A stretch of 64,000 bases of DNA from Candidatus Methanoperedens nitratireducens. Its GTDB lineage: Archaea; Halobacteriota; Methanosarcinia; Methanosarcinales; Methanoperedenaceae. The translations under genes and the position numbers were made by a program. The notes below the pieces were generated by a model. It searched no databases. It was not told where the DNA came from and was given only the letters and a program-made list of their open reading frames with translations. The DNA lies in NCBI GenBank assembly GCA_020724545.1, contig DYGR01000014.1, forward strand, positions 1-64,000, read 5' to 3'. Below are positions 1 through 64,000 of this stretch, piece by piece (positions within the stretch are counted from its first letter, which is position 1; every line of letters starts with the position of its first letter).

Positions 1-67
1 TGATACTGATGTTGTCTTCGCAGGGAGCATTACCACTAAATTTGGAGAGGATACAATTCGATGGTAA
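1..67 (+). CDS. C-terminal end of a gene cut by the window edge
   Basis: An open frame enters from the left edge and stops at TAA 65-67, giving a tail that ends in GEDTIRW. Too little is visible to name a family. It converges on the hypothetical gene whose stop lies at 88. Confidence 0.35.
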   Translation, partial: DTDVVFAGSITTKFGEDTIRW

Positions 68-87
68 AATGCCGGTTTGGGGCAACG

Positions 88-483
88 CTAAGGAAGAAAC
101 TTGACCCCAGGAAAGCAACTGAAACCAAGTTGAAACTTGTTGCTCATGATATCAGAAGGATTGGCTACATCGAGACTTTGTATGACATAAAACCTCAATG
201 GCCAAGGAACAGGGTTTAGATGAATATTGTCCCAAAGCCGGGCAATCTCTAAATCATCGGTATTGATCTTTATTTTAAACCACCACTTATTGCCACCTTC
301 ATCTATACTGCCGACCGAGACCATCCAGAATTCACCGTTTATTAAAGCCAGCCCGTAATCTTCCCCAAACCATTCAACTACTTGCTGTATCGTGCTGTCG
401 GTTTTTTCTAAAGGTAAATCATAAAATGAGCTTTTGTCTTTATTCAAAACTCTCGCCACCCCAGATAATAAATAATACGGCAT
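88..483 (-). CDS. Hypothetical protein, 131 aa
   Basis: The product is a soluble 131-residue protein rich in aromatic residues, with no signal peptide, membrane segment or metal-binding motif. The middle (VEWFGEDYGLALINGEFWMV) looks like alternating beta strands. The family is not recognised. It lies 33 bp downstream of the flavoprotein gene on the same strand and could be the last gene of that short transcript. A coding reading is supported by its length and the lack of a competing frame, but no function can be assigned. Confidence 0.5.
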   Translation of the reverse strand: MPYYLLSGVARVLNKDKSSFYDLPLEKTDSTIQQVVEWFGEDYGLALINGEFWMVSVGSIDEGGNKWWFKIKINTDDLEIARLWDNIHLNPVPWPLRFYVIQSLDVANPSDIMSNKFQLGFSCFPGVKFLP

Positions 484-515
484 AATCGGGTAAAAAGTTT
501 ATTGTAATCTTATGA

Positions 516-1922
516 TCAGAGTTTTTTGTCCTCCCTCATAGCCTTCAAAAGTTCAAGCACTGAATATGCTGCCCTTGTTATTCCCATACTGCGATTATCA
601 GTGTCAGTCCCCACAAGGTAAAGGTTTGTGAGCGGTGAGCGCTGCCCTGCAAAGAATCCATTGATGGTGACAGCGGCTTTCTCAGGTATTGTCACCTGGT
701 AATGGATTATCTCAATCCTTTTCTCAATTCCGGGAACGGCTCTGTAGATCATATCAAGCGCCCGCTTTTTTTCGCTCTCTATATCCTTATTATCATCGAT
801 AACAAACGTGAACCCGACTAATTGCTTGTCTCTTGGTGCAATACTTGAATCGTAATTGCTAATAGGCATAGCCCAGTATGCACCATCCTTGAACCAGATC
901 TCAGAGCCTATATAATCAAATTCTTTCATTTTTTCGCTCAGGCCAATCCATATGGTAAGGCTCAGCGTCTGGTCGATACGGGTAAGATTCTCCATATAAT
1001 CAGAAGGCAAAGAAACAAGATCGGGAAGATTTTTTACAAAACCTGAGTACACAACAGTATCGGCTGTGAATACCTCTCTATCTGTAGCAACCCCTGCCAC
1101 CCTCTCACCCTCGGATACAATCTCCTTTACCCTTGAACTGGTTTTAATCTGCACAGTTTTAGGCATTGAATACAAAACCGCATCTAAAAGAGATCTCAGG
1201 CCGCCGCGCGGATACGCCTGTGCATGGGCTATTCTATTGGTGGCAAGTCTGCTTATAGCAGAGAAATGACTTTTTAACTGGTATTTCGATAGTGTATCTG
1301 CAATTACAGAAGTGTATGATGTATTTACCTGCTGTTCATTATGAAAAATATCCTCTGAAACGCTATCCCTGATAAAGCTGCTTCCATATAATACACGGTT
1401 GACCGATGTCTCTTTCATGGATTTCCCAGAGAGGGAGTAGGCAATTGCATCCACAAAATCATGGGTGTCTTTGGATAATCCGTTTGGCAGGTAATCGTAC
1501 ACCGACTGATTGCCTTCCAGCATTCCGAATGTCAGCTGCGTCAGAGCTTTTGTCAATGCCTGCGAGAGCAGGAGCCTATCTTTCCTGGGCAGGACATCAA
1601 AAGTAACAAATTCTTTAATATTTGAGGGCAGCTTCGTGAGACCCTTATCTGTACGCACGTAATAATGTCCAAATTCCAAAAACACGGGTGAGTATGTGAA
1701 ATATTCATCCATCAGTCGCCGCAGTGGCCCTTCACGCAGATGGGTTATAGCATGTACGCCTGTATCAACCTGGAAGCCATCCACATCGTAACTATTACAA
1801 TTGCCTCCAACCACACTGTTTTTTTCAAGTACGAGAATCTTCTTTCCGTGTTTGGAAAGAGTCAGGGCAGACATCAGGCCGCTGATGCCTCCTCCTACAA
1901 CAATTACATCATAATCTACCAT
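516..1922 (-). CDS. FAD-dependent oxidoreductase, phytoene desaturase (CrtI/COG1233)-like
   Basis: A 468-residue flavoprotein with an N-terminal Rossmann dinucleotide fold (VVGGGISGL, residues 8-16, then an acidic strand end in VLEKN and a VVGGNC turn) and a C-terminal FAD-closing motif (LYLVGTDTDNRSMG, near residue 433). The architecture is that of the phytoene desaturase / protoporphyrinogen oxidase / amine oxidase superfamily, of normal length. Archaeal members act on isoprenoids such as carotenoids or retinoids, or reduce unsaturated lipids; the substrate cannot be read from the sequence. No carotenoid synthesis genes are nearby. Confidence 0.8.
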   Translation of the reverse strand: MVDYDVIVVGGGISGLMSALTLSKHGKKILVLEKNSVVGGNCNSYDVDGFQVDTGVHAITHLREGPLRRLMDEYFTYSPVFLEFGHYYVRTDKGLTKLPSNIKEFVTFDVLPRKDRLLLSQALTKALTQLTFGMLEGNQSVYDYLPNGLSKDTHDFVDAIAYSLSGKSMKETSVNRVLYGSSFIRDSVSEDIFHNEQQVNTSYTSVIADTLSKYQLKSHFSAISRLATNRIAHAQAYPRGGLRSLLDAVLYSMPKTVQIKTSSRVKEIVSEGERVAGVATDREVFTADTVVYSGFVKNLPDLVSLPSDYMENLTRIDQTLSLTIWIGLSEKMKEFDYIGSEIWFKDGAYWAMPISNYDSSIAPRDKQLVGFTFVIDDNKDIESEKKRALDMIYRAVPGIEKRIEIIHYQVTIPEKAAVTINGFFAGQRSPLTNLYLVGTDTDNRSMGITRAAYSVLELLKAMREDKKL

Positions 1923-1984
1923 AATGCCTCTAACATTATCTTATTCTTATGAAAAATCTTGCTATGAAGTTCCCTCTGAAACCT

Positions 1985-2629
1985 TCAAATTCTGTAGATT
2001 CTACGAAATAATCCACGCATGACCTGAATAAAAATAGCAGATATGGGGATAATCCGCCCTGAAGATCTTGTTCTTCCCTCCCTGATAGCAGATAGTACAG
2101 ATTCCTCATTAGATTCTGCATCTATATCCGTAAAACCAAGACCTATTGTTGATAGTATATGGGAATCACTCCCACCTACCTGGGGTTTTCCAGATTCCTG
2201 TGCCATTTTTTTTGCTTTTGTATTCTCTCCGAATATACATCTGGAATTAAATGTCTCAACGGCATCTGCATACTTTGCATCATAGCCAGCGCCCACCCTC
2301 TTAAAAGGATGTGCAGCTATGGCCACGCCACCTCTTTGCCTGGTGAGCCTGATGGTCTCAAGAAGTGAGAGGTTCGATGGAATATTTTCCCGTACACCAA
2401 GTACGATCAGATGCCCTTCGGTCGTTGTTATCTCCATGCCAGGCAGTACAAGTAAAGGCAGGTTCAATTCCCGGGAGCGTCTGATGCCAAGCAGGCTTCC
2501 CTCAACGGTGTTATGGTCACATATGGTAATACCATCAAGGCCCTTCTTTACAGCCTGCTTTAGAATATCATCGACAGCCAGGCTGCTGTCGTTTGAATGA
2601 TTCGAATGTATGTGCAGATCAAAGCGCAT
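1985..2629 (-). CDS. PHP-domain metal-dependent phosphoesterase (COG0613-like)
   Basis: The 214-residue protein carries the four PHP metal motifs in order: DLHIHSNHS (residues 4-12), ITICDHNT (about 35-42), AIAAHPF (about 105) and GGSDSH (about 150). These ligands build a trinuclear metal centre in the PHP superfamily, which includes phosphoesterases acting on short oligonucleotides or 3',5'-bisphosphates, histidinol phosphatase and polymerase proofreading domains. Its size fits the stand-alone YciV/RNase AM-like group. It lies upstream of the flavoprotein on the same strand; no functional link is evident. Confidence 0.85.
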   Translation of the reverse strand: MRFDLHIHSNHSNDSSLAVDDILKQAVKKGLDGITICDHNTVEGSLLGIRRSRELNLPLLVLPGMEITTTEGHLIVLGVRENIPSNLSLLETIRLTRQRGGVAIAAHPFKRVGAGYDAKYADAVETFNSRCIFGENTKAKKMAQESGKPQVGGSDSHILSTIGLGFTDIDAESNEESVLSAIREGRTRSSGRIIPISAIFIQVMRGLFRRIYRI

Positions 2630-2686
2630 ATATTGATATTTTTCTAAGATGATAAATAAGTTAACCCCGGTACTTCCGTATTCCTC

Positions 2687-3289
2687 CTAAATCTTCATTA
2701 TCGTCTGTAACACCATTGCCTTTTGATAACCTGTATCTGGATAATCAAAAGTAATCCAGTACACGCGTCCCATTTTAAGATCCATCTTAAGATAATAGTA
2801 ATTGTACCTGTTACCTTCTTTCATCATAAATACATCAGGTTTCGTAATCTCCAAAAAATCCACTTTCTCAGGTCCGGTGAATTCTTCCTCCTGTTTTACT
2901 GTGGCATCCTTTGCTCTCTCCCTGATCTCAGATGATGAGCCCACGTCGCCTGTATACTGATGCTCGGCATGGGGACCTGATAACCCGAGTGCTGATTTCA
3001 TGGCATTGAAGGCATCGTTTGCAATGTTATGGTTATCAGCTTCTACAACCCGGATGCTCATTGTACCGTTCCTGCCACTGTATACTGCAGAATATCCTTT
3101 TGCTAAGGGTATGTCTTTTAATCCGTATATAGTCGAAATTTCCTGAGCTGCTACCTCTCCAGTCTCATATCTTGTCAGGGACATGTCGCCCAGTCTTTCT
3201 GTGAAGATGCTTTTTCTTGCTTCTGGCTGGTATATGAAAGCTATAACCAGTACAGCAGCTATGATTATTACAGCATGAATTTTTTTCAT
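2687..3289 (-). CDS. Membrane-anchored or secreted protein, LGDMSL family (paralog at 39.4 kb)
   Basis: The 200-residue product has an N-terminal signal anchor (residues 5-22) and an extracytoplasmic domain containing ERLGDMSLTRYETG (about residues 31-44). The same segment occurs in the 177-residue protein at 39400-39933 (EKLGDMSLALYREGDAA), and both end in an aromatic strand that reads like VFWIQIDN or VYWITFDYP. The family is not recognised. A strong GGAGG ribosome site precedes the ATG at 3289. It is the last gene of the cytochrome c maturation block and follows the PCYCGC gene by 20 bp, so an extracytoplasmic role in redox-protein assembly is plausible but unproven. Confidence 0.7.
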   Translation of the reverse strand: MKKIHAVIIIAAVLVIAFIYQPEARKSIFTERLGDMSLTRYETGEVAAQEISTIYGLKDIPLAKGYSAVYSGRNGTMSIRVVEADNHNIANDAFNAMKSALGLSGPHAEHQYTGDVGSSSEIRERAKDATVKQEEEFTGPEKVDFLEITKPDVFMMKEGNRYNYYYLKMDLKMGRVYWITFDYPDTGYQKAMVLQTIMKI

Positions 3290-3309
3290 CTTAACCTCCT
3301 ATTAGTATC

Positions 3310-3783
3310 CTATGGCGGCAACGATGTATTTGTTCCAACGCCCCTGCCTGAGTATTCATCATCAATGATTTTTCTGACATCTTTGAGCGAATATCCTTTC
3401 ATCAACAGGTCTCTCACTTCAAGCGTTATATCATTGCATAACTTGCACTCAGAAGCATGCGGTTCATAGCTGCCGTCGGGTTTAATGTAGCAGTCCTTCA
3501 GACTTTTATGAGACAGGAGCGTGTCAGAATGCTGCATTCCGGCACAGCCACAGTAGCAGGCAAGGTACATGACCTTATCCTGATTCATCATCGCGTAAAT
3601 ATAGGCCTCTTCAACACGCACTGTTTTTTGAGCGAATTCTGGAAGTCCAATTTTATTTGTGATATTCTCCTGAGGTATCTCACCTATCGCATTAAAATCT
3701 TTAAATCCGCTGACCAGCACTGTGTACACGAGTACCAGGACTGCAACAGCCGCAATGACACTAAATATATGTTTAAGTCTCAT
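3310..3783 (-). CDS. PCYCGC-motif membrane-anchored protein
   Basis: A 157-residue protein with one N-terminal membrane helix (residues 7-25) and an exported domain bearing the ACYCGCAGMQHS motif (near residue 82), a further DCYIKPDG and a CKLC pair. This matches the PCYCGC family (Pfam PF13798), whose function is unknown but whose clustered Cys and His suggest metal or thiol chemistry. It sits between ccdA and the LGDMSL gene with gaps of 11 and 20 bp. With CcdA, which brings reducing power across the membrane, it is a candidate thiol-disulfide or metal-delivery factor for cytochrome maturation. Confidence 0.8.
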   Translation of the reverse strand: MRLKHIFSVIAAVAVLVLVYTVLVSGFKDFNAIGEIPQENITNKIGLPEFAQKTVRVEEAYIYAMMNQDKVMYLACYCGCAGMQHSDTLLSHKSLKDCYIKPDGSYEPHASECKLCNDITLEVRDLLMKGYSLKDVRKIIDDEYSGRGVGTNTSLPP

Positions 3784-3794
3784 ATTTACCTATC

Positions 3795-4490
3795 CTATAT
3801 TATCACCAGTATCACAAAGCCCATGGCCACCATGAACAAGCCCATAATCAGTTTCACTCTTGTACTGTTCCGTGACTGCCATGCCATCATTTTATCAACC
3901 ACGAACCGGTTTGATGAGGCAAGCAGCACTGCCACAAGCGGCATGATAAGCATAAAGTTGTAGAGCAGCAGGTACAGTATGCCCTGAGCCAGCGTGGATT
4001 GCAGTACCAGAAGTCCCAGGACAGCAAGATATATCCCGCCGCTGCAGGGTACGGTACACAGGCCGACAAGCACTCCAGCACCAAAGACACCTGGTGCCGA
4101 GGTGCGCTTTATCCAGTTGTTTATAGGTGCGTGCATGCTCTTAGGTATCGAAAGCCCAAAGCTGCCTGGTATAAAGTAATCCTTCATGATAACTACACCG
4201 AGTATCATGGAAACAAAAGCGGCTGCTCTCCCCACTGCATGTGTTGTGGAGAAGAAGGATATAGCACCAAGAAACCCAACGCCTATTAGCACATAGGTTA
4301 CGAATATACCGCTTATATATATCAAACCCATTCTCCACAACCCGAACCTGTAATTTGTTTGTATCTGAAGCATGCCCATGGTAAATGTTATGAACAGCAG
4401 TAGTACAGCGAAAGCACACGGGTTAAATCCATCAATTAAACCTGCAGTAATTATAAGGGGAAGTGTCAGTGTCTGGGGGTCGATCGCCAT
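3795..4490 (-). CDS. ccdA: CcdA/DsbD-type transmembrane thiol-disulfide reductant transporter
   Basis: The protein has 231 residues and six predicted membrane helices. It carries the paired cysteines typical of CcdA: NPCAF in helix 1 (near residue 26) and CTVPCSGG in helix 4 (near residues 145-149), with GFNPCAF and LVGLCTVPCSGG matching the family consensus. CcdA moves electrons from cytoplasmic thioredoxin to the outside, keeping apocytochrome CXXCH cysteines reduced for heme attachment. It lies 11 bp downstream of the cupredoxin gene and inside the ccm block. No CcmG-like thioredoxin is visible nearby, so its external partner is unclear. Confidence 0.88.
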   Translation of the reverse strand: MAIDPQTLTLPLIITAGLIDGFNPCAFAVLLLFITFTMGMLQIQTNYRFGLWRMGLIYISGIFVTYVLIGVGFLGAISFFSTTHAVGRAAAFVSMILGVVIMKDYFIPGSFGLSIPKSMHAPINNWIKRTSAPGVFGAGVLVGLCTVPCSGGIYLAVLGLLVLQSTLAQGILYLLLYNFMLIMPLVAVLLASSNRFVVDKMMAWQSRNSTRVKLIMGLFMVAMGFVILVII

Positions 4491-4500
4491 CGTTCTCCCA

Positions 4501-4959
4501 TCAGGCCACTATAAGTGTTCCGTGCATGTAGGGATTCTCCTTGCCCCCGCAGCATATGTCACAGTACCAGTGGTATTCCCCTGGCTGCGTAGGAGTAAAG
4601 GTGAATACCTTCTGGCTCTCAGGAGGAACTGTAATATTCACGCTGGATAATCCTGCTGTAAGAATGAAGTTATGAAAGCCACCACCATCGGTATGATGCG
4701 AATTATCCGGATTTATCAGGTTTATGGTCACTGGTTCTCCTGCCTGTGCCCTGATTATACCTGGATCAAAGCCTGCCATGGTAACGGTCATTTTAATAGC
4801 GTCTTTGTCCACGGGCTCCAAAGATGCCGTTTTACTCATTACTATATACGCAGCAGAGCCAAAAATCGCGATGATGATAAGTACGAACAAAATGCTCATG
4901 AGCGCGGTCTTATTATTATGTTTCTTTCCCCTTTCCTTATGTTTCTTTGATTTTGACAT
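4501..4959 (-). CDS. Membrane-anchored cupredoxin-like protein
   Basis: A 152-residue protein with a lysine-rich cytoplasmic start, one membrane helix (about residues 20-42) and an exported beta-sandwich ending in GEYHWYCDICCGGKENPYMH. This resembles the metal loop of CuA or plastocyanin-like cupredoxins (COX2-type). The usual downstream His is displaced and an extra Cys is present, so the ligand set is unusual. There is a GGAGGG ribosome site before the ATG. It stands in the maturation block beside CcdA. A role as electron carrier or copper chaperone is inferred. A complete oxidase is not encoded nearby. Confidence 0.78.
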   Translation of the reverse strand: MSKSKKHKERGKKHNNKTALMSILFVLIIIAIFGSAAYIVMSKTASLEPVDKDAIKMTVTMAGFDPGIIRAQAGEPVTINLINPDNSHHTDGGGFHNFILTAGLSSVNITVPPESQKVFTFTPTQPGEYHWYCDICCGGKENPYMHGTLIVA

Positions 4960-5060
4960 ACTAAACCCTCCTGATTTAACGCCGTGTATCCCTAGTTATT
5001 TTTTTCTGTAGCCTCCTATTGAACAGAGAAGATGCGGGATGCCCCGCACTCTTTGAAAGA

Positions 5061-6725
5061 CTATTCATTTTGTTCGATGTCCTCTATCCTCTGCTCAATA
5101 ATTTCCCTCAGTTCATCTCTATTCTCTCCTTCTTTTTCTCTCTCCAGCAGCTCCTCGAGAATATCTATGTCATCCACATGTGCTATCATTTTTTCAAGCA
5201 CGGTAACTGGCTGCGCTAGATCAAGATTCAATGCTGCGTCTTTTAATTGCTTTATAACAAGCATCGTTTTTTCTTTGTGTTCTTTTTTCAGCTCTTTGTA
5301 CTCCTTTTCTGTAATTTCTCCTGCATTGAATTTATTTTCAAGAGCCAGGATCGATTCAAACGAAGCATTTTTCAAAGCGTGTAGCTCATCAAATGACATT
5401 TCGCTGATGTCTTTCCCTGGAATATTCTCTGCAATAACATTTGCCTGCGGGATGCCCTCTCCAGCTTCATCCGGTTCATCTGTAGATACCTGAACTGGCA
5501 ATGAAGGTTTGATAAAACGTCTTCTGGATTTCTTGCCGATTTTGTTTCTAAGGAACGGATACGAGACAGCTCCGATTACCACTACGGCCAGTACAGGGAT
5601 AAGATAGTTAAAATCCCCTCCAATGCCTGTCTTTGAGGGAACATAACCTGTTATCTGTGTATCTACTATCTGGTTTCTTGGTATATTCTGTAAGGTCAGG
5701 ACCTCGAACTCTTTCCCTTCACCTGGAACTATTTGCTTTTTAGCATATGTGCTTTCAATCCCGAAACCGTTATTTCTTTCAGAAAGCAGGGTGAAATATG
5801 AGGTGTTGTATATCATCTCTTTGGTAAATACTGCCTCAGATGAATCCGGGCTCAGGATGTATGAGATCTCAGCACCGTATGTCTCACCAGGCAAAAGCGG
5901 CTTCATAGGATCTATCCATGCTGCATTCTTCTCCCTTACAAGACAGCATTCCATGACATCTGTCTGGAACCTTGTTATGCCCTGTGGTGTTGAAATTCCA
6001 AGCCATGTACGGTCTTTACTAAAGAAAACCTTATCCCCTGTATTCATGAATTCAACGTACTCATCAACCTTTATTCCAGTTGGTGCACGGGAAAGGACTA
6101 TGTGGTCTATCTTTACGCTGATTATATCCCTTTCTTCGGTAGTGTCATAAACTGTAAAATCAGCGCTCTCTGAGGCATTTACAAGCTCTGTGTACGGGAC
6201 ATCAGCATATGTGGCCTCGATAATGTAGGTCCTGCCTGCGTTAACATTATTAAACAAGTATTTCCCGCTCCCATTAGTATAAGTGTTCATTACCTCAATA
6301 CCTCTTATATCGAGAAGGCGAAGCGGTATTCCTTCAAGTGTATTATTTGCCTTCAGGACAGATCCCTCTATTTTTTCTGAGAGATTGAAATCCACAGCAG
6401 CCCTATCTCTCAAGATCACATGTTCCCCGAAAGTAGAGCCGTTATAAGTTACGTTGACTCTATACTCGCCGTCTTTCAGGTCACTGAACACATAACTCCC
6501 GTCTTTATCTGTTGCTGTGTCGGCTAATGGCACAAAGTCATAGATTATCCCGGTCATGCTCTCTTCACTCTGCTCAGTACCGTTTATCCTGCTCAGCGTT
6601 ACTGTCTGTCCTGCCAGCTTTTCTCCTCCAGAAGTAACGTTTCCGCTGATCTGTGCTGCCCAGGCAGGGCCGCCCAGTACAGTCAATACAGCCAGTATAA
6701 CAAATAACAGCAATAATTTATTCAT
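5061..6725 (-). CDS. Large exported membrane protein of the ccm block: carboxypeptidase-regulatory-like domains, one TM, coiled cytoplasmic tail
   Basis: The 554-residue protein has a signal peptide (residues 1-23) and two carboxypeptidase-regulatory-like or Ig-like modules (about 24-115 and 115-195; motifs GSYVFSDLKDGEYRV and GKYLFNNVNAGRTY). A large extracytoplasmic domain follows, then one membrane helix (about 375-393), a basic stop-transfer stretch, and a charged helical tail with a SHOCT-like short coil (NAGEITEKEYKELKKEH, near residue 465). Its ATG overlaps the ccmH stop (TAATG), so translation is coupled. Bacterial systems have CcmI/CcmG near this position. This protein shares no motif with them but may hold apocytochrome, which is inference. 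Confidence 0.75.
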   Translation of the reverse strand: MNKLLLLFVILAVLTVLGGPAWAAQISGNVTSGGEKLAGQTVTLSRINGTEQSEESMTGIIYDFVPLADTATDKDGSYVFSDLKDGEYRVNVTYNGSTFGEHVILRDRAAVDFNLSEKIEGSVLKANNTLEGIPLRLLDIRGIEVMNTYTNGSGKYLFNNVNAGRTYIIEATYADVPYTELVNASESADFTVYDTTEERDIISVKIDHIVLSRAPTGIKVDEYVEFMNTGDKVFFSKDRTWLGISTPQGITRFQTDVMECCLVREKNAAWIDPMKPLLPGETYGAEISYILSPDSSEAVFTKEMIYNTSYFTLLSERNNGFGIESTYAKKQIVPGEGKEFEVLTLQNIPRNQIVDTQITGYVPSKTGIGGDFNYLIPVLAVVVIGAVSYPFLRNKIGKKSRRRFIKPSLPVQVSTDEPDEAGEGIPQANVIAENIPGKDISEMSFDELHALKNASFESILALENKFNAGEITEKEYKELKKEHKEKTMLVIKQLKDAALNLDLAQPVTVLEKMIAHVDDIDILEELLEREKEGENRDELREIIEQRIEDIEQNE

Positions 6726-7147
6726 TATTTTTCACGCTCCTGCAAGAATTTCTGGTACTCATATTCAAAGATCTCATTCTCATCCATTTTTTTCCTGCTT
6801 ATCTTATAAACAACAACCCCGCCCACAATGATTCCGGCAGGCAGGGCAAGCCAGACTATCCAGTCAAATCCTTCCTTGGGCGGTGTGGCCAGGATCTCTC
6901 TCCCGTATTCTGCAGCGAGCCTATCGTATATCTGTTTCTGCGATAGTCCCTGATCAAGCATCGCCCTGACTTTACCTTTCAGTTCAAGAGCGCTCTCACA
7001 TGAGCAATCGGCGGCGATCATAGTACACCCTCCCACATCAGGACAGTTCAGGTTTGATGTAATCTCCTCTTCAGTTACGGCTATTACCGGCACTGCCAGT
7101 ACAGTCATGAAGAACAGTATTGCAATTATTTTATATATCATGTACAC
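6725..7147 (-). CDS. ccmH: CcmH-like cytochrome c maturation protein with variant cysteine motif
   Basis: A 140-residue protein with a signal peptide (to about residue 23), the helical CcmH/CycL core (GLSQKQIYDRLAAEYGREIL, about 67-86) and a C-terminal membrane helix (about 97-115). The family normally has an LRCxxCQ redox pair; here the sequence is LNCPDVGGC (C35, C41) followed by DCSC (C48, C50), a changed spacing. CcmH works with CcmF to reduce and present the apocytochrome. Its start lies 17 bp inside the 3' end of ccmF and its stop overlaps the next ATG, so the order ccmF-ccmH-membrane protein is translationally coupled. Confidence 0.85.
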   Translation of the reverse strand: MYMIYKIIAILFFMTVLAVPVIAVTEEEITSNLNCPDVGGCTMIAADCSCESALELKGKVRAMLDQGLSQKQIYDRLAAEYGREILATPPKEGFDWIVWLALPAGIIVGGVVVYKISRKKMDENEIFEYEYQKFLQEREK

Positions 7148-9137
7148 TCTCCGTTGTCATTTTTTTCATACTTTCCTTTACATTTATATCAGCAGATAAT
7201 CTTCTCTGTCTTATGGGTATAACAGTTGATACGCATATCAGAATCCCAAGGATGAGTACGTAGAACCCACCAAGCCACATAAGGAACATAAGAGGCATTA
7301 CCTTGATTTTAAGTGTAGCGTGGTCAGGTGTGATAGCCTGGGCTGAGAAATACAGATCATCCGGACCAATACGGTATGCCATAGGTTTGACATTAGTATT
7401 ATCCTGCCTTGCATAATAATACATGCGCGCCTCGGCATCGGTCAGAACCAGCTCACCATTCTTATAGACATCAAATAGGGCCGCAGTTACCTGTCTGTTA
7501 CTTTTCATATACTGATCTACCCTGGTGAGCTGGAACTCATAGCTACCAACGCTGGATGTGTCGCCAATTCTCATATTAAAGGTCTCAGCCTGCTCATATA
7601 CTACAGCTCCTGCAGCGCTGACTATTATCATCAGGATCGCAATATGGCACAGGTAACCGCCAAACGTCCTGCGGTTATTCCAGAACGCCAGTGAGAAATT
7701 CTTTAAGTATCCTCTGTCCTCAAGCTTTTTCTGTTTATTCACGATCCTGGATACATCTACAAGATGGGTGGCTATTACAAGTACACTGCCTGCGACTACA
7801 ACCTGGGCATAGAAATCACGTATCCCGAAGACAAATGCAATAGCCGTTACACCTACTGCTGCCGCAAGGGGCATGGTGAAGTTCCTCTGGAGATGCGATA
7901 CTGATGCCCTCCTCCAGGCTATGAGAGGACATATACCCATGAGGAAAAGAAGTGCTATACCAAGCGGCACGTTCACCTGGTTGTAGAAGCTCGGGCCGAC
8001 CATCACCTTGTAGCCGCGGAAGGCTTCTGAGAGCAGAGGGTACGTCGTTCCCCAGAGAACCGAGGCTGTGGATGCCATAAATATCCAGTTATTATAAAGA
8101 AAGCTTGCTTCCCGTGAAACGAAGGATTCAAAGACTTTCTTGCTCTGTATCGAGTTGTATTTCCACGCCACAAGTATGAGCGTAGCTGCAAGTACCACAA
8201 CCATATAGTTGATATAATAAGGGGCGGTGGTGGATTCTCCGAATGTATGGACTGAGTTGATGATCCCGCTTCGTGTGAGCAGGGTTCCATATACCACGAG
8301 TTCCCATGTGAAGAGTATAAGCAGGATATTCCAGAACTTCATACCTCCTTTGCGCTCCTGTATCATGGTACTGTGGTAGAATGCTGTCAGGGTGAGCCAC
8401 GGCAGGAAGGAGGCGTTCTCAACAGGGTCCCATCCCCAGAACCCGCCCCAGTTGAGCACAGTGTATGCCCAGTAGCTCCCGAACATATTGCCCAGGGTTA
8501 ATCCAAGCCATGTCCACAGTGCCCAGCGTCTTGCACGGTACGTCCATGTATCATCTGCAAGATAAATCCCTGCGATCATCAGGGCAAATGGGATTATTGC
8601 CCCGGCATAACCCCAGAAAAGCGTAGTGGGATGGAAGAGCATGCCCGGATCCTGAAGAAGCGGGTTCAAGCCGTTTCCGTCCACAGGAATAAAATCAAGC
8701 ATCCTGAAAGGACGGGATACTGTTAGCATCATGTAGAGGAAATAGGCAAGAGTGACAAGGATGACAGGCATTGCATGTTTTATCAGGTTATCATAGGATT
8801 TCCCTCTCACTGCGATGACGGCAATATAGATGGCTATCAGCCATGCCCAGAGCAGTAACGAACCATCGGCCCCGGCCCAGAATGCGGAGATGGTATAGAC
8901 CATTGGTAGATCAAGACTGCTGTAGATCGCTACATACTCATACTGGAAATTGCGGGTGATGAACAGGTTAAAAAGCCAGATAGATGCGATGGTGAGAAGC
9001 ACTGCAATTGCGATGATCGCGATCCTGGCACTATCGAAAAGTTCGTTTTTCTTTTTCCATATCCCGAAGATGTGTGCAGCAATCGCATATACGCTCAATA
9101 TCAATGCGATTAATAACGTTGTTTCTCCTGGTTCCAT
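7131..9137 (-). CDS. ccmF: CcmF, heme lyase subunit of cytochrome c maturation
   Basis: A 668-residue polytopic protein, close to the usual CcmF length, with about 15 membrane helices. It carries the tryptophan-rich heme-handling domain WGGFWGWDPVENASFLPWL (about residues 228-246), the neighbouring histidine segments (FHPTTLFWGYAG, about 168-179; VHTFGE, about 293) and the CcmF C-terminal extracytoplasmic domain. CcmF accepts heme from CcmE and joins it to CXXCH cysteines. It lies 13 bp downstream of ccmE. The presence of ccmE, F, H here and ccmC at 24.3 kb, with many CXXCH proteins expected, supports an active system I pathway. Confidence 0.95.
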   Translation of the reverse strand: MEPGETTLLIALILSVYAIAAHIFGIWKKKNELFDSARIAIIAIAVLLTIASIWLFNLFITRNFQYEYVAIYSSLDLPMVYTISAFWAGADGSLLLWAWLIAIYIAVIAVRGKSYDNLIKHAMPVILVTLAYFLYMMLTVSRPFRMLDFIPVDGNGLNPLLQDPGMLFHPTTLFWGYAGAIIPFALMIAGIYLADDTWTYRARRWALWTWLGLTLGNMFGSYWAYTVLNWGGFWGWDPVENASFLPWLTLTAFYHSTMIQERKGGMKFWNILLILFTWELVVYGTLLTRSGIINSVHTFGESTTAPYYINYMVVVLAATLILVAWKYNSIQSKKVFESFVSREASFLYNNWIFMASTASVLWGTTYPLLSEAFRGYKVMVGPSFYNQVNVPLGIALLFLMGICPLIAWRRASVSHLQRNFTMPLAAAVGVTAIAFVFGIRDFYAQVVVAGSVLVIATHLVDVSRIVNKQKKLEDRGYLKNFSLAFWNNRRTFGGYLCHIAILMIIVSAAGAVVYEQAETFNMRIGDTSSVGSYEFQLTRVDQYMKSNRQVTAALFDVYKNGELVLTDAEARMYYYARQDNTNVKPMAYRIGPDDLYFSAQAITPDHATLKIKVMPLMFLMWLGGFYVLILGILICVSTVIPIRQRRLSADINVKESMKKMTTESVHDI

Positions 9138-9149
9138 AGAATTTCCCCT

Positions 9150-9557
9150 TTATGTTTCGTTATGGTCTCCGTGATCGAGTTCCCCGTATTTTGAGGGGCA
9201 TTTTGTGATTACCTGGTTTGCCTGGAAAGTGCCGTTTATAAAATAGCCGGTAACCACTGCCGGGATTTCCTCTTTGTAATTACCCGGCATTCCTTCATTC
9301 GATACCACTGTGATAGTGGCGCTGTCGTCCCCCAGTTTGAATGTGAGCCTTGCCTTCTCAGGTTCCCATATAGTCGAACCTTTTAATATGGTACCATTTA
9401 CATTCACAACTTTTCCATCCAGTGAATCTGCCAGCTCGACAAATTCACCTACTTCATAGTAGAATGAGAGGGCGTTGCTGAAACTCAGCGCACTCAGATA
9501 TATTATCGATACTGCTACAACCCCGATACCAAGCATATTTTTTTGTTTTTTATTCAT
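9150..9557 (-). CDS. ccmE: CcmE heme chaperone, archaeal CXXXY type
   Basis: A 135-residue protein with an N-terminal membrane anchor (about residues 9-28), an OB-fold domain and the heme-attachment motif CPSKY near the C-terminus. Bacterial CcmE normally uses HXXXY; the CXXXY variant is known from archaea and a few bacteria. It takes heme delivered by CcmC and hands it to CcmF. A short His-containing tail (ELDHGDHNET) follows. It is the first gene of the maturation transcript. A TTTACA-N5-TGTAAA palindrome lies about 40 bp upstream of the start. Confidence 0.92.
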   Translation of the reverse strand: MNKKQKNMLGIGVVAVSIIYLSALSFSNALSFYYEVGEFVELADSLDGKVVNVNGTILKGSTIWEPEKARLTFKLGDDSATITVVSNEGMPGNYKEEIPAVVTGYFINGTFQANQVITKCPSKYGELDHGDHNET

Positions 9558-9593
9558 GTCCTATCCTCTCATCATACCATGCAAATCCTCAAC

Positions 9594-9610
9594 TTTACAA
9601 CTCGTGTAAA
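9594..9610. promoter_or_regulatory. Operator-like palindrome TTTACA-N5-TGTAAA upstream of ccmE
   Basis: Perfect 6-bp inverted arms with a 5-bp spacer (ACTCG) sit 37 bp upstream of the ccmE ATG. An identical arm pair with a 5-bp spacer lies at 16371-16387, just ahead of the MacB-type ATPase gene. Shared arms and spacing suggest binding by one dimeric regulator; the regulator is not identified. Confidence 0.5.
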
Positions 9611-9751
9611 CTATACCTACTGATTAGAAACTCCTTTTTTATGTGAGTTGCGGTTTATAAACTGTAAATCAAAACACTCTTTACTTAAGATTTCTAAAGT
9701 GACCAGAAGTGCTGATCAGGATAAAAAAGGAGGATGTTTCTGATTTCAAAG

Positions 9752-10600
9752 CTATTTTAAATAGAAATAAGCCATGGGCAGGACTAAGGCTGCAAAGAGC
9801 ACCCAGCCCAGGAAAGTATGGAAGATCAGCATAGTATCAAGGCCATAGTAGTAACCTATAGATACAAGACCGAGTATCCTTAGCAGATTAGCCAGAAACG
9901 AAGCAATGACGAGAATTACAGTAATCTTGACCAGGCTGGAGGGATTTTTTGAAGACGAGGTGAGCCTATATGCAAGTACGGTACTTATTATAAGAATCAT
10001 CGAATAAAATCCAAAACATCCCAGATCTACTTTATAATATATATCCTCTACTCCATATGCATGGAAGGTAATCAGAGAATCCATATGGAGAGAAAAGCCG
10101 AAAAGGGATTGCAGTATAAATAGAGCTGGTATGGTTATTGCGTAGTAGCCGTAATAATCGTAGATGTTTGAGCCCAGACGTGAGGGTATGGCGTATACAA
10201 TTAAAAAGAGCAGAAGGAAAATTGAAGAAAAATAAACGCCAAACTGACCCAGACTGCTGGCATAGTCATTTTTCAGGCTGATTGAAATTAAAGAAGCCCC
10301 TAGAAAAATCAACATAGTATCCAGAGTCTGGATATCAGAGCCTGTTTTAAGGTTATATAAAATATCAGCTATTATTATAACGCTTCCGAGCAGTATGGAC
10401 TTTTTTGAAGCTTTCAATCTAATCTGTGGCCTGTCTCCTTTTAGATTTAGAAGTCTTGCAAGCAGAATTAATGAGATGATAAAAAAAATAAGAGCTAAAT
10501 AGCCTGAACTCCCAAAGCCACCGAAGGTAAGCTCAACATAGGAAGCTATAATAAACGTTACAAAGAGAACTAAGACGAACTCCGGCTTTTTAAAATCCAT
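9752..10600 (-). CDS. Archaeosortase/exosortase family protein (variant)
   Basis: A 282-residue protein made mainly of membrane helices. The exosortase/archaeosortase catalytic triad is in place: Cys195 (LGCFGFYSM), Arg241 (ANLLRILGL) and His261 (FHTFLGW), each in the expected helical context. It differs strongly from the archaeosortase A at 38.0 kb, and so probably belongs to another subclass with its own C-terminal sorting signal. It stands alone between the ccm block and two small metal-rich proteins, on the same strand. No obvious cognate tail other than PGF-CTERM was seen in the window. Confidence 0.78.
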   Translation of the reverse strand: MDFKKPEFVLVLFVTFIIASYVELTFGGFGSSGYLALIFFIISLILLARLLNLKGDRPQIRLKASKKSILLGSVIIIADILYNLKTGSDIQTLDTMLIFLGASLISISLKNDYASSLGQFGVYFSSIFLLLFLIVYAIPSRLGSNIYDYYGYYAITIPALFILQSLFGFSLHMDSLITFHAYGVEDIYYKVDLGCFGFYSMILIISTVLAYRLTSSSKNPSSLVKITVILVIASFLANLLRILGLVSIGYYYGLDTMLIFHTFLGWVLFAALVLPMAYFYLK

Positions 10601-10637
10601 ACCCCAAACCCCTTTATTAAATCCGTATAGATAAATA

Positions 10638-10674
10638 ATATGATGCTAAGAAATGATTAGCCCTAACATCATAT
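10638..10674. promoter_or_regulatory. Inverted repeat in the promoter region of the archaeosortase-like gene
   Basis: ATATGATGCTA and TAACATCATAT form 11-bp arms (10 of 11 paired) separated by 15 bp, 38 bp upstream of the archaeosortase start. Read on the minus strand the right arm overlaps a TATA-like GTTTATATGATG. It could be an operator or only chance AT-rich symmetry. Confidence 0.35.
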
Positions 10675-10718
10675 AAACTGTGCGATAACTCGTTAAGATT
10701 TTATTAATAAACAAGAGT

Positions 10719-11090
10719 TTACATTGTAGCCCTGGCGACCTCCGCGCTGGAGACCATCATTGAGTCCATATCTGAGCCCATATTTCCACAATGATCCTCT
10801 CCTGCTGTTTCAGTATTCTCTGATGATCTGCTGTTATCCATCATCTCATGACATCCAACTTCCATTGAATCTTCGTTTGCAGCAGTCATCATATTTTCAC
10901 ATGCTCCAGATTGCATCATCTGCTCAGGGCAGTTTTCTGACATGTTCTCCATCATCTCTGGAGTACATTCATGATTCTCTGCGTCCTTTATTTTCTCGCT
11001 GCCAGTATTCTGCGCCATTGCTACAGACATCGCGCCGAATGCCAGAAGCATTCCTAGAATTCCTATAATTAACATAGTCTTCTTTTGCAT
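10719..11090 (-). CDS. Secreted Met/Cys/His-rich small protein
   Basis: A 123-residue protein with a clear signal peptide (cleavage near AMA/QN, about residue 26). The acidic mature part is packed with Met, Cys, His and Asp/Glu in short clusters such as CTPEMMENMSENCPEQMM and CHEMMD. Such composition is typical of extracytoplasmic copper- or silver-binding proteins, but no named family is recognised. It is 6 bp downstream of the small CC/His membrane gene and divergent from the iron permease operon. A metal-buffering role is inferred from composition and neighbours. Confidence 0.65.
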   Translation of the reverse strand: MQKKTMLIIGILGMLLAFGAMSVAMAQNTGSEKIKDAENHECTPEMMENMSENCPEQMMQSGACENMMTAANEDSMEVGCHEMMDNSRSSENTETAGEDHCGNMGSDMDSMMVSSAEVARATM

Positions 11091-11096
11091 ATTTCT

Positions 11097-11300
11097 TCAC
11101 CTCTTTGAAAAGTACCATATCGCTATGAATACAATGAACATAATAATCAGGTGCAGCCACATGCCTGCACCACCGCCGCAGCAGCCGCCACCGTGGGACT
11201 CGTGGGTATGCTCTTTCGATGGATTATTTTCATTGCTTAGCTGACCTGCTTTTACATCTTTCTCCGTTTCTTTAGGTTTACTTGGTCCGCAACAATCCAT
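11097..11300 (-). CDS. Small membrane protein with CC and His clusters
   Basis: A 67-residue protein that starts MDCCGPSKP, has a hydrophilic linker with HTHESHGGGCCGGG, and ends in one membrane helix (about residues 47-63) and a basic tail. Two vicinal Cys pairs and three His suggest metal binding at the membrane. An AGGTG ribosome site precedes the ATG. It is divergent from the FTR1 gene across a shared promoter region and 6 bp upstream of the Met-rich secreted protein, forming a two-gene unit. Confidence 0.65.
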   Translation of the reverse strand: MDCCGPSKPKETEKDVKAGQLSNENNPSKEHTHESHGGGCCGGGAGMWLHLIIMFIVFIAIWYFSKR

Positions 11301-11330
11301 TTCAATTCACCTTATTAATCTTCATTTACG

Positions 11331-11417
11331 TCTTTATTAATCGGTGTTTTGGTTTAAATTTGTAAGACTTTCGATCAAATTACTTTACTAATTTTAAGCA
11401 AAACTTATTTTTATACC
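11331..11417. promoter_or_regulatory. Intergenic promoter segment, duplicated at 40939-41025
   Basis: About 87 bp here align without large gaps, and with roughly four of five bases identical, to 40939-41025. The two share TCTTTATTAAT, TGTTTTG, TTTAAATT, GTAAGA, AATTTT, AAGCA and CTTATTT. Both copies lie between divergent genes involved in metal handling. The core GTTTTGGTTTAAATT also occurs inverted at 19699-19714, upstream of the Rieske gene. It probably holds a promoter and a shared regulatory site. Confidence 0.5.
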
Positions 11418-11428
11418 AATTCGGTATA
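11412..11428. promoter_or_regulatory. Palindrome TATACC-AATTC-GGTATA upstream of FTR1
   Basis: Perfect 6-bp arms around a 5-bp spacer overlap a TATA-like ATTTTTATA, about 95 bp before the FTR1 start. The position over a likely promoter suggests an operator for metal-dependent repression. The regulator is unknown. Confidence 0.45.
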
Positions 11429-11521
11429 CAATAAGTATAATTTCGGAAATCCTAAGATAAAATGATAGGGTGACAAACACATTTTGGATTTATTATGTGA
11501 ACCAGATGAGAAGTGAACATT

Positions 11522-12811
11522 ATGTTCGAAACACTAACAATTACTCTAAGAGAAGGTATAGAAGCAGCGCTTGTAATTGGTATAATACTTGCATACCTTG
11601 GCAAGACCAATAAGCAAGCGCTGAAGAAATATGTATATGCCGGCATAATTGCGGCTGTGGCAGGAAGCATTGCAACCGCCATAGCAATTCAAATGCTCTT
11701 AGCAGAATTGAGTGAGTTCATGGAGGGTCTGATGTTCTTCATAGCAGCATTCTTCCTGGGTACAATGCTGATATGGATGCACCGCACTTCGAAGCGCATC
11801 AGGCAGGATATCGAGCAGGGTGTCGAAAGTGCCCTCAATAAATGGCAGGCATTGGGTGTTCTGGCACTTACCTTTTTCATGATATACAGGGAAGGCGCGG
11901 AAATAGTATTGTTCCTCTCTGCAACTGCATCGGAGGCAAATATAGTTTCTGCACTGGAGGGTGCCGCAGGTCTGAGTTTGGCCGTTTTATTCGGTTACCT
12001 GTTTATTAAAGGCAGCCTGAGAATGAATCTGGGAAGATTCTTCAAGATAACAGGCATTATGCTCTCCATAATAATCTTTCAATTAATCGTGGGCGGCATC
12101 CACGAGTGGGCAGAAGTAGGAATTATACCTCAGAGTCCACTCTACATGCGAATAATAGGCCCATTGGCACTAGAATCAACATCCATTATGTTCAGCGGCA
12201 TCATGCTCGGTTTTCTTGTACTTCTATTCATAATGGTACCGTGGCAGCAGATAAAAATCGAAGGTACTGAAGGCATTGAGAAAAGAAAAGCACTAGGTGC
12301 TCTACGTAAAGAGAGGAACCGAAAAATCATCGCAAGCGTAGTAGCTACATCTTTAATACTTGCTTTTGTGACTACCCAGATATCAGCTTTACCAACGGGC
12401 ACAGATCCTACGCCTGAAAAAGTTAGTGCTGCAGGAGGCGTGATAAAGATTCCTGTAGCGAGCGCTGCTGATGGGAATTTGCATAAATACGTTTGCGATG
12501 CGCAGAATCATCCCGCGAACTGCCCCATGCACGGCAGCGATGGCAAAGCCGATGCCAGGATTCTGGCAATAAAGAAAAGCGATGGAAGTGTTGCAGTAGC
12601 ATATGATGCCTGCGCCCTGTGCGGAGCAGCAGGATACAAACAGGAAGGCAATTTGCTCGTATGCAAGCGGTGTGGAGCACCTATTGATCCCGACACAGTG
12701 GATTTAGGAGGGGGATGCAATCCTATAGTTCTTCCGTATACGGTCGAGGGCGGCGAGATTGTGATAAAAACTGAAGATATTGGAGTGAATGCAGATTTGT
12801 TTAAAAATTAA
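11522..12811 (+). CDS. FTR1-type iron permease fused to a DUF2318 metal-binding domain
   Basis: The membrane part (about residues 1-290) carries both REGxE iron-transport motifs, REGIEAALV near the N-terminus and REGAEIVLF near residue 122, in a seven-helix FTR1 fold. The exported tail is a DUF2318 domain with CDAQNHPANCPMHG, CALCGAAGY, CKRCGAP and GGGCNP, a Cys-rich centre expected to bind Fe or an Fe-S cluster. A GTG at 11513 is an alternative start. Two FtsX permeases and an ATPase follow within 16 bp. The same gene content occurs in the Campylobacter FTR1/P19 region, which points to high-affinity iron uptake. Confidence 0.88.
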   Translation: MFETLTITLREGIEAALVIGIILAYLGKTNKQALKKYVYAGIIAAVAGSIATAIAIQMLLAELSEFMEGLMFFIAAFFLGTMLIWMHRTSKRIRQDIEQGVESALNKWQALGVLALTFFMIYREGAEIVLFLSATASEANIVSALEGAAGLSLAVLFGYLFIKGSLRMNLGRFFKITGIMLSIIIFQLIVGGIHEWAEVGIIPQSPLYMRIIGPLALESTSIMFSGIMLGFLVLLFIMVPWQQIKIEGTEGIEKRKALGALRKERNRKIIASVVATSLILAFVTTQISALPTGTDPTPEKVSAAGGVIKIPVASAADGNLHKYVCDAQNHPANCPMHGSDGKADARILAIKKSDGSVAVAYDACALCGAAGYKQEGNLLVCKRCGAPIDPDTVDLGGGCNPIVLPYTVEGGEIVIKTEDIGVNADLFKN

Positions 12812-12826
12812 TATGGAGTTTTTAGA

Positions 12827-14074
12827 ATGTTCTTTCGGCTTCTCTTTAAAGCTATTCAGCGCAGAAAGCTAAAGATAGCCTTGGCTGTTCTGGCTGTAGT
12901 TATGGGAGCATCCATAGCCTCAACTCTGCTCACTATATCGTTTGATATCAATGATAAGATGGGGCGGGAGTTGAAAAGTTATGGCGCAAATATTCTTTTA
13001 TTGCCTTCAGAAGAGGGGAAATTCATAAACGAAAGTGAACTCTATAAAATGAAGACAATCTTCTGGAGGCACAACATAATAGGATATTCTCCCTATCTCA
13101 GCGATACTGTGAAGATAAAGGACGAGGAAATTGTATTAAGCGGCACCTATTTCAGTGAGGAAATCAAGATACCTGGAATCAAAAAGACATGGTTCGGAAC
13201 CAGAAAAGCTGAAGAGAAGGAGGCTGTTTTTAAGACTGGAGTAAAGACCATAGCTCCATGGTGGAAAATCGATGGAGAGTGGCCCTCGCAAGGGGGAGCG
13301 CTGGTAGGGACAAATGCTGCTGAAAAGCTGGGGCTTAAGCAGGGAGATTTTTTAAAAGCGCAGTTCGGAAGCGATAACGCAACCTTTAAAATATCAGGTC
13401 TTCTCTCCACCGGCGGAGAGGAGGATGGACAGGTGATTGTTTCTCTACTGGATGCACAGAAACTTTTTAACAGACAGGACAAAGTTGACCGCGTGGTAGT
13501 GAGCGCATTAACCAAGCCTGAACCTGAGAAGAAGATAGACCCCTCCAAACTATCGCCCGAGGAATATGAGATCTGGTACTGCACACCGTATATCTCTTCC
13601 ATCATGCTCCAGATTGAAGAGGTAATCGATGGAAATGCCAAACCTATCAGACAGGTAGCGGATAATGAGGGAAAGCTGCTTAATAAATTTGAGATGCTTA
13701 TGTTGCTAATCACAGGAATAGCCATGATCTCGGCTTCTCTCGGCGTAACTGCTGCTATGACTACAACGATTTTCGAGAGGCGAAGAGAGATAGGGTTGAT
13801 GAAAGCTGTAGGTGCAGATAGAGTTCAAATTTCGCAGCTATTCTTAGGTGAAGCGGTTATTATCGGTATAATAGGCGGAACAATTGGAATTCTTATTGGT
13901 TTTGGGCTGGCGAGGATAGTGGGTCTATGGGTATTTAGCGCGGTTATAAATCCCTCGCTTGTTTCTGCATTGGTCTCAGGAATTCTCTCGATAGGAGTGG
14001 CACTTTTTGGCAGTTTACTGCCAGTGAAGAGGGCGGCGGAAGTAGAACCATCGATCATACTCAGGGGTGATTGA
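12827..14074 (+). CDS. FtsX/MacB-type ABC transporter permease 1 of the iron operon
   Basis: A 415-residue protein with an N-terminal membrane helix (about 18-40), an extracytoplasmic MacB-PCD-like domain (about 45-280) and three C-terminal helices forming the FtsX domain, with the typical FERRREIGLMKAVGA loop near residue 320. It closely resembles the downstream permease, so the two probably form a heterodimer driven by the ATPase at 15.1 kb. It follows FTR1 by 15 bp. In the related bacterial iron operons these permeases are thought to assist passage or reduction of iron in the cell envelope. Confidence 0.85.
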   Translation: MFFRLLFKAIQRRKLKIALAVLAVVMGASIASTLLTISFDINDKMGRELKSYGANILLLPSEEGKFINESELYKMKTIFWRHNIIGYSPYLSDTVKIKDEEIVLSGTYFSEEIKIPGIKKTWFGTRKAEEKEAVFKTGVKTIAPWWKIDGEWPSQGGALVGTNAAEKLGLKQGDFLKAQFGSDNATFKISGLLSTGGEEDGQVIVSLLDAQKLFNRQDKVDRVVVSALTKPEPEKKIDPSKLSPEEYEIWYCTPYISSIMLQIEEVIDGNAKPIRQVADNEGKLLNKFEMLMLLITGIAMISASLGVTAAMTTTIFERRREIGLMKAVGADRVQISQLFLGEAVIIGIIGGTIGILIGFGLARIVGLWVFSAVINPSLVSALVSGILSIGVALFGSLLPVKRAAEVEPSIILRGD

Positions 14075-15125
14075 ATTGTTTGCCCATCTAGTTATGAAAT
14101 CTCTCTGGGTCAGACGAGATAAATTCTTAATCGCTGTAATCGCGATAATGCTTGGGGCAGCTATGGTAGCGTCTCTACTTACGATTTCCCTGGATATAAA
14201 AGAGAGGATGGGAAAGGAACTGCGAAGCTATGGAGCCAATCTCATTGTTCTCCCAGAGGAAGGTGAATACATAGACGAATTCAAACCTGAGCATCCCGCT
14301 ATCATTGGTTTTGCTCCTTTTCTTTATTTCAAAGCTGAGGTTAATGCAAAAAAGATAGACATTGCTGGAACCGACTTTGAAGCAGCAAGAAAAATGAACC
14401 CATGGTGGCGCATCGAAGGCGAACTTCCAGGACAGCAGGCAGTACTGGCTGGAATAAACGCTGCAGAAAGACTTGAAATTAAAACCGGTGATACCCTGAA
14501 CGTAGGAGGTACATCTTTTATAGTATCTGGAGTCTTAGATACAGGCACGCCTGATGACGATAGGATATTCATCAACTTTGAAGATGCGAGGCAGATCTCA
14601 GGCAAAAGCGGGGCAACATCAATACAAATAAGTGCTCTTGGAGATATTGAAGAAGTTATCAGTTATCTTGAAAGTAAAAACTATAAGGTAAAGAAAATTC
14701 GTCAGGTAGCAGAGAGCGAGAAAGTTCTCCTCGATAAAACCCAGCTTTTAATGTCTCTTGTCGCTTTATTTGTTCTCTCGGCTGCAAGCCTTGGCCTTTT
14801 GAGCACAATGATAACAAGCATACTTGAAAGAAGCCGTGAGATCGGGTTAATGAAAGCTCTTGGCTGTGGAGATAATCGACTTGTGGCTATATTTCTTGCA
14901 GAGGCAGGAGTAATGGGAGTTGCAGGCGGGGTGTTTGGATACTTTGTTGGACTTTTACTTGCACAATTCATAGGAATGGAGATATTTGATATGCAGGTAT
15001 CGATAAAGCCAGAGGTATTTCTTCTAACCCTTGCGGCTTCGATACTGGTTGCTTTCGCCGGAAGCCTTCTACCTGTACGACGTGCGCTTTCTATCGATCC
15101 TGTTGTAACCCTGAGAGGTGAATGA
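14067..15125 (+). CDS. FtsX/MacB-type ABC transporter permease 2 of the iron operon
   Basis: A 352-residue paralog of the preceding permease with the same layout: helix 1 (about 18-40), an extracytoplasmic domain shortened by about 60 residues, and the FtsX helices with LERSREIGLMKALGCG near residue 258. The frame can start at GTG 14067, overlapping the upstream stop. TTG 14076, six bases after a GGGGTGA ribosome site, is an equally good or better start. It overlaps the ATPase gene by 4 bp, so the three genes are coupled. Confidence 0.83.
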   Translation: MIELFAHLVMKSLWVRRDKFLIAVIAIMLGAAMVASLLTISLDIKERMGKELRSYGANLIVLPEEGEYIDEFKPEHPAIIGFAPFLYFKAEVNAKKIDIAGTDFEAARKMNPWWRIEGELPGQQAVLAGINAAERLEIKTGDTLNVGGTSFIVSGVLDTGTPDDDRIFINFEDARQISGKSGATSIQISALGDIEEVISYLESKNYKVKKIRQVAESEKVLLDKTQLLMSLVALFVLSAASLGLLSTMITSILERSREIGLMKALGCGDNRLVAIFLAEAGVMGVAGGVFGYFVGLLLAQFIGMEIFDMQVSIKPEVFLLTLAASILVAFAGSLLPVRRALSIDPVVTLRGE

Positions 15126-15127
15126 AA

Positions 15128-15775
15128 ATGATTATAGCAAAAAACCTTGTTAAAAAATACGATACTACCTGTGCGCTTAAAGATGCTAGTTTCATTATTG
15201 AGAGAGGAGAATGGGTAAATATAATGGGGCCCTCAGGCAGCGGAAAAACCACGCTTTTGAACATGATAGGATGCCTAGATTCCCCTACAGGTGGATCTTT
15301 GCTGGTAAATGGGATCGAAACTGCTAAACTCAATCAGAATGAACGTACACGTTTCAGACGCGAGCATATTGGTCTTGTTTTCCAGCAGTTCCATATGATA
15401 CCTCACCTTACCGCACTTGAGAATGTGATGATAGCACAGTATTTCCACAGTATAGAGGACGAAGCAGAAGCAAAAGGTGCGCTTATGCGCGTGGGTATGG
15501 AGCACAGGCTGCACCACCTGCCATCCCAGCTTTCAGGTGGAGAGCAGCAGCGTGTATGCATAGCAAGGGCATTAATAAACCAGCCTAAAATCATACTGGC
15601 AGATGAGCCAACAGGAAATCTTGATAAGAAGAACGAGGAGGCGATTCTTGAAATATTCAGGGAACTGCACAGCGAAGGAAGAACGATTGTGATCGTAACC
15701 CACAACCCTGAGATAGGTGAAATAGGGGAAAAGATAATACAGCTATCCCACGGTGAAGTAAGCAGTATGACATAG
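15128..15775 (+). CDS. ABC transporter ATPase of the iron operon (MacB/LolD type)
   Basis: A classic LolD/MacB-type nucleotide-binding subunit of about 215 residues: Walker A GPSGSGKTT (near residue 37), Q-loop FQQFHM, signature LSGGEQQRVCIARAL (near 137), Walker [13 protein letters not shown] and H-loop VTHN. An ATG at 15122 overlaps the upstream stop, but the GAGGTGA ribosome site lies only one base from it. ATG 15128 has better spacing and is chosen. It powers the two preceding FtsX permeases. Confidence 0.88.
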   Translation: MIIAKNLVKKYDTTCALKDASFIIERGEWVNIMGPSGSGKTTLLNMIGCLDSPTGGSLLVNGIETAKLNQNERTRFRREHIGLVFQQFHMIPHLTALENVMIAQYFHSIEDEAEAKGALMRVGMEHRLHHLPSQLSGGEQQRVCIARALINQPKIILADEPTGNLDKKNEEAILEIFRELHSEGRTIVIVTHNPEIGEIGEKIIQLSHGEVSSMT

Positions 15776-15986
15776 TAGTTTACTCCTTTACCCCGCAGCT
15801 TTATCATGTGGTTTGCAGGCTGATGTTGGCCTCTTGGATAGATGGTGACCGGTGGTGGGGGAGTGGGAAAAAATAAGATTATTCCGGTCACCAGTTTGTT
15901 TATTAGTAACTCTTTATTTATGTGGATTATGCTTTATAGAATGCAAATTAATACAATGCTTGCTTTGTTTTTTATCAAATGATCCT
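15776..15986. other. Intergenic stretch between convergent genes
   Basis: About 210 bp separate the ATPase stop from the convergent small membrane gene. I see no open frame with a ribosome site and no clear repeat. It probably holds the two transcription ends. Confidence 0.3.
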
Positions 15987-16253
15987 CTACAAATACTTTA
16001 CAAAATAGGATTTATAAGTATCAAGCTTCCTGAGCTTTCCACCTGCGAACTGACCCGCTACATCAGCTATCATAAGCAGCGGTATGACCTTCCAGCTGAA
16101 ATCAGAGAATATTCTCAATAAAAACACAAACGGTACCGGGATATGCACAGCCATCATCCATTGCCTGGAGAATCTATTGGTATTGCATCTCCAGTAGCCA
16201 AAGGGCAGGTTGATCAAAAAAACCACCAGCATCAGTTCGATTATAGACGTCAT
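15987..16253 (-). CDS. Small conserved membrane protein (FGYWR type)
   Basis: An 88-residue protein with an N-terminal helix, the motif NLPFGYWRCNTNRFS (about 15-29), a second helix (about 33-50) and a third near residue 60. I recall similar short proteins with an FGYWR segment followed by a helix in many prokaryotes, but no function is known to me. It is transcribed alone, toward the iron operon. Coding is supported by well-placed helices and positive-inside loops. Confidence 0.65.
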   Translation of the reverse strand: MTSIIELMLVVFLINLPFGYWRCNTNRFSRQWMMAVHIPVPFVFLLRIFSDFSWKVIPLLMIADVAGQFAGGKLRKLDTYKSYFVKYL

Positions 16254-16370
16254 TTGTTTCTCCTCGTTTATACCTAACTTTTTTCCTTCGTTATTTATCT
16301 CATTTATGGTTTAAAAATTAAGATAAGAAAATACATCAACTTTAATTTTTTAAAGCGTAAACTACTTAGA

Positions 16371-16387
16371 TTTACACTGCTTGTAAA
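16371..16387. promoter_or_regulatory. Operator-like palindrome TTTACA-N5-TGTAAA upstream of the exporter ATPase
   Basis: Perfect 6-bp arms with the spacer CTGCT lie 26 bp before the chosen start of the ATPase gene. Arms and spacer length equal those at 9594-9610 in front of ccmE. The close distance to the start fits a repressor site in a short-leader archaeal promoter. Confidence 0.5.
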
Positions 16388-16412
16388 GTTATTAAAAATG
16401 AGGAGATCTCTT

Positions 16413-17081
16413 TTGAACATTATTGAACTTGAAGATGTGTGGAAAATCTACAGGATAGGTGAAGTCGAGATCCCGGCTCTGCGGGGTTTAAGCTTAAAAG
16501 TAAAGCCGGGAGAATTTGTGGCAGTTATGGGGCCAAGCGGAAGCGGGAAATCAACTGCTATGAACATGATAGGATGTCTTGATATACCTACAAAAGGCAG
16601 GGTACTACTTGAAGGACAGGATATTGCTGCCCTGAGCGAGATAGAACTCGCCCGGATAAGGGGCAAAAAAATAGGTTTTGTCTTCCAGTCCCATAATCTC
16701 TATCCAACATTAACCACCCTTGAAAATGTGCAGCTTCCAATGAGAATACATGAATTCAGTGAAGCGCAGATCTGGGATAGATCAGAGGAGTTGCTGCAGC
16801 TTGTGGGTCTCTCCGACCGCGCCAATCATTACCCTTCCCAGCTCTCAGGAGGCCAGAGCCAGAGGGTAGCTATTGCAAGAGCCCTGTCCACATATCCACT
16901 TTTACTTCTGGCAGATGAACCAACAGGTAATCTTGATACAGAAGCAGGAGGCGAGGTTCTGGATATTTTCGCACAGCTAAACGCACAGGGCGTCACGGTG
17001 GTTATGATCACTCACGATGAAAAAATTGCAGAGCGGGCGAACAAAATCGTGCGGATGATAGATGGAGCGCTTGCATCATAA
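16413..17081 (+). CDS. ABC transporter ATPase (MacB/LolD type)
   Basis: Complete nucleotide-binding subunit: Walker [11 protein letters not shown]-loop FQSHN, signature [15 protein letters not shown], Walker [14 protein letters not shown]-loop ITHD. An ATG at 16398 opens the frame, but a GAGGAGA ribosome site at 16400-16406 sits six bases ahead of TTG 16413, which I prefer as start (about 222 residues). It is followed in order by an exported CARDB-like protein and a MacB permease, so the three make one tripartite-style exporter or envelope-remodelling complex. Confidence 0.88.
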
Positions 17082-17097
17082 TCAGGAGTAAATAAAT

Positions 17098-18360
17098 ATG
17101 AATTCTACAGGAAAATGTATTGTTTTGCTTATTCCGCTGCTATTTTTACAGGCTGCGGCAGCATCGAATGAGTATCTTATAACCGAGCATGAGCCTGTGT
17201 ATCCCGGGGATACAGTCTTTGTATGGGTTCCGATTAAAAATATTGGTTATGGTACATGGTGGACTGATACCACCGTGAGACTCGTTCCGGCAAACAATGC
17301 TACAGATAAAGCAATACACGTACTTGATAATCAAGCGCTTCTCGGTAGCATGGAGGACTGGAACGATATACGGACAGCTAAGTTTAAAATCCATATAGAC
17401 CAGAACGCAGTAGAGGGGGAGTATGAGTTTAATATCTATGTCACTACGAAAGGGAAGGATGGTTCAGGCAGCAGCCAGCCTACTACTGTAGTACTGAAAG
17501 ATAAAACCCTGGTCGTTAAAGGCATACCAGTGATAACACTTATCAACACTTCTATCGGGACTGCTGCCCCGGGCTCTACAAATGAAGTTGTATTAAAATT
17601 CAAAAATGAGGGAACAGGTACTGCAAGAAACCTGTATGCTAATATAAATACTGCCCACGAGCACCTGGCAAATGTATTTACAATAGTTGGTTCAGGTACA
17701 GGCTTTTCCCTTGGCAGTATTCGCCCCGGAGGCGAGACAGAGATCAAATTCAATCTCGTGGTTGATGCGCTTGCTCAGACCGGAGTTTACAATATACCTT
17801 TACAAATATCAGGAATGAACTACTCAGCCACCGATTACCTTGGTATAAGCATTGCAGGAATAACAGACTTTGAGTTAAGCTACCAGGAATCTGGAAGTAG
17901 TTTTCTGCTCAGTGTAGCTAACATCGGGGTCAATCCAGCTAAAGCAGTAAGCGTGGAAATACCTCCTCAAAACAGTTTTGGCGTACTGGGGAGCAGTACA
18001 CAGGTTATAGGTAATCTGAATGCTGGAGACTATACCTCTGCAAATTTCCAGGTAGCTCAGAGGGGAGGTTCAGATATGAACATCAGAATACAGTATACCG
18101 ATGCTACCGGTATGCGGCAATCGATAGAAAAGAGGCTGCCTGTGAAACTTTCAGGTGCAATGGCTGGTACGGCATCCAGAGATGCCAGTGATGAACATGA
18201 AGCGATGCACAGCAATGATAGATCGAATACCTCAAAACTTGCGGCCAGCTTTGCTCCATATCTTGGGATTGTATTACTCGGTATCATTGGCTTCTGGCAG
18301 CGAAAGAGCATTTCCGGGATATACCAGAGGTTGAAATTCCAGAGGCAGAGAAGAAAATGA
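17098..18360 (+). CDS. Exported CARDB / S-layer-like protein of the ABC operon
   Basis: A 420-residue protein with a signal peptide (to about residue 22), repeated CARDB/COG1361-like beta-sandwich modules (TDTTVRLVPANN near 60; GSTNEVVLKFKNEGTGTARN near 160; GETEIKFNLVVDALAQTGVY near 210), a disordered Ser/Asp-rich linker and a C-terminal membrane helix (about 381-398) with a very basic tail. Its stop overlaps the permease start. It lies where bacterial systems carry a periplasmic adaptor (MacA), which it does not resemble, so an archaeal adaptor or substrate-binding role is inferred. Confidence 0.72.
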   Translation: MNSTGKCIVLLIPLLFLQAAAASNEYLITEHEPVYPGDTVFVWVPIKNIGYGTWWTDTTVRLVPANNATDKAIHVLDNQALLGSMEDWNDIRTAKFKIHIDQNAVEGEYEFNIYVTTKGKDGSGSSQPTTVVLKDKTLVVKGIPVITLINTSIGTAAPGSTNEVVLKFKNEGTGTARNLYANINTAHEHLANVFTIVGSGTGFSLGSIRPGGETEIKFNLVVDALAQTGVYNIPLQISGMNYSATDYLGISIAGITDFELSYQESGSSFLLSVANIGVNPAKAVSVEIPPQNSFGVLGSSTQVIGNLNAGDYTSANFQVAQRGGSDMNIRIQYTDATGMRQSIEKRLPVKLSGAMAGTASRDASDEHEAMHSNDRSNTSKLAASFAPYLGIVLLGIIGFWQRKSISGIYQRLKFQRQRRK

Positions 18361-19613
18361 GGCTTCTGGATATTTTCCTGCTGTCTCTTTCCCATGTAAA
18401 GAAAAGCAGAATGAGAAGCTGGCTTACCATCATAGGCGTTATTATAGGCGTCGCCTCTGTTGTAGCCATAATATCAATAGGACAGGGGATGCAGGAAAAT
18501 GTGCAGGAGAGGCTTGGAAATTTCGGTGCTGATATTATAACCGTAATCCCTGGCTACTTCAGGGCAACAGGTGTACACAGCGAGATGCATACTGATAGAT
18601 CTGTGAGTACGAGCTCTTCAATTAACCTTACCGATAAAGACTATAAAGTGGTTAAACAGGTACCTGGTGTTATGTATGTAAATGGCATCGTCTCTGGCAA
18701 AGCCGACCTTAACTATGATAATGAGAAGACAGTAGTATCTGTAACAGGTGTAGATACCTCAGTCTGGAGGCTGATGGATACTACAGGAATAGATGAAGGA
18801 AGATATCTCCAGACAGGAGATTCTAATTCGATAGTGGTGGGATATAATCTTGCATATGGGACTTTCCTTCAACCTGTAACACTCAACCGTCCCCTTACAA
18901 TTGGAGGTAAAAATTTCAGGGTTGTGGGCATACTCAAGCAGTCTGGCGGATTTGGAGGCGGCAGTGATACAGCGGTTTATATGCCTGCTGAGATGGCAAG
19001 AGGGGTTATTACGGAAAAAGTAGCAAATAATCAGTTCACATCTATGATTATAAAAGCTTCTGATGCTTCTCTCGTGGAATCCGTCAAAGCTGATATCGAT
19101 CAGAAGCTTATGAGCTCAAGACAGGTAAACCCGCGAACAAAAGATTTTACGGTCATAGCTTCAGCCCTTATCCGTGAGCAGATGAGCGGCGTGACCCAGA
19201 CTCTGTCTCTGTTCTTAAGTGCAATCGCTGCGGTCTCGCTCCTCGTGGGGGCAGTAGGCATAGCCAACACCATGTTCATGTCTGTCATGGAGCGCACCAA
19301 ACAGATAGGACTGCTGAAAGCGATGGGCGCGGGTGAGCGTGAGATCATGAAGCTCTTCCTTATAGAGGCAGGAATGTTCGGATTTGTGGGGGGAATAATA
19401 GGTGTAGTATTCGGCTCTGTTATTTCCTTGCTTATTCCATTTCTGGGAATACAGGCACTTGGCTTTGGAGGAGATATGAGAGCAACAATCAATACAGAAA
19501 CCATCCTCTTTGCCCTTGGATTCTCGGTTGTAATAGGCATATTATCTGGAATCATCCCTGCCCGATATGCAGCCAGGATGAGGCCTGTGGATGCTATACG
19601 GTATGATCAGTAA
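18357..19613 (+). CDS. MacB-type ABC transporter permease
   Basis: A 418-residue MacB/FtsX permease: helix 1 (about 21-45), a MacB-PCD extracytoplasmic domain (about 46-270, with the QENVQERLGNFGADIITV start), and FtsX helices with MERTKQIGLLKAMGAGEREI near residue 310. It begins inside the stop of the CARDB gene, and its ATPase is two genes upstream. In archaea such transporters export peptides or act on envelope proteins. No peptide gene is visible next to it. Confidence 0.87.
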   Translation: MRLLDIFLLSLSHVKKSRMRSWLTIIGVIIGVASVVAIISIGQGMQENVQERLGNFGADIITVIPGYFRATGVHSEMHTDRSVSTSSSINLTDKDYKVVKQVPGVMYVNGIVSGKADLNYDNEKTVVSVTGVDTSVWRLMDTTGIDEGRYLQTGDSNSIVVGYNLAYGTFLQPVTLNRPLTIGGKNFRVVGILKQSGGFGGGSDTAVYMPAEMARGVITEKVANNQFTSMIIKASDASLVESVKADIDQKLMSSRQVNPRTKDFTVIASALIREQMSGVTQTLSLFLSAIAAVSLLVGAVGIANTMFMSVMERTKQIGLLKAMGAGEREIMKLFLIEAGMFGFVGGIIGVVFGSVISLLIPFLGIQALGFGGDMRATINTETILFALGFSVVIGILSGIIPARYAARMRPVDAIRYDQ

Positions 19614-19757
19614 AGGAGAAGATATACATGATCAACCAGAATTTATAACAATTATATTCAAAATTACAAATTAAAGATAGATCACTATATATTTTTATGA
19701 ATTTAAACCAAAACTCCCTTGAAGAAAGAAAATAAGTTTTAATAATAGAGGAAGAGC

Positions 19758-20252
19758 ATGAGTGATAAAATTACTCTAACCATTACACGAAGAAAGCTCA
19801 GTGAAATTTTAATCGGTCTGGTCTCATTGTTTTTCGCTTCAGGGGTTGTAGCTACAATTTTGAAATATTTATGGCCGTCAACTGCAAAAGGCACGGCAAA
19901 TGAAGAAATAAAAATAGCTTCGGTAGATGAGGTTCCAAAAGGAAGCGCTAAAAAGTTTATGTTCAACGGCAAAGCGGCTGTCCTTTTAAATATGCCCGCT
20001 GGTTTCAGAGCGTTCGGAGCTGTATGTACGCACCTTGGATGTATCGCTTACTGGAAGCCTGATGAGAATATTATTTTCTGCCCCTGCCATATAGGTAAAT
20101 TTGATCCCAATACAGGGGCAGTACTCTCAGGACCACCGCCGTCTCCTCTGCCAGCTATAGATATTATCGTAAAAGAGGGCGCAGTGTATGCTCTTAAGTG
20201 GAAAGATCCGGATTATGTTAAAACCATCTCTTTCTATGCGGGAGCCGCATGA
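19758..20252 (+). CDS. Rieske [2Fe-2S] protein with N-terminal membrane anchor
   Basis: A 164-residue protein with a twin-arginine start (ITRRKLSE), one membrane helix (about 17-38) and a Rieske fold. Cluster ligands are C90 and H92 (VCTHLGC) and C108 and H111 (CPCHIGKFD), with C95 and C110 positioned for the disulfide. A conserved GPPPSPLP turn follows. Rieske proteins pair with cytochrome b for quinol oxidation. No cytochrome b follows; instead the next 400 bp hold remnants of an Fe-S subunit gene, so the operon was probably disrupted. Confidence 0.92.
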   Translation: MSDKITLTITRRKLSEILIGLVSLFFASGVVATILKYLWPSTAKGTANEEIKIASVDEVPKGSAKKFMFNGKAAVLLNMPAGFRAFGAVCTHLGCIAYWKPDENIIFCPCHIGKFDPNTGAVLSGPPPSPLPAIDIIVKEGAVYALKWKDPDYVKTISFYAGAA

Positions 20253-20275
20253 GACGATTCAGGTGAAAAATAATA

Positions 20276-20344
20276 ATGCAGCCGCATTTAAAAAGAGCAT
20301 TCACGTTACTGGCTATTGTGATAATTATTTTTATCGTAATTTAA
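20276..20344 (+). pseudogene. Start of a membrane protein, 22 codons then stop
   Basis: A short frame encodes Met, a basic stretch and one hydrophobic helix rich in Ile and Val before TAA. It sits 23 bp after the Rieske stop, where the next gene of a Rieske/cytochrome b operon would begin. It may be the 5' remnant of that gene; a true 22-residue peptide cannot be excluded. Confidence 0.3.
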
Positions 20345-20615
20345 CTCAAAGGAGAGCCCGCACCACAAACAACGCCCAAATTTAGGAGGTGGCGTTGCTG
20401 ATAAATGTACATGGTGCTATCACAGGATTACCAGGGGTCTTTTGCCTGCATGTGTTCAGGCATGCCCCGTCGCAGCAAGGGTGTTCGGAGACCTGAAAGA
20501 TCCTGATAGTCCGGTCAATAAAATACGGGATAAAGAAAGAATCAATGTTCACAAACCTGAATTAGGAACGAGACCCAAAGTATATTATGTTGGATGGGAC
20601 AGGGAGATACGATGA
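20340..20615 (+). pseudogene. 5'-truncated 4Fe-4S subunit (PsrB/NrfC/DmsB type)
   Basis: This frame has no start codon, but from about 20397 it reads DKCTWCYHRITRGLLPACVQ followed by ACPVAARVFGDLKDPDS. That is the characteristic C-terminal ferredoxin half of NrfC/PsrB/DmsB electron-transfer subunits, which pair with an NrfD-type membrane protein. The first about 100 residues are missing. A second ATG at 20612 overlaps the stop, as an nrfD gene would, but its frame closes after 18 codons inside the copA terminus. The pair looks like an operon truncated at both ends next to copA. Confidence 0.75.
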
Positions 20616-20629
20616 TGGCTGACGTAGTC

Positions 20630-22732
20630 TCAGACTTTTCTTTCGAACTTGAATCTCTTAAGTAGCGCGGAGTTTGCCACAACCGAGAGCGAACTTATTG
20701 CCATTGCAGCAGCAGCAATTATCGGATTCAATAGCCCGGCGGCCGCTATAGGTATTGCTGATGTATTATATGCCAGCGCCCAGAACATGTTCTGCTTGAT
20801 TTTCTTCATCGAAGCCTTGCTTAATTTAATTCCAGCCACAACATCGCGAAGGTCATCTTTTATCAGAATTATCCCGCCCGTCTCCTTTGCAACATCAGAA
20901 CCGCTACCTACTGCTATGCCAATGTCTGATTGTGCAAGAGCAGGAGAATCATTTATGCCATCGCCTACCATTGCAACCACCTTCCCCTCTGCCTGCAATT
21001 TCTTTATAACATCAGCCTTTTCTCCAGGAAGGACATTGGCAATGACACGCTCTATTCCCACTTGCTTTGCAACTGCGTTTGCAGTTCTTTCATTATCTCC
21101 TGTGAGCATTATTGTCTCAACCCCGAGCTTTTTGAGTTCAGCCACCGCTTCAACTGAGTTCTCCTTAAGGGTGTCTGCGACTGCAATTATGCCAATGACT
21201 TTCTCATTTTCAGCAACCAGCATCGCGGTCTTTCCTTGAGTTTCAAGAATTTGAATTCTTTCCTCAATATTCTTGGTATCTATACCATTGATCTGCATCA
21301 GCCTGCGGTTGCCCACAAATACCTGATTTCCTTTCACAACCACTTTTATGCCGTGTCCAGGCACAGCTTCAAAGGATTCGGCATCTTTTATCTCGATACC
21401 TTTTTCCTTGGCAGCCCTGACTATCGCCTCACCAAGCGGGTGTTCTGAGCCTTTCTCTGCGATCGCTGCCAGCCTCAATACCTCGTTCTCACTCTCTGCA
21501 ATGATATCCGTGACAGAGGGTTCTCCCTTTGTTAACGTGCCTGTTTTATCAAATACCACAGTAGTGAGCTTCTGTGCCTTCTCGAGATATTCACCTCCGC
21601 GAATCAATATCCCAGCTTCTGCACCTTTTCCAACGCCAACCATTAAAGCAGTGGGCGTAGCAATACCCAGGGCACACGGACATGAGATGATTAGTACAGC
21701 CACGAATGCAAGAAGTCCAGCCGTGAAATTTCCAAAGATAAGATACCATACCGCAAATGTGAGAAACGCCGTGACAACCACAGCAGGCACGAAATAGGCG
21801 CTGATGCGATCCGCCAGCCTCTGGATTGGCGCGCTTGATGCCTGTGCTTCTTCTACCATCTTTACGATTTGCATCAGTGTTGTATCAGCCCCGACCTGCG
21901 TGGCTCTGAACTTCAGCATGCCCATCTTGTTCATGGTCGCGCCGATCACCGTATCTCCTGTTCTCTTTTCAACAGGTATGCTCTCTCCCGTTATCATTTT
22001 TTCATCTACAGCGGATTGTCCTTCCACGACCACGCCGTCAGTAGGGATTTTCTCACCAGGGCGCACTACAACAGTCTCGCCTACCATGACGCTCTCTGCC
22101 GGAATCTCGACCTCTTCGCCGTTTCTGATAACCTTTGCCATGCTGGGGCGCATGTCCATGAGCTTTCTTACGGCAGCCGAGGTGCTGGTTTTCATGTAGT
22201 CCTCCATGAATTTTCCAAGCAGGACAAAGGCGATTATGACCGCGCTTACCTCAAAATAAACGTCCTTTTCCTTTACAGGCAGAATATCCGGGAAAAATAG
22301 CACAAATACACTGAAGAAATACGCGGTCAGGGTTCCCATTGAAATCAAAAGGTCCATGTTTGCCCTTCTCGCCTTTAGAGCAGTATAAGCGCCTGTATAA
22401 AAACTCCAGCCGCCTATGAACTGGACTGGAGTGGTAAGTATAAACAACCAGTAGCCCCATGTAAACCATGGAAGCGAAGGTATGGGCGCCCACGTGACCA
22501 GCGTAACTCCCGCAGCCAGAGTTAGCATCGCTATTACTCGAAGGGCTGCAAGCAAGAGCACTCCTGTGAGGGCTATCGCGACCCTGCGCTTCATACTTTT
22601 CAATTCTCTCTCGGGATTTTCAAATGTCTTAAGGCAACTTTCCATGCAAAAATAATAGGTCCTGCCTCCAATTTCTTTTTTTATAGCAGTCTTCTCATCC
22701 ACATACATTCCGCATACAGGGTCTTTTGGCAT
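20630..22732 (-). CDS. copA: Cu+-type P1B ATPase with N-terminal YHS domain
   Basis: A 700-residue heavy-metal ATPase. It starts with a YHS/TRASH-like metal domain ([12 protein letters not shown], then YYFCMESC, residues 4-32) in place of an HMA domain. Eight membrane helices follow with the [10 protein letters not shown] ion motif (near 348), the actuator TGES, the phosphorylation site DKTGT (near 394), SEHPLGEAI and the hinge [13 protein letters not shown] together with the YHS domain indicates Cu+ or Ag+ export. An AGGAGGT site precedes the ATG. Its 3' end converges on the truncated Fe-S operon. Confidence 0.93.
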
Positions 22733-22930
22733 TTATTACCTCCTTTTATAGTTTATTATTATTATTATTTTAAATCTTCTAAGGCATTAAGCTCATTATT
22801 CGTAATTTTTCTCCTTAAATGTTTATAAATCAATATCTTCTTTTATACAAGTGGTTTTTTATGTGGTTTTTCCTTTAAATTTTGAACCTGTTAAAGTCAT
22901 TTTTTTAAGAAAATAAAACTAAACAGGCAT
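22733..22930. other. AT-rich promoter region of copA
   Basis: About 200 bp of AT-rich DNA with a short (ATT)n tract at 22752-22774. Read on the minus strand it contains TATA-like stretches ahead of copA. No gene is visible. Confidence 0.35.
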
Positions 22931-23122
22931 TTAGAGCCTATCCGAAAAATCAAAAAGCGTTAATCTGCGTTCATCGGCGTTTATCTGCGGTTCCTTTAAT
23001 TTTATAAACCGCAGATAAACGCAAATAAACGCAGATACCAATTAAAAAATTTGCAATCCAAATTATTCGCTTTTTGTGTGTTGCCTCATAAGATGTTTTT
23101 ATATTTTCCGGATAGACTCTTA
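22931..23122. mobile_element. MITE-like element with terminal and internal inverted repeats
   Basis: The ends are 20-bp imperfect inverted repeats (17 of 20 matched): TTAGAGCCTATCCGAAAAAT at 22931-22950, and the reverse complement of 23103-23122. Inside, GCGTTTATCTGCGGTT (22977-22992) pairs perfectly with 23007-23022 over a 14-bp loop, extended by ATCTGCGTT / AACGCAGAT further out. There is no open frame, so the 192-bp element would depend on a transposase in trans. The ends resemble insertion-sequence termini. Confidence 0.65.
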
Positions 23123-23133
23123 GTTTCCAGATA

Positions 23134-23448
23134 CTATAAAAAGTTCTTAACAACAATTGTTAAGATGATTGCCACACAGAGCGCAACGCATAGAAGAAGC
23201 AAATGCAAATAATTTTTTTGTGAGGTTTCTATAACAGATGCTGTTGTTTCACCCTTGACAGTCAATCTCCATATCTGAGGATCTGCGACGAGGAATTTTT
23301 CTTCTTCGAGATTTCGTAAGGAGCGGAGAAAGCCCTCTGATAAGCGGATTTTAAGCTGCCTTGAGAGTTTCAATAAATCTCTCTGGTCACCCTTATGCCT
23401 GTAAGCATACAGGAGGATTTTAATATCCAGAGTTTTATTTTGGCTCAT
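23134..23448 (-). CDS. Small protein with winged-helix-like domain and C-terminal membrane helix
   Basis: A 104-residue protein whose first 75 residues are helical and basic with a terminal strand pair (FLVADPQIWRLTVKGE), the pattern of a short winged helix. One membrane helix (about 82-100) closes the protein. It overlaps the upstream membrane gene by 14 bp. The family is not recognised; a membrane-tethered regulator is one possibility. Confidence 0.55.
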   Translation of the reverse strand: MSQNKTLDIKILLYAYRHKGDQRDLLKLSRQLKIRLSEGFLRSLRNLEEEKFLVADPQIWRLTVKGETTASVIETSQKNYLHLLLLCVALCVAIILTIVVKNFL

Positions 23449-24109
23449 CTTTTTGTCTTATCACCTCTTCGCTTTTTATAAAACCTATATACATCACAGC
23501 AACCCCGAGTAGTTCAAGTATATACAGTGCCCATTCAACCCCAAATCTGGATAATCCTCCACCACCTGCCACTAAAAGAGCCCCTATTGCTATGAACAAG
23601 TTATAGTTTTTCCGTGCAATGTACCAGGAATATAACGCGCCGCCGATTAATGCGATTGAACCGGGAATTGTAAGAAGCGGGGATATTATTCTAACGTCAG
23701 CGGGCATGGCGCTGCCTCCGACAATTCTTCCCTGCAATTTTTCGGTATCTACCTGGGCATTCAGGGTTAAAATTATTAAATAAGTTATAACTACTGCAAA
23801 ATATAGCGCTAAATATCTTCCCGTACGTCTGTTGAAAAGATAAACAGTCCCGAGCCCCAGAATAGCAACCAGGGAGGCTATCAAAATATAGTAAGCCCGG
23901 TACATGAGTATGCTCCATCCATATATCTCAGAAACAAACTCAAATAAAGTTGTAACTGAAAAAATAAGAAGTCCTGTTCCCCAGATAAACTGATGTATTT
24001 TCCTCCTTTTTGAATACTGGCGGAAAACAGAGATTGTAAAAAATAGGCTTATCAGCGTTGTTAAGAAAGGTGCGAAGGATTGTATTGCGACATCTGAATT
24101 AAGTGTCAT
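23435..24109 (-). CDS. Seven-helix membrane protein, unknown function
   Basis: From the chosen ATG at 24109 the protein has about 224 residues and seven predicted helices, with the pattern of short loops seen in small polytopic proteins. The frame is open up to an ATG at 24169, but that start lies too close to the TATA-like TATATATTTTAAA on the minus strand to be inside the transcript. It is coupled to the winged-helix/TM gene by overlap and is divergent from ccmC. The family is not recognised. Confidence 0.6.
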   Translation of the reverse strand: MTLNSDVAIQSFAPFLTTLISLFFTISVFRQYSKRRKIHQFIWGTGLLIFSVTTLFEFVSEIYGWSILMYRAYYILIASLVAILGLGTVYLFNRRTGRYLALYFAVVITYLIILTLNAQVDTEKLQGRIVGGSAMPADVRIISPLLTIPGSIALIGGALYSWYIARKNYNLFIAIGALLVAGGGGLSRFGVEWALYILELLGVAVMYIGFIKSEEVIRQKDEPK

Positions 24110-24169
24110 ATCATAAAGTTGATATATGCATTTATGGTATCGTTTAAATGGGTTGCGCTTAACAAACAT

Positions 24170-24262
24170 AAAAATTTTTAAAATATATACTTATTTTGTA
24201 AACGGAAATCAATATATTGACGAAATTTAACAAGGTGTAATAATAGTATATTAACACCAGGG
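24170..24262. promoter_or_regulatory. Divergent promoter region between a membrane-protein gene and ccmC
   Basis: An AT-rich segment with AAAATATATACTTA near 24179-24192 can serve as TATA box on the minus strand, and ATAGTATATTAA at 24243-24254 lies immediately before ccmC. No strong ribosome site precedes ccmC, which fits a short or absent leader. Confidence 0.35.
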
Positions 24263-24967
24263 ATGCTAAACATGTTCAAGAAAATACTTTTTTCACTGGC
24301 ACCAGTGGCGTTAGTTATTTCAATATACCTGATATTTTTTGTTGCCCCGATTCCAGTCGATCCCATGGATGTGGGCGGTGATCCTATAAACTTCAAGATA
24401 TTCTACTTTCATGTACCCATAGCTGTCACAGCGTACCTGGCTTTCGCTATTGTATTTATCTCAGGTATTAAGTATTTGAGAACAAAGCAGGAAAAATGGG
24501 ATACCAGAGCAGTTTCTGCAGCAGAGGTCGGCGTAATATTTGCCTTCCTTACTCTGATAACAGGCTCTCTCTGGGCAAGATCTGCCTGGGGTGAGTACTG
24601 GGTTACCTGGGATGTCAGATTGAATACATCGCTTGTTCTTTTTTTAATTTACTTATCTTACCTCATGGTAAGAAAATCCATAGACGAACCTGAGAAACGG
24701 GCAAGGCTTTCATCAGTTTTCGGTATCGTCAGTTTTATAAGTGTACCTTTGAGCTTCCTTTCTATCAGATTATGGAATAGAGCAACCGTTCATCCAGTGG
24801 TTATAGGTCCCGGGGGAGGAGGTATCAGCGGGGATATTGTCATTGGCACGGTTCTTATGAACATAGTAGCATTTATCCTTCTGCTGATTTTACTTATTAC
24901 ATTACGAATAGATAACGAAATCCTGACAGAAAAGATTGCTCTTATCAAACGCACAAATAATTTATAA
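24263..24967 (+). CDS. ccmC: CcmC heme export/handling protein
   Basis: A 234-residue protein with six membrane helices. It carries the family WWD segment WARSAWGEYWVTWDVR (near residues 110-125) and the flanking histidine motifs FHVPIAV (near 51) and ATVHPVV (near 173). CcmC loads heme onto CcmE. It stands 15 kb from ccmEFH, and no ccmA or ccmB is in the window. The next gene is a metal-sensing regulator, only 16 bp downstream. Start at 24263; ATG 24272 is an alternative. Confidence 0.92.
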   Translation: MLNMFKKILFSLAPVALVISIYLIFFVAPIPVDPMDVGGDPINFKIFYFHVPIAVTAYLAFAIVFISGIKYLRTKQEKWDTRAVSAAEVGVIFAFLTLITGSLWARSAWGEYWVTWDVRLNTSLVLFLIYLSYLMVRKSIDEPEKRARLSSVFGIVSFISVPLSFLSIRLWNRATVHPVVIGPGGGGISGDIVIGTVLMNIVAFILLLILLITLRIDNEILTEKIALIKRTNNL

Positions 24968-24983
24968 AATCTAAAGGAGAAAT

Positions 24984-25583
24984 ATGGTAGAACTTGACAA
25001 TCTCGATGTTAAAATATTAACTCAACTTCAGAGCGACAGCAGGAAGTCGTATCAGGAAATAGCCAGGCACTGCCTTACAAGTGTGCCTACCATTAAAAGC
25101 CGTGTGGACAGGTTGTTTGAACTCGGTATCATCAGGAAATTCACACTAGAGATCGATCACAGCAGGCTTGGTATAGCCGAGGCAGTACTAATTGTAAACG
25201 CAAAGCCCATTGCGGTAAACAGAATAGCCGAGGAACTTCTGAAGTTCGAAGAAATAAAAGAACTGTACATCACATCTGACTCTGACGCAGCCATAGTATC
25301 CAGAGTGACAGGGGATATGCAGCACATTCTTGCAATACAGGACAGGATAAACCTAACAGACGTGAACAATATACGTGTTATTCCCGTAAAAAGCCCATAT
25401 AGAAAAGATGCAACCATACCGCTCGCATCCTCCAGCATAACCCTGAGCTGTGCCTATTGCGATAAGAAAGTAACAGGGGATGCGGTCAGAAAGAAATTCG
25501 ATGATAAGGATTATTTCTTCTGCTGTACTATATGCCAGGGTGAGTTTGAGAAGAAATACACGAGATTGCTCGCAAATGTTTGA
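24984..25583 (+). CDS. Lrp/AsnC-type regulator with C-terminal TRASH metal-sensing domain
   Basis: A 199-residue protein: an N-terminal AsnC winged helix (LDVKILTQLQSDSRKSYQEI, residues 7-26), a ligand-binding alpha/beta domain (about 65-140) and a C-terminal TRASH domain with CAYCDKK and FFCCTICQGEFEKKY. In Sulfolobales and haloarchaea, HTH-TRASH proteins (CopT/CopR type) control copper ATPases. An AAAGGAGAAAT site precedes the ATG. It lies directly after ccmC and 2.3 kb from copA, so it may couple copper status to cytochrome maturation. Confidence 0.9.
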   Translation: MVELDNLDVKILTQLQSDSRKSYQEIARHCLTSVPTIKSRVDRLFELGIIRKFTLEIDHSRLGIAEAVLIVNAKPIAVNRIAEELLKFEEIKELYITSDSDAAIVSRVTGDMQHILAIQDRINLTDVNNIRVIPVKSPYRKDATIPLASSSITLSCAYCDKKVTGDAVRKKFDDKDYFFCCTICQGEFEKKYTRLLANV

Positions 25584-25614
25584 TACAGGATAACCGTACA
25601 ACAAGCAAAATCTC

Positions 25615-27027
25615 ATGAAAAAAGAAAAACATAGCATTTTGATGCTTGTACTAATATTATTTATTACTCTGAATATTAGTTTAAGCGGGAGTGCATTTTC
25701 TTCTGAAGTACAGAGCAATTCCCTCCAGTGGTTCCCGGCTTTAGCTGCTGATAACGATACAGTCTATATCGTCTGGGCTGATGAGAGAAATGGCAATTAC
25801 ACACGGATAATGAATAATCAACCCCATAAAGCCGGGGATATATATCTTTCGAAGGGAAGCTTTCAGAACGGATGGGTTTTTGACAGGAACATCAGGATAA
25901 ACGAAATAAAAGGAAGCACGGGACACGGCTCCCCCTCAATAGCAGTGGATGATAATAACCTCTATCTGCTGTGGGAGGATGACAGGTTCGGTTTCGAAGA
26001 ACTCTACTTTTCAACTTCGCCAAAGAATAATATCAAATTCAAAAAGGATATGCCGGTTGTGGCTGATGCCGGAAGCCAGGTACTGCCGTCTGTTGCGGTT
26101 CTGAACGGGACTGTGTATATTGCAATGATGAACAAGATAAACTGGGATATCGATTTTGCGCAGGGGCGCTCTATTAACGGCATTTACATGTTTAGTAAAC
26201 CGGTACGGGTTAACGATGATCCTTCGGGCAACTGGCATTATGCACCATCACTTGCAGTCGATGATGAAAACAACGTATGTATTGCATGGCTGGATGCGAG
26301 AAACAGCAATTATGACATCTATTTCTCGCATGGAATAAGAGAAAACGGAGCCTGGAAGTTCAGCAATAATGTCAGGGTAAATGATCTCACGAATGCTTCC
26401 CATTATACTCCTTCGATAGCATTTGATAATGGAAGCGTATACATTGCATGGTACGATGACAGGAATAAAGATTTTGATATATTCTTCTCATCAGGCAGAT
26501 TAGAGAATAACGGCTGGATATTTGATAAAAACATTCGTGTAAACGACGATACAGGAAATACAAGCCAGATGCATCCCTCAATTGCGGTCAGGAATGGAGA
26601 AATTCTTGTAGTATGGGAGGACGAAAGAGAAGGCGATTCGAATATCTATTTCTCAAATAGCATCAGGAAGAATGACAGCCTTGAGTTCAGTAAGAATATC
26701 AGGGTAAACGATATCAATGGCAAACATTACGATCCACAGATAGGGATTTCTGGAGATAATATTTATATCGCATGGCAGGCTGAAAAAACCCCGTATAACG
26801 ACCCCGTATTTAAATACGGGGAATATGGGAATGATGGCGGCGATATATACTTTTCACATGGGAAATACAGCGGCAGGAACTGGGAGTTCAGCAGGAGCAT
26901 AAAAGTAAATGACGATCTAACCGACTCTTTTACAAAACCAGATCTGATCTTCCTGAGCATAGTGATTGGCTCTGTTATTGTATCGATAATATTTGTAGCA
27001 TACTTAAGAAGGAAGAATGAAAAGTGA
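25615..27027 (+). CDS. Exported beta-propeller (BNR/sialidase-like repeat) protein with C-terminal membrane anchor
   Basis: A 470-residue protein with a signal peptide (to about residue 29) and seven or so repeats of about 55 residues, each built around an Ala-Trp-x-Asp box such as YIVWADERNGN, LLWEDDRFG, IAWLDARNSN, IAWYDDRNKD and VVWEDEREGD, followed by an IRVND turn. A membrane helix (about 441-460) and basic tail end it. This is a surface beta-propeller of the sialidase-repeat type; enzymatic residues are not evident. It overlaps the polyferredoxin gene by 11 bp, hinting at a joint role at the cell surface. Confidence 0.78.
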   Translation: MKKEKHSILMLVLILFITLNISLSGSAFSSEVQSNSLQWFPALAADNDTVYIVWADERNGNYTRIMNNQPHKAGDIYLSKGSFQNGWVFDRNIRINEIKGSTGHGSPSIAVDDNNLYLLWEDDRFGFEELYFSTSPKNNIKFKKDMPVVADAGSQVLPSVAVLNGTVYIAMMNKINWDIDFAQGRSINGIYMFSKPVRVNDDPSGNWHYAPSLAVDDENNVCIAWLDARNSNYDIYFSHGIRENGAWKFSNNVRVNDLTNASHYTPSIAFDNGSVYIAWYDDRNKDFDIFFSSGRLENNGWIFDKNIRVNDDTGNTSQMHPSIAVRNGEILVVWEDEREGDSNIYFSNSIRKNDSLEFSKNIRVNDINGKHYDPQIGISGDNIYIAWQAEKTPYNDPVFKYGEYGNDGGDIYFSHGKYSGRNWEFSRSIKVNDDLTDSFTKPDLIFLSIVIGSVIVSIIFVAYLRRKNEK

Positions 27028-28414
27028 TAATAAACTGAGAAAATACGACCTGCTCGAGAGTAATGCAGTAAAATCTATTTTCAAAAGCCGCAGAACCCAG
27101 TTTCTCTTCCAGCTGCCAGGAGCTCTGTTTTTAGTTATAGTCGTATTAGCAGGTTTTTATGGAATCCAGAACAGCAATATGAACTTTGCGAGCATTTCAA
27201 TCTGGGTTATCTGGTGGTCGCTTCTTATAATAAGTCTGGCACTGTTCGGAAGGTTCTGGTGCCTGATGTGCCCCTTTGGAGCAGCCGGGGACTGGATACA
27301 GCGCCGTTCATTTTACAAAAGGATTAACGATACATTCAGTTTAAACAGAAAATTGCCTGCTAAATTCAGAAATCTCTCTTTAGCTGCGGTATTCTTTCTT
27401 GTTATCACGTGGGCGGATTTCCAGTTCAACCTTGTAAACAGCCCGCTGAACACAGCGTATTTCATCGTCGCTTTGCTCGGCGTAATAGTAATCATATCAA
27501 TAATCTTCGAGCGCCGTTCCTTTTGCAGGTACGTATGTCCCATAACAGGGCTGGCAGGCTTATACTCAATGTTTGCTCCCTTTGAGTTGCGGTCAAAGGA
27601 CAGGGAGATATGCAAAACATGCAGAGAAAAGTACTGTATATCAGGGAATGAAAAAGGATATCCCTGCCCGGTATTTGAGTACCCGGGTACAATGGAGAAA
27701 AATACTCACTGCATTCTCTGCACCGAATGTGTCAAAACCTGCCACAGGAGTAACATCTCTTTTAACCTCCGTTCCTTCGCAGGGGATTTTCTGACTATAT
27801 CAAAAACAAGGACCGATGAGGCTGTATTCGTCCTGATACTGCTTGGGGTAACGGTATTCCAGACGCTGATCATGATAAGACCGTGGACAGGTTTAACGAC
27901 AGATTTAATGATCTATACCGGCGCAGGTTACGACTCTGTTCGATTTATCTTATTCATTGCTGTGGCGGCATTCCCTGTTCTGATCTATTCTGCGGCTATC
28001 GGCGTCTCAAAATTACTCAACCGGAAAGTAACGTTTAAAGATCTTTTCATGGGTTATGCATATTCCGTTATTCCCCTGGGGCTGATGATGCACCTTTCCC
28101 ATAATCTTCGCCATTTACTGGAAGAAGGCACGGGGGTAATCCCTGTCATCTCTGACCCGTTCGGGTTTGGATGGAATCTATTCGGGTCTTCCGGATATGC
28201 TCCTGCCCCGCTTCTTAACAATAATAACATTCTATTAATACAGTGGCTGCTGATGTTTGCAGGGTTGGGATTCTCGATATCAGTCGGAAGAGGCATTTCA
28301 AGGCGAATGTTCCGTGAAAATGAATCGGCATATATACCTGTACTGATGTTTATTTTTATCTTTTTCGTGTTTAATCTCTGGATGTTAGGGCAGCCGATAA
28401 TGCATAAGCATTAA
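27017..28414 (+). CDS. Membrane polyferredoxin (NosR/NapH-type 4Fe-4S protein)
   Basis: A 465-residue membrane protein with about nine helices and cytoplasmic cysteine clusters: FWCLMCPFGAAGDW (near 79), FCRYVCPITGLAGLY (near 170), CKTCREKYC (near 200) and CILCTECVKTCHRS (near 236). The CxxxCP motifs after helices are typical of NapH, NosR and CcoG-like proteins that move electrons between quinol and periplasmic acceptors. No nos or nap genes adjoin. The upstream propeller and downstream decayed genes give no further clue. Confidence 0.82.
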   Translation: MKSDNKLRKYDLLESNAVKSIFKSRRTQFLFQLPGALFLVIVVLAGFYGIQNSNMNFASISIWVIWWSLLIISLALFGRFWCLMCPFGAAGDWIQRRSFYKRINDTFSLNRKLPAKFRNLSLAAVFFLVITWADFQFNLVNSPLNTAYFIVALLGVIVIISIIFERRSFCRYVCPITGLAGLYSMFAPFELRSKDREICKTCREKYCISGNEKGYPCPVFEYPGTMEKNTHCILCTECVKTCHRSNISFNLRSFAGDFLTISKTRTDEAVFVLILLGVTVFQTLIMIRPWTGLTTDLMIYTGAGYDSVRFILFIAVAAFPVLIYSAAIGVSKLLNRKVTFKDLFMGYAYSVIPLGLMMHLSHNLRHLLEEGTGVIPVISDPFGFGWNLFGSSGYAPAPLLNNNNILLIQWLLMFAGLGFSISVGRGISRRMFRENESAYIPVLMFIFIFFVFNLWMLGQPIMHKH

Positions 28415-28419
28415 ATCCG

Positions 28420-28560
28420 CCTGAACTCAGTTTTATCTCCGCGATCTTCAGCCCTTTGACAATAAAAGAAAAACCGTTTTTCCGGCTGAAATACTGAATA
28501 TGCGGGTTTTTATCCAGACTTTTGACAAGCGCAAGGAGCCTCTCGTATGAGCGGCGTGCC
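28420..28560 (-). pseudogene. Fragment of the PD-(D/E)XK-like gene
   Basis: Read on the minus strand this segment encodes SYERLLALVKSLDKNPHIQY and then FIVKGLKIAEIKL, clearly homologous to residues about 30-75 of the protein at 28671-29588 (RRLLEQIKGWDKNLHIQC, FIVKGLRVAEINL). It has a stop upstream in frame and is cut by the end of the polyferredoxin gene. It is a decayed second copy. Confidence 0.75.
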
Positions 28561-28670
28561 TGCGGGGGATATTAAGGAGATGGGCGGCGCGGGCGAAAGG
28601 CGTTGGGGAGGGCGGTGGGAGATGGAAAGAAGGGGGTCTTTAAACCACATGGCAACCGAAGTAATGCCTC
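28561..28670. other. G-rich non-coding stretch
   Basis: The plus strand is unusually G-rich between 28560 and 28640, unlike the surrounding AT-rich DNA. Read on minus it would give a Pro-rich linker similar in style to the one ahead of the PD-(D/E)XK-like protein. No intact gene is present. Confidence 0.3.
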
Positions 28671-29588
28671 TTATAGTTTATCAGTTTTTACTACATAAAC
28701 CTCTTCAGTCTTTTTCCAATCATTATTCAGATGCAAAGCCTCAACCTCACAGCCAAGACTTTTTATGTTATTCACAATATCCATATCCAGACTGCTATTC
28801 TTGAAATCAGCATCCGGTGCAGCAATAATAAATTTCAGATTCTCGATATTCGCATCCCATCCTAGTTGAGCTATCCTTGGCTTTATTAGTTCCCTGTATC
28901 TCACGAACCAGTCCACATACAGGCTCTTGGATAAGCTTTTACCATTGCTGCTGTCAAAAAGAACGGCGTTCAGATCTTCATTATCGTTCTTGACTTCAAC
29001 TATGACCAGTGCTTTACTCTGACGCTCCTTTGCCAATATATCGATATACATTCGTGCGTATCTGTTTTTATTTTCTCTTTTGATTTTGCCTGCCGACGCT
29101 TCGTAATATAAGAACTGAAGATCAGTGCCCGATAAACCGCCATTTTGCATTTTTTCGATCAGCAGGGAGTGAAGCCATTTCTCACGGTAGCCGATTATGT
29201 TGTTCTTGCGAAGCTCGATCAAGTTCTTTGCTTCCGAGATAAAATGAGCTCGCAGGTCTGCTTCTGAGACAGGCGGGTTTATCTGTCCCTCATATAAAAA
29301 ATCCATTGTGTCCTGATGAACGCTCGTATAGCCCTGGTTCAGGATATTCTTTCTCAGCGTCAGCACAAAACCCCTGGGGTCGAGATTTATTTCAGCTACC
29401 CTGAGCCCTTTCACAATGAAGGTAAAATGCTCTTTTTTACTGAAACACTGTATATGCAGATTCTTATCCCATCCTTTAATCTGCTCAAGGAGCCTCCTGC
29501 ACTGGTCGCGCGCCGCAGTAGAGCGAATCCTGCTCAAATTCTCTGATTCTGTCATCCAGAGATCAGCAGTGCCGTCAAATGGACCCAA
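28671..29588 (-). CDS. Putative PD-(D/E)XK nuclease-like protein
   Basis: A protein of about 305 residues from TTG 29588, or 294 from ATG 29555. Near residue 190, YIDILAKE, then a short loop and LVIVEVKND, give the D-(x)n-ExK order of PD-(D/E)XK nucleases, followed by a helix and an FIIAAP strand. The N-terminal half (about 28-80) is the part repeated in the fragment at 28.4 kb. The same frame continues upstream through a Pro-rich linker and a CxxCxxWH module to a TAA at 29811, then on to ATG 29909, so the gene may be a truncated form of a longer one. Nuclease activity is inferred. Confidence 0.6.
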   Translation of the reverse strand: MGPFDGTADLWMTESENLSRIRSTAARDQCRRLLEQIKGWDKNLHIQCFSKKEHFTFIVKGLRVAEINLDPRGFVLTLRKNILNQGYTSVHQDTMDFLYEGQINPPVSEADLRAHFISEAKNLIELRKNNIIGYREKWLHSLLIEKMQNGGLSGTDLQFLYYEASAGKIKRENKNRYARMYIDILAKERQSKALVIVEVKNDNEDLNAVLFDSSNGKSLSKSLYVDWFVRYRELIKPRIAQLGWDANIENLKFIIAAPDADFKNSSLDMDIVNNIKSLGCEVEALHLNNDWKKTEEVYVVKTDKL

Positions 29589-29810
29589 TATCGGGCTGGC
29601 TGAGTTATTTAGTAGAGCGGATGAGGGTGCACCGGGCGGCTGGGCAGGCGCTGGGTTTAAGTCAGGATCTCGCTGGATGTATGAGCGGTGCTGGAGATGG
29701 TCGGTTCGGGCGGCGGTGTGCCAGGTGGAGCAGAGGGAACAGAAGTAGTATTTTGAGGCTGGGGAGTTCGTGATGTTTTCATCAAGATGTGATATATGCT
29801 GATTGCCAGT

Positions 29811-29909
29811 TTATGAAGGGTCGTTGGTGCAGCGGTGCCAGGCGGCGCAAAGGGAGCAGAAGTAGTAGTCGCCGGGTTGGTTAAGGGATTTGATTTTAGT
29901 GTCAGTCAT
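29811..29909 (-). CDS. 32-residue CxxCxxWH zinc-knuckle-like peptide, probably 5' part of an interrupted gene
   Basis: ATG 29909 opens a 32-codon frame containing DYYFCSLCAAWHRCTNDPS, ending at TAA 29811-29813. The same frame then runs without another stop to 28671 and repeats the module as KYYFCSLCSTWH about 30 codons on. A single nonsense mutation therefore separates it from the PD-(D/E)XK-like gene. Cys-x2-Cys-x2-Trp-His suggests a metal knuckle. Whether the short peptide is made is unknown. Confidence 0.5.
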   Translation of the reverse strand: MTDTKIKSLNQPGDYYFCSLCAAWHRCTNDPS

Positions 29910-29945
29910 TACCGTCTCTCTTTCCTCATCAATTATTCTTATCAA

Positions 29946-29993
29946 TTTCGGGTTTATTTCGGGTTTATTTCGGGTTTTTCGGGTTTATTTCGA
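29946..29993. repeat. Tandem 10-11 bp repeat, unit TTTCGGGTTTA, about 4.4 copies
   Basis: Units occupy 29946-29956, 29957-29967, 29968-29977, 29978-29987 and a partial 29988-29993. The repeat covers the 3' end and stop codon of the AlbA_2 gene, so copy-number change would alter its C-terminus. Confidence 0.8.
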
Positions 29994-31339
29994 GACAAAA
30001 CATATTCTATATTTCTCCCTGTTTTACCTATCCTTTCAAATATATTCTTCGCGCAAATATCAGAAAGATCGATAAGCGCCATTCTATCTGTGATATCAAA
30101 CATCCCTCGATACTCCTTATTTGTAATCCTTCCTTTTTCCTTAACATACATCACTGCCCTGACCTGTCTGTCATTAAGACCTATCTTTCTGAGTTCCTCC
30201 TGCGAAAAAGAATCTTTCCTCAAATATACAGAAAATCCCCCAAATTCCTCTTTAAACTCAGGCTCAGGAATCCCTGCTTCATTTGTGGACTTTAGTATCC
30301 TTCCTATACCTGAACCGTACTCTTCAATCAATCCTGCTAGATAGAATACATGGACTATAAGGGGATTTCTAGCTACAGATGGATGAGGACTTTTCAATTG
30401 TTTCAAGGTTATTCCTTCAGGAAGTCCACCTATATTGAAGAACCATATTTTATCATCGAACACTTTGATCTGTGTTTGAACATTGTATCTGAAATAATCC
30501 CTGTGAATAACAGAATTAAGAAGAGATTCTCTGATAGCTTCGAGTGGATAATCCCAGATGTTTTCTCTCGTTAATTTTTCACCAGTAATCTCATATCTTA
30601 CATTTATAAAATTTTTTATGGATTCCAGTGCTTCTTCAACCTGTATGAATAGATTGCCTTCGATGTACCTGTCCCCAATGATAGTGATTTCGTCTTTGAA
30701 CTTTCCAACCCTGACCACTGCGTTTATGAAACGATTTTGCGGTTGTTTCCCAAAAAGCATTATCGCTCCATTAGTTAGTTTCCCATCAATAATAAGTTTC
30801 AATTTTTCAAGAGTTGTTTTAATGTCATCCTCTTCATCTGTTTTCCTCAATCTCCCACTTGTCACAGCCATCCTTACAAATTTCCTGACAGTTTCAGCAT
30901 CTATCTCTTCCAGGCTATAATTTCCAGTGAGTCCGTCCCAATTATTGCCTTTTGTAAAAAATGTCCTTAATTCCTCTCCTTGCATTTCCCGTGTTGTATT
31001 TCCAACCCGTTTGTAATATCGACCTTCATACGAGATCGGCGGGGTGCTTTTCTTTACTTCCACTTTCAGGACATGTTTACCATTGACCTCAATACAATCT
31101 ATCTGTGGATGTATCCCAAGTTTGTTAACTATCCTGTTTGTCATTTCTTCGATAGAACGGTTGCTGCAATCAAAACCCGGTACCTCTTTTCGGTCAGATA
31201 TTCCAATATATAATAGTCCTCCGTTCGTATTTGCAAAGGCGGATAGACTTTTAAACACGGAATCATTGACCAGTTCTTTGAATTCTATGGTTGAACCTTC
31301 TACAATTTTCAGGAGTTCATTCAAATTCATAATGCTCAT
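29954..31339 (-). CDS. AlbA_2-domain protein (RecG-like/COG2865 family)
   Basis: A 461-residue protein. The N-terminal AlbA_2 (Schlafen-like, formerly AAA_4) domain has ESTIEFKELVND (near 14), FANTNGGLLYIGISD (near 36-50) and a YYKRVGN turn (about 108). A central domain contains HRDYF, and a C-terminal winged helix follows (residues about 385-440). Proteins of this type are annotated as transcriptional regulators or RecG-like ATP-binding proteins, and many reside in defence islands. The last residues are encoded by a tandem repeat. A decayed CxxCxxWH module lies just upstream. Confidence 0.82.
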   Translation of the reverse strand: MSIMNLNELLKIVEGSTIEFKELVNDSVFKSLSAFANTNGGLLYIGISDRKEVPGFDCSNRSIEEMTNRIVNKLGIHPQIDCIEVNGKHVLKVEVKKSTPPISYEGRYYKRVGNTTREMQGEELRTFFTKGNNWDGLTGNYSLEEIDAETVRKFVRMAVTSGRLRKTDEEDDIKTTLEKLKLIIDGKLTNGAIMLFGKQPQNRFINAVVRVGKFKDEITIIGDRYIEGNLFIQVEEALESIKNFINVRYEITGEKLTRENIWDYPLEAIRESLLNSVIHRDYFRYNVQTQIKVFDDKIWFFNIGGLPEGITLKQLKSPHPSVARNPLIVHVFYLAGLIEEYGSGIGRILKSTNEAGIPEPEFKEEFGGFSVYLRKDSFSQEELRKIGLNDRQVRAVMYVKEKGRITNKEYRGMFDITDRMALIDLSDICAKNIFERIGKTGRNIEYVLSRNKPEKPEINPK

Positions 31340-31351
31340 CTGTTTTCGTTG

Positions 31352-31459
31352 TTATTGCCATGCCAGTTGATGAAGGATCGTTTGTGCAGCGGTGCCAGAC
31401 TGGGGCGGAAGTGATAGTTTCCAAGTTGGTTGAGGAGTTTTATTTTGAGTATTCGACAT
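31352..31459 (-). pseudogene. Decayed copy of the CxxCxxWH module
   Basis: The DNA between about 31365 and 31440 aligns on the minus strand with the module at 29811-29909 (shared CAACC, GGCACCGCTGCAC, AACGA and CCTTCAT blocks), but the cysteines are lost: the homologous frame reads NYHFRPSLAPLHKR. A start-to-stop frame of 35 codons exists in a different phase. It lies immediately ahead of the AlbA_2 gene, as the intact module lies ahead of the nuclease-like gene. Confidence 0.55.
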
Positions 31460-31520
31460 TATGATTCCTTTCTATTATCTTCTTGCATATCGTTTCTACA
31501 ATCAATTTAATATAGGTAAA

Positions 31521-32267
31521 TTATCGGTATATGGGAACTAGGTCATTTTCAAAGAGAGCTTCAGAAACTAGATTGTATATGTAGTTGGAATTCTTAATGC
31601 TTCCACAAAACATTGGCTCCCTTGCTATAGTTATTCCACGCAGTCGAGGGAGAAACCATTCCTGTAATATATTCAATTGGCCTTTAATTTCAGCCTCATT
31701 TAATGGTGTAAAAATATCTTCAAATTCTGACTCTTCAAGATTAGTAAAATAATCAAGATCGATATCTAATAAAATATTTTTTTCTTCACTATTTTTTAGA
31801 ATTTCGAGGAAAATATTTAAATCATTGGTAAAATGAATTGTATGTTCTTTTCCCTCTTTATCAAAAAAACTTTTCTGTGGCTCATCAGTTGATTTACAGA
31901 GTAAATATATATCACCTATTAGATTCCAATAGGCTGCCGCATGAATATGAGTATCATTTTGTGCATTTAAATACTGGCAACAAAAACAGTCAATATCTTC
32001 ACCAGAACTCTTTTCTAAAATTTCGAGATTATTCTTATCATACCCCGATAAATCTTGATGCCAATCTATTGAAATTAAGGATAAACCATAGTTATTATAC
32101 TTTTTAGCAAATTTATACCAAGCATAAAATGCAAACCTATGTGAATCAAAAACGTACACAGGAATTTCGGGTTTTTCTTGGATGCCAAAATTTGCTCTGT
32201 TTCTTGGTTTTCCACGACATTCATGAAATCCAGGTGGTTCGATAATCGGGTATTTATTTGGTGTCAT
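31521..32267 (-). CDS. UPF0489-like protein (arginase/deacetylase-like fold)
   Basis: A 248-residue soluble protein with VFDSHRFAFYAWYKF (near 39), LISIDWHQDLSG (near 66) and ILLDIDLDYFTN (near 170). The D-x-H-x-D style clusters and spacing resemble the UPF0489 (C5orf22) family, which is predicted to share a metal-binding arginase/histone-deacetylase-like fold. Function is unknown. The DNA is markedly richer in A and T than the core genes of the window, suggesting acquisition by transfer. It is first in a row of four rare genes on this strand. Confidence 0.55.
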   Translation of the reverse strand: MTPNKYPIIEPPGFHECRGKPRNRANFGIQEKPEIPVYVFDSHRFAFYAWYKFAKKYNNYGLSLISIDWHQDLSGYDKNNLEILEKSSGEDIDCFCCQYLNAQNDTHIHAAAYWNLIGDIYLLCKSTDEPQKSFFDKEGKEHTIHFTNDLNIFLEILKNSEEKNILLDIDLDYFTNLEESEFEDIFTPLNEAEIKGQLNILQEWFLPRLRGITIAREPMFCGSIKNSNYIYNLVSEALFENDLVPIYR

Positions 32268-32467
32268 AAATGATTTTCTAAACTTGAATTTTCGCTAACC
32301 AGTTATTTTTTTTGTTTATTATTAATTTTTATTTAAATTAAATTGAAAATATATCAATTCCATCTGATGATACTATTGCAATTGCATTGAGCTTCTCAGA
32401 AATATCGAACCAATTCACATCGTTTTTGCCTTGTTTTTTATATAAACTGATTAATTTTCTATATGTT
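32268..32467. other. AT-rich intergenic stretch
   Basis: About 200 bp of very AT-rich DNA. A short out-of-frame coding-like piece around 32340-32460 may be an eroded 3' end of the neighbouring gene, but I cannot assign it. Confidence 0.25.
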
Positions 32468-33637
32468 TTAAATACATTTTTTTTCAATATTTTGATTTAA
32501 ATGTTTTATTTCTGTTTCTGAAACATTCATCTTTTTTGAAAAATTCTCAGAAATATAGATTGCTTTTTCCCAATATTCTATCGCTTCAATATATTTTCCC
32601 AAATGGTATTTTGTTTCAGCAATGCACTTGCATAAATGTTCGTTCTCTGATTCATAATAAACAATATTTTTATAAATATTTAACTTCTCATTCTCTTTCT
32701 TTGCGATAAATTCTTGCGTTCTTCCATCATCAATCTTCAAGATTGCTTTGGTCTTATCATCGTCAAAGCTGAGTGAAAAATTATTGCGGTCGGTATCGAT
32801 AATTAAAGTTTTACCGTTATCAAATTTTTCAATTTTTAGTATCTTTATCCGATCAATTCCAAATATACTTCTAATAATTTCTAAAAGTTTGTCACTATCC
32901 TTTCCTGGAATATCGTTCAAACTGAACAAATACTCATCAGTAATCAGATATGCCTGTAGATAAAGAGATTCTGCTTCAGCATACTGTTTTTGAATATATT
33001 TTGAGTAAGCTGTAGTTTTTAGTCGTGTTCGTTTACTACTCGCACTCTCCTTAATGCTACCCTCTATTAGATTCCCATTTAAATCAATGCTGTATGAGTC
33101 TTCTTGACTTTTATCAGTAGATAAACATATAGTAGAATTATCTAAAAAATTAATTACTCTTACCGATGATGGTAATAAATTGTCCTTTATCCAAATTAGT
33201 TTATATTCATAAATATTAAAACAATAAATTTTATTATCTGGATCAAATGTAGTTACTATTAGCATAGAATACTTCTCAGAAAATTCTAATCCGAGAATAT
33301 TCGAATTGAATTTATATTGATATACTTCTTTTCCTTCTGCATCAAATACTGAGTACTCTTTTGAACTAAATATTATAACTCTTGCATCATCAGTTACAAA
33401 ATATTTTAAAGGCTTATCAATTTCTTTTTTCCACAATATTTTTGAATTATTTTCGATTAGATATACTCTGCCCGGAATTACAGTTACTTTGCCAATTTCA
33501 TCATCCATTTCATAAGGACTGGAAAATACGACTACGTATTTTTGATTTTGAGATTGATGACAATAACCTGAAAAGCATCCATCCACGTCTTCAATTTGTA
33601 TCCATTTGTCATCTATTTCTATTATATAATCGTTCAT
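32468..33637 (-). CDS. Propeller-like plus TPR-like hypothetical protein
   Basis: A 389-residue soluble protein. The first about 190 residues are short beta strands with WD/PQQ-like character (VYLIENNSKILWKKEID, YSVFDAEGKEVYQYKF, NIYEYKLIWIKDNLL). The remainder is helical with TPR-like units (YIQKQYAEAESLYLQAY near 215; YHLGKYIEAIEYWEKAIYI near 350) separated by a beta insertion. This layout suits a scaffold or sensor. The family is not recognised. AT-rich DNA and neighbours suggest an accessory origin. Confidence 0.55.
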   Translation of the reverse strand: MNDYIIEIDDKWIQIEDVDGCFSGYCHQSQNQKYVVVFSSPYEMDDEIGKVTVIPGRVYLIENNSKILWKKEIDKPLKYFVTDDARVIIFSSKEYSVFDAEGKEVYQYKFNSNILGLEFSEKYSMLIVTTFDPDNKIYCFNIYEYKLIWIKDNLLPSSVRVINFLDNSTICLSTDKSQEDSYSIDLNGNLIEGSIKESASSKRTRLKTTAYSKYIQKQYAEAESLYLQAYLITDEYLFSLNDIPGKDSDKLLEIIRSIFGIDRIKILKIEKFDNGKTLIIDTDRNNFSLSFDDDKTKAILKIDDGRTQEFIAKKENEKLNIYKNIVYYESENEHLCKCIAETKYHLGKYIEAIEYWEKAIYISENFSKKMNVSETEIKHLNQNIEKKCI

Positions 33638-33697
33638 ATCTGTTAATTCTCTGAACTCTTATTTAGATCTTCATACAATTTATGCTCCTTCGATGCT

Positions 33698-34468
33698 TCA
33701 AGAAACTTTACTGATTGGATTAATCTTTACTTCATGTTCTTGATTCATTATGACTGAAAATCTTTTCTCAAAAAAAAGTTTAAGTTCTTTAATATTTCCG
33801 TTCTCTTTCTTATTTAGAAAGTAACAACAATACAAAATTTCTGTTTCATCTTGTGGATTATATAATTTTTTTGTTTCTGGAGCTATCAAAATTACTATCC
33901 AATCTTCATCATTAAGACACTTTAATTCTATTAATTTTTTTTCGATATTTTTCCTATAGTGTTCTATCGAACTTCGATAATCATTTATTTCTCTACTAAT
34001 ACGAGGTCGAGCAACAATTATTTTAAATTTTCCTTTATAACTTCTTAATTTTTCTATCTCTTCGGATATACTTTTTAACTGCTCTTTTATTGTGCTTCCT
34101 GTTTCTTCATGCTCTAATCCCAATATGAATTCTTTATCAGAATCGTGCCAAGACACGTCATAGTATCTGGAAAAGGGTTTTTGATATTCATTACCAGACT
34201 CGTCAATAAAATCAACAAACATTTTGATACCCTTTTCATATGTATAAGAAGCTCCAATTTCATAACCTTTTTCTTTCCCAAAAATAATAAAAAAAGCATG
34301 AATGAAGGGTGACCACGAGTTCCCAGACTCGCCTTTTTTGCTAGGATATCTATGATTTTCCCACCAATTCTTTGTCCCTTTAAAGTGTTTGAAATTATCA
34401 AAATGCTTTGTAATGAAATCAAATAATGTTTCCACAATCTGCTCTTTTGATAGTATTATATCATCCAT
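33698..34468 (-). CDS. Hypothetical protein with EHEE motif, possible nuclease-like domain
   Basis: A 256-residue soluble protein. A central YYDVSWHDSDKEFILGLEHE (near 104-123), followed by a helix and a FKIIVARPR strand, recalls the strand-acid-strand-E core of restriction-endonuclease-like folds. The usual lysine is replaced (EHEE), so a nuclease assignment is speculative. It is flanked by the propeller/TPR gene (60 bp) and the zincin gene (41 bp) on the same strand and shares their low GC. Confidence 0.5.
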   Translation of the reverse strand: MDDIILSKEQIVETLFDFITKHFDNFKHFKGTKNWWENHRYPSKKGESGNSWSPFIHAFFIIFGKEKGYEIGASYTYEKGIKMFVDFIDESGNEYQKPFSRYYDVSWHDSDKEFILGLEHEETGSTIKEQLKSISEEIEKLRSYKGKFKIIVARPRISREINDYRSSIEHYRKNIEKKLIELKCLNDEDWIVILIAPETKKLYNPQDETEILYCCYFLNKKENGNIKELKLFFEKRFSVIMNQEHEVKINPISKVS

Positions 34469-34509
34469 AATTTTTCCTGATGTTTAATAGTTCTATATTT
34501 TATTATACA

Positions 34510-34920
34510 TTAATTAATTTTTTGTTGCTGGATGGACATATTTTTTTTAAATCTATCATGATACTCTTTTATTACACCCTCTATGATTTGTTTCATAGCA
34601 TTGTTTAAGATTTTAACTTCTTCATCTACGGGTTCTGGCATTGCCGCCAATTGTGTTTTTCTATAAGAATTGGCCCACATTTGAAAATCCCTCCCACATC
34701 GAGGATTTTGCCCATTATATTTGCGATGTCCCAATTTTATATGTAATATCTCATGGTTTAGAACGTGCCAAAATGCACTCTTTTTGCTTACATGATGTTT
34801 TTCAGCAAGATCGTAAACAAACCATATTGGGATATATACAAAGTTCTCGTCATAATGGGGCTTATCTTCATCGGTAAGTTCACGAGAAGGCTTCGCTCCT
34901 TCAATTATTTTCAATTGCAT
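34510..34920 (-). CDS. Zincin-like metallopeptidase domain protein
   Basis: A 136-residue protein with a canonical HExxHxxxGH zinc motif (NHEILHIKLGHRKYNG, near residue 53) preceded by a helix. There is no signal peptide, so it acts inside the cell. Small intracellular zincins of this kind accompany regulators or toxins in mobile islands. The substrate is not predictable. It precedes the three other rare genes in the same direction and may form a transcript with them; gaps are 41, 60 and 200 bp. Confidence 0.65.
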   Translation of the reverse strand: MQLKIIEGAKPSRELTDEDKPHYDENFVYIPIWFVYDLAEKHHVSKKSAFWHVLNHEILHIKLGHRKYNGQNPRCGRDFQMWANSYRKTQLAAMPEPVDEEVKILNNAMKQIIEGVIKEYHDRFKKNMSIQQQKIN

Positions 34921-34952
34921 GTTTTACAATCCTTACCAATAAACTTCTTGCA

Positions 34953-35501
34953 TCAGATCTTTTTCTCCCTCACGCTCGCCGTCCACATATCCGCCCAGTG
35001 CAGCAGCAACAGCAGCGGCTCTTCCTTATGCGCCACCGAGCGCCCCTCAGGAACATACATCCCATCATGGTAAGCGATCGCCTGTGCCTCAGCATCTGAA
35101 AGTGGGATATACTGAGAAACAAGATACAGGCTGCGCAGCGCAAGCCCCATAGCAACAATGTCAGAATTAATGGTATATGTGCCAGTTGGCACGCCGTCTT
35201 TGACCTCAGGCAAATAATAGGGCACACCTGGCATACCAACCTTTCCGACATCGTGGAATAATCCAACAATAACGCAGCTCTCTTCGCTTATTTCTGGCGC
35301 AAGGGCTTCACGCAGGCGCAGCAGAGTCTCAGCTACTCCTATGCTGTGTTCTAGCAGTCCGCCTTCTCTGTTCAGGTGGTATTTTGTGCTTGCAGGGCTT
35401 GTGAGCCATGTGGTCTCGGTGTGGAGCATATTGATGAATTTGTTTACTGCTTCTTTGCGTTCATAGATTTTGCCAAAAAGGGCATCGTAGCGTTCTTTCA
35501 T
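34953..35501 (-). CDS. HD-domain phosphohydrolase
   Basis: A 182-residue protein from ATG 35501, which has an AGGAAGA site upstream; a GTG at 35528 is alternative. HD motifs are in order: REGGLLEHSIGVAETLL (His near 58), LFHDVGKVGMP (HD near 86) and AIAYHDGMYVPEG (near 145). The family hydrolyses phosphoesters, often nucleotides. A truncated copy of its C-terminal half lies at 37.8 kb. Position among rare genes suggests a stress or defence function. Confidence 0.8.
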   Translation of the reverse strand: MKERYDALFGKIYERKEAVNKFINMLHTETTWLTSPASTKYHLNREGGLLEHSIGVAETLLRLREALAPEISEESCVIVGLFHDVGKVGMPGVPYYLPEVKDGVPTGTYTINSDIVAMGLALRSLYLVSQYIPLSDAEAQAIAYHDGMYVPEGRSVAHKEEPLLLLLHWADMWTASVREKKI

Positions 35502-35566
35502 TCGAATCTTCCTGCTTCTTAAACCCACATTTTACGCGTTGACATAACCTTCTCCATAAATGTTGT

Positions 35567-36163
35567 TCATTCCTTCATGATATCCTTATACCATTTGGAA
35601 AAATTCTTCTTTACAAACTCATTCATTTCATCTAAATTTTTCAGATTTTTATTTCCTTTTTTCCACTCATCGAAAACTTGTATGAAATGGGTATGCGGAT
35701 CATCCACAGCCCAGTCCTGGAATTCTGTCGTGGCTTCTTTTTCAAATTTATAAATCCCTTTCAAGATCCCCATGCAGTGAAGCTTTGCTTCCTCATCCAT
35801 TCCAAGCTTCTGGCACTTCCTGAGTTCATCAATATAAGGCTCCAGCGCTTCTTCAAACATCTCGGATGCCAGTTCATAAGGATCAACATACCCGTATCTT
35901 GTACTTCCTGAATTATCCCAGACATCCTCAACTTCAAGGCTATCCAGGTCACAAAAAACACTCTCTGCGACATCATCAATATCCACTTTTATCAGGTATT
36001 CAGGTGCAAGCTCCTCTATTCTTTTCGAGATTTTCACATCTTCATCAGCAAGTCTTTTCAGAATATCGTATGCATGCTCAGCAATAATATCCTCAAGAAT
36101 CTCCTTTTTCTTCGTCATTATAGAGCCTTGCGATTTGTTATTCTTTTTAGCTTTTTTATTCAT
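35567..36163 (-). CDS. Hypothetical acidic helical protein
   Basis: A 198-residue, highly charged and mostly helical protein starting with a Lys/Asn-rich segment. An internal Met (residue 16) could be the start. It has YGYVDPYELASEMFEEALEP in the middle and a WYKDIMKE end. No catalytic motif is seen and the family is not recognised. It lies 65 bp upstream of the HD gene on the same strand. Confidence 0.55.
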   Translation of the reverse strand: MNKKAKKNNKSQGSIMTKKKEILEDIIAEHAYDILKRLADEDVKISKRIEELAPEYLIKVDIDDVAESVFCDLDSLEVEDVWDNSGSTRYGYVDPYELASEMFEEALEPYIDELRKCQKLGMDEEAKLHCMGILKGIYKFEKEATTEFQDWAVDDPHTHFIQVFDEWKKGNKNLKNLDEMNEFVKKNFSKWYKDIMKE

Positions 36164-36341
36164 ATATCCTCGTTTAAAACCTAAGCTGAAATCCTTTGGC
36201 TTTGTATAAAAATTCTTTTCTAATAATGCCCCAGGTTCACGTTAATTCCCGCAAGAAATCATAGAATTCATCGAAAAAAGATAAATTTAATTAGGATTTA
36301 ATGACAGATACATAAGAGTTGATGCAGGTGAGCCCATCACA

Positions 36342-37322
36342 ATGATCGAACGTCTCTCCATAAAAAATTTCAAATCCATAAAATCCCTCTCCCTGAGCTG
36401 CAAAAGAATTAACCTCTTCATAGGCGAGCCCAACTCCGGCAAATCCAACATACTCGAAGCCCTCGGTTTGCTGAGCTGGTGCAGGTATGCCGGTGATCTC
36501 AAAGACTATGTCCGATTTCGCAGCATAACGAACCTTTTTTACGATGACCTCCTCGATCAGCCGGTCATGATAGAACTTGACAAATTAAGACTGAATATAA
36601 CATTTGAAAATGATAATTTCAATTTCGAATACGGAGACGGGAAAAGAACCATCTGCACACTTGATTATTCCGGGAACATCAAAGGGAATACCATCCAGAA
36701 TATAATCCCGCTCCAAGAAGCTGAGTTTGTAAAATGTTATCGATTCTTAAAGCATGACCGGTTCCCAAACACAAGTTCATCCTTCCTCATGCCCCCTCAT
36801 GGTTCCAACCTTTTTGCTGTTGTAATTGGAAATAAGAAGCTTCGGGAGACCATGACCAGATTTTTCAAGAATTTCGGTTTCAACCTCGTGTTCAGACCGC
36901 AGGAAAGAACTTTTGAGATACAGAAGCAAATAGGGGATATGGTTTTTAGCTATCCCTACATACTGACCTCGGATACGCTCCAGACAATAATATTCCATGT
37001 GATCGCTATGGAATCAAATAAAAATTCTACTTTAGTCTTTGAAGAGCCGGAAGCCCATGCATTCCCTTACTACACAAAATATCTCGGCGAAAAAATCGCA
37101 CTGGATGAATCAAACCAGTATTTCATAGCGACCCACAATCCCTATCTCCTGCTTTCAATCATTGAAAAAGCAAAAAAAGATTCAATCAATGTTTTCATCA
37201 CGTATTTCAGGGATTATCAGACAAAAGTAAAAAGCCTGAGCGGTGAACAGATGTCAGAATTAATGGAATATGACCCGTTTTTTAATTTGAGCTCATTTAT
37301 CGAACAGGCAGATGAAGAATGA
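36342..37322 (+). CDS. AAA/ABC-type ATPase of the OLD/RecF-like class
   Basis: A 326-residue ATPase: N-terminal strand LSIKNFKSIKSL, Walker A GEPNSGKSN (near 28-36), Walker B TLVFEEPEAHAFP (near 228) and H-loop FIATHNPYLLL (near 263). These features define AAA_15/21 ATPases related to OLD, RecF and the AriA subunit of PARIS. No fused TOPRIM domain follows; instead the next gene overlaps by 4 bp and has TOPRIM-like motifs. Such split ATPase/TOPRIM pairs are known phage-defence effectors. Confidence 0.82.
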   Translation: MIERLSIKNFKSIKSLSLSCKRINLFIGEPNSGKSNILEALGLLSWCRYAGDLKDYVRFRSITNLFYDDLLDQPVMIELDKLRLNITFENDNFNFEYGDGKRTICTLDYSGNIKGNTIQNIIPLQEAEFVKCYRFLKHDRFPNTSSSFLMPPHGSNLFAVVIGNKKLRETMTRFFKNFGFNLVFRPQERTFEIQKQIGDMVFSYPYILTSDTLQTIIFHVIAMESNKNSTLVFEEPEAHAFPYYTKYLGEKIALDESNQYFIATHNPYLLLSIIEKAKKDSINVFITYFRDYQTKVKSLSGEQMSELMEYDPFFNLSSFIEQADEE

Positions 37323-37783
37323 TAGTGGTTGAGTGCGACCCGGATGAATTCCTGGTAAAAAGCATTGGATTTCCAGGAAAATTGATAAAACATGAAAGCG
37401 GTAAAGGTAAAGTCTTGGGTGTCGTAAATAAAAAACAGCATGCGATTGGCATTATTGATGAAGACCCGGACAGCAGCCAACCGGGTGAAATGAAGAAGTA
37501 CATCGAAAAAGAAGCTTTTGAGACTATCAAATTGCTTGTAAGAAAAGACGACGATGGAAAAAGGATAATACAAATTTCTCCATACCTTGAACAATGGCTT
37601 TTACATCGAGCTAAACAGAATGGAATTTCTGTAAAGGATTTTGGACTACCTGATGACCCAAAAGAAATGCATAATATAACTCACATTGAGAGAGGTAAAA
37701 ACTTCCAGAACTTTCTGAATGAACTTATTAAAACTGACGATGAAGTTAAAACAATTAAGAAATGGATAAAGGAGTTTGTCTAA
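37319..37783 (+). CDS. Small TOPRIM-like partner of the AAA ATPase
   Basis: A 154-residue protein starting MIVVECDPDEFLVKSIG with a second acidic strand end AIGIIDEDPDSSQPG (near residue 45). The E...DxD arrangement matches the TOPRIM-like core of the DUF4276/DUF4435/RloB group, although the usual VEG is VEC here. The helical remainder includes YLEQWLLHRAK. ATGA overlap with the ATPase gene means translational coupling. It is shorter than known AriB or OLD nuclease parts, so this may be a minimal form. Confidence 0.6.
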   Translation: MIVVECDPDEFLVKSIGFPGKLIKHESGKGKVLGVVNKKQHAIGIIDEDPDSSQPGEMKKYIEKEAFETIKLLVRKDDDGKRIIQISPYLEQWLLHRAKQNGISVKDFGLPDDPKEMHNITHIERGKNFQNFLNELIKTDDEVKTIKKWIKEFV

Positions 37784-37799
37784 ATTTTTCATGAACTCT

Positions 37800-38018
37800 A
37801 TTCTTTCCTCTCTCTCACACCGCCGTCCGCATATCAGCCCAGTGCAGCAGTAAAAGCGTCTCTTCCTTATGCGCCACCGCATACCCTCTCAGGCACATAC
37901 ATACCATCATGGTAGGCAATCACCTGCGCCTCAGCATCGGAAAGAGGGATATACTGTGAAAGAAGATATAGGCGCACAGCGCAAGCCCAATAGCCACTAT
38001 ATCAGGATTAATTGTGTA
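37800..38018 (-). pseudogene. Truncated, frame-broken copy of the HD gene
   Basis: This segment aligns at DNA level with 34972-35180, the 3' half of the HD-domain gene. Shared blocks include GCCCAGTGCAGCAG, TCTTCCTTATGCGCCACCG, ATCATGGTA and GGGATATACTG. Small indels break the frame and the HD catalytic part is missing. It runs into the 3' end of the archaeosortase A gene, whose stop codon lies in the junction. Confidence 0.8.
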
Positions 38019-38808
38019 GCTTTTGAAATTCTATTCTCATCATCTTAAAAATTCCATCGATCATATCTGAAACTTCAGGCAGGGTTTTAAGAACCGCATA
38101 TGAAATCAACAATAAAGCCAGCAATGAGCCTGCCTTGGTAATAAAATGCTCTGAAATATGGAAACTTTCCTCAGGCGTGCCGAACCAGCCAAATCCATAG
38201 GCTGAGGCTGTGAAAGAGACCCTGATAAGATTCAGGATATAAATGACAGGCACCGAGATCATAAATGCCCTGAACTTTTGTGATAAAGATGCCCCTGTTG
38301 CTGATGAGATTATACCGCTAAATAAGGCTATGCTCTCAATGGCTGTACAGGCAAGTATTATTTCCACGGCAAGACCATTAACTGCAAGCTGGTTCCACGC
38401 CACCTGAGCTACCGGGAATCCTAACTGCTCAACAAACCAGATGGTCTGGTTTGTAACCAGCGATATTATCCCGACGTTTAAAAAATCCACGTCCGCAAAC
38501 AGGAAATATATCAAACCGCCTACAGATGCTGCTCCGGATAATGAAATAAGTACTTCATAACTTTCTTCTTTCTTATTCCTTGCCTGAAACGTGATATATG
38601 CTATGAAAAGGGATAATATTGCAGCAACGACAACTAAAAAAGCATTAAAATAATCCTGTATCTCAATATACGATACTGGCTGTAAAAACCAGTAGATGGC
38701 AAGGAATATCCAGCCAAAACCTCCTACTAAAAATCTGGAGTTATAGGCTTTTGGAAGTACTGATGCTATTGCCAGAAATCCGAGTGAAATCCATAATGTT
38801 ATAGTCAT
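38008..38808 (-). CDS. artA: Archaeosortase A
   Basis: A 266-residue polytopic protein with the archaeosortase triad: Cys154 (ILACTAIES), Arg196 (LNLIRVSFT) and His221 (ISEHFITKAG, with His217 beside it). ArtA recognises C-terminal PGF-CTERM tails, removes them and links surface proteins to lipid. The 11-heme cytochrome at 57.2 kb carries such a tail. The C-terminal codons and stop adjoin a fragment of the HD gene, so the original 3' end may have been altered by recombination. It is the last gene of a minus-strand run of membrane proteins. Confidence 0.9.
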   Translation of the reverse strand: MTITLWISLGFLAIASVLPKAYNSRFLVGGFGWIFLAIYWFLQPVSYIEIQDYFNAFLVVVAAILSLFIAYITFQARNKKEESYEVLISLSGAASVGGLIYFLFADVDFLNVGIISLVTNQTIWFVEQLGFPVAQVAWNQLAVNGLAVEIILACTAIESIALFSGIISSATGASLSQKFRAFMISVPVIYILNLIRVSFTASAYGFGWFGTPEESFHISEHFITKAGSLLALLLISYAVLKTLPEVSDMIDGIFKMMRIEFQKLHN

Positions 38809-38829
38809 AATATAGCCTGATTGTTTTTA

Positions 38830-39395
38830 TCAAATTCTGTTTTTTATTAACGGGAAGAGCATGGGCGTACGTCTCTTATATTCCTCATACCTCTCACCGA
38901 AAGCCAGAGCAGCTTCCTTTTCTTCTCTTTTAGCAAGCCTGTAATACATTATTATAAGAACAGGCCACATAAAAAGTGTCAATAGTGTAGGCCACTGGAT
39001 AAGCAAGCCTACTGTTACTACGATGAGGCCGAGGTACTGGGGATGCCTGACATACCTGTAGATGCCATCAGTAACCAGTTCGCCTGCTGAAGCGTGTATC
39101 CTGCCCCAGCCTTTTGACATCAGGAAGAATCCAAGGAATATAACGACGCTGCTGGTCACCATCACAAATGCCCACGCGCTTTCCATGCTCATTAAGCCTG
39201 TTCTCGCTATAAGGACTCCCAGCAGATGTCCTTCAGCATGTCCAAAGGAGAGACTCAACCCGAAAATTGAGGAAAGTACATATATCGTCAGCGGGAAGCC
39301 GTACATCTCTGTATGGTAAAGGAGCACAGCAGAAGCTGCAATTGCTACTGCGGCGAAAGCTACTACCCAAAAAAATTATTTTTTCTTCTCCTCAT
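38830..39395 (-). CDS. Isoprenylcysteine/phospholipid methyltransferase family protein with an apparent frameshift
   Basis: The C-terminal 165 residues hold the ICMT-like core (YRYVRHPQYLGLIVV, then YRLAKREEKEA) of membrane methyltransferases acting on isoprenoid or lipid groups. It is similar throughout to the protein at 49.9 kb. An in-frame GTG at 39327 gives a shortened product. Upstream, ATG 39393-39395, five bases after the previous stop, opens MRRRKNNFF. It would join the core if the run of seven T (39369-39375) were one base longer, so a homopolymer frameshift or sequence error is likely. Confidence 0.7.
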
Positions 39396-39399
39396 GGCG

Positions 39400-39933
39400 C
39401 TAAATCCGCTTTATAGATTCTTTAACGATGCCAAGCCTGTAAGCTTCATCCTGATTATCTATCTGTATCCAGAATACTCTTTTGTCTTTGGCATAAAAGT
39501 AGTGATACAAGCCCAGCTCTGGCATCAGTCCTGATACAAAATAAACCTTGAGTCCTTCTATTGTATCTTCCGTGGATTCGCTGAACACACCAGTTTTTCC
39601 AACCCTGCTGTTCATCAATTCAAGAAGCGATGATGCTTCTTCGCTATTTTTAGATTCTGATACCCAGAATTTGGCTTTGCTGCCCGTACTGCCTCTGTAG
39701 TCTGCAATGTAGGCGCTCTCAACTTTTACATTTGGACTGTTGCCGTGCAATCTTTTTACTTCTGTCATGGCAGCATCTCCTTCCCTGTAGAGGGCGAGAC
39801 TCATATCGCCCAGTTTCTCAGGGAACATGCCGGAGGCATTTTCCTCCTGCATTTGAGTATAAAGGAGTACGGTTCCTGCTACTACAGCGATTATGAACAG
39901 TGCAAGATACAGTTCGGATTTGTTTTTTCTCAT
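39400..39933 (-). CDS. Membrane-anchored LGDMSL-family protein (paralog of 2.7 kb gene)
   Basis: A 177-residue protein with one N-terminal helix (about residues 9-27) and an exported domain containing EKLGDMSLALYREGDAA, the hallmark shared with the protein at 2687-3289. Function unknown. It sits in a minus-strand series with the lipoprotein, a Cys/His membrane protein, the methyltransferase and artA, separated by small gaps. Surface location and linkage to artA suggest a role in envelope biogenesis. Confidence 0.68.
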   Translation of the reverse strand: MRKNKSELYLALFIIAVVAGTVLLYTQMQEENASGMFPEKLGDMSLALYREGDAAMTEVKRLHGNSPNVKVESAYIADYRGSTGSKAKFWVSESKNSEEASSLLELMNSRVGKTGVFSESTEDTIEGLKVYFVSGLMPELGLYHYFYAKDKRVFWIQIDNQDEAYRLGIVKESIKRI

Positions 39934-39976
39934 AGTCCACCTATACTTTCATTACTGCATATATCTCTTTTTTCAT

Positions 39977-40477
39977 TCAATCGCCTCGTACGCAGCAGCT
40001 TTTCCCTTCTGCGATGATCGATCTGTCTTTTAAGATTGCTCTCGCGATGTACGCGCTGCCAGCCAGATTGACCGACAGCCCGATGATGATAATAGCGTCC
40101 TTATACTCGGTAAGGAATGACGATGTTGCAAGGATAAAGCTCACAGCAGGCAATAGATCGCTCACATGGTGGAGGCAGCATGCCAGCATAGCAAGCGATG
40201 AGGTGGCAGAACCTGCCATGCCCACTTTCTCAGAACCTGATACATTCCCATTTATCATATTCCTGTGGTATCTGAAAAGACCCATCTGCACCCCGACTGC
40301 CAGGGGAATAAGGTACACGAATATGCCGTTGGCAAGAAATACCTCGTATCCCTTTTCAAAGGAGCCTTCGGCTAAGGAAGCGATCGAGATGTTAAAGAGT
40401 ACTACAAGCAGTCCTGCAGTTCCTCCGAAAATAAAAGGGTTTTTTAATAGTTCCTGGATTCTTTGCTTTCCTGACAT
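39977..40477 (-). CDS. Four-helix membrane protein with ACCLHH motif
   Basis: A 166-residue protein with about four helices. One helix has MLACCLHHVSDLL (near 95-107), and the C-terminus ends in EGKSCCVRGD. Vicinal Cys-Cys next to His-His in a helix, plus a cytoplasmic CC tail, are reminiscent of mercury or copper transport proteins, though no family is recognised. It lies 4 bp from the lipoprotein gene and near ArsR and mer genes. Metal transport is a hypothesis. Confidence 0.6.
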   Translation of the reverse strand: MSGKQRIQELLKNPFIFGGTAGLLVVLFNISIASLAEGSFEKGYEVFLANGIFVYLIPLAVGVQMGLFRYHRNMINGNVSGSEKVGMAGSATSSLAMLACCLHHVSDLLPAVSFILATSSFLTEYKDAIIIIGLSVNLAGSAYIARAILKDRSIIAEGKSCCVRGD

Positions 40478-40481
40478 GCTC

Positions 40482-40892
40482 TTACCACTTCAAGACCCTT
40501 TCTTTTACTCCTGCGACATCCTGAATGATAAGCTCAAAACCGGCGCTGTCATCAAATTTCGAGAATTTCAGGGTACCTTCAAAGTGATGCCCTCCAGTGC
40601 CTCCGTCCCATGATTCAGGTTTGATGATATTCCCTCTGCTGTCGCGTATGTAGGATATCTTCTCCATCTCATAGTCCAGCGAGCCTGAGTGCGTATCCAA
40701 TTTAATATCAAAGGCGTTATTGCCAAGATACACAGCAGCAACAGTCACTCCAGCTTCTGAATTCTCTTTCGTCTCTGGCAATCCTTCAGCTGGCACCTGT
40801 GTCTCGGTTTTAGGTTCGCTGTTCGATATACATCCACTGATTGAAGCTGTAACCAGGATCAATAGTGCGATTATAATTCCTGTTGTTTTCAT
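40482..40892 (-). CDS. Lipoprotein of unknown function
   Basis: A 136-residue protein with a signal sequence ending in a lipobox (ASISGC, Cys near residue 21), a Thr/Glu/Pro-rich linker and a beta-rich domain (VTVAAVYLGNNAFDIKLDTH, YIRDSRGNII, HHFEGTLKFSK). It probably binds a small ligand or contacts partner proteins outside the cell. First gene of the minus-strand unit that ends with artA; its promoter region is shared with the divergent ArsR operon. Confidence 0.68.
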   Translation of the reverse strand: MKTTGIIIALLILVTASISGCISNSEPKTETQVPAEGLPETKENSEAGVTVAAVYLGNNAFDIKLDTHSGSLDYEMEKISYIRDSRGNIIKPESWDGGTGGHHFEGTLKFSKFDDSAGFELIIQDVAGVKERVLKW

Positions 40893-40938
40893 GTAAGCTC
40901 ATCTCCTTGTAAAATATAATAACGCTATTCATTTGTTG

Positions 40939-41025
40939 TCTTTATTAATTGTTGTTTTGATTTAAATTAGTAAGATTTCCGACTCAATCGCTTTATAATT
41001 TTCAAGCAGAGCTTATTTATAATAG
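40939..41025. promoter_or_regulatory. Intergenic promoter segment, second copy of 11331-11417
   Basis: The segment shares long blocks with the region between the small CC/His membrane gene and FTR1, and in both places separates divergent metal-related genes. TATA-like TTTATAAT at 41016-41023 lies about 25-30 bp ahead of the ArsR start. Confidence 0.5.
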
Positions 41026-41051
41026 AACATATGAACATAAGTACATATGTT
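41026..41051. promoter_or_regulatory. ArsR operator: AACATATG-N10-CATATGTT over the start codon
   Basis: Perfect 8-bp inverted arms at 41026-41033 and 41044-41051 frame a 10-bp spacer. The right arm contains the ATG (41047) of the ArsR gene. With a TATA-like TTTATAAT at 41016-41023 the transcript should begin near 41045, so the mRNA would be almost leaderless and the operator would cover the start site. Autoregulation by the ArsR protein is inferred. Confidence 0.65.
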
Positions 41052-41385
41052 AAATGGAGATTTAACCACTGCAAAAAAGTATTTCTTCAGCGCATTAAGC
41101 GATGAAACAAGACTTTCGATACTATACGCATTGAAAGAGAACGGCGGCATGTGCGTGAGCGATATCTGCAGGGCAACAGGAAAAGACCAGAGCCTCATCT
41201 CACATCACATGTCATGCCTGAGAAACTGCGGGCTTGTCAATACTGAGAGAAATGGAAAATTCGTGATCTACTCAATAAAGAACGAGCTTATCTCAGAGAT
41301 TCTCGACCTCTCGGACAGGCATGTAAAGGAAATGCTTGAAGGAATACTTTCCTGCGAGGTTGTTAATAACAAGAACAGGAGTTAA
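41047..41385 (+). CDS. ArsR-family metal-responsive repressor
   Basis: A 112-residue winged-helix protein with the ArsR signature: FFSALSDETRLSILYALKE, then GGMCVSDICRATGKDQSLIS and HHMSCLRNCGLVNTERNGKF. Cys residues in the recognition region (MCVSDIC) and in helix 5 (MSCLRNC), plus CEVVN near the end, could bind a soft metal or metalloid. It begins at a palindrome covering its start codon and is followed after 3 bp by the A2-like ATPase, so it probably controls the whole downstream operon. Confidence 0.9.
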   Translation: MLNGDLTTAKKYFFSALSDETRLSILYALKENGGMCVSDICRATGKDQSLISHHMSCLRNCGLVNTERNGKFVIYSIKNELISEILDLSDRHVKEMLEGILSCEVVNNKNRS

Positions 41386-41388
41386 AAA

Positions 41389-43503
41389 ATGGTGGCTTTA
41401 ATCGAGATACGGGATCTGAACATCAATGTCAGCGGTAAACAAATCCTGAAGAACATAAATCTGGACATAAACGAGGGCGACAGCATAGGTATAATTGGAA
41501 AAAGCGGAGCAGGGAAAAGTACACTCCTGCACTTGCTCCGCGGCTTTGAGGAATTTGAGGATATTACTGGCGAGGTAATTTTCAACATTTCCTGCTGTCC
41601 CGGATGTGGTAGAGTAAACCCACCGAGCAGTGCAGATAAAGCCTGTCCGAAATGCGGCATTACGACTGAACTTAAGAGGGTGAATTACCTGAACTCAAAG
41701 GGTATGCACAGGAGAATTATGGAAAGAACTGCTATCATGATGCAGCGAACCTTTGGATTATACAGTGACGACACCGTGCTGGAGAACATAATGCACAGCT
41801 TTGAATATTCCGATATCCCTAAAGAGAAACGTCCCTATGTTGCAGCAGAACTGATCGAAAAAGTGAAGCTATCCCATAGAATGACATACACAGGAAAAGA
41901 GCTGAGCGGTGGAGAGAAACAAAGAGTAGTTCTTGCACGCCAGCTTGCAAAATACCCTATGCTTTTACTTGCAGATGAACCGACTGGAACACTTGACCCA
42001 AGGACCGCCAAGCTTGTGCATGAGAGCATATTAAAAGCAAAGCAGGAACATAACATGACACTGATGGTTACTTCTCACCTTCCGGGCGTTTTACATGATC
42101 TGACAAATAAAGCGATCCTCTTAGATAGAGGAGAGATCATTGAGACAGGAAAACCGGATGAGATTATTGATAAGTTCTGTGCAATGACAGGAGTGGTGTG
42201 TGAGGGAAAGGCAGAGGGAGGCAAGCCTATTATTATTCTAAAAGATGTGAAGAAGAAATATTACTCCTATTCTAAGGGCACGATTCCTGCCGTGAATGGC
42301 GTGAGCTTCGAGGTCAATGAAGGTGAGATTTTCGGAATAATAGGTATAAGCGGAGCAGGTAAAACAACTCTCTCCAAGATCATAGCAGGCATTATGGAGA
42401 GGGACAGCGGAAAAGTGGATGTGAGGATCGGGGATATGTGGGTTGATATGACCGAGAAGGGGACTGAGTTCAGGGGACGTGCAAAACCGCATATCGGTTA
42501 CATGCACCAGGAATATTCTCTCTACCCTCACAGAAATGTGTTTTATAACCTGACAGAATCGATAGGCCTGAAACTTGAGCCCGAACTTGCCAGAACAAAA
42601 GCAATAAACGCATTGAAAGCGGTGAGTTTTGATGGAAATACCGCTGATGAGATCCTTGAGAAGACCCAGTACGAGCTCAGTGTGGGAGAACGCCAGAGGG
42701 TGACGATGTCCCAAGTTCTCATCAGAGAGCCGAGAATAATTATTTTTGACGAACCCACAGGAACTATGGACCCGATCACAAAGAACGAGGTTGCAAACTC
42801 CATACTGACAGCAAGGAAAGAAACAGGGACGACATTTATTATAGTTTCTCACGACATGGAATTTGTCAGGAACGTATGCGATCGTGCTGTGCACATGAAG
42901 CTTGGTAAAATAGCAGCAACCGGCGATGCTGGTTCTGTGCTTGAAGAAATCGCATACGAGGAAAAACCCGACAGGGAAAAGACTGCTGAGGATAGGGATA
43001 ACGACATGAGGAAGTATCTGAAAAGGGTGCACGAGAATGCAGAGCTTGGGGATCTGTGCGCTCTTGAGTTCTATACATCGAAAGCGAAAGAGACAGCAGT
43101 TAAACTCAATAAGGATATCAGCAGCGAACTTGAGAAGCTTTTGCCTGCATATGAAAAAGGAATCTCTGAAATGCTAAAAGAAGCGGAACGATACGAATTA
43201 GAAGATCAAACATATGAGATGGATGTTTACATTGGAAGTGCGCTAAAATACTCGGCCATTGCAGGTATCGATATTTCAGGGGAGCTTCCAAAATTTATGC
43301 CTGCATACGAGAAAGGTCTTGAAGAGGCTTTGCAGGAAGCAGAGCGGCATGAAGCCAAAGGTTTCCTTGGTATGTCGTATCAATACATTCATAGAGCGGG
43401 TAATTATGCTGCAAAGCTTGGAAAGAACATAGAGGAGATATTAAAATCATTGCCGTGGTACGAGAGATGGACGTTAACAGATATACACATGAAATTGAGG
43501 TGA
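41389..43503 (+). CDS. Tandem ABC ATPase, methyl-coenzyme M reductase component A2 (AtwA)-like, with helical-repeat tail
   Basis: A 704-residue protein with two ABC domains. Domain 1 has Walker A GKSGAGKST, signature LSGGEKQRVVLARQL and [13 protein letters not shown], with an inserted zinc ribbon (CCPGCG ... CPKCG, residues about 65-90). Domain 2 has GISGAGKTT, LSVGERQRVTMSQ and IIFDEPTGTMDP. This is the arrangement of component A2, the ATP carrier for MCR reductive activation, usually about 530 residues. The extra about 165 residues form three helical repeats (LLPAYEKGISEMLKEAERYE, FMPAYEKGLEEALQEAERHE, SLPWYERW). Being under ArsR and beside mer genes suggests a specialised paralog. Confidence 0.85.
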   Translation: MVALIEIRDLNINVSGKQILKNINLDINEGDSIGIIGKSGAGKSTLLHLLRGFEEFEDITGEVIFNISCCPGCGRVNPPSSADKACPKCGITTELKRVNYLNSKGMHRRIMERTAIMMQRTFGLYSDDTVLENIMHSFEYSDIPKEKRPYVAAELIEKVKLSHRMTYTGKELSGGEKQRVVLARQLAKYPMLLLADEPTGTLDPRTAKLVHESILKAKQEHNMTLMVTSHLPGVLHDLTNKAILLDRGEIIETGKPDEIIDKFCAMTGVVCEGKAEGGKPIIILKDVKKKYYSYSKGTIPAVNGVSFEVNEGEIFGIIGISGAGKTTLSKIIAGIMERDSGKVDVRIGDMWVDMTEKGTEFRGRAKPHIGYMHQEYSLYPHRNVFYNLTESIGLKLEPELARTKAINALKAVSFDGNTADEILEKTQYELSVGERQRVTMSQVLIREPRIIIFDEPTGTMDPITKNEVANSILTARKETGTTFIIVSHDMEFVRNVCDRAVHMKLGKIAATGDAGSVLEEIAYEEKPDREKTAEDRDNDMRKYLKRVHENAELGDLCALEFYTSKAKETAVKLNKDISSELEKLLPAYEKGISEMLKEAERYELEDQTYEMDVYIGSALKYSAIAGIDISGELPKFMPAYEKGLEEALQEAERHEAKGFLGMSYQYIHRAGNYAAKLGKNIEEILKSLPWYERWTLTDIHMKLR

Positions 43504-43508
43504 AAAAT

Positions 43509-43676
43509 ATGTGCATGGTAGGAGATGTGCCTGAATTCAATATAGAGAACATAGAGATGGACTTGAAAGAATACGTTTGCCTGGATTGCGAAAATAAATT
43601 TAAGGGACTTGGAAATAGCGTTATCTGCCCTGCCTGCAAATCCAGCAATGTTGAAATTGTGAGTGCGGAGAAATGA
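43509..43676 (+). CDS. Small zinc-ribbon protein
   Basis: A 55-residue protein starting at ATG 43509 behind a GAGGTGA ribosome site; the open frame further upstream lies within the ATPase gene. It contains a rubredoxin-like/zinc-ribbon pair CLDCENKFKGLG and CPACKSSNV. Its stop overlaps the ferredoxin start (ATGA). It may be a metal-binding accessory or redox adaptor for the operon. Confidence 0.75.
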   Translation: MCMVGDVPEFNIENIEMDLKEYVCLDCENKFKGLGNSVICPACKSSNVEIVSAEK

Positions 43677-43960
43677 ATGGCTGCTGCTGTGGAATAGAGG
43701 ATGCTGCTGTATATTATCAAGGGGAAACAAAATCAGGCGAGAAATGGACCCCTGCCTTTATAGAATATGTTGATACAGAGAAATGCAACGGCTGCGGGAT
43801 GTGCGTGAAGGTCTGCTCTCGTGGAGTCTATGAGATTCAGGAATTGAACAGCAGAAAGGTCTCAGATGCTGTAAACGCTGGTAACTGTGTTGGAGATGGG
43901 AGCTGCCATATGGTGTGCAAACCGAAAGCGATGGTATGCAGACCCAGGAGGCTCTCATGA
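43673..43960 (+). CDS. Ferredoxin with two cysteine clusters
   Basis: A 95-residue protein with an N-terminal MNGCCCGIED, a CNGCGMCVKVCSRGVYE 4Fe-4S motif (near 37-53) and a second, partly altered CVGDGSCHMVCKPKA motif (near 73-87). The sequence before the first cluster (WTPAFIEYVDTEKCNGCG) is like nif-type ferredoxin III. It overlaps both neighbours by 4 bp, giving tight coupling in the order zinc ribbon, ferredoxin, MerB. A role as electron donor within the operon is inferred. Confidence 0.82.
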   Translation: MNGCCCGIEDAAVYYQGETKSGEKWTPAFIEYVDTEKCNGCGMCVKVCSRGVYEIQELNSRKVSDAVNAGNCVGDGSCHMVCKPKAMVCRPRRLS

Positions 43961-44607
43961 AGAGATTGATGGATAGAATTGGAGAGACGGTAAAAGGACA
44001 TATAGCAGAAGCAAAATTAAGCCCCTTAGAGGATGAAATACGAAAATATATACTAAGGGAGTTTGCAAAGAATGGCAGACCCCCGTCTCCTAAAGAAATT
44101 ATGGGGGAGTTGGGTCTGTCATCTGTAGATACGGTACACCAAACCATTGAAAAACTTCAAAAGTTCGACATTATAATGAGGAAAAATGATGAAATAATCT
44201 CTGCTTATCCCTTTTCTGCGACTGAGACGCGTCATAAAGTGATTTTTGAAGATGGACATGAGGTTTATGCACTCTGCGCTACAGATGCCCTGGGCATCCA
44301 TTTTATGCTGGATAAAAGTATAACCATCCTGTCCAGTTGCCCGGAATGCGAAAAAGAAATGAGAATCGTGGTAAAAGGCGGCAAAATCAATTCCTGTAAC
44401 CCTGAAGGAACCATTGAATTTGTGAGTGATAAAGATAGAGGCGGATGTACAGCGGAAACTTTATGTCCTTTTATCAACTTCTTTTGCGCCAGGGAACATT
44501 TAGAGGAGTGGAGAAAGAAAAATCCTGAATTTAAATATGGTGAGATTTACTCACTTGATGAAGCTTTAGAATATGGCAAAGCTATATTTGGAGATTTCTT
44601 AAAGTAA
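43957..44607 (+). CDS. merB: Organomercurial lyase MerB with N-terminal helix-turn-helix
   Basis: The start is ATG 43957, with a GGAGG site six bases upstream, giving about 216 residues. A winged-helix-like segment (about 20-75: PSPKEIMGELGLSSVDTVHQ) precedes the alkylmercury lyase domain. Catalytic residues are recognisable: Cys and Asp in ALCATDALG, and the later Cys in NFFCAREHLEEW. MerB splits carbon-mercury bonds, producing Hg2+ for MerA. A CPECEKEM pair adds further thiols. The partner merA just downstream is broken. Confidence 0.85.
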   Translation: MKRLMDRIGETVKGHIAEAKLSPLEDEIRKYILREFAKNGRPPSPKEIMGELGLSSVDTVHQTIEKLQKFDIIMRKNDEIISAYPFSATETRHKVIFEDGHEVYALCATDALGIHFMLDKSITILSSCPECEKEMRIVVKGGKINSCNPEGTIEFVSDKDRGGCTAETLCPFINFFCAREHLEEWRKKNPEFKYGEIYSLDEALEYGKAIFGDFLK

Positions 44608-44619
44608 CATGGGGGTTAA

Positions 44620-45087
<468 letters not shown>

Positions 45088-45295
45088 ATTCGATATCATC
45101 AATAACATGCCCGATAATCGCATTCGTAAAATTAGCCCTGGAACCTGAAAGAATATACTCAAGGTGCTGCTGGCTTGATTGCTCCATAAATCTTTTCATG
45201 TGATTTTCCCTTTAAGAGCCCAAAACAGGTAGCGGATGTGATTGTTCAAAGAGCAGGGCTATAAGCCCTCTTTTGATTATCAAAAGGCGATTAAC
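45088..45295. other. Intergenic stretch after the merA remnant
   Basis: About 200 bp without a convincing gene. A 46-codon minus-strand frame (45059-45199) overlaps the merA tail and is probably chance. Possible promoter for the AhpD-like gene. Confidence 0.3.
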
Positions 45296-45835
45296 ATGGC
45301 AAGAATAAAGCCCATAGAAAAAGAAGAAGCAACCGATGAGGTCAGGATAATTTACAGAGATATTGAAGCAGCTTTCGGAATGGTTCCGAACCTGTTCAAG
45401 ACCTATGCCAATTTTCCTGCTCTGCTGCGGGTGAACTGGGAAAAGACAAAAATCCTGATGATGGGAGGCGAACTTCCGCGGGAACTCAAAGAAAGTATCG
45501 CTGTAGTGGTATCTGCTGCAAATGTCTGTAATTACTGTGTAGCTGCGCATTCGATGGCACTTACGATGATGGGATTTTCGAAAGAAAAAATCGATGCAAT
45601 GATAAAAAATATCGAGAGAGCGGAGATGTCTCAAAGGGATCAGCAGATTCTCCAATACGTGAAGAAAGCAACGCTCACGCCCCATAGAATCACAGACCGT
45701 GAAACAGAGGAACTGAAATCAACAGGTCTCACCAGCAGCCAGATTATAGAAATTCTCGGTGTCATGGAACTTTTCACAGGCTACAATAAATTCCTCGATG
45801 CCCTTGCTGTAGAGATTGATTTCCCGGAGGCGTAA
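45296..45835 (+). CDS. Carboxymuconolactone decarboxylase / AhpD-like protein
   Basis: A 179-residue helical protein from ATG 45296. The AhpD-type redox site NVCNYCVAAHS (Cys-x2-Cys with His) lies near residue 80. Such proteins act as peroxidase partners or thiol oxidoreductases rather than decarboxylases when the CxxC is present. Its stop is 3 bp before the flavodoxin-like gene, so the two are probably co-transcribed in oxidative or metal stress. An earlier GTG or TTG in frame is unlikely. Confidence 0.82.
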   Translation: MARIKPIEKEEATDEVRIIYRDIEAAFGMVPNLFKTYANFPALLRVNWEKTKILMMGGELPRELKESIAVVVSAANVCNYCVAAHSMALTMMGFSKEKIDAMIKNIERAEMSQRDQQILQYVKKATLTPHRITDRETEELKSTGLTSSQIIEILGVMELFTGYNKFLDALAVEIDFPEA

Positions 45836-45838
45836 ATC

Positions 45839-46396
45839 ATGAAAGTACTCGGAATAAGCGGAAGCCCCACAAAAGAGAGTAATACAGATGTGTTAATTAG
45901 AGCGATACTTGAAGCCACAGGGGCAGAGAGAGAATTCATTAAACTTTCGGAAATAAAAGTAGGTCCCTGCATCGCGTGTATGAAATGCGTCTACACAAAC
46001 GAATGTGTCATTAAAGACGATTTTAAGTGGCTTTCCGGAAGGGTGATGGAGGCTGATGCTATCATTGTAGGGTCGCCCACATACTATGGTTCAGCAAGCG
46101 CTTTTATGAAGGCGTTCATAGAGAGACTCTATTCAAAGAGGCATATAAAACTCCTGATGCGCGGAAAAATAGCTGCAACAGTGGCTGTAGGAGTTGCGGC
46201 TGAAAAAATGGTAGCAGAATGGATGGGAAACGCACTTCGTGCCGGAGGAATGGAGATAGTCGGTAGCATGACAGCTAAAGGAACACCGTGCTGCTTTATG
46301 TGCGGACCCGGGGAGACCTGCAATTATACCGTCTGGAATGCATACTCAAAGGCTATCCTACCTACGGTACTCTTGATTCAAGAACGAAAATGTTAA
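45839..46396 (+). CDS. Flavodoxin-fold NAD(P)H-dependent FMN reductase / Fe-S flavoprotein, altered C-terminus
   Basis: A 185-residue protein: FMN loop GISGSPTKESNTD (residues 5-17), a CIACMKCVYTNEC cluster (near 44-56) resembling iron-sulfur flavoproteins, GSPTYYGSASAFMKAF (near 80) and PCCFMCGPGETCN. The last about 15 residues (ILPTVLLIQERKC) are an out-of-frame read of the start of a second flavoprotein copy fused here by deletion. The core fold is complete, so it may still function. Confidence 0.8.
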   Translation: MKVLGISGSPTKESNTDVLIRAILEATGAEREFIKLSEIKVGPCIACMKCVYTNECVIKDDFKWLSGRVMEADAIIVGSPTYYGSASAFMKAFIERLYSKRHIKLLMRGKIAATVAVGVAAEKMVAEWMGNALRAGGMEIVGSMTAKGTPCCFMCGPGETCNYTVWNAYSKAILPTVLLIQERKC

Positions 46397-46752
46397 CTGA
46401 ACGGATGTACTCCATGCATCATCAAAAAATGCTGAATAAAGGTAAAATTGGAGTGGCGGTAGCTATCGGAATTGGAAGAGGAATACCAAGTGTAGACCAT
46501 GCCGCAGACCAGATTGCGGCTTTTATGGAAATGGAGGGATTTAACGTCATAGGTAAACTCAGCGGAACAGGGAACCTTTCATGTCTTTCTTGCGGGTATG
46601 GAGGTAGCTGCAGGATAAGCGCTGTTCCACTATTGTTCGGGAAGGGAGCCGTGCCGTCAAAGGATAAGTATACCGCAATAGAAGACCAGAAGGATGTCAT
46701 TGAAAAAGCAAATGAAATAGGGCATAAAATCAAGGACATACTGATAAATTAA
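46351..46752 (+). pseudogene. 5'-truncated second flavodoxin-like gene
   Basis: From about 46351 a different frame reads GYPTYGTLDSRTKMLTERMY and then KGKIGVAVAIGIGRGIPS, with CLSCGYGGSCRIS further on: the C-terminal two thirds of another flavodoxin-family reductase. The FMN loop and start codon are missing. Translation from ATG 46390 is conceivable but would lack the flavin phosphate site. The join with the preceding gene indicates deletion between tandem paralogs. Confidence 0.75.
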
Positions 46753-46779
46753 ATATCTGTAGCTATAGACAAGCCACAG

Positions 46780-47034
46780 CTACATGCCCAGAACTTTTTT
46801 AACTTTCTCAACGGTTGGCTTACCTTCGATGGCAATTTTGCCATCCACTACAATGGTTGGTGTGGCTTTGATCCCGTATTTTTTTGCCTTGGCAAGGCAA
46901 ATTTCAGTTTCGCATCTCTCAGATAAATTGTACTCTGTCATCTTGCAGTCCGCGCATTTTGCCTTTTCCACGATTTCCACGGTCTCCCTGCATAAATAGC
47001 AGCCAGAAGTAAAAATTTCGATGTTGTGTCCCAT
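46780..47034 (-). CDS. Small thioredoxin/glutaredoxin-like protein
   Basis: An 84-residue protein of the short archaeal thioredoxin type: IEIFTSGCYLCRETVEIVEK holds the CxxC active site (C12, C15), ATPTIVVDGKIAIEGKP supplies the cis-Pro and the last strand. Extra thiols in KCADCK and RCETEIC are notable and could bind metal. It could reduce AhpD-like or flavin partners or transfer soft metals. Convergent with the flavoprotein remnant; divergent from the HxlR gene. Confidence 0.85.
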   Translation of the reverse strand: MGHNIEIFTSGCYLCRETVEIVEKAKCADCKMTEYNLSERCETEICLAKAKKYGIKATPTIVVDGKIAIEGKPTVEKVKKVLGM

Positions 47035-47132
47035 TATTAGTACTCACCTCTATGGTTTATTATTTAAAGTAAGTAACTTAATGTATTTATAGGCGCAAGT
47101 ATAAGAATATTAAGTAGCTTTAAGCGAGGAAA

Positions 47133-47504
47133 ATGACTTTACAAAAGGAAAGTAAATGCATCTGCCCACTTGGCGGAGTTATAGATATCATAAGCAAAAA
47201 ATGGGCGTTGCTCATCATTAACACTATTGGCAATTCTCAGGCGATAAGATACAGTGAAATAAGAGATGTTCTGGGTGAGATCAATTCCAAAGTACTCTCG
47301 GACAGGCTTAAGGAGCTTGAGGGGGCAGGATTGATTAAAAGGAAAGCTTATGCAGAGATTCCTCCGAGGGTTGAGTACTCATTAACAAAAGATGGAAAAG
47401 GATTGCGAAAATCTATAGTGCCCTTGATGAAATGGGTATATTCAAAAAATACTGAAAGAACAAATACCCCATGCGATATCGCATATGCAAAAACCCAGAC
47501 TTGA
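47133..47504 (+). CDS. HxlR-family winged-helix regulator A
   Basis: A 123-residue HxlR protein: CICPLGGVIDIISKKWALLI at the N-terminus, AIRYSEIRDVLGEINSKVLS and DRLKELEGAGLIKRKAYAEI for the recognition helix and wing, and PPRVEYSLTKDGKGLRK. HxlR regulators sense aldehydes, quinones, disulfide or metal stress, often through the N-terminal Cys. A closely similar gene faces it at 47.6 kb. A palindromic TAAGT-A-ACTTA lies about 50 bp upstream. Confidence 0.88.
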   Translation: MTLQKESKCICPLGGVIDIISKKWALLIINTIGNSQAIRYSEIRDVLGEINSKVLSDRLKELEGAGLIKRKAYAEIPPRVEYSLTKDGKGLRKSIVPLMKWVYSKNTERTNTPCDIAYAKTQT

Positions 47505-47593
47505 AATGGAATTCTCTTTCAGTTATTTTTCATTGTTATTTGCTCTTTGTTGATAGAATGGAATACATCTAACAGGAATATGTCAAAATTCAA

Positions 47594-47944
47594 CTACTTC
47601 TGAGATTCTCTCGATGAGACCCATCTCATTAGAGGCATTATAGCTTTTCTCAGATCTGCTCCTTCTTTTGTAAGGGAGTACTCCACTCTTGGAGGTATTT
47701 CAGCAAATGTTTCTCTTTTGATGAGGCTTACATTCTCCAGTTCTTTTAATCTGTCGGCTAATGTTTTTGGGCTTATTTCACCCAGCTTTTTTTCAAGTTC
47801 ACTATAGCGCAACTTACGGTTATTCCCGATCGCACTGATAATCAGTAATGCCCATTTTTTACTGAGGATGCCCATGATACCTTCAATAGAACACAAACAT
47901 ATATCGTCCTCGCGTGAGGTGCATCTCTTGCTTTCCTTTTGCAT
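47594..47944 (-). CDS. HxlR-family winged-helix regulator B
   Basis: A 116-residue paralog of regulator A with the same CLCSIEGIMGILSKKWALLI start, KTLADRLKELENVSLIKRET and PPRVEYSLTKEGADLRKAI. Three N-terminal cysteines (CTSRED, CLC) may be redox or metal sensors. Two palindromes sit upstream of its start, between it and the divergent small CxxC/CopD gene group, so it probably controls both itself and that group. Confidence 0.88.
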   Translation of the reverse strand: MQKESKRCTSREDDICLCSIEGIMGILSKKWALLIISAIGNNRKLRYSELEKKLGEISPKTLADRLKELENVSLIKRETFAEIPPRVEYSLTKEGADLRKAIMPLMRWVSSRESQK

Positions 47945-47960
47945 AATGACTTCCTTTTTT

Positions 47961-47996
47961 GATAGCTGCTATCTAACTTTAAACTTGATAGTTTAA
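47961..47996. promoter_or_regulatory. Two palindromes in the divergent HxlR / CopD-cluster promoter region
   Basis: GATAGC-T-GCTATC (47961-47973) and TTAAACT-TGAT-AGTTTAA (47979-47996) are perfect inverted repeats placed 17-52 bp upstream of the HxlR B start and 49-84 bp upstream of the small CxxC gene. They are likely binding sites for HxlR B. Confidence 0.5.
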
Positions 47997-48044
47997 ATAC
48001 TTTATTAACTGAAGTAACTCTAAAGATAAAAGGAGGTGAAAAAT

Positions 48045-48164
48045 ATGTGCCTGCAGTGCCTTCCCATTAATAAAAATAAAGATCAGCATCTGCATGATCC
48101 CCCAGAAAACAAAAATAAAGATGTTGATAACGAAGAATACGAACAAGTTTTAAACAAAACTTAA
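48045..48164 (+). CDS. 39-residue CxxC peptide
   Basis: ATG 48045 follows an excellent AGGAGGTG ribosome site by six bases. The peptide starts MCLQCLP and continues as a Lys/Asn/Asp-rich chain with HLHD. The site quality makes translation likely. CxxC plus His could bind a metal. It is the first gene of the CopD/SHOCT group. No family is recognised. Confidence 0.6.
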   Translation: MCLQCLPINKNKDQHLHDPPENKNKDVDNEEYEQVLNKT

Positions 48165-48225
48165 AATGTATTTGCCCCGGTTTATGACCGGGGCAGTCAT
48201 TTATTCATATAAAAGAGGTGATAAA

Positions 48226-48675
48226 ATGGAAATAATAAACATCATTACACTCTGGCTGCATTATCTGGCAACCGTGATGTGGATTGGAGGAATGGCTTTC
48301 AATATACTGGTGCTTCGTCCTTCAATGGTAGCAATTGATCAAAACCAGCGCCCGGTACTCGGAACTACGGTATTGAAGCGTTTTATCATTTTTGCCTGGT
48401 TGAGCATCGTGGTGCTGATCCTTACGGGTATTTCAATTGCCCTCAGCCGTGCAGCTTTTCAAGATATTTTCAGCACGACGTATGGAATTGTTTTGCTGGG
48501 CAAACACGTTGTAACATTGATAATGATTCTCATTGTTACCTGGATCAGTTTTGTTCTTTCTAAGAGGTTGGCACCTTTTGCCCCCAAACCAGACACGATC
48601 CTGACATTAGTGAAAACTAACCTGTCTTTAGGCATATTGGTGCTAGTATTAACCGCAACCTTGAGAAGTGTATAA
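48226..48675 (+). CDS. CopD-like membrane protein
   Basis: A 149-residue protein starting at ATG 48226 behind AGAGGTG, with four helices. LHYLATVMWIGGMAFN (residues 10-25) is the hallmark of the CopD/PcoD copper-resistance domain, and a later LLGKHVVTLIM supplies another His. CopD-type proteins are linked to copper transport across the membrane. It stands with small metal-rich genes, supporting copper handling. Confidence 0.8.
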   Translation: MEIINIITLWLHYLATVMWIGGMAFNILVLRPSMVAIDQNQRPVLGTTVLKRFIIFAWLSIVVLILTGISIALSRAAFQDIFSTTYGIVLLGKHVVTLIMILIVTWISFVLSKRLAPFAPKPDTILTLVKTNLSLGILVLVLTATLRSV

Positions 48676-48751
48676 AGAAAACATGCATTTTTTAGAGGTT
48701 ATCTCTATCTTTTTATAGTACAAAAATCAATTATTAGAGTGGAGATAAACT

Positions 48752-48982
48752 ATGCAATTCGGAATGATGGACGGCTACGGTATGGGCTACGGGATGTGGA
48801 TTATTGGGTTGATATTCTGGATACTGATTATCATAGGGCTTGTTCTGCTTATCAAATATTTTTGGGAAGGCGGTGGAGCCAGAAGAGGAGAAGAATCTGC
48901 CCTTGAGATCCTGAAGAAAAAGTATGCCAGGGGAGAGATAAGTAAAGAAGAATTTGAAGAGAAAAAGAAAGACCTGTTATAA
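48752..48982 (+). CDS. Small membrane protein with SHOCT domain
   Basis: A 76-residue protein with a Met/Gly/Tyr-rich start (MMDGYGMGYGMW), one membrane helix (about 16-36) and a C-terminal SHOCT motif (ALEILKKKYARGEISKEEFE, residues 50-69). Such proteins are common next to copper and heavy-metal resistance genes. The oligomerising SHOCT tail faces the cytoplasm. It is in the same direction as CopD and the Met-rich gene. Confidence 0.82.
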   Translation: MQFGMMDGYGMGYGMWIIGLIFWILIIIGLVLLIKYFWEGGGARRGEESALEILKKKYARGEISKEEFEEKKKDLL

Positions 48983-49004
48983 AAGAAGATGGAGGTAATT
49001 TAAA

Positions 49005-49106
49005 ATGTATAACTACAAAAAACCAGTCCCTCTGGGTTATACTGATGCTGTTGCAAAAGTAAAGGAAGAATTGAAAAAAGTGGTTGATGCTGCAGCCAGG
49101 CAATGA
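49005..49106 (+). CDS. 33-residue DUF302-like stub
   Basis: ATG 49005 follows a GGAGGT site. The 33 codons contain GYTDAVAKVKEELKK, which matches the beginning of DUF302 domains, but the rest of the domain (about 100 residues) is absent. It is either a 3'-truncated gene or a very small protein. DUF302 proteins frequently lie in copper/heavy-metal clusters. Confidence 0.5.
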   Translation: MYNYKKPVPLGYTDAVAKVKEELKKVVDAAARQ

Positions 49107-49130
49107 CAGAATTAAACCGGGAGGTAAGTT

Positions 49131-49856
49131 ATGGAAAAGAGAACTCTTGCTACGTTAGCTGTTGTACTGATTATTGTAGGTATCACTGGATTAGTCCTTA
49201 GTTCAGGTTACCCTCGTTTCGTTTATGGCGGTTATCCCACTGGATACCCGCATCAAGGCATGATGGGCGGAGATGGCTTTTGGTCTGGCATGATGGGTGG
49301 CGGAATGATGGGGGGCATGATGGGAGGCATGATGCAGATGATGGGCGGGAACATGCTCATAAGCGGCGGCGTTCCATATAATCCCAATGGAAGCTTAATC
49401 ACGCTGGAGCAAGCTAAGGATATTGCAAATAGATATCTGGCTGCCCAGAATAATCCTGATCTTGAGCTTGCTGATCTAGAAGAATGGGAGTTCAACTTCT
49501 ATGTTGAATATAAAGAGAAAAGCACAGGAGCAAAGGCATTTCAAATGCTCATAGATAAGTATACTGGTAATATGTTTCCAGAAATGGGTCCTAATATGAT
49601 GTGGAACACAAAATATATGATGGGGCTTCAGGCAGGCGCTATGCCCATAACAGAGGAGCAGGCGAGAGTATATGCCCAGCAGTTTCTGGATTCACGGCTT
49701 CCAAGCACGAAAGCAGAAAACGGTGGAGTATTCTATGGTTACTATCATTTTGATGTTAAAAAGGATGATAAAATGTATGGTATGCTGGATGTAAATGGGT
49801 ACTCAGGGCAGGTATGGTATCATACATGGCATGGGAATTTTATTCGGGAAGATTGA
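49131..49856 (+). CDS. Met/Gly-rich exported protein with PepSY-like repeats
   Basis: A 241-residue protein with an N-terminal signal anchor (about residues 7-26), a strikingly Met/Gly-rich stretch (GMMGGGMMGGMMGGMMQMMG, near 54-73) and two PepSY-like halves (ITLEQAKDIANRYLAAQ near 90; ITEEQARVYAQQFLDSRL near 178) with the usual aromatic WEFNFYVEYKEK and YYHFDVKK strands. Methionine clusters are typical of Cu(I)/Ag(I)-binding exported proteins. It ends the copper-type gene group. Confidence 0.78.
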   Translation: MEKRTLATLAVVLIIVGITGLVLSSGYPRFVYGGYPTGYPHQGMMGGDGFWSGMMGGGMMGGMMGGMMQMMGGNMLISGGVPYNPNGSLITLEQAKDIANRYLAAQNNPDLELADLEEWEFNFYVEYKEKSTGAKAFQMLIDKYTGNMFPEMGPNMMWNTKYMMGLQAGAMPITEEQARVYAQQFLDSRLPSTKAENGGVFYGYYHFDVKKDDKMYGMLDVNGYSGQVWYHTWHGNFIRED

Positions 49857-49867
49857 AGGTTCTATAA

Positions 49868-50482
49868 CTAGAAAGGCAAGAACATGCGGGTTCTTCTAAT
49901 GTATTCCCGATACTCCTCCCCAAACCTCTCGATCATTTCTCTCTCTTCTCTCTTTGCGAGCCTGTAATACATATACACCATAAAAGGGAACATGACCAGT
50001 GTGATTATAGTAGGCCACTGGATGAGGAAGCCTATAAGTACAAGTATAAATCCAGTATACTGGGGATGCCTTACCCTGCTGTAAAGCCCGGTGACTACCA
50101 GCCTGCCTTTCGAGAAATAGACCTCTCTCCAGCCGACTGCCATCAATATGAGTCCCGTGCCTATCAGTATGGTACTGATAACCATTACCAGCGCCACCCC
50201 GCTCTCAAGCGGAAGTATTCCAAGATTTGCAAGCATGGTAGCCCAGAGGTGTCCCTCAAACCCGCTGAAACCGATATTATAGCCAGCTACCGAGGTTAGC
50301 AGGTAGATTGTCAGCGGTATACCGAACATCTCGGTGAAGAGGGCAACTATATATGCTTCTGTAACCCCAAACTCGCGCCAGTTCCTTTTCTTCAAAGGCT
50401 TTAAAAAAGCAAGAAAGAAGATGCTGAGAAGAGCTGCTGAAAATATAACCGCTACCCAGTTACCATAGAAGGATTCGCTCAT
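49868..50482 (-). CDS. Isoprenylcysteine/phospholipid methyltransferase family membrane protein
   Basis: A 204-residue protein with about five helices and the SAM-binding core SRVRHPQYTGFILVLIGF and YRLAKREEREMIERFGEEY. It is the full-length relative of the frameshifted gene at 38.8 kb and shows what that gene lacks: about 55 N-terminal residues with a first helix and KPLKKRNWREFGVTEAYIVA. The substrate is probably a lipid or isoprenoid. Convergent with the Met-rich gene. Confidence 0.8.
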   Translation of the reverse strand: MSESFYGNWVAVIFSAALLSIFFLAFLKPLKKRNWREFGVTEAYIVALFTEMFGIPLTIYLLTSVAGYNIGFSGFEGHLWATMLANLGILPLESGVALVMVISTILIGTGLILMAVGWREVYFSKGRLVVTGLYSRVRHPQYTGFILVLIGFLIQWPTIITLVMFPFMVYMYYRLAKREEREMIERFGEEYREYIRRTRMFLPF

Positions 50483-50809
50483 CTCTGCCTTCCATTCCTC
50501 GGTGAACCCGTAAACGTATACCTGGAAAAATCAATATCAATTTTTGCCGCAATTATTCGGTTTTTGTAATCATCGCTACAATTATCGCCTGTTTCTCTGC
50601 ATATTTATATGTGCCTGCCCATTTGCAGTTGCTTATTTGTCATAAACAGGAGGATTAAAATGAATTTGAGAAGGGATCGTCTTTGCCGTCACCGGATTCG
50701 ATGACAGCAATTTAACGAATAGATATAGAAAACACAGTGCGGAGTATCTACATATACGGGATTTTCTGCAAAAGCAGAAGAGTATTTCGAGAAATCCGAG
50801 GTGGAATCA
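50483..50809. promoter_or_regulatory. Leader region upstream of the Pst-type operon
   Basis: The 327-bp gap holds a short frame with a strong ribosome site (50660-50704), a GCCGTCA/TGACAGC stem (about 50685-50708) and a perfect hairpin TTCTGC-AAAA-GCAGAA at 50764-50779. Together they resemble a regulatory leader, but no known riboswitch is recognised. Confidence 0.35.
50660..50704 (+). CDS. 14-residue leader-like peptide
   Basis: An AGGAGGA site precedes ATG 50660, and the frame ends after 14 Arg-rich codons (MNLRRDRLCRHRIR). It lies 105 bp ahead of the transporter lipoprotein gene. It may be a leader peptide or the scar of a lost gene. Confidence 0.3.
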   Translation: MNLRRDRLCRHRIR

Positions 50810-51751
50810 ATGAAAGGGAAATTTATTGTTATTATTCTGATTACAGTTCTAATCGGTGCATTATTATCAGGATGCATCGACAGGCCAGAGACTGAGACGA
50901 TAACCCTATCAGGCGCCTGGGCACTGTACCCCATGGCAGTGCGCTGGGGCGAGGAGTTCCAGAAGCTTCACCCCAGAGTGAGAGTGGAGGTCTCAGCAGG
51001 TGGTGCTGGCAAGGGCATGGCTGATGCCATAGGCGGGCTTGTTGACATTGGCATGGTCTCCAGGGCGATTGATCCCTCAGAGATCGAGAAGGGCGCATAC
51101 CCGATCGCAGTAGCAAAAGATGCTGTTGTGCCTGTTATCAACGCTAAGAATCCAGTGCTTAACGATATCCTGAGCAAAGGCATCAAGAAAAAGACCTTCG
51201 AGGACATATATATCAACGGAACCGTAAAAACATGGGGTGAAGTCGTAGGAAGACCTGAGATAAAAGATGAGATACATGTATATACCAGAAGCGATGCTGC
51301 TGGCGCGCCTGAGATATGGGCAAAGTACCTGGGAAAGAAACAGGAGAACCTCAAAGGGATAGGCGTGTATGGCGATCCAGGGCTGCTTACTGCTGTGCAG
51401 AAGGACCCATTAGGTATCGGATTCAATAACTATAACTATGTCATGGACATGAAGACAGGCTTTACTGTGCCAGGTGTGCAGGTGGCACCATTCGATGTGA
51501 ATGAGAACGGTATCGTAGATCCTGATGAGGATATCAGCACCAAGGCAAAGGTCATTGAGAGCATAAAGAAAGAAGTGTTCCCGCACCCACCCGCGAGAGT
51601 TGAATATTTCGTTACAAAAGGCAAACCTACAGGTTTAACAGCAGAGTTCATTAAATATGCTCTAACAGACGGTCAGAAGTTTCTGGACGAGGTAGGATAT
51701 ATCGAACTGCCAGAAGAAACACTTGAGGGCGAGTTGAAGAAGCTGGAATAG
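50810..51751 (+). CDS. PstS-like phosphate-type ABC substrate-binding lipoprotein
   Basis: The start is ATG 50810, with a GAGGTG site six bases before; 313 residues. Lipobox LLSGC (near residue 21), then the PstS-type fold with ITLSGAWALYPMAVRWGEEF and VEVSAGGAGKGMADAIGG, the phosphate-loop region, and VDIGMVSRAID. The later GIGFNNYNYVMD is also typical. It belongs to the PBP_like_2/PstS family, which mostly binds phosphate. The TusA-fused ATPase in the same operon leaves room for another oxyanion. Confidence 0.85.
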   Translation: MKGKFIVIILITVLIGALLSGCIDRPETETITLSGAWALYPMAVRWGEEFQKLHPRVRVEVSAGGAGKGMADAIGGLVDIGMVSRAIDPSEIEKGAYPIAVAKDAVVPVINAKNPVLNDILSKGIKKKTFEDIYINGTVKTWGEVVGRPEIKDEIHVYTRSDAAGAPEIWAKYLGKKQENLKGIGVYGDPGLLTAVQKDPLGIGFNNYNYVMDMKTGFTVPGVQVAPFDVNENGIVDPDEDISTKAKVIESIKKEVFPHPPARVEYFVTKGKPTGLTAEFIKYALTDGQKFLDEVGYIELPEETLEGELKKLE

Positions 51752-51752
51752 T

Positions 51753-52676
51753 ATGCGTGTAAGACAGTTGAAGGATTTACTTGCAGGCAGGCTCATGATA
51801 GCTTTTGCTATTTTTTCAAGCCTGCTTGTATTTTTAATAGCCGTCGCACTTTATTGGAGGTCAAAACCAATTCTTGAGGCAAAGTCATTGAGCGATCTTC
51901 TGCTCGGGAGCACATGGCTGCCTTTTCAGGGTGAGTTCGGTTTCTACCCTTTTATCCTGGGCACGCTCTACGTTACCATTCTTGCTATGGTATTTGCCGT
52001 ACCCATCTCCATTCTCAGTGCAATTTATCTCGCGGAATATGCACACGAGAATCTAAGGGAAAAGGTTCTGCCGTTAATAGACCTTCTTGCAGGCATACCT
52101 CCTGTTGTGTATGGAGTTTTCGGTGTACTTGCCATAGTGCCTCTGGTTGAATATATTGCACCTGTGATTGGAAAGCTCGGGATACCTTTTCTGAGAGCAC
52201 AGAGCTACTCCACAGGCTTCAGTTTGCTTGCAGGCGGAATAGTGCTTGCAATCATGGTGTTCCCCATTATCATTTCAATCTCTCACGAGGTTTTCAGGGC
52301 AGTGCCCTCTGAGATAAGGAATGCCTCGCTGTCGCTGGGTGCGACGAAATGGCAGACCATAAAACATGCGGTTATAAGGACAGCTTTACCGGGCATAGCT
52401 GCCGCAATAATCCTCGGCTTCTCCCGTGCATTTGGTGAGACCATGGCTGTTCTCATGGTGGTTGGAAATGTGCCCTCTGTGCCTAAATCTGTATTCGACC
52501 CTGCATATCCTATGCCTGCGCTCATTGCAAATAACTACGGTGAGATGATGTCCATACCGCTGTACGATTCTGCGCTGCTGCTCGCTGCACTTATACTTAT
52601 GCTGGTCATCCTGCTCTTCACCCTTGCAGCGCGGCTGGTATTGATACGGATTGAGAGGAGTATGGCTCATGGATAA
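51753..52676 (+). CDS. pstC: PstC-like ABC permease
   Basis: A 307-residue permease with six helices. The binding-protein-dependent transport loop is present (SLSGATK-like: NASLSLGATKWQTIKHAV, then ALPGIAAAIILGFSRAFGET). A PstC-type N-terminal extracytoplasmic insertion is short. It starts 1 bp after the lipoprotein stop and overlaps the second permease by 8 bp. Assigned to PstC by position and similarity to phosphate permeases. Confidence 0.87.
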   Translation: MRVRQLKDLLAGRLMIAFAIFSSLLVFLIAVALYWRSKPILEAKSLSDLLLGSTWLPFQGEFGFYPFILGTLYVTILAMVFAVPISILSAIYLAEYAHENLREKVLPLIDLLAGIPPVVYGVFGVLAIVPLVEYIAPVIGKLGIPFLRAQSYSTGFSLLAGGIVLAIMVFPIIISISHEVFRAVPSEIRNASLSLGATKWQTIKHAVIRTALPGIAAAIILGFSRAFGETMAVLMVVGNVPSVPKSVFDPAYPMPALIANNYGEMMSIPLYDSALLLAALILMLVILLFTLAARLVLIRIERSMAHG

Positions 52677-53517
52677 ATTGCGTGAAGAAAAGCTCTTCAA
52701 GAGCTTAATGCTTGCATCCCTTGCTATTGTTGTGGGCAGTCTTTTCCTGGTAATTGCCGTGGTAGTCTGGAACGGCGCACCCTCGCTCTCTTTATCCATG
52801 ATTACCCAGACTCCAAAAGGAGGATACTATCTAGGAAAAGAAGGCGGGATACTTAACGCAATCGTGGGTTCCCTGTACTTAGCGTTCGGAAGCATGCTTC
52901 TTGCCATAATGATAAGCCTTCCAGTGGCATTATCGCTGCAAAAAGATTATATCGGAAAAACAAAGGCTGCATATTATATCAGACTTTCTCTGGACGTACT
53001 CTGGGGGACGCCATCTATCGTGTATGGGGCCTTTGGCTTCACTGTCATGCTCTACCTTGGCATGAGAGCCTCACTTCTCGGCGGGATTATCGTGCTGACG
53101 CTGCTCCAGCTGCCTATCATGATCCGCGCTATGGAGGAGGTAGTAAAACTGGTGCCTGAGGAATTAAAGGAGGCATCGTATACACTGGGAGCAACGAAGC
53201 TTGAGACAACGCTCGGAGTCGTGGTGAAGCAGGCTTTACCAGGCATTGTTACCGCGGCGCTTCTTGCCTTCGGGCGAGGCATAGGTGATGCAGCCTCAAT
53301 CCTGTTCACAGCAGGTTACACAGATAGTTTGCCTCGTTCACTCTTTGACCCTGTGGCTTCTTTACCTCTTGCTGTTTTTTTCCAGCTCGGCACGCCATTT
53401 CCTGAGGTGCAGCAGCGTGCATACGCCAGCGCGCTGATACTTCTGATAATCGTGCTGGCGCTCAGTATAACCTCACGGTATTTATCAAAAAGATTTATGA
53501 AGAATATAATCAGGTGA
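52669..53517 (+). CDS. pstA: PstA-like ABC permease
   Basis: A 282-residue permease from ATG 52669; earlier in-frame codons lie inside pstC. Six helices and the coupling loop EASYTLGATKLETTLGVVVK, then ALPGIVTAALLAFGRGIGDA. PstA pairs with PstC to form the membrane channel. The ATPase gene begins 4 bp downstream. Confidence 0.87.
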   Translation: MDKLREEKLFKSLMLASLAIVVGSLFLVIAVVVWNGAPSLSLSMITQTPKGGYYLGKEGGILNAIVGSLYLAFGSMLLAIMISLPVALSLQKDYIGKTKAAYYIRLSLDVLWGTPSIVYGAFGFTVMLYLGMRASLLGGIIVLTLLQLPIMIRAMEEVVKLVPEELKEASYTLGATKLETTLGVVVKQALPGIVTAALLAFGRGIGDAASILFTAGYTDSLPRSLFDPVASLPLAVFFQLGTPFPEVQQRAYASALILLIIVLALSITSRYLSKRFMKNIIR

Positions 53518-53521
53518 TTAG

Positions 53522-54532
53522 ATGGAAAACTTAAGTTTTGTTAAAAGCCATATCAGTATCCAGGGTCTCAATGCATTTTACAGCGGCCATCATGCACTTC
53601 GGGATATAACTGTTGAGATCCCACAGAAGCAGATAACAGCCATCATAGGACCGAGTGGATGCGGTAAAAGCACGTTTCTTAAATGCTTCAACAGGCTCAT
53701 TGACCTGACAGATGGAGCAAGAGCTTCTGGTAAAATAATCGTAGGTGGTATAGATGTGCTTGACGGCAGCATTGATATCACTGATATAAGGCGCAGGATG
53801 GGATTGCTTCCTCAGAAGCCCAATCCTCTTCCTATGTCTATCTATGATAATGTGGCCTACGGGCCCAGGATACACGGCATTAAGGATAAAAAGAGGCTTG
53901 ATGGGATCGTGGAGAAATACCTGAAAATAGCAGGTCTATGGGATGAGGTGAAAGACCGATTAAAGTCACCTGCTTCAAAACTCTCCATAGGCCAGCAGCA
54001 GAGGCTGTGCCTTGCAAGAGGACTGGCAGTCGAACCAGAGATAATCCTGTGCGATGAGCCTACATCCGCCCTTGATCCGCTCTCAGCTCAGCACATTGAG
54101 CAGCAGCTTCTTAAACTCAAGAACGATTACACGATTGTAATAGTCACCCACAACATACATCAGGCGATGAGGCTTGCCGACTATGTAGTTCATCTCTACC
54201 TTGGCGAGCTTGTGGAGCACGGCCCTGCAAGCGAAGTGTTCAAGAACCCGAAGGAGGAGAGGACGCGCGCTTATATTAACGGCACTTTCCTTACTGATCT
54301 TAAAACTGATGCAGAAATTAATCTAAAAGGAAATGTGTGCCCCTATAATTTTGTGTACGCAAAACAGGCATTACATAAGCTTTCGAATGGGAAACTCCTG
54401 AAGGTGATTGTGGATTACCCGACTGCTGTAACCGAGGTGCCAAGAGGCATGGAAGCAGATGGACATAAGATATTGGGTGTGAAGCAGATAAATAAGATTG
54501 ATTGGGAAATCGTGATACAGAAGCAAGAGTGA
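53522..54532 (+). CDS. PstB-like ABC ATPase fused to a C-terminal TusA/SirA-like domain
   Basis: Residues 1-255 are a PstB ATPase: Walker A GPSGCGKST (near 46), QKPNPLPMSIYDNVAYG, signature LSIGQQQRLCLARGL (note Ile for Gly), Walker B IILCDEPTSALDP and H-loop VTHN. PstB normally ends near 255. Here about 75 more residues follow with LKGNVCPYNFVYAKQALHKL, VIVDYPTAVTEVPRGMEADG and a final IVIQK strand: the complete TusA fold with its Cys-Pro motif. TusA proteins carry sulfur as persulfide. The fusion suggests transport tied to sulfur chemistry or a regulatory use of the fold. Confidence 0.88.
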   Translation: MENLSFVKSHISIQGLNAFYSGHHALRDITVEIPQKQITAIIGPSGCGKSTFLKCFNRLIDLTDGARASGKIIVGGIDVLDGSIDITDIRRRMGLLPQKPNPLPMSIYDNVAYGPRIHGIKDKKRLDGIVEKYLKIAGLWDEVKDRLKSPASKLSIGQQQRLCLARGLAVEPEIILCDEPTSALDPLSAQHIEQQLLKLKNDYTIVIVTHNIHQAMRLADYVVHLYLGELVEHGPASEVFKNPKEERTRAYINGTFLTDLKTDAEINLKGNVCPYNFVYAKQALHKLSNGKLLKVIVDYPTAVTEVPRGMEADGHKILGVKQINKIDWEIVIQKQE

Positions 54533-54547
54533 AAACAGTATCAAGAT

Positions 54548-55519
54548 TTAAATAAACTCAGCACCACTGCTGGCCCTTACCGCCATGATCTGACCATCAT
54601 ATCCATTGATATCTACGGTCTCGCGTCCGCCTCTTATCTCCCATACAGGAGTATGGATGAGTTCTATCTCTATGTCTAGATCCTGGAGATCAGGCGTAAA
54701 TACCTTTTGTTCGAACACTATCGTATCCCCGATCATTTCATTCAGCCTTACTTCCTTTGTGTGCTCCCTTATAATGGAATCAGTAATTCTACTTAGAGCA
54801 TCTTTTTTCTCAACTTTCGGCTGTTTTATCTCATAGTTCTGGGTCGGCACAAAGATATTGTCCTGAATACCATTGTATTTGTTAAAAGAATTCTCGCCTG
54901 TTATTGCATTAATATAGCCTTCACCATCGCCTGTCAGGTCTATCACTCTGGATTTGAACTTTTTTTGAGTACTGAAATGATATCTATAATACCAGATGGG
55001 AATAAATTTCAACTGCTGGTACTTCACCTTACCGATTTTTGATTCGGCCAGGGATAAAGCTTCTGATTTCTCAATATTCACCGCAACTGAGCGTAGTGAT
55101 ATCCTGGTGGTCTTCTCATATTTCTTTTTAGGTTGCTCTCTGGGAGATGGGGACTGCATATCATACTCTTTTTTTATCTGTCCTTTCTCTCCGTATCCTC
55201 CAAGGGCACCTGATAGAACTGCCCTGCCTATCCTGGATTCAAGTTCATCTTTATCCCAGAGTGTTACCCCCTCATCAAGAGCAAAAGATCGGGTTCTCTC
55301 ATCGAAAGACTCAGAGATCAGTATGCTTCTGCCGCCATATCTTTGCACATTGTGTGAGAAGTATCTTATACTGTTTAAATTGGTTTGAGGCTCAAATTTA
55401 ATAAATAGATGATCTGAATCTTTTTCGGCAAGCAGATCGCAGATATCAGAAGAACTTATACTATAATCATAGTATGCGAAGATCTTCCTCAGGATATCTA
55501 TTACTACCTGCTTATTCAT
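54548..55519 (-). CDS. Protein with degenerate restriction-endonuclease-like N-terminus
   Basis: A 323-residue protein from ATG 55519, preceded by GAGAGGTG. The N-terminal 100 residues (DHLFIKFEPQTNLNSIRYFS, GGRSILISESFDERTRSFAL, VTLWDKDELESRIG) follow the Mrr/restriction-endonuclease-like pattern, in which a protein reads target location from WDKDELE-like motifs. Catalytic residues look degraded. A charged linker and a beta-rich C-terminal domain (about 150-323) follow. I recall proteins of this kind in Methanosarcinales, function unknown. Confidence 0.6.
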   Translation of the reverse strand: MNKQVVIDILRKIFAYYDYSISSSDICDLLAEKDSDHLFIKFEPQTNLNSIRYFSHNVQRYGGRSILISESFDERTRSFALDEGVTLWDKDELESRIGRAVLSGALGGYGEKGQIKKEYDMQSPSPREQPKKKYEKTTRISLRSVAVNIEKSEALSLAESKIGKVKYQQLKFIPIWYYRYHFSTQKKFKSRVIDLTGDGEGYINAITGENSFNKYNGIQDNIFVPTQNYEIKQPKVEKKDALSRITDSIIREHTKEVRLNEMIGDTIVFEQKVFTPDLQDLDIEIELIHTPVWEIRGGRETVDINGYDGQIMAVRASSGAEFI

Positions 55520-55631
55520 GGATACTACACCTCTCACCTGATTAAAATACTTTATCTTTTAGGCCCAGAGATACTCGCCCTATCAGGCATTCGGTAACTA
55601 TTTATCACGCATTGTAGCTATAAGAATCAAG

Positions 55632-56387
55632 ATGACCGATACCATATTCATTATCTCAAGAATTGAAAGTATGATGTATGAGGTGACATTCGATCCTGTT
55701 CAGCGCAAAGGGAAAATAATAGCCAATATATCAATCATAAATGAGGCCTATATCCAGAAAGTTATTGACCTGATCAGGCAGGCTGTACATAGCGGTCTAT
55801 CAGTCAGTCCCTATATTAAAATAATCCAGCCAGATGAGAAAATCGGGGATATAAAGATCGAGAAGGGAAAAATAGGTATAGCCACAGCCTGCAGCATCAC
55901 GATAGATGGTGTATTGCTAAAATCCGGGATACCTGTTAAACCCAGATTTGGAGGAGTGGTGGAAATCCATGATGGCTCACCTCTAAGATTTACCGATATA
56001 TTAACGTATGACAGCACGACCATCGATCCTCTTGACGTATTGATGTCACAGGAGCTCACATCAGTAACTGAGATGATCAACACCGGTTCAGGAAAGATAC
56101 TGGCGAACCTGCGGGAAGTTCCCATGGCGGCACGGGACAGGATAGAGCAGATACTTGATTCACTCGTTGAGGCCGGGTTCTCATGTATTCTGGAGGTCGG
56201 AGAACCTAACAGTGATATACTGGGTGTACAGGTAGGCAGGGATAAGATCGGGATTGCTGTTATCGGAGGTACCAATCCCATGGCACTTATACAGGAGCAT
56301 GGTATTGATATAAATACACAGGAATTATCAATACTTTTTGATATTGAGGAAATGGCGCATATCGATGAGATAAGATCGGGATCTTAG
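55632..56387 (+). CDS. NrpR-domain (DUF128) regulatory protein without HTH
   Basis: A 251-residue protein made of one NrpR effector domain, with SGLSVSPYIKII, GVLLKSGIPVKPRFGGVVEI and GIAVIGGTNPMALIQEHGID as clear landmarks. NrpR represses nitrogen-fixation and assimilation genes in methanogens and senses 2-oxoglutarate. In Methanosarcina the function is split between NrpRI, with the DNA-binding helix, and NrpRII, without it. This protein lacks an HTH, like NrpRII; the partner is outside the window. A leaderless start is likely. Confidence 0.85.
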   Translation: MTDTIFIISRIESMMYEVTFDPVQRKGKIIANISIINEAYIQKVIDLIRQAVHSGLSVSPYIKIIQPDEKIGDIKIEKGKIGIATACSITIDGVLLKSGIPVKPRFGGVVEIHDGSPLRFTDILTYDSTTIDPLDVLMSQELTSVTEMINTGSGKILANLREVPMAARDRIEQILDSLVEAGFSCILEVGEPNSDILGVQVGRDKIGIAVIGGTNPMALIQEHGIDINTQELSILFDIEEMAHIDEIRSGS

Positions 56388-56399
56388 AGGCACTCAGAA

Positions 56400-57035
56400 T
56401 CAGAACTTCCATGCCAGGGTTACCCCATCGCGAATCGGGAGCATGACGACCTCCACGCGTTTATCATTATAAACATGCTTATTGAATTCTACAATTGCTC
56501 TATCAGTTTCATCCCTCGGGTCAAGAACACTGCCGCCCCAGAGTACGTTGTCAGCAACCAGCAGACCGCCTGAGCGCGTCCTGGGAATACATAATTCCCA
56601 GTAATTAATATAATTTACCTTATCAGCATCTATGAATACCATATCAAAGGGGCCTTCAATGGTCTTGAGCGTATCAAGCGCATGGCCAAGTCTCAGTTTT
56701 ATTTTCTTCCCATGCGGACTGCGGCTCCAGTAACGCTGTGCTATCTGTGTTACCTCTGGATCGATATCGCATGTAACCAGTTCTCCATTCTTTGGTAACG
56801 CCTCTGCCATAACGAGTGAGCTATACCCTGTAAATGTTCCAATCTCAAGAACACGCTTTGCTCTCTGGAGGCGGACCAGCATTCTCAGAAACGCACCCTC
56901 AAGATGTCCAACCTGCATCTCTGGAAGTGCTGTCCTGGCATAGGTCTCAACTACAAGCTCACGCAAAAGATGCGATTCCGGGGTTGTGTTATCTCTACAG
57001 TAGCGCTCAATCTCCTCAGGTACAATTCTATCCAT
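56400..57035 (-). CDS. SAM-dependent O-methyltransferase (COG4122 type)
   Basis: A 211-residue class I methyltransferase of the caffeoyl-CoA/catechol O-methyltransferase group: motif I VLEIGTFTGYSSLVMAEAL (near 62), CDIDPEV, motif with FDMVFIDADKVNYINYWELC (near 132) and LLVADNVLWGGSVLD. The metal-binding Asp and Asn (DAD, DN) are present. The substrate is unknown. It converges with the NrpR-domain gene with a 12-bp gap. Confidence 0.88.
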   Translation of the reverse strand: MDRIVPEEIERYCRDNTTPESHLLRELVVETYARTALPEMQVGHLEGAFLRMLVRLQRAKRVLEIGTFTGYSSLVMAEALPKNGELVTCDIDPEVTQIAQRYWSRSPHGKKIKLRLGHALDTLKTIEGPFDMVFIDADKVNYINYWELCIPRTRSGGLLVADNVLWGGSVLDPRDETDRAIVEFNKHVYNDKRVEVVMLPIRDGVTLAWKF

Positions 57036-57171
57036 GCTATATCTGATGAATTGGGATTTAATATCTATTAAGGATTCCTTTTATTGACGGTACAGGGAAT
57101 TGTCTATAAATCAAAACAAATATATAACTATAATACTACATAACATATTATTAAGCACAACGGTGTAGGAT

Positions 57172-58119
57172 ATGGGAATACTAAGAATAATATGTTTAAT
57201 AACCATCATGACTGCCGTACTTACGGTATCAGCATATGCAGCAGAACCAAATTTTTCAGCATCTTCCCTGACAGCAGGAGATGTTGATTGTAAAAAATGC
57301 CATGCGGATACCCCGCATATAATCCATGTCAAAAAACCAGTGGATTGCGCTAATTGCCATGGAGATAAACAGTCAGTATCAATACCGCAGTGTACAAAGT
57401 GCCATGATGGGCCGATTCACAAGGTGCATGCCGGGAAAGTGGGCACCCAGACGTGTTCTTATTGCCATAAAAACATAGATGCAGTGCATAATGCCCAGAT
57501 TAGCGATGCTGTATGCGCACACTGCCACAGTAACCTGACAGAAGTCCACGGGAGTGACGCCTCATGCACAAAATGCCATAAATCCCCTCCTGAGATCGTG
57601 AAGCCCTTAAAAGCAGAAGGGATGGTACTGGTGTGCCAGAACTGCCACCCGCAGACCAGCGTGGCGACCATACACGGTGGGGCAGATGAGAAGAAAGGGT
57701 GCTATAACTGCCACAGAGGAACCTCAAAGGCAAACGGCAGTGAGATACCGCATGTGATCCATGCCGCAAAGGTAGACTGTAAAGGATGCCATGAACAAAA
57801 TAAAAATGTCATTGTACCCCAATGCACCGCATGTCATAATATAGATGCCCTTCATGCGTTCAACAAGATAGGAAAATTAACATCCCAGAGCGGATTGAAG
57901 TGCTCGGTCTGTCACCCGGGAGAGTCAGGACTATCAGCACCTAGAACTACACAGCCCAAATCTGAGAAACCCTCAGCTCAGAATACAAGCGGTGTGGAAC
58001 CAGTGATAACAGAAACAACTCAGGAAACAGGGGATGCGGAAATCCCCGGGTTCGGAGGTATACTGGCAACAGGGATGCTGCTCACAGGCTATCTCCTGGT
58101 GCGAAGACTGAGACGGTAA
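57172..58119 (+). CDS. Undecaheme c-type cytochrome with PGF-CTERM sorting tail
   Basis: A 315-residue exported protein with a signal peptide (residues 1-23) and eleven CXXCH motifs (CKKCH, CANCH, CTKCH twice, CSYCH, CAHCH, CQNCH, CYNCH, CKGCH, CTACH, CSVCH) spread over residues 40-250, with many extra His as distal ligands. A Thr/Ser/Glu/Pro-rich linker follows, then IPGFGGILATGMLLTGYLLV and an RRLRR end: a PGF-CTERM tail for archaeosortase A. It is expected to sit on the outer face and conduct electrons. It stands alone, convergent with pyrG. Confidence 0.93.
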   Translation: MGILRIICLITIMTAVLTVSAYAAEPNFSASSLTAGDVDCKKCHADTPHIIHVKKPVDCANCHGDKQSVSIPQCTKCHDGPIHKVHAGKVGTQTCSYCHKNIDAVHNAQISDAVCAHCHSNLTEVHGSDASCTKCHKSPPEIVKPLKAEGMVLVCQNCHPQTSVATIHGGADEKKGCYNCHRGTSKANGSEIPHVIHAAKVDCKGCHEQNKNVIVPQCTACHNIDALHAFNKIGKLTSQSGLKCSVCHPGESGLSAPRTTQPKSEKPSAQNTSGVEPVITETTQETGDAEIPGFGGILATGMLLTGYLLVRRLRR

Positions 58120-58122
58120 TAT

Positions 58123-59700
58123 TCAATCAAGCGCTGCCTTCACAAATGCCAGAAATGGAGGTGAGGGCTTTCCAGGTCTTGATCTGAACTCAGGGTGGAA
58201 CTGCGAGCTAAAGAAGAACTTATGGTCTGGTATCTCGGCAATCTCCATCCTGTGGTCGTTCCTGCCTGTGAACCTCATGCCCTTTGCCTCGATCTGTGAT
58301 ATGTACTTCGGGTTCACCTCATACCTGTGCCTGTGGCGTTCTATGAGATGGTTATTCCCGTACAGTTTTCTTGCAAGCGAGCCTTCTGTCAGTACAGCTT
58401 CGCAATTACCAAGACGCATGGTACCTCCCATACTCCTGATATTCTCCTGCTCAGGCAAAAGATCGATCACAGGGTGATCGGTATTTGCAAGCTCTGAGCT
58501 GTTTGCACCCTTAAGCCCTACCACATCCCTTGCAAACTCAATGACAGCAAGCTGCATGCCAAGGCACAATCCAAGGTATGGTATGTTATGCTCACGCGCG
58601 TATTTTATTGCAAGGATCTTGCCCTCTGTCCCGCGCACACCAAAGCCGCCAGGAACTAAAATCCCGCTGTACCTCTTAAGCGTATCGACTGCATCTGGGT
58701 TTTTCTCAAACGTCTCAGCATCAAGCCAGTCGATCTTAACCCTGCAGCCGCATTCTATCCCTGCGTGCTTGAGTGCCTCGTTTATACTTATGTAAGAATC
58801 CCCAAGATGTGCGTATTTTCCAACTACTGCAACGCATATCTCCCTGTTGATGGATGCCATCTTTCCCATCAATTCATCCCATTCATGCGATGCTTCCTTT
58901 GGAGTAAGTTTGAGCTTCTGCATGAGATAATCTGAAAGCCCTTCCTGCTCCATGAGGGTTGGAACATTGTATATATCCTGGGCATCATGCGCGCTTATTA
59001 CTGCTGATACTGGAACATCGCAGAAGAGGGCAACCTTTGACTTGGTATCTGCAAGCAGGGGTTCTTTACACCGTACTACTATTGCATCAGGTTGAAGTCC
59101 CAGGCTTCTAAGTTCTTTTACTGAATGCTGTGTGGGCTTTGTCTTCTGCTCACCCTGCGTATCCAGCGGTACCAGGGTCACATGTACGAAAGCTATATCC
59201 TCTTCTTTCTCTTCGCTGTGCATCTGGCGCATGGATTCAAGGAAAGGCATACTCTCTATGTCTCCGACCGTGCCGCCAACCTCTATGATGCAGATATCTG
59301 CACCGCTTTTTTTAGCCACCCTTCTGATGCGCTCTTTTATCTCATTGGTTATATGCGGGATGATCTGCACCGTCTTCCCGAGGTAATCTCCGCGGCGCTC
59401 TTTTTCAATAACGCTCAGATAGACCTTACCTGTGGTGATGTTATGGTCACATGTAAGCTCGATATCAAGAAAACGCTCATAATTGCCAAGGTCCAGATCT
59501 ACTTCTGCCCCATCTTTGAGTACAAATACCTCACCGTGCTGGTACGGGTTCATGGTTCCTGCATCAATATTGATGTATGGATCTATCTTGATAGCAGTTA
59601 TATTGAAACCCTTGTTTTTCAGGATACGACCGACGGAGGCTGCTGTGATGCCCTTTCCAAGCCCGCTCATCACACCGCCGGTGACAATAATGTACTTCAT
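58123..59700 (-). CDS. pyrG: CTP synthase
   Basis: A 525-residue two-domain enzyme. The synthetase domain begins [20 protein letters not shown] and contains [20 protein letters not shown] and [14 protein letters not shown]. The glutaminase domain has the nucleophile [17 protein letters not shown] and the catalytic [17 protein letters not shown]. It converts UTP, ATP and glutamine to CTP. Slightly shorter than bacterial PyrG but complete. Single gene, convergent with the cytochrome, three bases apart. Confidence 0.97.
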
Positions 59701-59904
59701 GCCCCTATTTTAGTCAAGCATTGTGCTTATACTTAATGGGTTATAATAGAGCTAACAACAGGACTATCTTGCGCTTGCCCTCGCACTTTTTGCGGGTCTG
59801 CTCTATAAAAGAAACATATAAGTTATATGATCCATATAAGAAATACAATTTACAATTATAAATAATGAAGATATGACAGGCAAAGAAATGATCGAAGCAA
59901 AAGT

Positions 59905-60303
59905 ATGTCATTGAAAGATTCGCAGCTTAAAATACTTTTCAGGACAGTTCTCAATTCCGATGAACCAGGTACCCTTGCGTATGTGTTTCACCGCCTGACA
60001 GGTGTTATTCTGGTAGGTTATCTTTTTTTGCATATATGGACGATCTCCAGTTCCACAATATCCCCTGCTGCATTCGATATGAAACTTGGAGCGTTCAGCC
60101 GGCCTCTGTTTCTTGTCCTTGATGCTGCTCTTCTTGCAGCAGCATCTTTCCATGCTCTAAACGGAATACGGATAATATTTTTCGATATGGGGATCGGAAT
60201 AAAAAGACAGAAGCTGAGTTTTATACTGGCTATGGTACTGACCGGCATCATCGCCCTGCTTGCGGTAAAGCTTCTGGTTCCGGTAATTTTTGGGGAGGGA
60301 TGA
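59905..60303 (+). CDS. sdhC: Succinate dehydrogenase cytochrome b subunit SdhC
   Basis: A 132-residue protein with three helices. HRLTGVILVGYLFLHIW (near residue 32) provides the heme b His pattern of SdhC, and SFHALNGIRIIFFDMGIG (near 83) the second. It anchors the enzyme and binds quinone. The ribosome site is weak; a short frame at 59873-59914 overlaps the start. It is first in sdhCDAB. Confidence 0.88.
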   Translation: MSLKDSQLKILFRTVLNSDEPGTLAYVFHRLTGVILVGYLFLHIWTISSSTISPAAFDMKLGAFSRPLFLVLDAALLAAASFHALNGIRIIFFDMGIGIKRQKLSFILAMVLTGIIALLAVKLLVPVIFGEG

Positions 60304-60304
60304 T

Positions 60305-60658
60305 ATGAACAGATATTTTAGTACCATCCCGTGGCTGCTGCAGCGCACAAGCGGCGCTGTTCTTGTTGTTCTCCTGGCCGTCCATTTCTGGGTAGGACAC
60401 TATTCAGACTGGGGTGAGCCTATAACCTTTGCAGGTGTACAGATGCGGCTCCAGAGCACTGTATTTATAACCATAGATATTATCCTTCTTATATCAGTAG
60501 TATTTCATGGTCTAAACGGAGTTAGAAATATCATTCTTGATTATCCTGCATTCTTACCGCATAACAGGTCTATCTCGTTTATCCTGTTCATCATCGGGAC
60601 CGCAACTGTTATTTTCGGTATTTATGCACTGTATCCCTTTATAACAGGAGGTGGATGA
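60305..60658 (+). CDS. sdhD: Succinate dehydrogenase membrane anchor SdhD
   Basis: A 117-residue, three-helix protein starting at ATG 60305 after GGAGGGATG; an upstream TTG lies within sdhC. WLLQRTSGAVLVVLLAVHFW and VVFHGLNGVRNIILDYP mirror SdhC and carry the second heme/quinone residues. Overlaps sdhA by 4 bp. Confidence 0.88.
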   Translation: MNRYFSTIPWLLQRTSGAVLVVLLAVHFWVGHYSDWGEPITFAGVQMRLQSTVFITIDIILLISVVFHGLNGVRNIILDYPAFLPHNRSISFILFIIGTATVIFGIYALYPFITGGG

Positions 60659-62367
60659 TGCAGCCCATTTTCCATCCAGTGCTTGTGATAGGAGGCGGTC
60701 TTGCAGGCCTTCGAGCGGCAATAGAAGCGAAGAAGTACTGTGATGTGGCTGTACTATCGATGGTCTATCCTGTCAGGTCTCATTCATGTGCTGCTCAGGG
60801 CGGGATCAATGCACCGCTAGGGAATGTGCCTGAGGGAAAGGACGATACATGGGAGAAACATGCCTATGATACTGTGAAAGGCTCTGATTTTCTTGCAGAC
60901 CAGGACGCGGTAGAGATACTCACAAAAGAAGCTGCTGAACGTGTATATGAGATGGAGCACTGGGGCACGCCGTTCTCCCGTACACCAGAGGGGCGGATTG
61001 CGCAGCGGCCGTTCGGAGGAGCAGGATTCCCCAGAACATGCTATGCAGAGGATACTACAGGCCATGCACTATTGCATACCATGAATGAGCAATCTATAAA
61101 GAATAATATCAGGGTATACCCTGAACGTTTTGTTCTCTCGCTTGTGGTCAGGAACAGAAGGGCCGTGGGCGCAATCGCATGGAACATGCAGACAGGTAAA
61201 CTGGAAACATACGCTGCCCATTCCATCGTACTTGCCACAGGAGGTGCGGGCAGGATCTATTCAAAAACCACCAATTCACTGATAATGAGCGGTTCTGGTA
61301 TGTTCCTTGCGTTCCGTGCCGGCGTAGCATTAAAGGACATGGAGTTCATGCAGTTCCATCCGACCACGCTTTACAGAACTAACATCCTGCTCACAGAGGG
61401 CTCAAGAGGTGAAGGCGGCTATCTCATAAACAGCAGGGGTGAGCGGTTCATGCAGCGGTACGCACCCGCTTCTATGGAGCTTGCACCCAGGGATATCGTG
61501 GCACGGTCGATCATCACAGAGATCAAGGAGGGAAGAGGCATCAATAATGGGTATGTGTACCTTGACCTGCGCCATCTTGGTGAAAAAATGATTGATGAGC
61601 GCCTGCCAGGTGTGAGGGAACTGTGCCTGAACTTTATCGGATTAGATCCTGTTAAAGAACCCATCCCTGTCCAGCCTGCACAGCATTATACGATGGGAGG
61701 CATAGACTGCAATGTAAACGGTGAAACAGAGATAGCAGGTCTGTATGCTGTGGGTGAATGCGCATGCGTGAGCGTACACGGGGCTAACAGGCTTGGCGGG
61801 AACTCTCTTCTTGAGACGCTGGTCTTTGGCAAATGTGTTGGCGAGTCTGCTTCTGATTTTGCAGTGCATGAACAGGGATATGGTGAAAATAAAATAGACC
61901 GGGTTATCCTGGATTCAATAGAGCAGGAATATAAAAAAATCAATGAGAAGATGAAAGGTAGGGAAGGAGCAGAAAAACCGGCATCGATACGCAGGGATCT
62001 TGGACAACTTATGGTCAAAAAAGCAGGGATATTCAGACAGGAAGATCTGCTCAGGGAAGCCATAGATGGAGTAAGTGCGCTATCTCTGAGGTTCAAGAAC
62101 GTGCATGTGAGCAGTGGCACTGTATACAACCTCGATCTTTTACATGCTTTTGAACTTGAGGCCATGCTCTCACTTGCAGAAGTGATTGCTAAAGGAGCAT
62201 TTCTTAGAAAAGAGAGCAGGGGATCGCATTATAGAACAGATTACCCTGAACGTGATGATGCTAATTTCCTCAAGCATACGATAGCACGGTATACACCCGA
62301 TGGAGTTAAAATCGAGTACAGGGATGTTATGATATCAAAATTCAAACCAGAGAAGAGAGTATATTGA
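60655..62367 (+). CDS. sdhA: Succinate dehydrogenase / fumarate reductase flavoprotein subunit SdhA
   Basis: A 570-residue flavoprotein with LVIGGGLAGLRAAIEAK (near 10), the covalent-FAD His in VRSHSCAAQGGINAP (near 43), QFHPTTLYR (near 234) and catalytic region GGYLINSRGERFM, and VHGANRLGGNSLLETLVFGK (near 370). It oxidises succinate or reduces fumarate. Length and motifs are normal. Co-transcribed with all other sdh genes through overlapping starts. Confidence 0.95.
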   Translation: MMQPIFHPVLVIGGGLAGLRAAIEAKKYCDVAVLSMVYPVRSHSCAAQGGINAPLGNVPEGKDDTWEKHAYDTVKGSDFLADQDAVEILTKEAAERVYEMEHWGTPFSRTPEGRIAQRPFGGAGFPRTCYAEDTTGHALLHTMNEQSIKNNIRVYPERFVLSLVVRNRRAVGAIAWNMQTGKLETYAAHSIVLATGGAGRIYSKTTNSLIMSGSGMFLAFRAGVALKDMEFMQFHPTTLYRTNILLTEGSRGEGGYLINSRGERFMQRYAPASMELAPRDIVARSIITEIKEGRGINNGYVYLDLRHLGEKMIDERLPGVRELCLNFIGLDPVKEPIPVQPAQHYTMGGIDCNVNGETEIAGLYAVGECACVSVHGANRLGGNSLLETLVFGKCVGESASDFAVHEQGYGENKIDRVILDSIEQEYKKINEKMKGREGAEKPASIRRDLGQLMVKKAGIFRQEDLLREAIDGVSALSLRFKNVHVSSGTVYNLDLLHAFELEAMLSLAEVIAKGAFLRKESRGSHYRTDYPERDDANFLKHTIARYTPDGVKIEYRDVMISKFKPEKRVY

Positions 62368-63068
62368 TGGAGAATACGATCAACCTTAAGATTTTCAGAC
62401 TCGATCCAGAGAATGCCAGGCCTGGGCCGCATTACCAGACATATACAGTAAAGACAAAGCCAGGCATGACCGTACTTGAAGCGCTTTTTAATGTGCTTGA
62501 TGAGCAGGACGGGACCTTATCATTCAGATACTCATGCAGGTGGGCTATATGCGGCTCCTGTGCCATGACCCTGAATGGCAAGTGCAGACTTGCCTGCAAA
62601 ACGCAGATCTCTGAATACAGAGGCACCCTTACCATAGAACCGCTGCCTGGGCTTGATATTATAAAGGACCTTGTTGTCGACCTTGAGCCGTTTTTTGATA
62701 ATTACAGGAAGATCAAGCCGTATCTTGTACCGGAAGGTATGCCTGAGAAAGAGAATATCCAGATGCAGGAGGATGTGAACCTGATAGAACCCCATATCAA
62801 ATGCATCCTGTGTGCGGTATGTGAAACATCCTGCCCGATATCCTGGACAAGCAGGGAGAAGTATTTGGGACCCATGGCGCTTACCAAAGTGTACAGGTTC
62901 AACCGCGATACGAGGGATGCTGGAGGAAAGGAGAGGCTGGAGGTAGTCAGAGGTGAAGATGGCGTCTGGCGCTGCCGCACGATATTCCGTTGTACTGAAT
63001 ACTGCCCCAAGAACATACCTATCACAGAGGCGATCCAGTTCTTGAAGAGGAAGTCTGTTTTTAAGTAA
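62367..63068 (+). CDS. sdhB: Succinate dehydrogenase iron-sulfur subunit SdhB
   Basis: A 233-residue protein from ATG 62367, sharing one base with the sdhA stop. Clusters in order: 2Fe-2S CRWAICGSCAMTLNGKC (about 57-73), then CILCAVCETSCP (near 150) and CRTIFRCTEYCP (near 207) for the other centres. It passes electrons from SdhA to the membrane subunits. A complete four-subunit complex is therefore encoded. Confidence 0.94.
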   Translation: MENTINLKIFRLDPENARPGPHYQTYTVKTKPGMTVLEALFNVLDEQDGTLSFRYSCRWAICGSCAMTLNGKCRLACKTQISEYRGTLTIEPLPGLDIIKDLVVDLEPFFDNYRKIKPYLVPEGMPEKENIQMQEDVNLIEPHIKCILCAVCETSCPISWTSREKYLGPMALTKVYRFNRDTRDAGGKERLEVVRGEDGVWRCRTIFRCTEYCPKNIPITEAIQFLKRKSVFK

Positions 63069-63096
63069 GCACACCTGGACGTTGTTCGCTTGAGAT

Positions 63097-63600
63097 TTAA
63101 GCTATATAACTGGCGCTTGATCTGTCAAAACCATCTACAAGCTCAAGTCCCATATCATCTGCTTTCCAGGCTGCATCAGGGTACACAAGGTTCTTGTAGA
63201 AAGCAGTGGTATCTGCAGCCATCAGGGTAGCGAGATGGTCTTCCCCAAGGGTGTTTCTGGTAATCTCATAGACCTTTTGCCTCACTGCGCTTTCATCTAA
63301 ATATCCCAGTGAATGCAGGTATTCATGCAGCAGGACGTGAAAGATATAGGGCCTGTAGAGCCGGGGATCTGTCTCCTTGATCCTGCGAAGGGGCACCTTG
63401 TTCAGCACTATGATATTGGAGCCGACAGGGTAGAAAGCTCCCAGGAATCCCTGCGGGTGGTTCCCCAGGTTCGCAAGGCCAAGCATGAGGCCTCCGCGGC
63501 TTTTCTTCTCTGTGCTATCCCATACGGCTGCCTTTACAACCTCAAAGATATCTGCCAGTGTCCTTGAATTTTCGAATCGGGTATTAAAGTCTTTTTTCAT
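63097..63600 (-). CDS. Putative zinc-dependent metalloprotein (HExxH)
   Basis: A 167-residue cytoplasmic protein with VLLHEYLHSLGYLDES (near 99-114), a HExxHxxGY-type zincin motif within a helix. N-terminal and C-terminal parts are helical. I recall similar short proteins in methanogenic archaea without known function. Convergent with sdhB with a 28-bp gap. Confidence 0.68.
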   Translation of the reverse strand: MKKDFNTRFENSRTLADIFEVVKAAVWDSTEKKSRGGLMLGLANLGNHPQGFLGAFYPVGSNIIVLNKVPLRRIKETDPRLYRPYIFHVLLHEYLHSLGYLDESAVRQKVYEITRNTLGEDHLATLMAADTTAFYKNLVYPDAAWKADDMGLELVDGFDRSSASYIA

Positions 63601-63747
63601 ATTGTTCTTTTTTATCTCCGCTTATAGCCACATATGTTCGTATAATAGCGAATATCTGTATATCTTCTGTTACTAAGTACTTTTCGGTCTCTGCTGTGGA
63701 CAGCGTACAATAAAACATTTGTATTAAGCACAACTATAATGTGAATA

Positions 63748-64000
63748 ATGTGGAGTGCAATCCAGGAGAAATTCAAAAACCATCCTGCACAGGAAAAAGT
63801 CGTCAGGCTGCTCTTAGAGAGGGGATTCCAGATAAATGCCCAGTGCCGCGTCGTTTCAGGGAATATCGAGATAGCCCATACCCAGATAGCGAATGAGATC
63901 GGAGTTGATAGAAGGGTGGTCGATGCTACCTGTGAGACCATCCTGCGGGATAAAGAGCTTATGGAGATATTCCAGAATATCAGAACAATCCCTTTTCTCA
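63748..64000 (+). CDS. Partial regulator gene at the right edge (ACT-domain/COG2061-like)
   Basis: ATG 63748 opens a frame running off the window. The visible 84 residues form a winged-helix-like unit (VRLLLERGFQINAQCRVVSG, then HTQIANEIGVDRRVVDATCE). This resembles the N-terminal part of archaeal ACT-domain regulators (COG2061), but the ACT region is beyond the edge. Start chosen as the first ATG; no strong ribosome site, so a leaderless transcript is possible. Confidence 0.6.
   Translation, partial: MWSAIQEKFKNHPAQEKVVRLLLERGFQINAQCRVVSGNIEIAHTQIANEIGVDRRVVDATCETILRDKELMEIFQNIRTIPFL

What the first reader, a model, noticed from the sequence alone, without database searches (positions are those of the whole stretch)
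28671..29909. Nuclease-like gene split by one TAA after a duplicated CxxCxxWH module
From ATG 29909 to 28671 a single frame is interrupted only by TAA 29811. On both sides of the stop lies the same YYFCSLCxxWH unit. Without the stop the product would be about 411 residues: two zinc-knuckle-like units, a Pro-rich linker and a PD-(D/E)XK-like domain.
Basis: seen in the sequence. Interest (0 to 1): 0.58.

Follow-up and report, generated by a model that had tools for sequence, protein, structure and literature searches.

The report
Archaeal zinc-module nuclease gene, recently broken
A methane-oxidising archaeon carries a DNA-cutting-enzyme gene of an unnamed family that a single stop codon has recently cut off near its start; relatives have the whole gene, and its neighbours hint at a defence role.

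Summary
Confirmed: 29909..28671 (-) is one frame interrupted only by TAA at 29813..29811 (codon 33), with a YYFCSLCxxWH unit on each side. Six unbroken homologues run through both units, so this is a full-length ~405-aa protein gene inactivated by a nonsense codon, not a gene that starts downstream. The protein has two CCHH zinc-type units, a Pro-rich linker, a middle domain and a C-terminal PD-(D/E)XK domain closest to NucS_C and the nuclease half of DUF5655 proteins; no Pfam model covers it above cut-off. dN/dS of about 0.2 and no excess of amino-acid changes on the window branch make the stop recent (or an assembly error). All three known copies of this subclade are broken and the locus holds two further relics, so decay is normal here. 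Beyond the finding: the double-knuckle module recurs in three architectures in the order; an HD-domain gene co-occurs with it (10 of 14 HD genomes, same contig in 7); a knuckle-less homologue sits in a type III-D CRISPR-Cas operon; the first-knuckle segment looks exchanged by recombination. Function (anti-invader nuclease) is inferred. The stop is ordinary; the family is undescribed in the libraries searched.

The parts
28671..29909 (-). interrupted gene (412 codons read through, then TAA)
29811..29813 (-). in-frame TAA, codon 33; TCC (Ser) at this column in G026, G029, G003 and the G017 relic; TCA in the window's own upstream relic
29787..29867 (-). knuckle unit 1 (C18, C21, H25, H38/H41)
29697..29750 (-). 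knuckle unit 2 (C57, C60, H64, H71)
29586..29672 (-). Pro-rich linker, least constrained part (NG86 dN/dS 0.48, 30 codons)
29202..29585 (-). middle alpha/beta domain; only a structural resemblance to DUF1801/YdhG and frataxin-like folds, not supported by sequence profiles
28674..29201 (-). PD-(D/E)XK domain; D290 (29042-29040), E305 (28997-28995), K307 (28991-28989)
28920..28961 (-). lineage-specific insertion that replaces the Q..SY motif of the other eight aligned members
29586..29588 (-). first in-frame NTG (TTG) after the stop; would give a 305-aa product without knuckles
29910..29991 (-). 5' leader with (AAATAAACCCG)n, nearly identical to the leader of the G032 gene (other genus)
29954..31339 (-). 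Schlafen AlbA_2 + RecG-type C-terminal (HATPase_c_4) gene directly upstream; its tail also precedes the G003 and G017 copies
31332..31446 (-). relic of a knuckle-1 coding segment, overlapping the Schlafen gene start
28410..28562 (-). relic of the middle domain of another copy, nearer to the G003/G029 type (82% nt) than to the window gene (57% aa)
34953..35528 (-). HD-domain gene whose relatives co-occur with double-knuckle genes

Best explanation
This is a recently inactivated (nonsense) copy of a real, full-length nuclease gene in a Methanoperedens-type archaeon. The intact protein most likely works as an accessory or defence nuclease. Two zinc-binding CCHH units at the N-terminus recognise nucleic acid or a partner, a flexible Pro-rich linker and middle domain follow, and a NucS-like PD-(D/E)XK domain cuts DNA. 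In the window copy translation stops after 32 codons, between the knuckles, so no nuclease is made unless by weak downstream initiation. The family turns over fast: relics flank this gene and most copies in the genus are broken. SHOWN by computation: intact homologues with both units, conserved metal-type and catalytic residues, purifying selection, relics, HD-gene linkage. INFERRED: zinc binding, nuclease activity, defence role, loss of function.
For: Unbroken homologues. Selection: window vs G026 dN/dS 0.18-0.20 over 318 codons, low in knuckles and nuclease, highest in linker; window branch 25 synonymous / 17 nonsynonymous against 24 / 33 on the G026 branch, so no relaxation. Metal sites: in the 245-aa class the second unit swaps Cys and His at ligand positions while keeping four ligands. 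Nuclease: profile-profile match to NucS_C prob 93.8%, E 1.8e-7, and to the DUF5655-linked nuclease prob 96.3%, E 1.6e-9, with middle and N-terminal segments as negative controls. Decay is the rule: in the window's genus, 2 genomes hold an unbroken copy (G029, G003) against 5 with only broken ones (window, G026, G017, G030, G007), plus G020 cut by a contig end. Defence hints: type III-D operon in G308; Cas5/Cas7 genes and a CRISPR array beside the G003 copy; weak PADLOC PDC-S18 matches.
Against: No reads, expression or activity data, so an assembly or sequencing error is not excluded. The TAA differs at two positions from the TCC of its relatives, which needs two changes or an intermediate. Selection on the sequence after the stop is as strong as elsewhere, which also fits a still-translated downstream product. 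The predicted models are weak (mean pLDDT 58.9 and 56.6; knuckles below 50), so the knuckle fold is unseen. CRISPR proximity is seen in only 2 genomes, one of them with a knuckle-less homologue.
Confidence: 0.72

Rival explanations
1. The TAA is a sequencing or assembly error, or a minor allele fixed in the consensus; the gene is intact in the living population.
For: Every invariant residue of the alignment is present in the window copy, there is no relaxation on its branch, and there is no other lesion in 412 codons. The genome is an 88-contig assembly with 5.44% listed contamination.
Against: Two adjacent bases differ from the TCC of the relatives, less likely as a single miscall; the sister copy G026 is broken independently, and G030 keeps only a remnant.
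Confidence: 0.14
2. Downstream initiation (TTG 29588) makes a shorter 305-aa nuclease without knuckles: a functional split or shortened form.
For: The nuclease part is under purifying selection; two distant homologues lack knuckles.
Against: The knuckle-less homologues have another N-terminal region instead of starting there. The second knuckle, upstream of the TTG, is fully conserved in the window copy. No Shine-Dalgarno-like sequence is visible just before TTG 29588 (sequence, by eye).
Confidence: 0.08
3. The stop is read through (recoded), giving some full-length protein.
For: Single stop in an otherwise open, constrained frame.
Against: TAA is not a known recoding codon in this group (recalled; not tested). 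No homologue has a stop at this column: Ser codons in G026, G029, G003 and the G017 relic, Thr in G032.
Confidence: 0.03
4. The knuckle unit before the stop is kept as a separate 32-residue peptide.
For: A stand-alone double-knuckle protein with a C-terminal hydrophobic stretch exists in G118.
Against: G118 has both units in one protein; a single unit cut here would lack its fourth ligand (H38/H41), which lies after the stop.
Confidence: 0.02

Closest known systems
NucS/EndoMS C-terminal nuclease domain (PF01939)
   Same: PD-(D/E)XK core with D, E-x-K and the Q motif aligned; profile-profile prob 93.8%; VIA Z 7.5 to 5gkj_B, rmsd 3.3 over 108 residues
   Different: Below Pfam's cut-off (best E 0.0066, 4 of 9 members); N-terminal part is two knuckles plus another domain; window copy lost the Q
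DUF5655 proteins (NucS-like nuclease followed by DUF5655, ~305 aa)
   Same: Closest nuclease half by profile: prob 96.3%, E 1.6e-9
   Different: No DUF5655 domain by sequence profile in the family; domain order differs
Shedu (SduA, PF14082)
   Same: PD-(D/E)XK fold with a separate N-terminal region; VIA Z 6.5 to 8ti9_B, rmsd 4.0 over 130 residues
   Different: No sequence-profile match (prob 1.1%)
RYYR-CCHC domain (PF23674)
   Same: Weak match of 2 of 10 knuckle sequences (best E 1.2e-5)
   Different: None over the cut-off in 184 genomes of the order, and its two sub-threshold matches there are other genes
Type III CRISPR ancillary nucleases (Card1, Can2, Cdn1)
   Same: PD-(D/E)XK fold (VIA Z 4.6-5.5); one homologue encoded in a type III-D operon
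   Different: No CARF profile matched the family members scanned in PADLOC

Membership tests
PD-(D/E)XK nuclease superfamily | D ... E-x-K active site on an alpha-beta-beta-beta-alpha-beta core | tested here: met
   D290, E305, K307 invariant in 9 of 9 aligned members; predicted order of elements fits
NucS/EndoMS | NucS match above the Pfam or NCBIfam cut-off | tested here: not met
   Best Pfam E 0.0066; NCBIfam NucS 16.4 bits against 216
NucS/EndoMS | homology of the nuclease domain by profile-profile comparison | tested here: met
   hhalign prob 93.8%, E 1.8e-7, against 13 NucS_C stretches
NucS/EndoMS | mismatch or branched-DNA cleavage, PCNA binding | not testable with these tools
   needs biochemistry
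Shedu (SduA_C) | SduA_C profile match | tested here: not met
   hhalign prob 1.1% against 7 SduA_C stretches; the fold-level hit is not specific
DUF5655 nuclease proteins | presence of a DUF5655 domain | tested here: not met
   middle domain vs 14 DUF5655 stretches prob 0.4%
DUF1801/YdhG fold (middle domain) | shared fold | tested here: inconclusive
   VIA Z 9.1, rmsd 3.1 over 102 residues to 2oc6_A, but sequence profiles do not match
RYYR-CCHC | PF23674 above cut-off | tested here: not met
Type III CRISPR ancillary effector | encoded in a type III operon | tested here: inconclusive
   yes for the knuckle-less G308 homologue; not shown for the window gene
Type III CRISPR ancillary effector | CARF or SAVED sensor domain in the protein | tested here: inconclusive
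   no CARF profile of PADLOC matched; no fold prediction of the G308 N-terminus was made
Zinc-binding CCHH unit | four metal ligands per unit conserved | tested here: met
   first unit C19, C22, H26, H39 (L004 numbering) in 10 of 10 aligned rows; second unit keeps four Cys/His positions, with swaps, in the nine rows that reach it

The most novel reading that the evidence does not exclude
The double-knuckle proteins and the HD-domain protein form an undescribed Methanosarcinales anti-invader system whose nuclease core has also been recruited into a type III-D CRISPR operon. Its first-knuckle segment is exchanged by recombination among live and dead copies, so a stop in that segment, as here, is a switchable 'off' allele rather than a dead end.
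Probability: 0.07. Interest if true: 0.75.

Novelty: new variant of a known kind. Interest (0 to 1): 0.42.

Why it matters
A single nonsense codon is ordinary. It leads, however, to a family that no Pfam, PHROGs or NCBIfam model covers above cut-off here, built from a shuffled double-zinc module and a NucS-like nuclease, linked to an HD gene and once to a type III CRISPR operon. If it is a defence system, it would add a tractable one in archaea of methane cycling, and the mosaic 5' ends would be a case of defence genes kept variable by recombination with their own relics.

Tried and rejected
Searches that found nothing: Pfam on the window product, PDB by sequence (chance-level hits only), PHROGs, viral contigs, plasmids and phages by tblastn, and the first genome-contig scan with the single protein. 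Foldseek gave no hit at E <= 0.001; the VIA rows are a second look at Foldseek's list, and families absent from it are not excluded.

Considered and rejected: Shedu membership, DUF5655/DUF1801 homology of the middle domain by sequence, RYYR-CCHC membership, homology of the 245-aa class C-terminus to NucS, Shedu or the window nuclease (no match), and a further shared gene between HD and nuclease in window and G032 (the SprT-like G032 gene does not match the window's 34510-34920 gene). DNA-level constraint as the cause of the low dS in knuckle 1 is less likely because G506/G507 do not show it. The window has no tRNA gene.

Literature: searches for RYYR-CCHC, DUF5655 (82), PDC-S18 (84) and Schlafen + AlbA + anti-phage + archaea (97) held no paper. 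Methanoperedens + pseudogene (83), type III CRISPR + ancillary + NucS (86), Methanoperedens + CRISPR + defense systems + Borg (87), a Methanosarcina/zinc finger/CRISPR search (99) and accessory proteins of type III systems (101) gave listings only, with abstract starts. Of PMC4158269 I saw passages; its Zn-finger arCOG was not compared.

Full report
1. OBSERVATION. On the minus strand, ATG 29909 opens a frame that ends at 28671 and is interrupted only by TAA 29813..29811, codon 33. YYFCSLCAAWH precedes the stop and YYFCSLCSTWH follows it. The next in-frame NTG is TTG 29588.

2. THE UNBROKEN GENE EXISTS. A search of 34 genomes of the family found matches in 9. A search of 185 genomes of the order with a profile of the knuckles found 18 with matches. 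Three more full-length unbroken genes came from it: G439, G506, G507. The aligned codon is TCC in G026, G029 and G003 and in the relic of G017; G032 has ACA there. In the window's own upstream relic it reads TCA, so a path through TCA is plausible.

3. WHEN DID IT BREAK? Window versus G026, the nearest copy (81% nt), has dN/dS 0.18 (NG86) or 0.20 (YN00) over 318 codons. The values are 0.25/0.15 for the knuckles, 0.48 for the linker (NG86 only), 0.12/0.18 for residues 111 on, and 0.20/0.37 for the last 93 codons. With G029 and G003 as outgroups the window branch has 25 synonymous and 17 nonsynonymous changes, the G026 branch 24 and 33, over 317 codons. A long-dead gene would show an excess of nonsynonymous change, and the window branch does not. 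The counts are small and polarised by parsimony. So the stop is recent, or an assembly error, or the product after the stop is still made; the data do not separate these fully.

4. DECAY IS COMMON. G026 carries a one-base frameshift late in the gene. G030 keeps only a C-terminal remnant, most like the window copy. Thus all three known copies of the subclade are broken. G017 keeps only the first-knuckle segment, G007 a fragment, G020 a fragment at a contig end, and G032 a relic beside its intact gene. The window has two relics of its own, 31446-31332 and 28562-28410. In the window's genus, 2 genomes hold an unbroken long copy and 5 hold only broken ones, with G020 undecided.

5. ANATOMY. In ten aligned knuckle regions the first unit keeps C, C, H, H in all ten. 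In the second unit C/C/H/H of the long class becomes C/(H or C)/H/C in the 245-aa class; exchange of Cys and His at ligand positions is typical of a metal site (inference). The C-terminal domain has invariant D290 and E305-V-K307 in 9 of 9 members. Eight of nine have the Q of Q..SY; the window copy has an 8-residue insertion instead. Profile comparison gives NucS_C prob 93.8%, E 1.8e-7 and the nuclease half of DUF5655 proteins prob 96.3%, E 1.6e-9. The Shedu profile does not match. The middle and N-terminal segments, run as controls, match neither NucS nor Shedu. Fold models are weak: pLDDT 58.9 (G029 sequence) and 56.6 (window), with the knuckles below 50. Z values near 8 can be chance, and the middle-domain match has no sequence support.

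6. THE MODULE IS SHUFFLED. The knuckle pair occurs (a) with the NucS-like core (the window family), (b) in ~245-aa proteins with another C-terminal domain (G035, G224, G234, G293, G366, G428, G007; frameshifted in G396), and (c) alone with a C-terminal hydrophobic stretch (G118). The core occurs without knuckles in G308 and G254. The phylum search covered 392 genomes, 11 with matches; those outside the order (G091, G321) are NucS-like or DUF5655 proteins matched in the nuclease domain only.

7. NEIGHBOURS. An HD-domain gene (window 35528-34953) has relatives in 17 of 184 genomes of the order at E <= 1e-10. Leaving out G009, G209 and G357 (weak matches, E about 1e-12 to 1e-14), 14 remain, and 10 of these carry the knuckle module; hypergeometric p 3.9e-9. 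This p ignores relatedness, and the two searches drew 184 and 185 genomes. In 7 of the 10 (window genome, G003, G032, G506, G507, G224, G396) both lie on one contig. In G507 a few bases separate the HD frame from the nuclease frame. In G224 and G396 they are divergent neighbours. In G003 they are about 13 kb apart, with Cas5/Cas7 genes and a CRISPR array between. Eight knuckle genomes have no HD match of this strength, so the link is not universal. In G308 the knuckle-less homologue lies between a CARF-PIN frame and Csx1/Csm6, followed by Cas1, in an operon with Cas6, Cas10, Csm3 and Cas5 of subtype III-D. The window gene follows a Schlafen AlbA_2 gene.

8. MOSAIC 5' ENDS. Window versus G032 is 92-100% identical from about 29970 to 29850, then drops to about 55%. 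Codons 9-50 of the window, G026, G029 and G003 have dS 0.22-0.54 in every pair against 0.65 to saturation in the core and nuclease parts. G506/G507 show no such dip, which argues for recent exchange in Methanoperedens rather than a constraint on the DNA. Segments are short, so single dS values are rough.

9. VERDICT. The likeliest state is a recent nonsense allele of an undescribed, fast-turning-over nuclease family with a probable defence role. The stop itself is ordinary; the family and its neighbourhood carry the interest.

Noticed in passing
L077 7124-8344 (G308:C6): Knuckle-less homologue of the nuclease inside a type III-D CRISPR-Cas operon, between CARF-PIN and Csx1/Csm6; the CARF-PIN gene itself appears as two frames (5570-6067, 6071-7099).
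   Followed up: partly
L027 9437-10500 (G003:C60): CRISPR array with 61-nt period whose last repeat abuts a fragment of the Schlafen gene tail just upstream of the intact nuclease gene.
   Followed up: partly
L079 7003-9065 (G118:C1): Stand-alone double-knuckle protein with a hydrophobic C-terminus, overlapping by 4 bases an unknown 523-aa gene.
   Followed up: no
L074 1793-2080 and 7955-8170 (G439:C75): Remnant frame of the 245-aa class C-terminal domain and a knuckle relic on either side of the intact nuclease gene.
   Followed up: no
window 30000-38000: Low-GC stretch (28-39% against about 43%) with Schlafen, UPF0489-like, TPR, HD and AAA_15 genes; the AAA gene (36342-37322) matches NsnB/AriA profiles of PADLOC. 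Looks like an acquired island.
   Followed up: partly
window 37885-37974: Fragment of a second HD gene copy (87% identity over 30 residues).
   Followed up: no
L046-L049, L064, L067, L068: C-terminal domain of the 245-aa class (PDxIYC ... IIEFET) matches none of the families compared; possibly another nuclease-like domain.
   Followed up: partly
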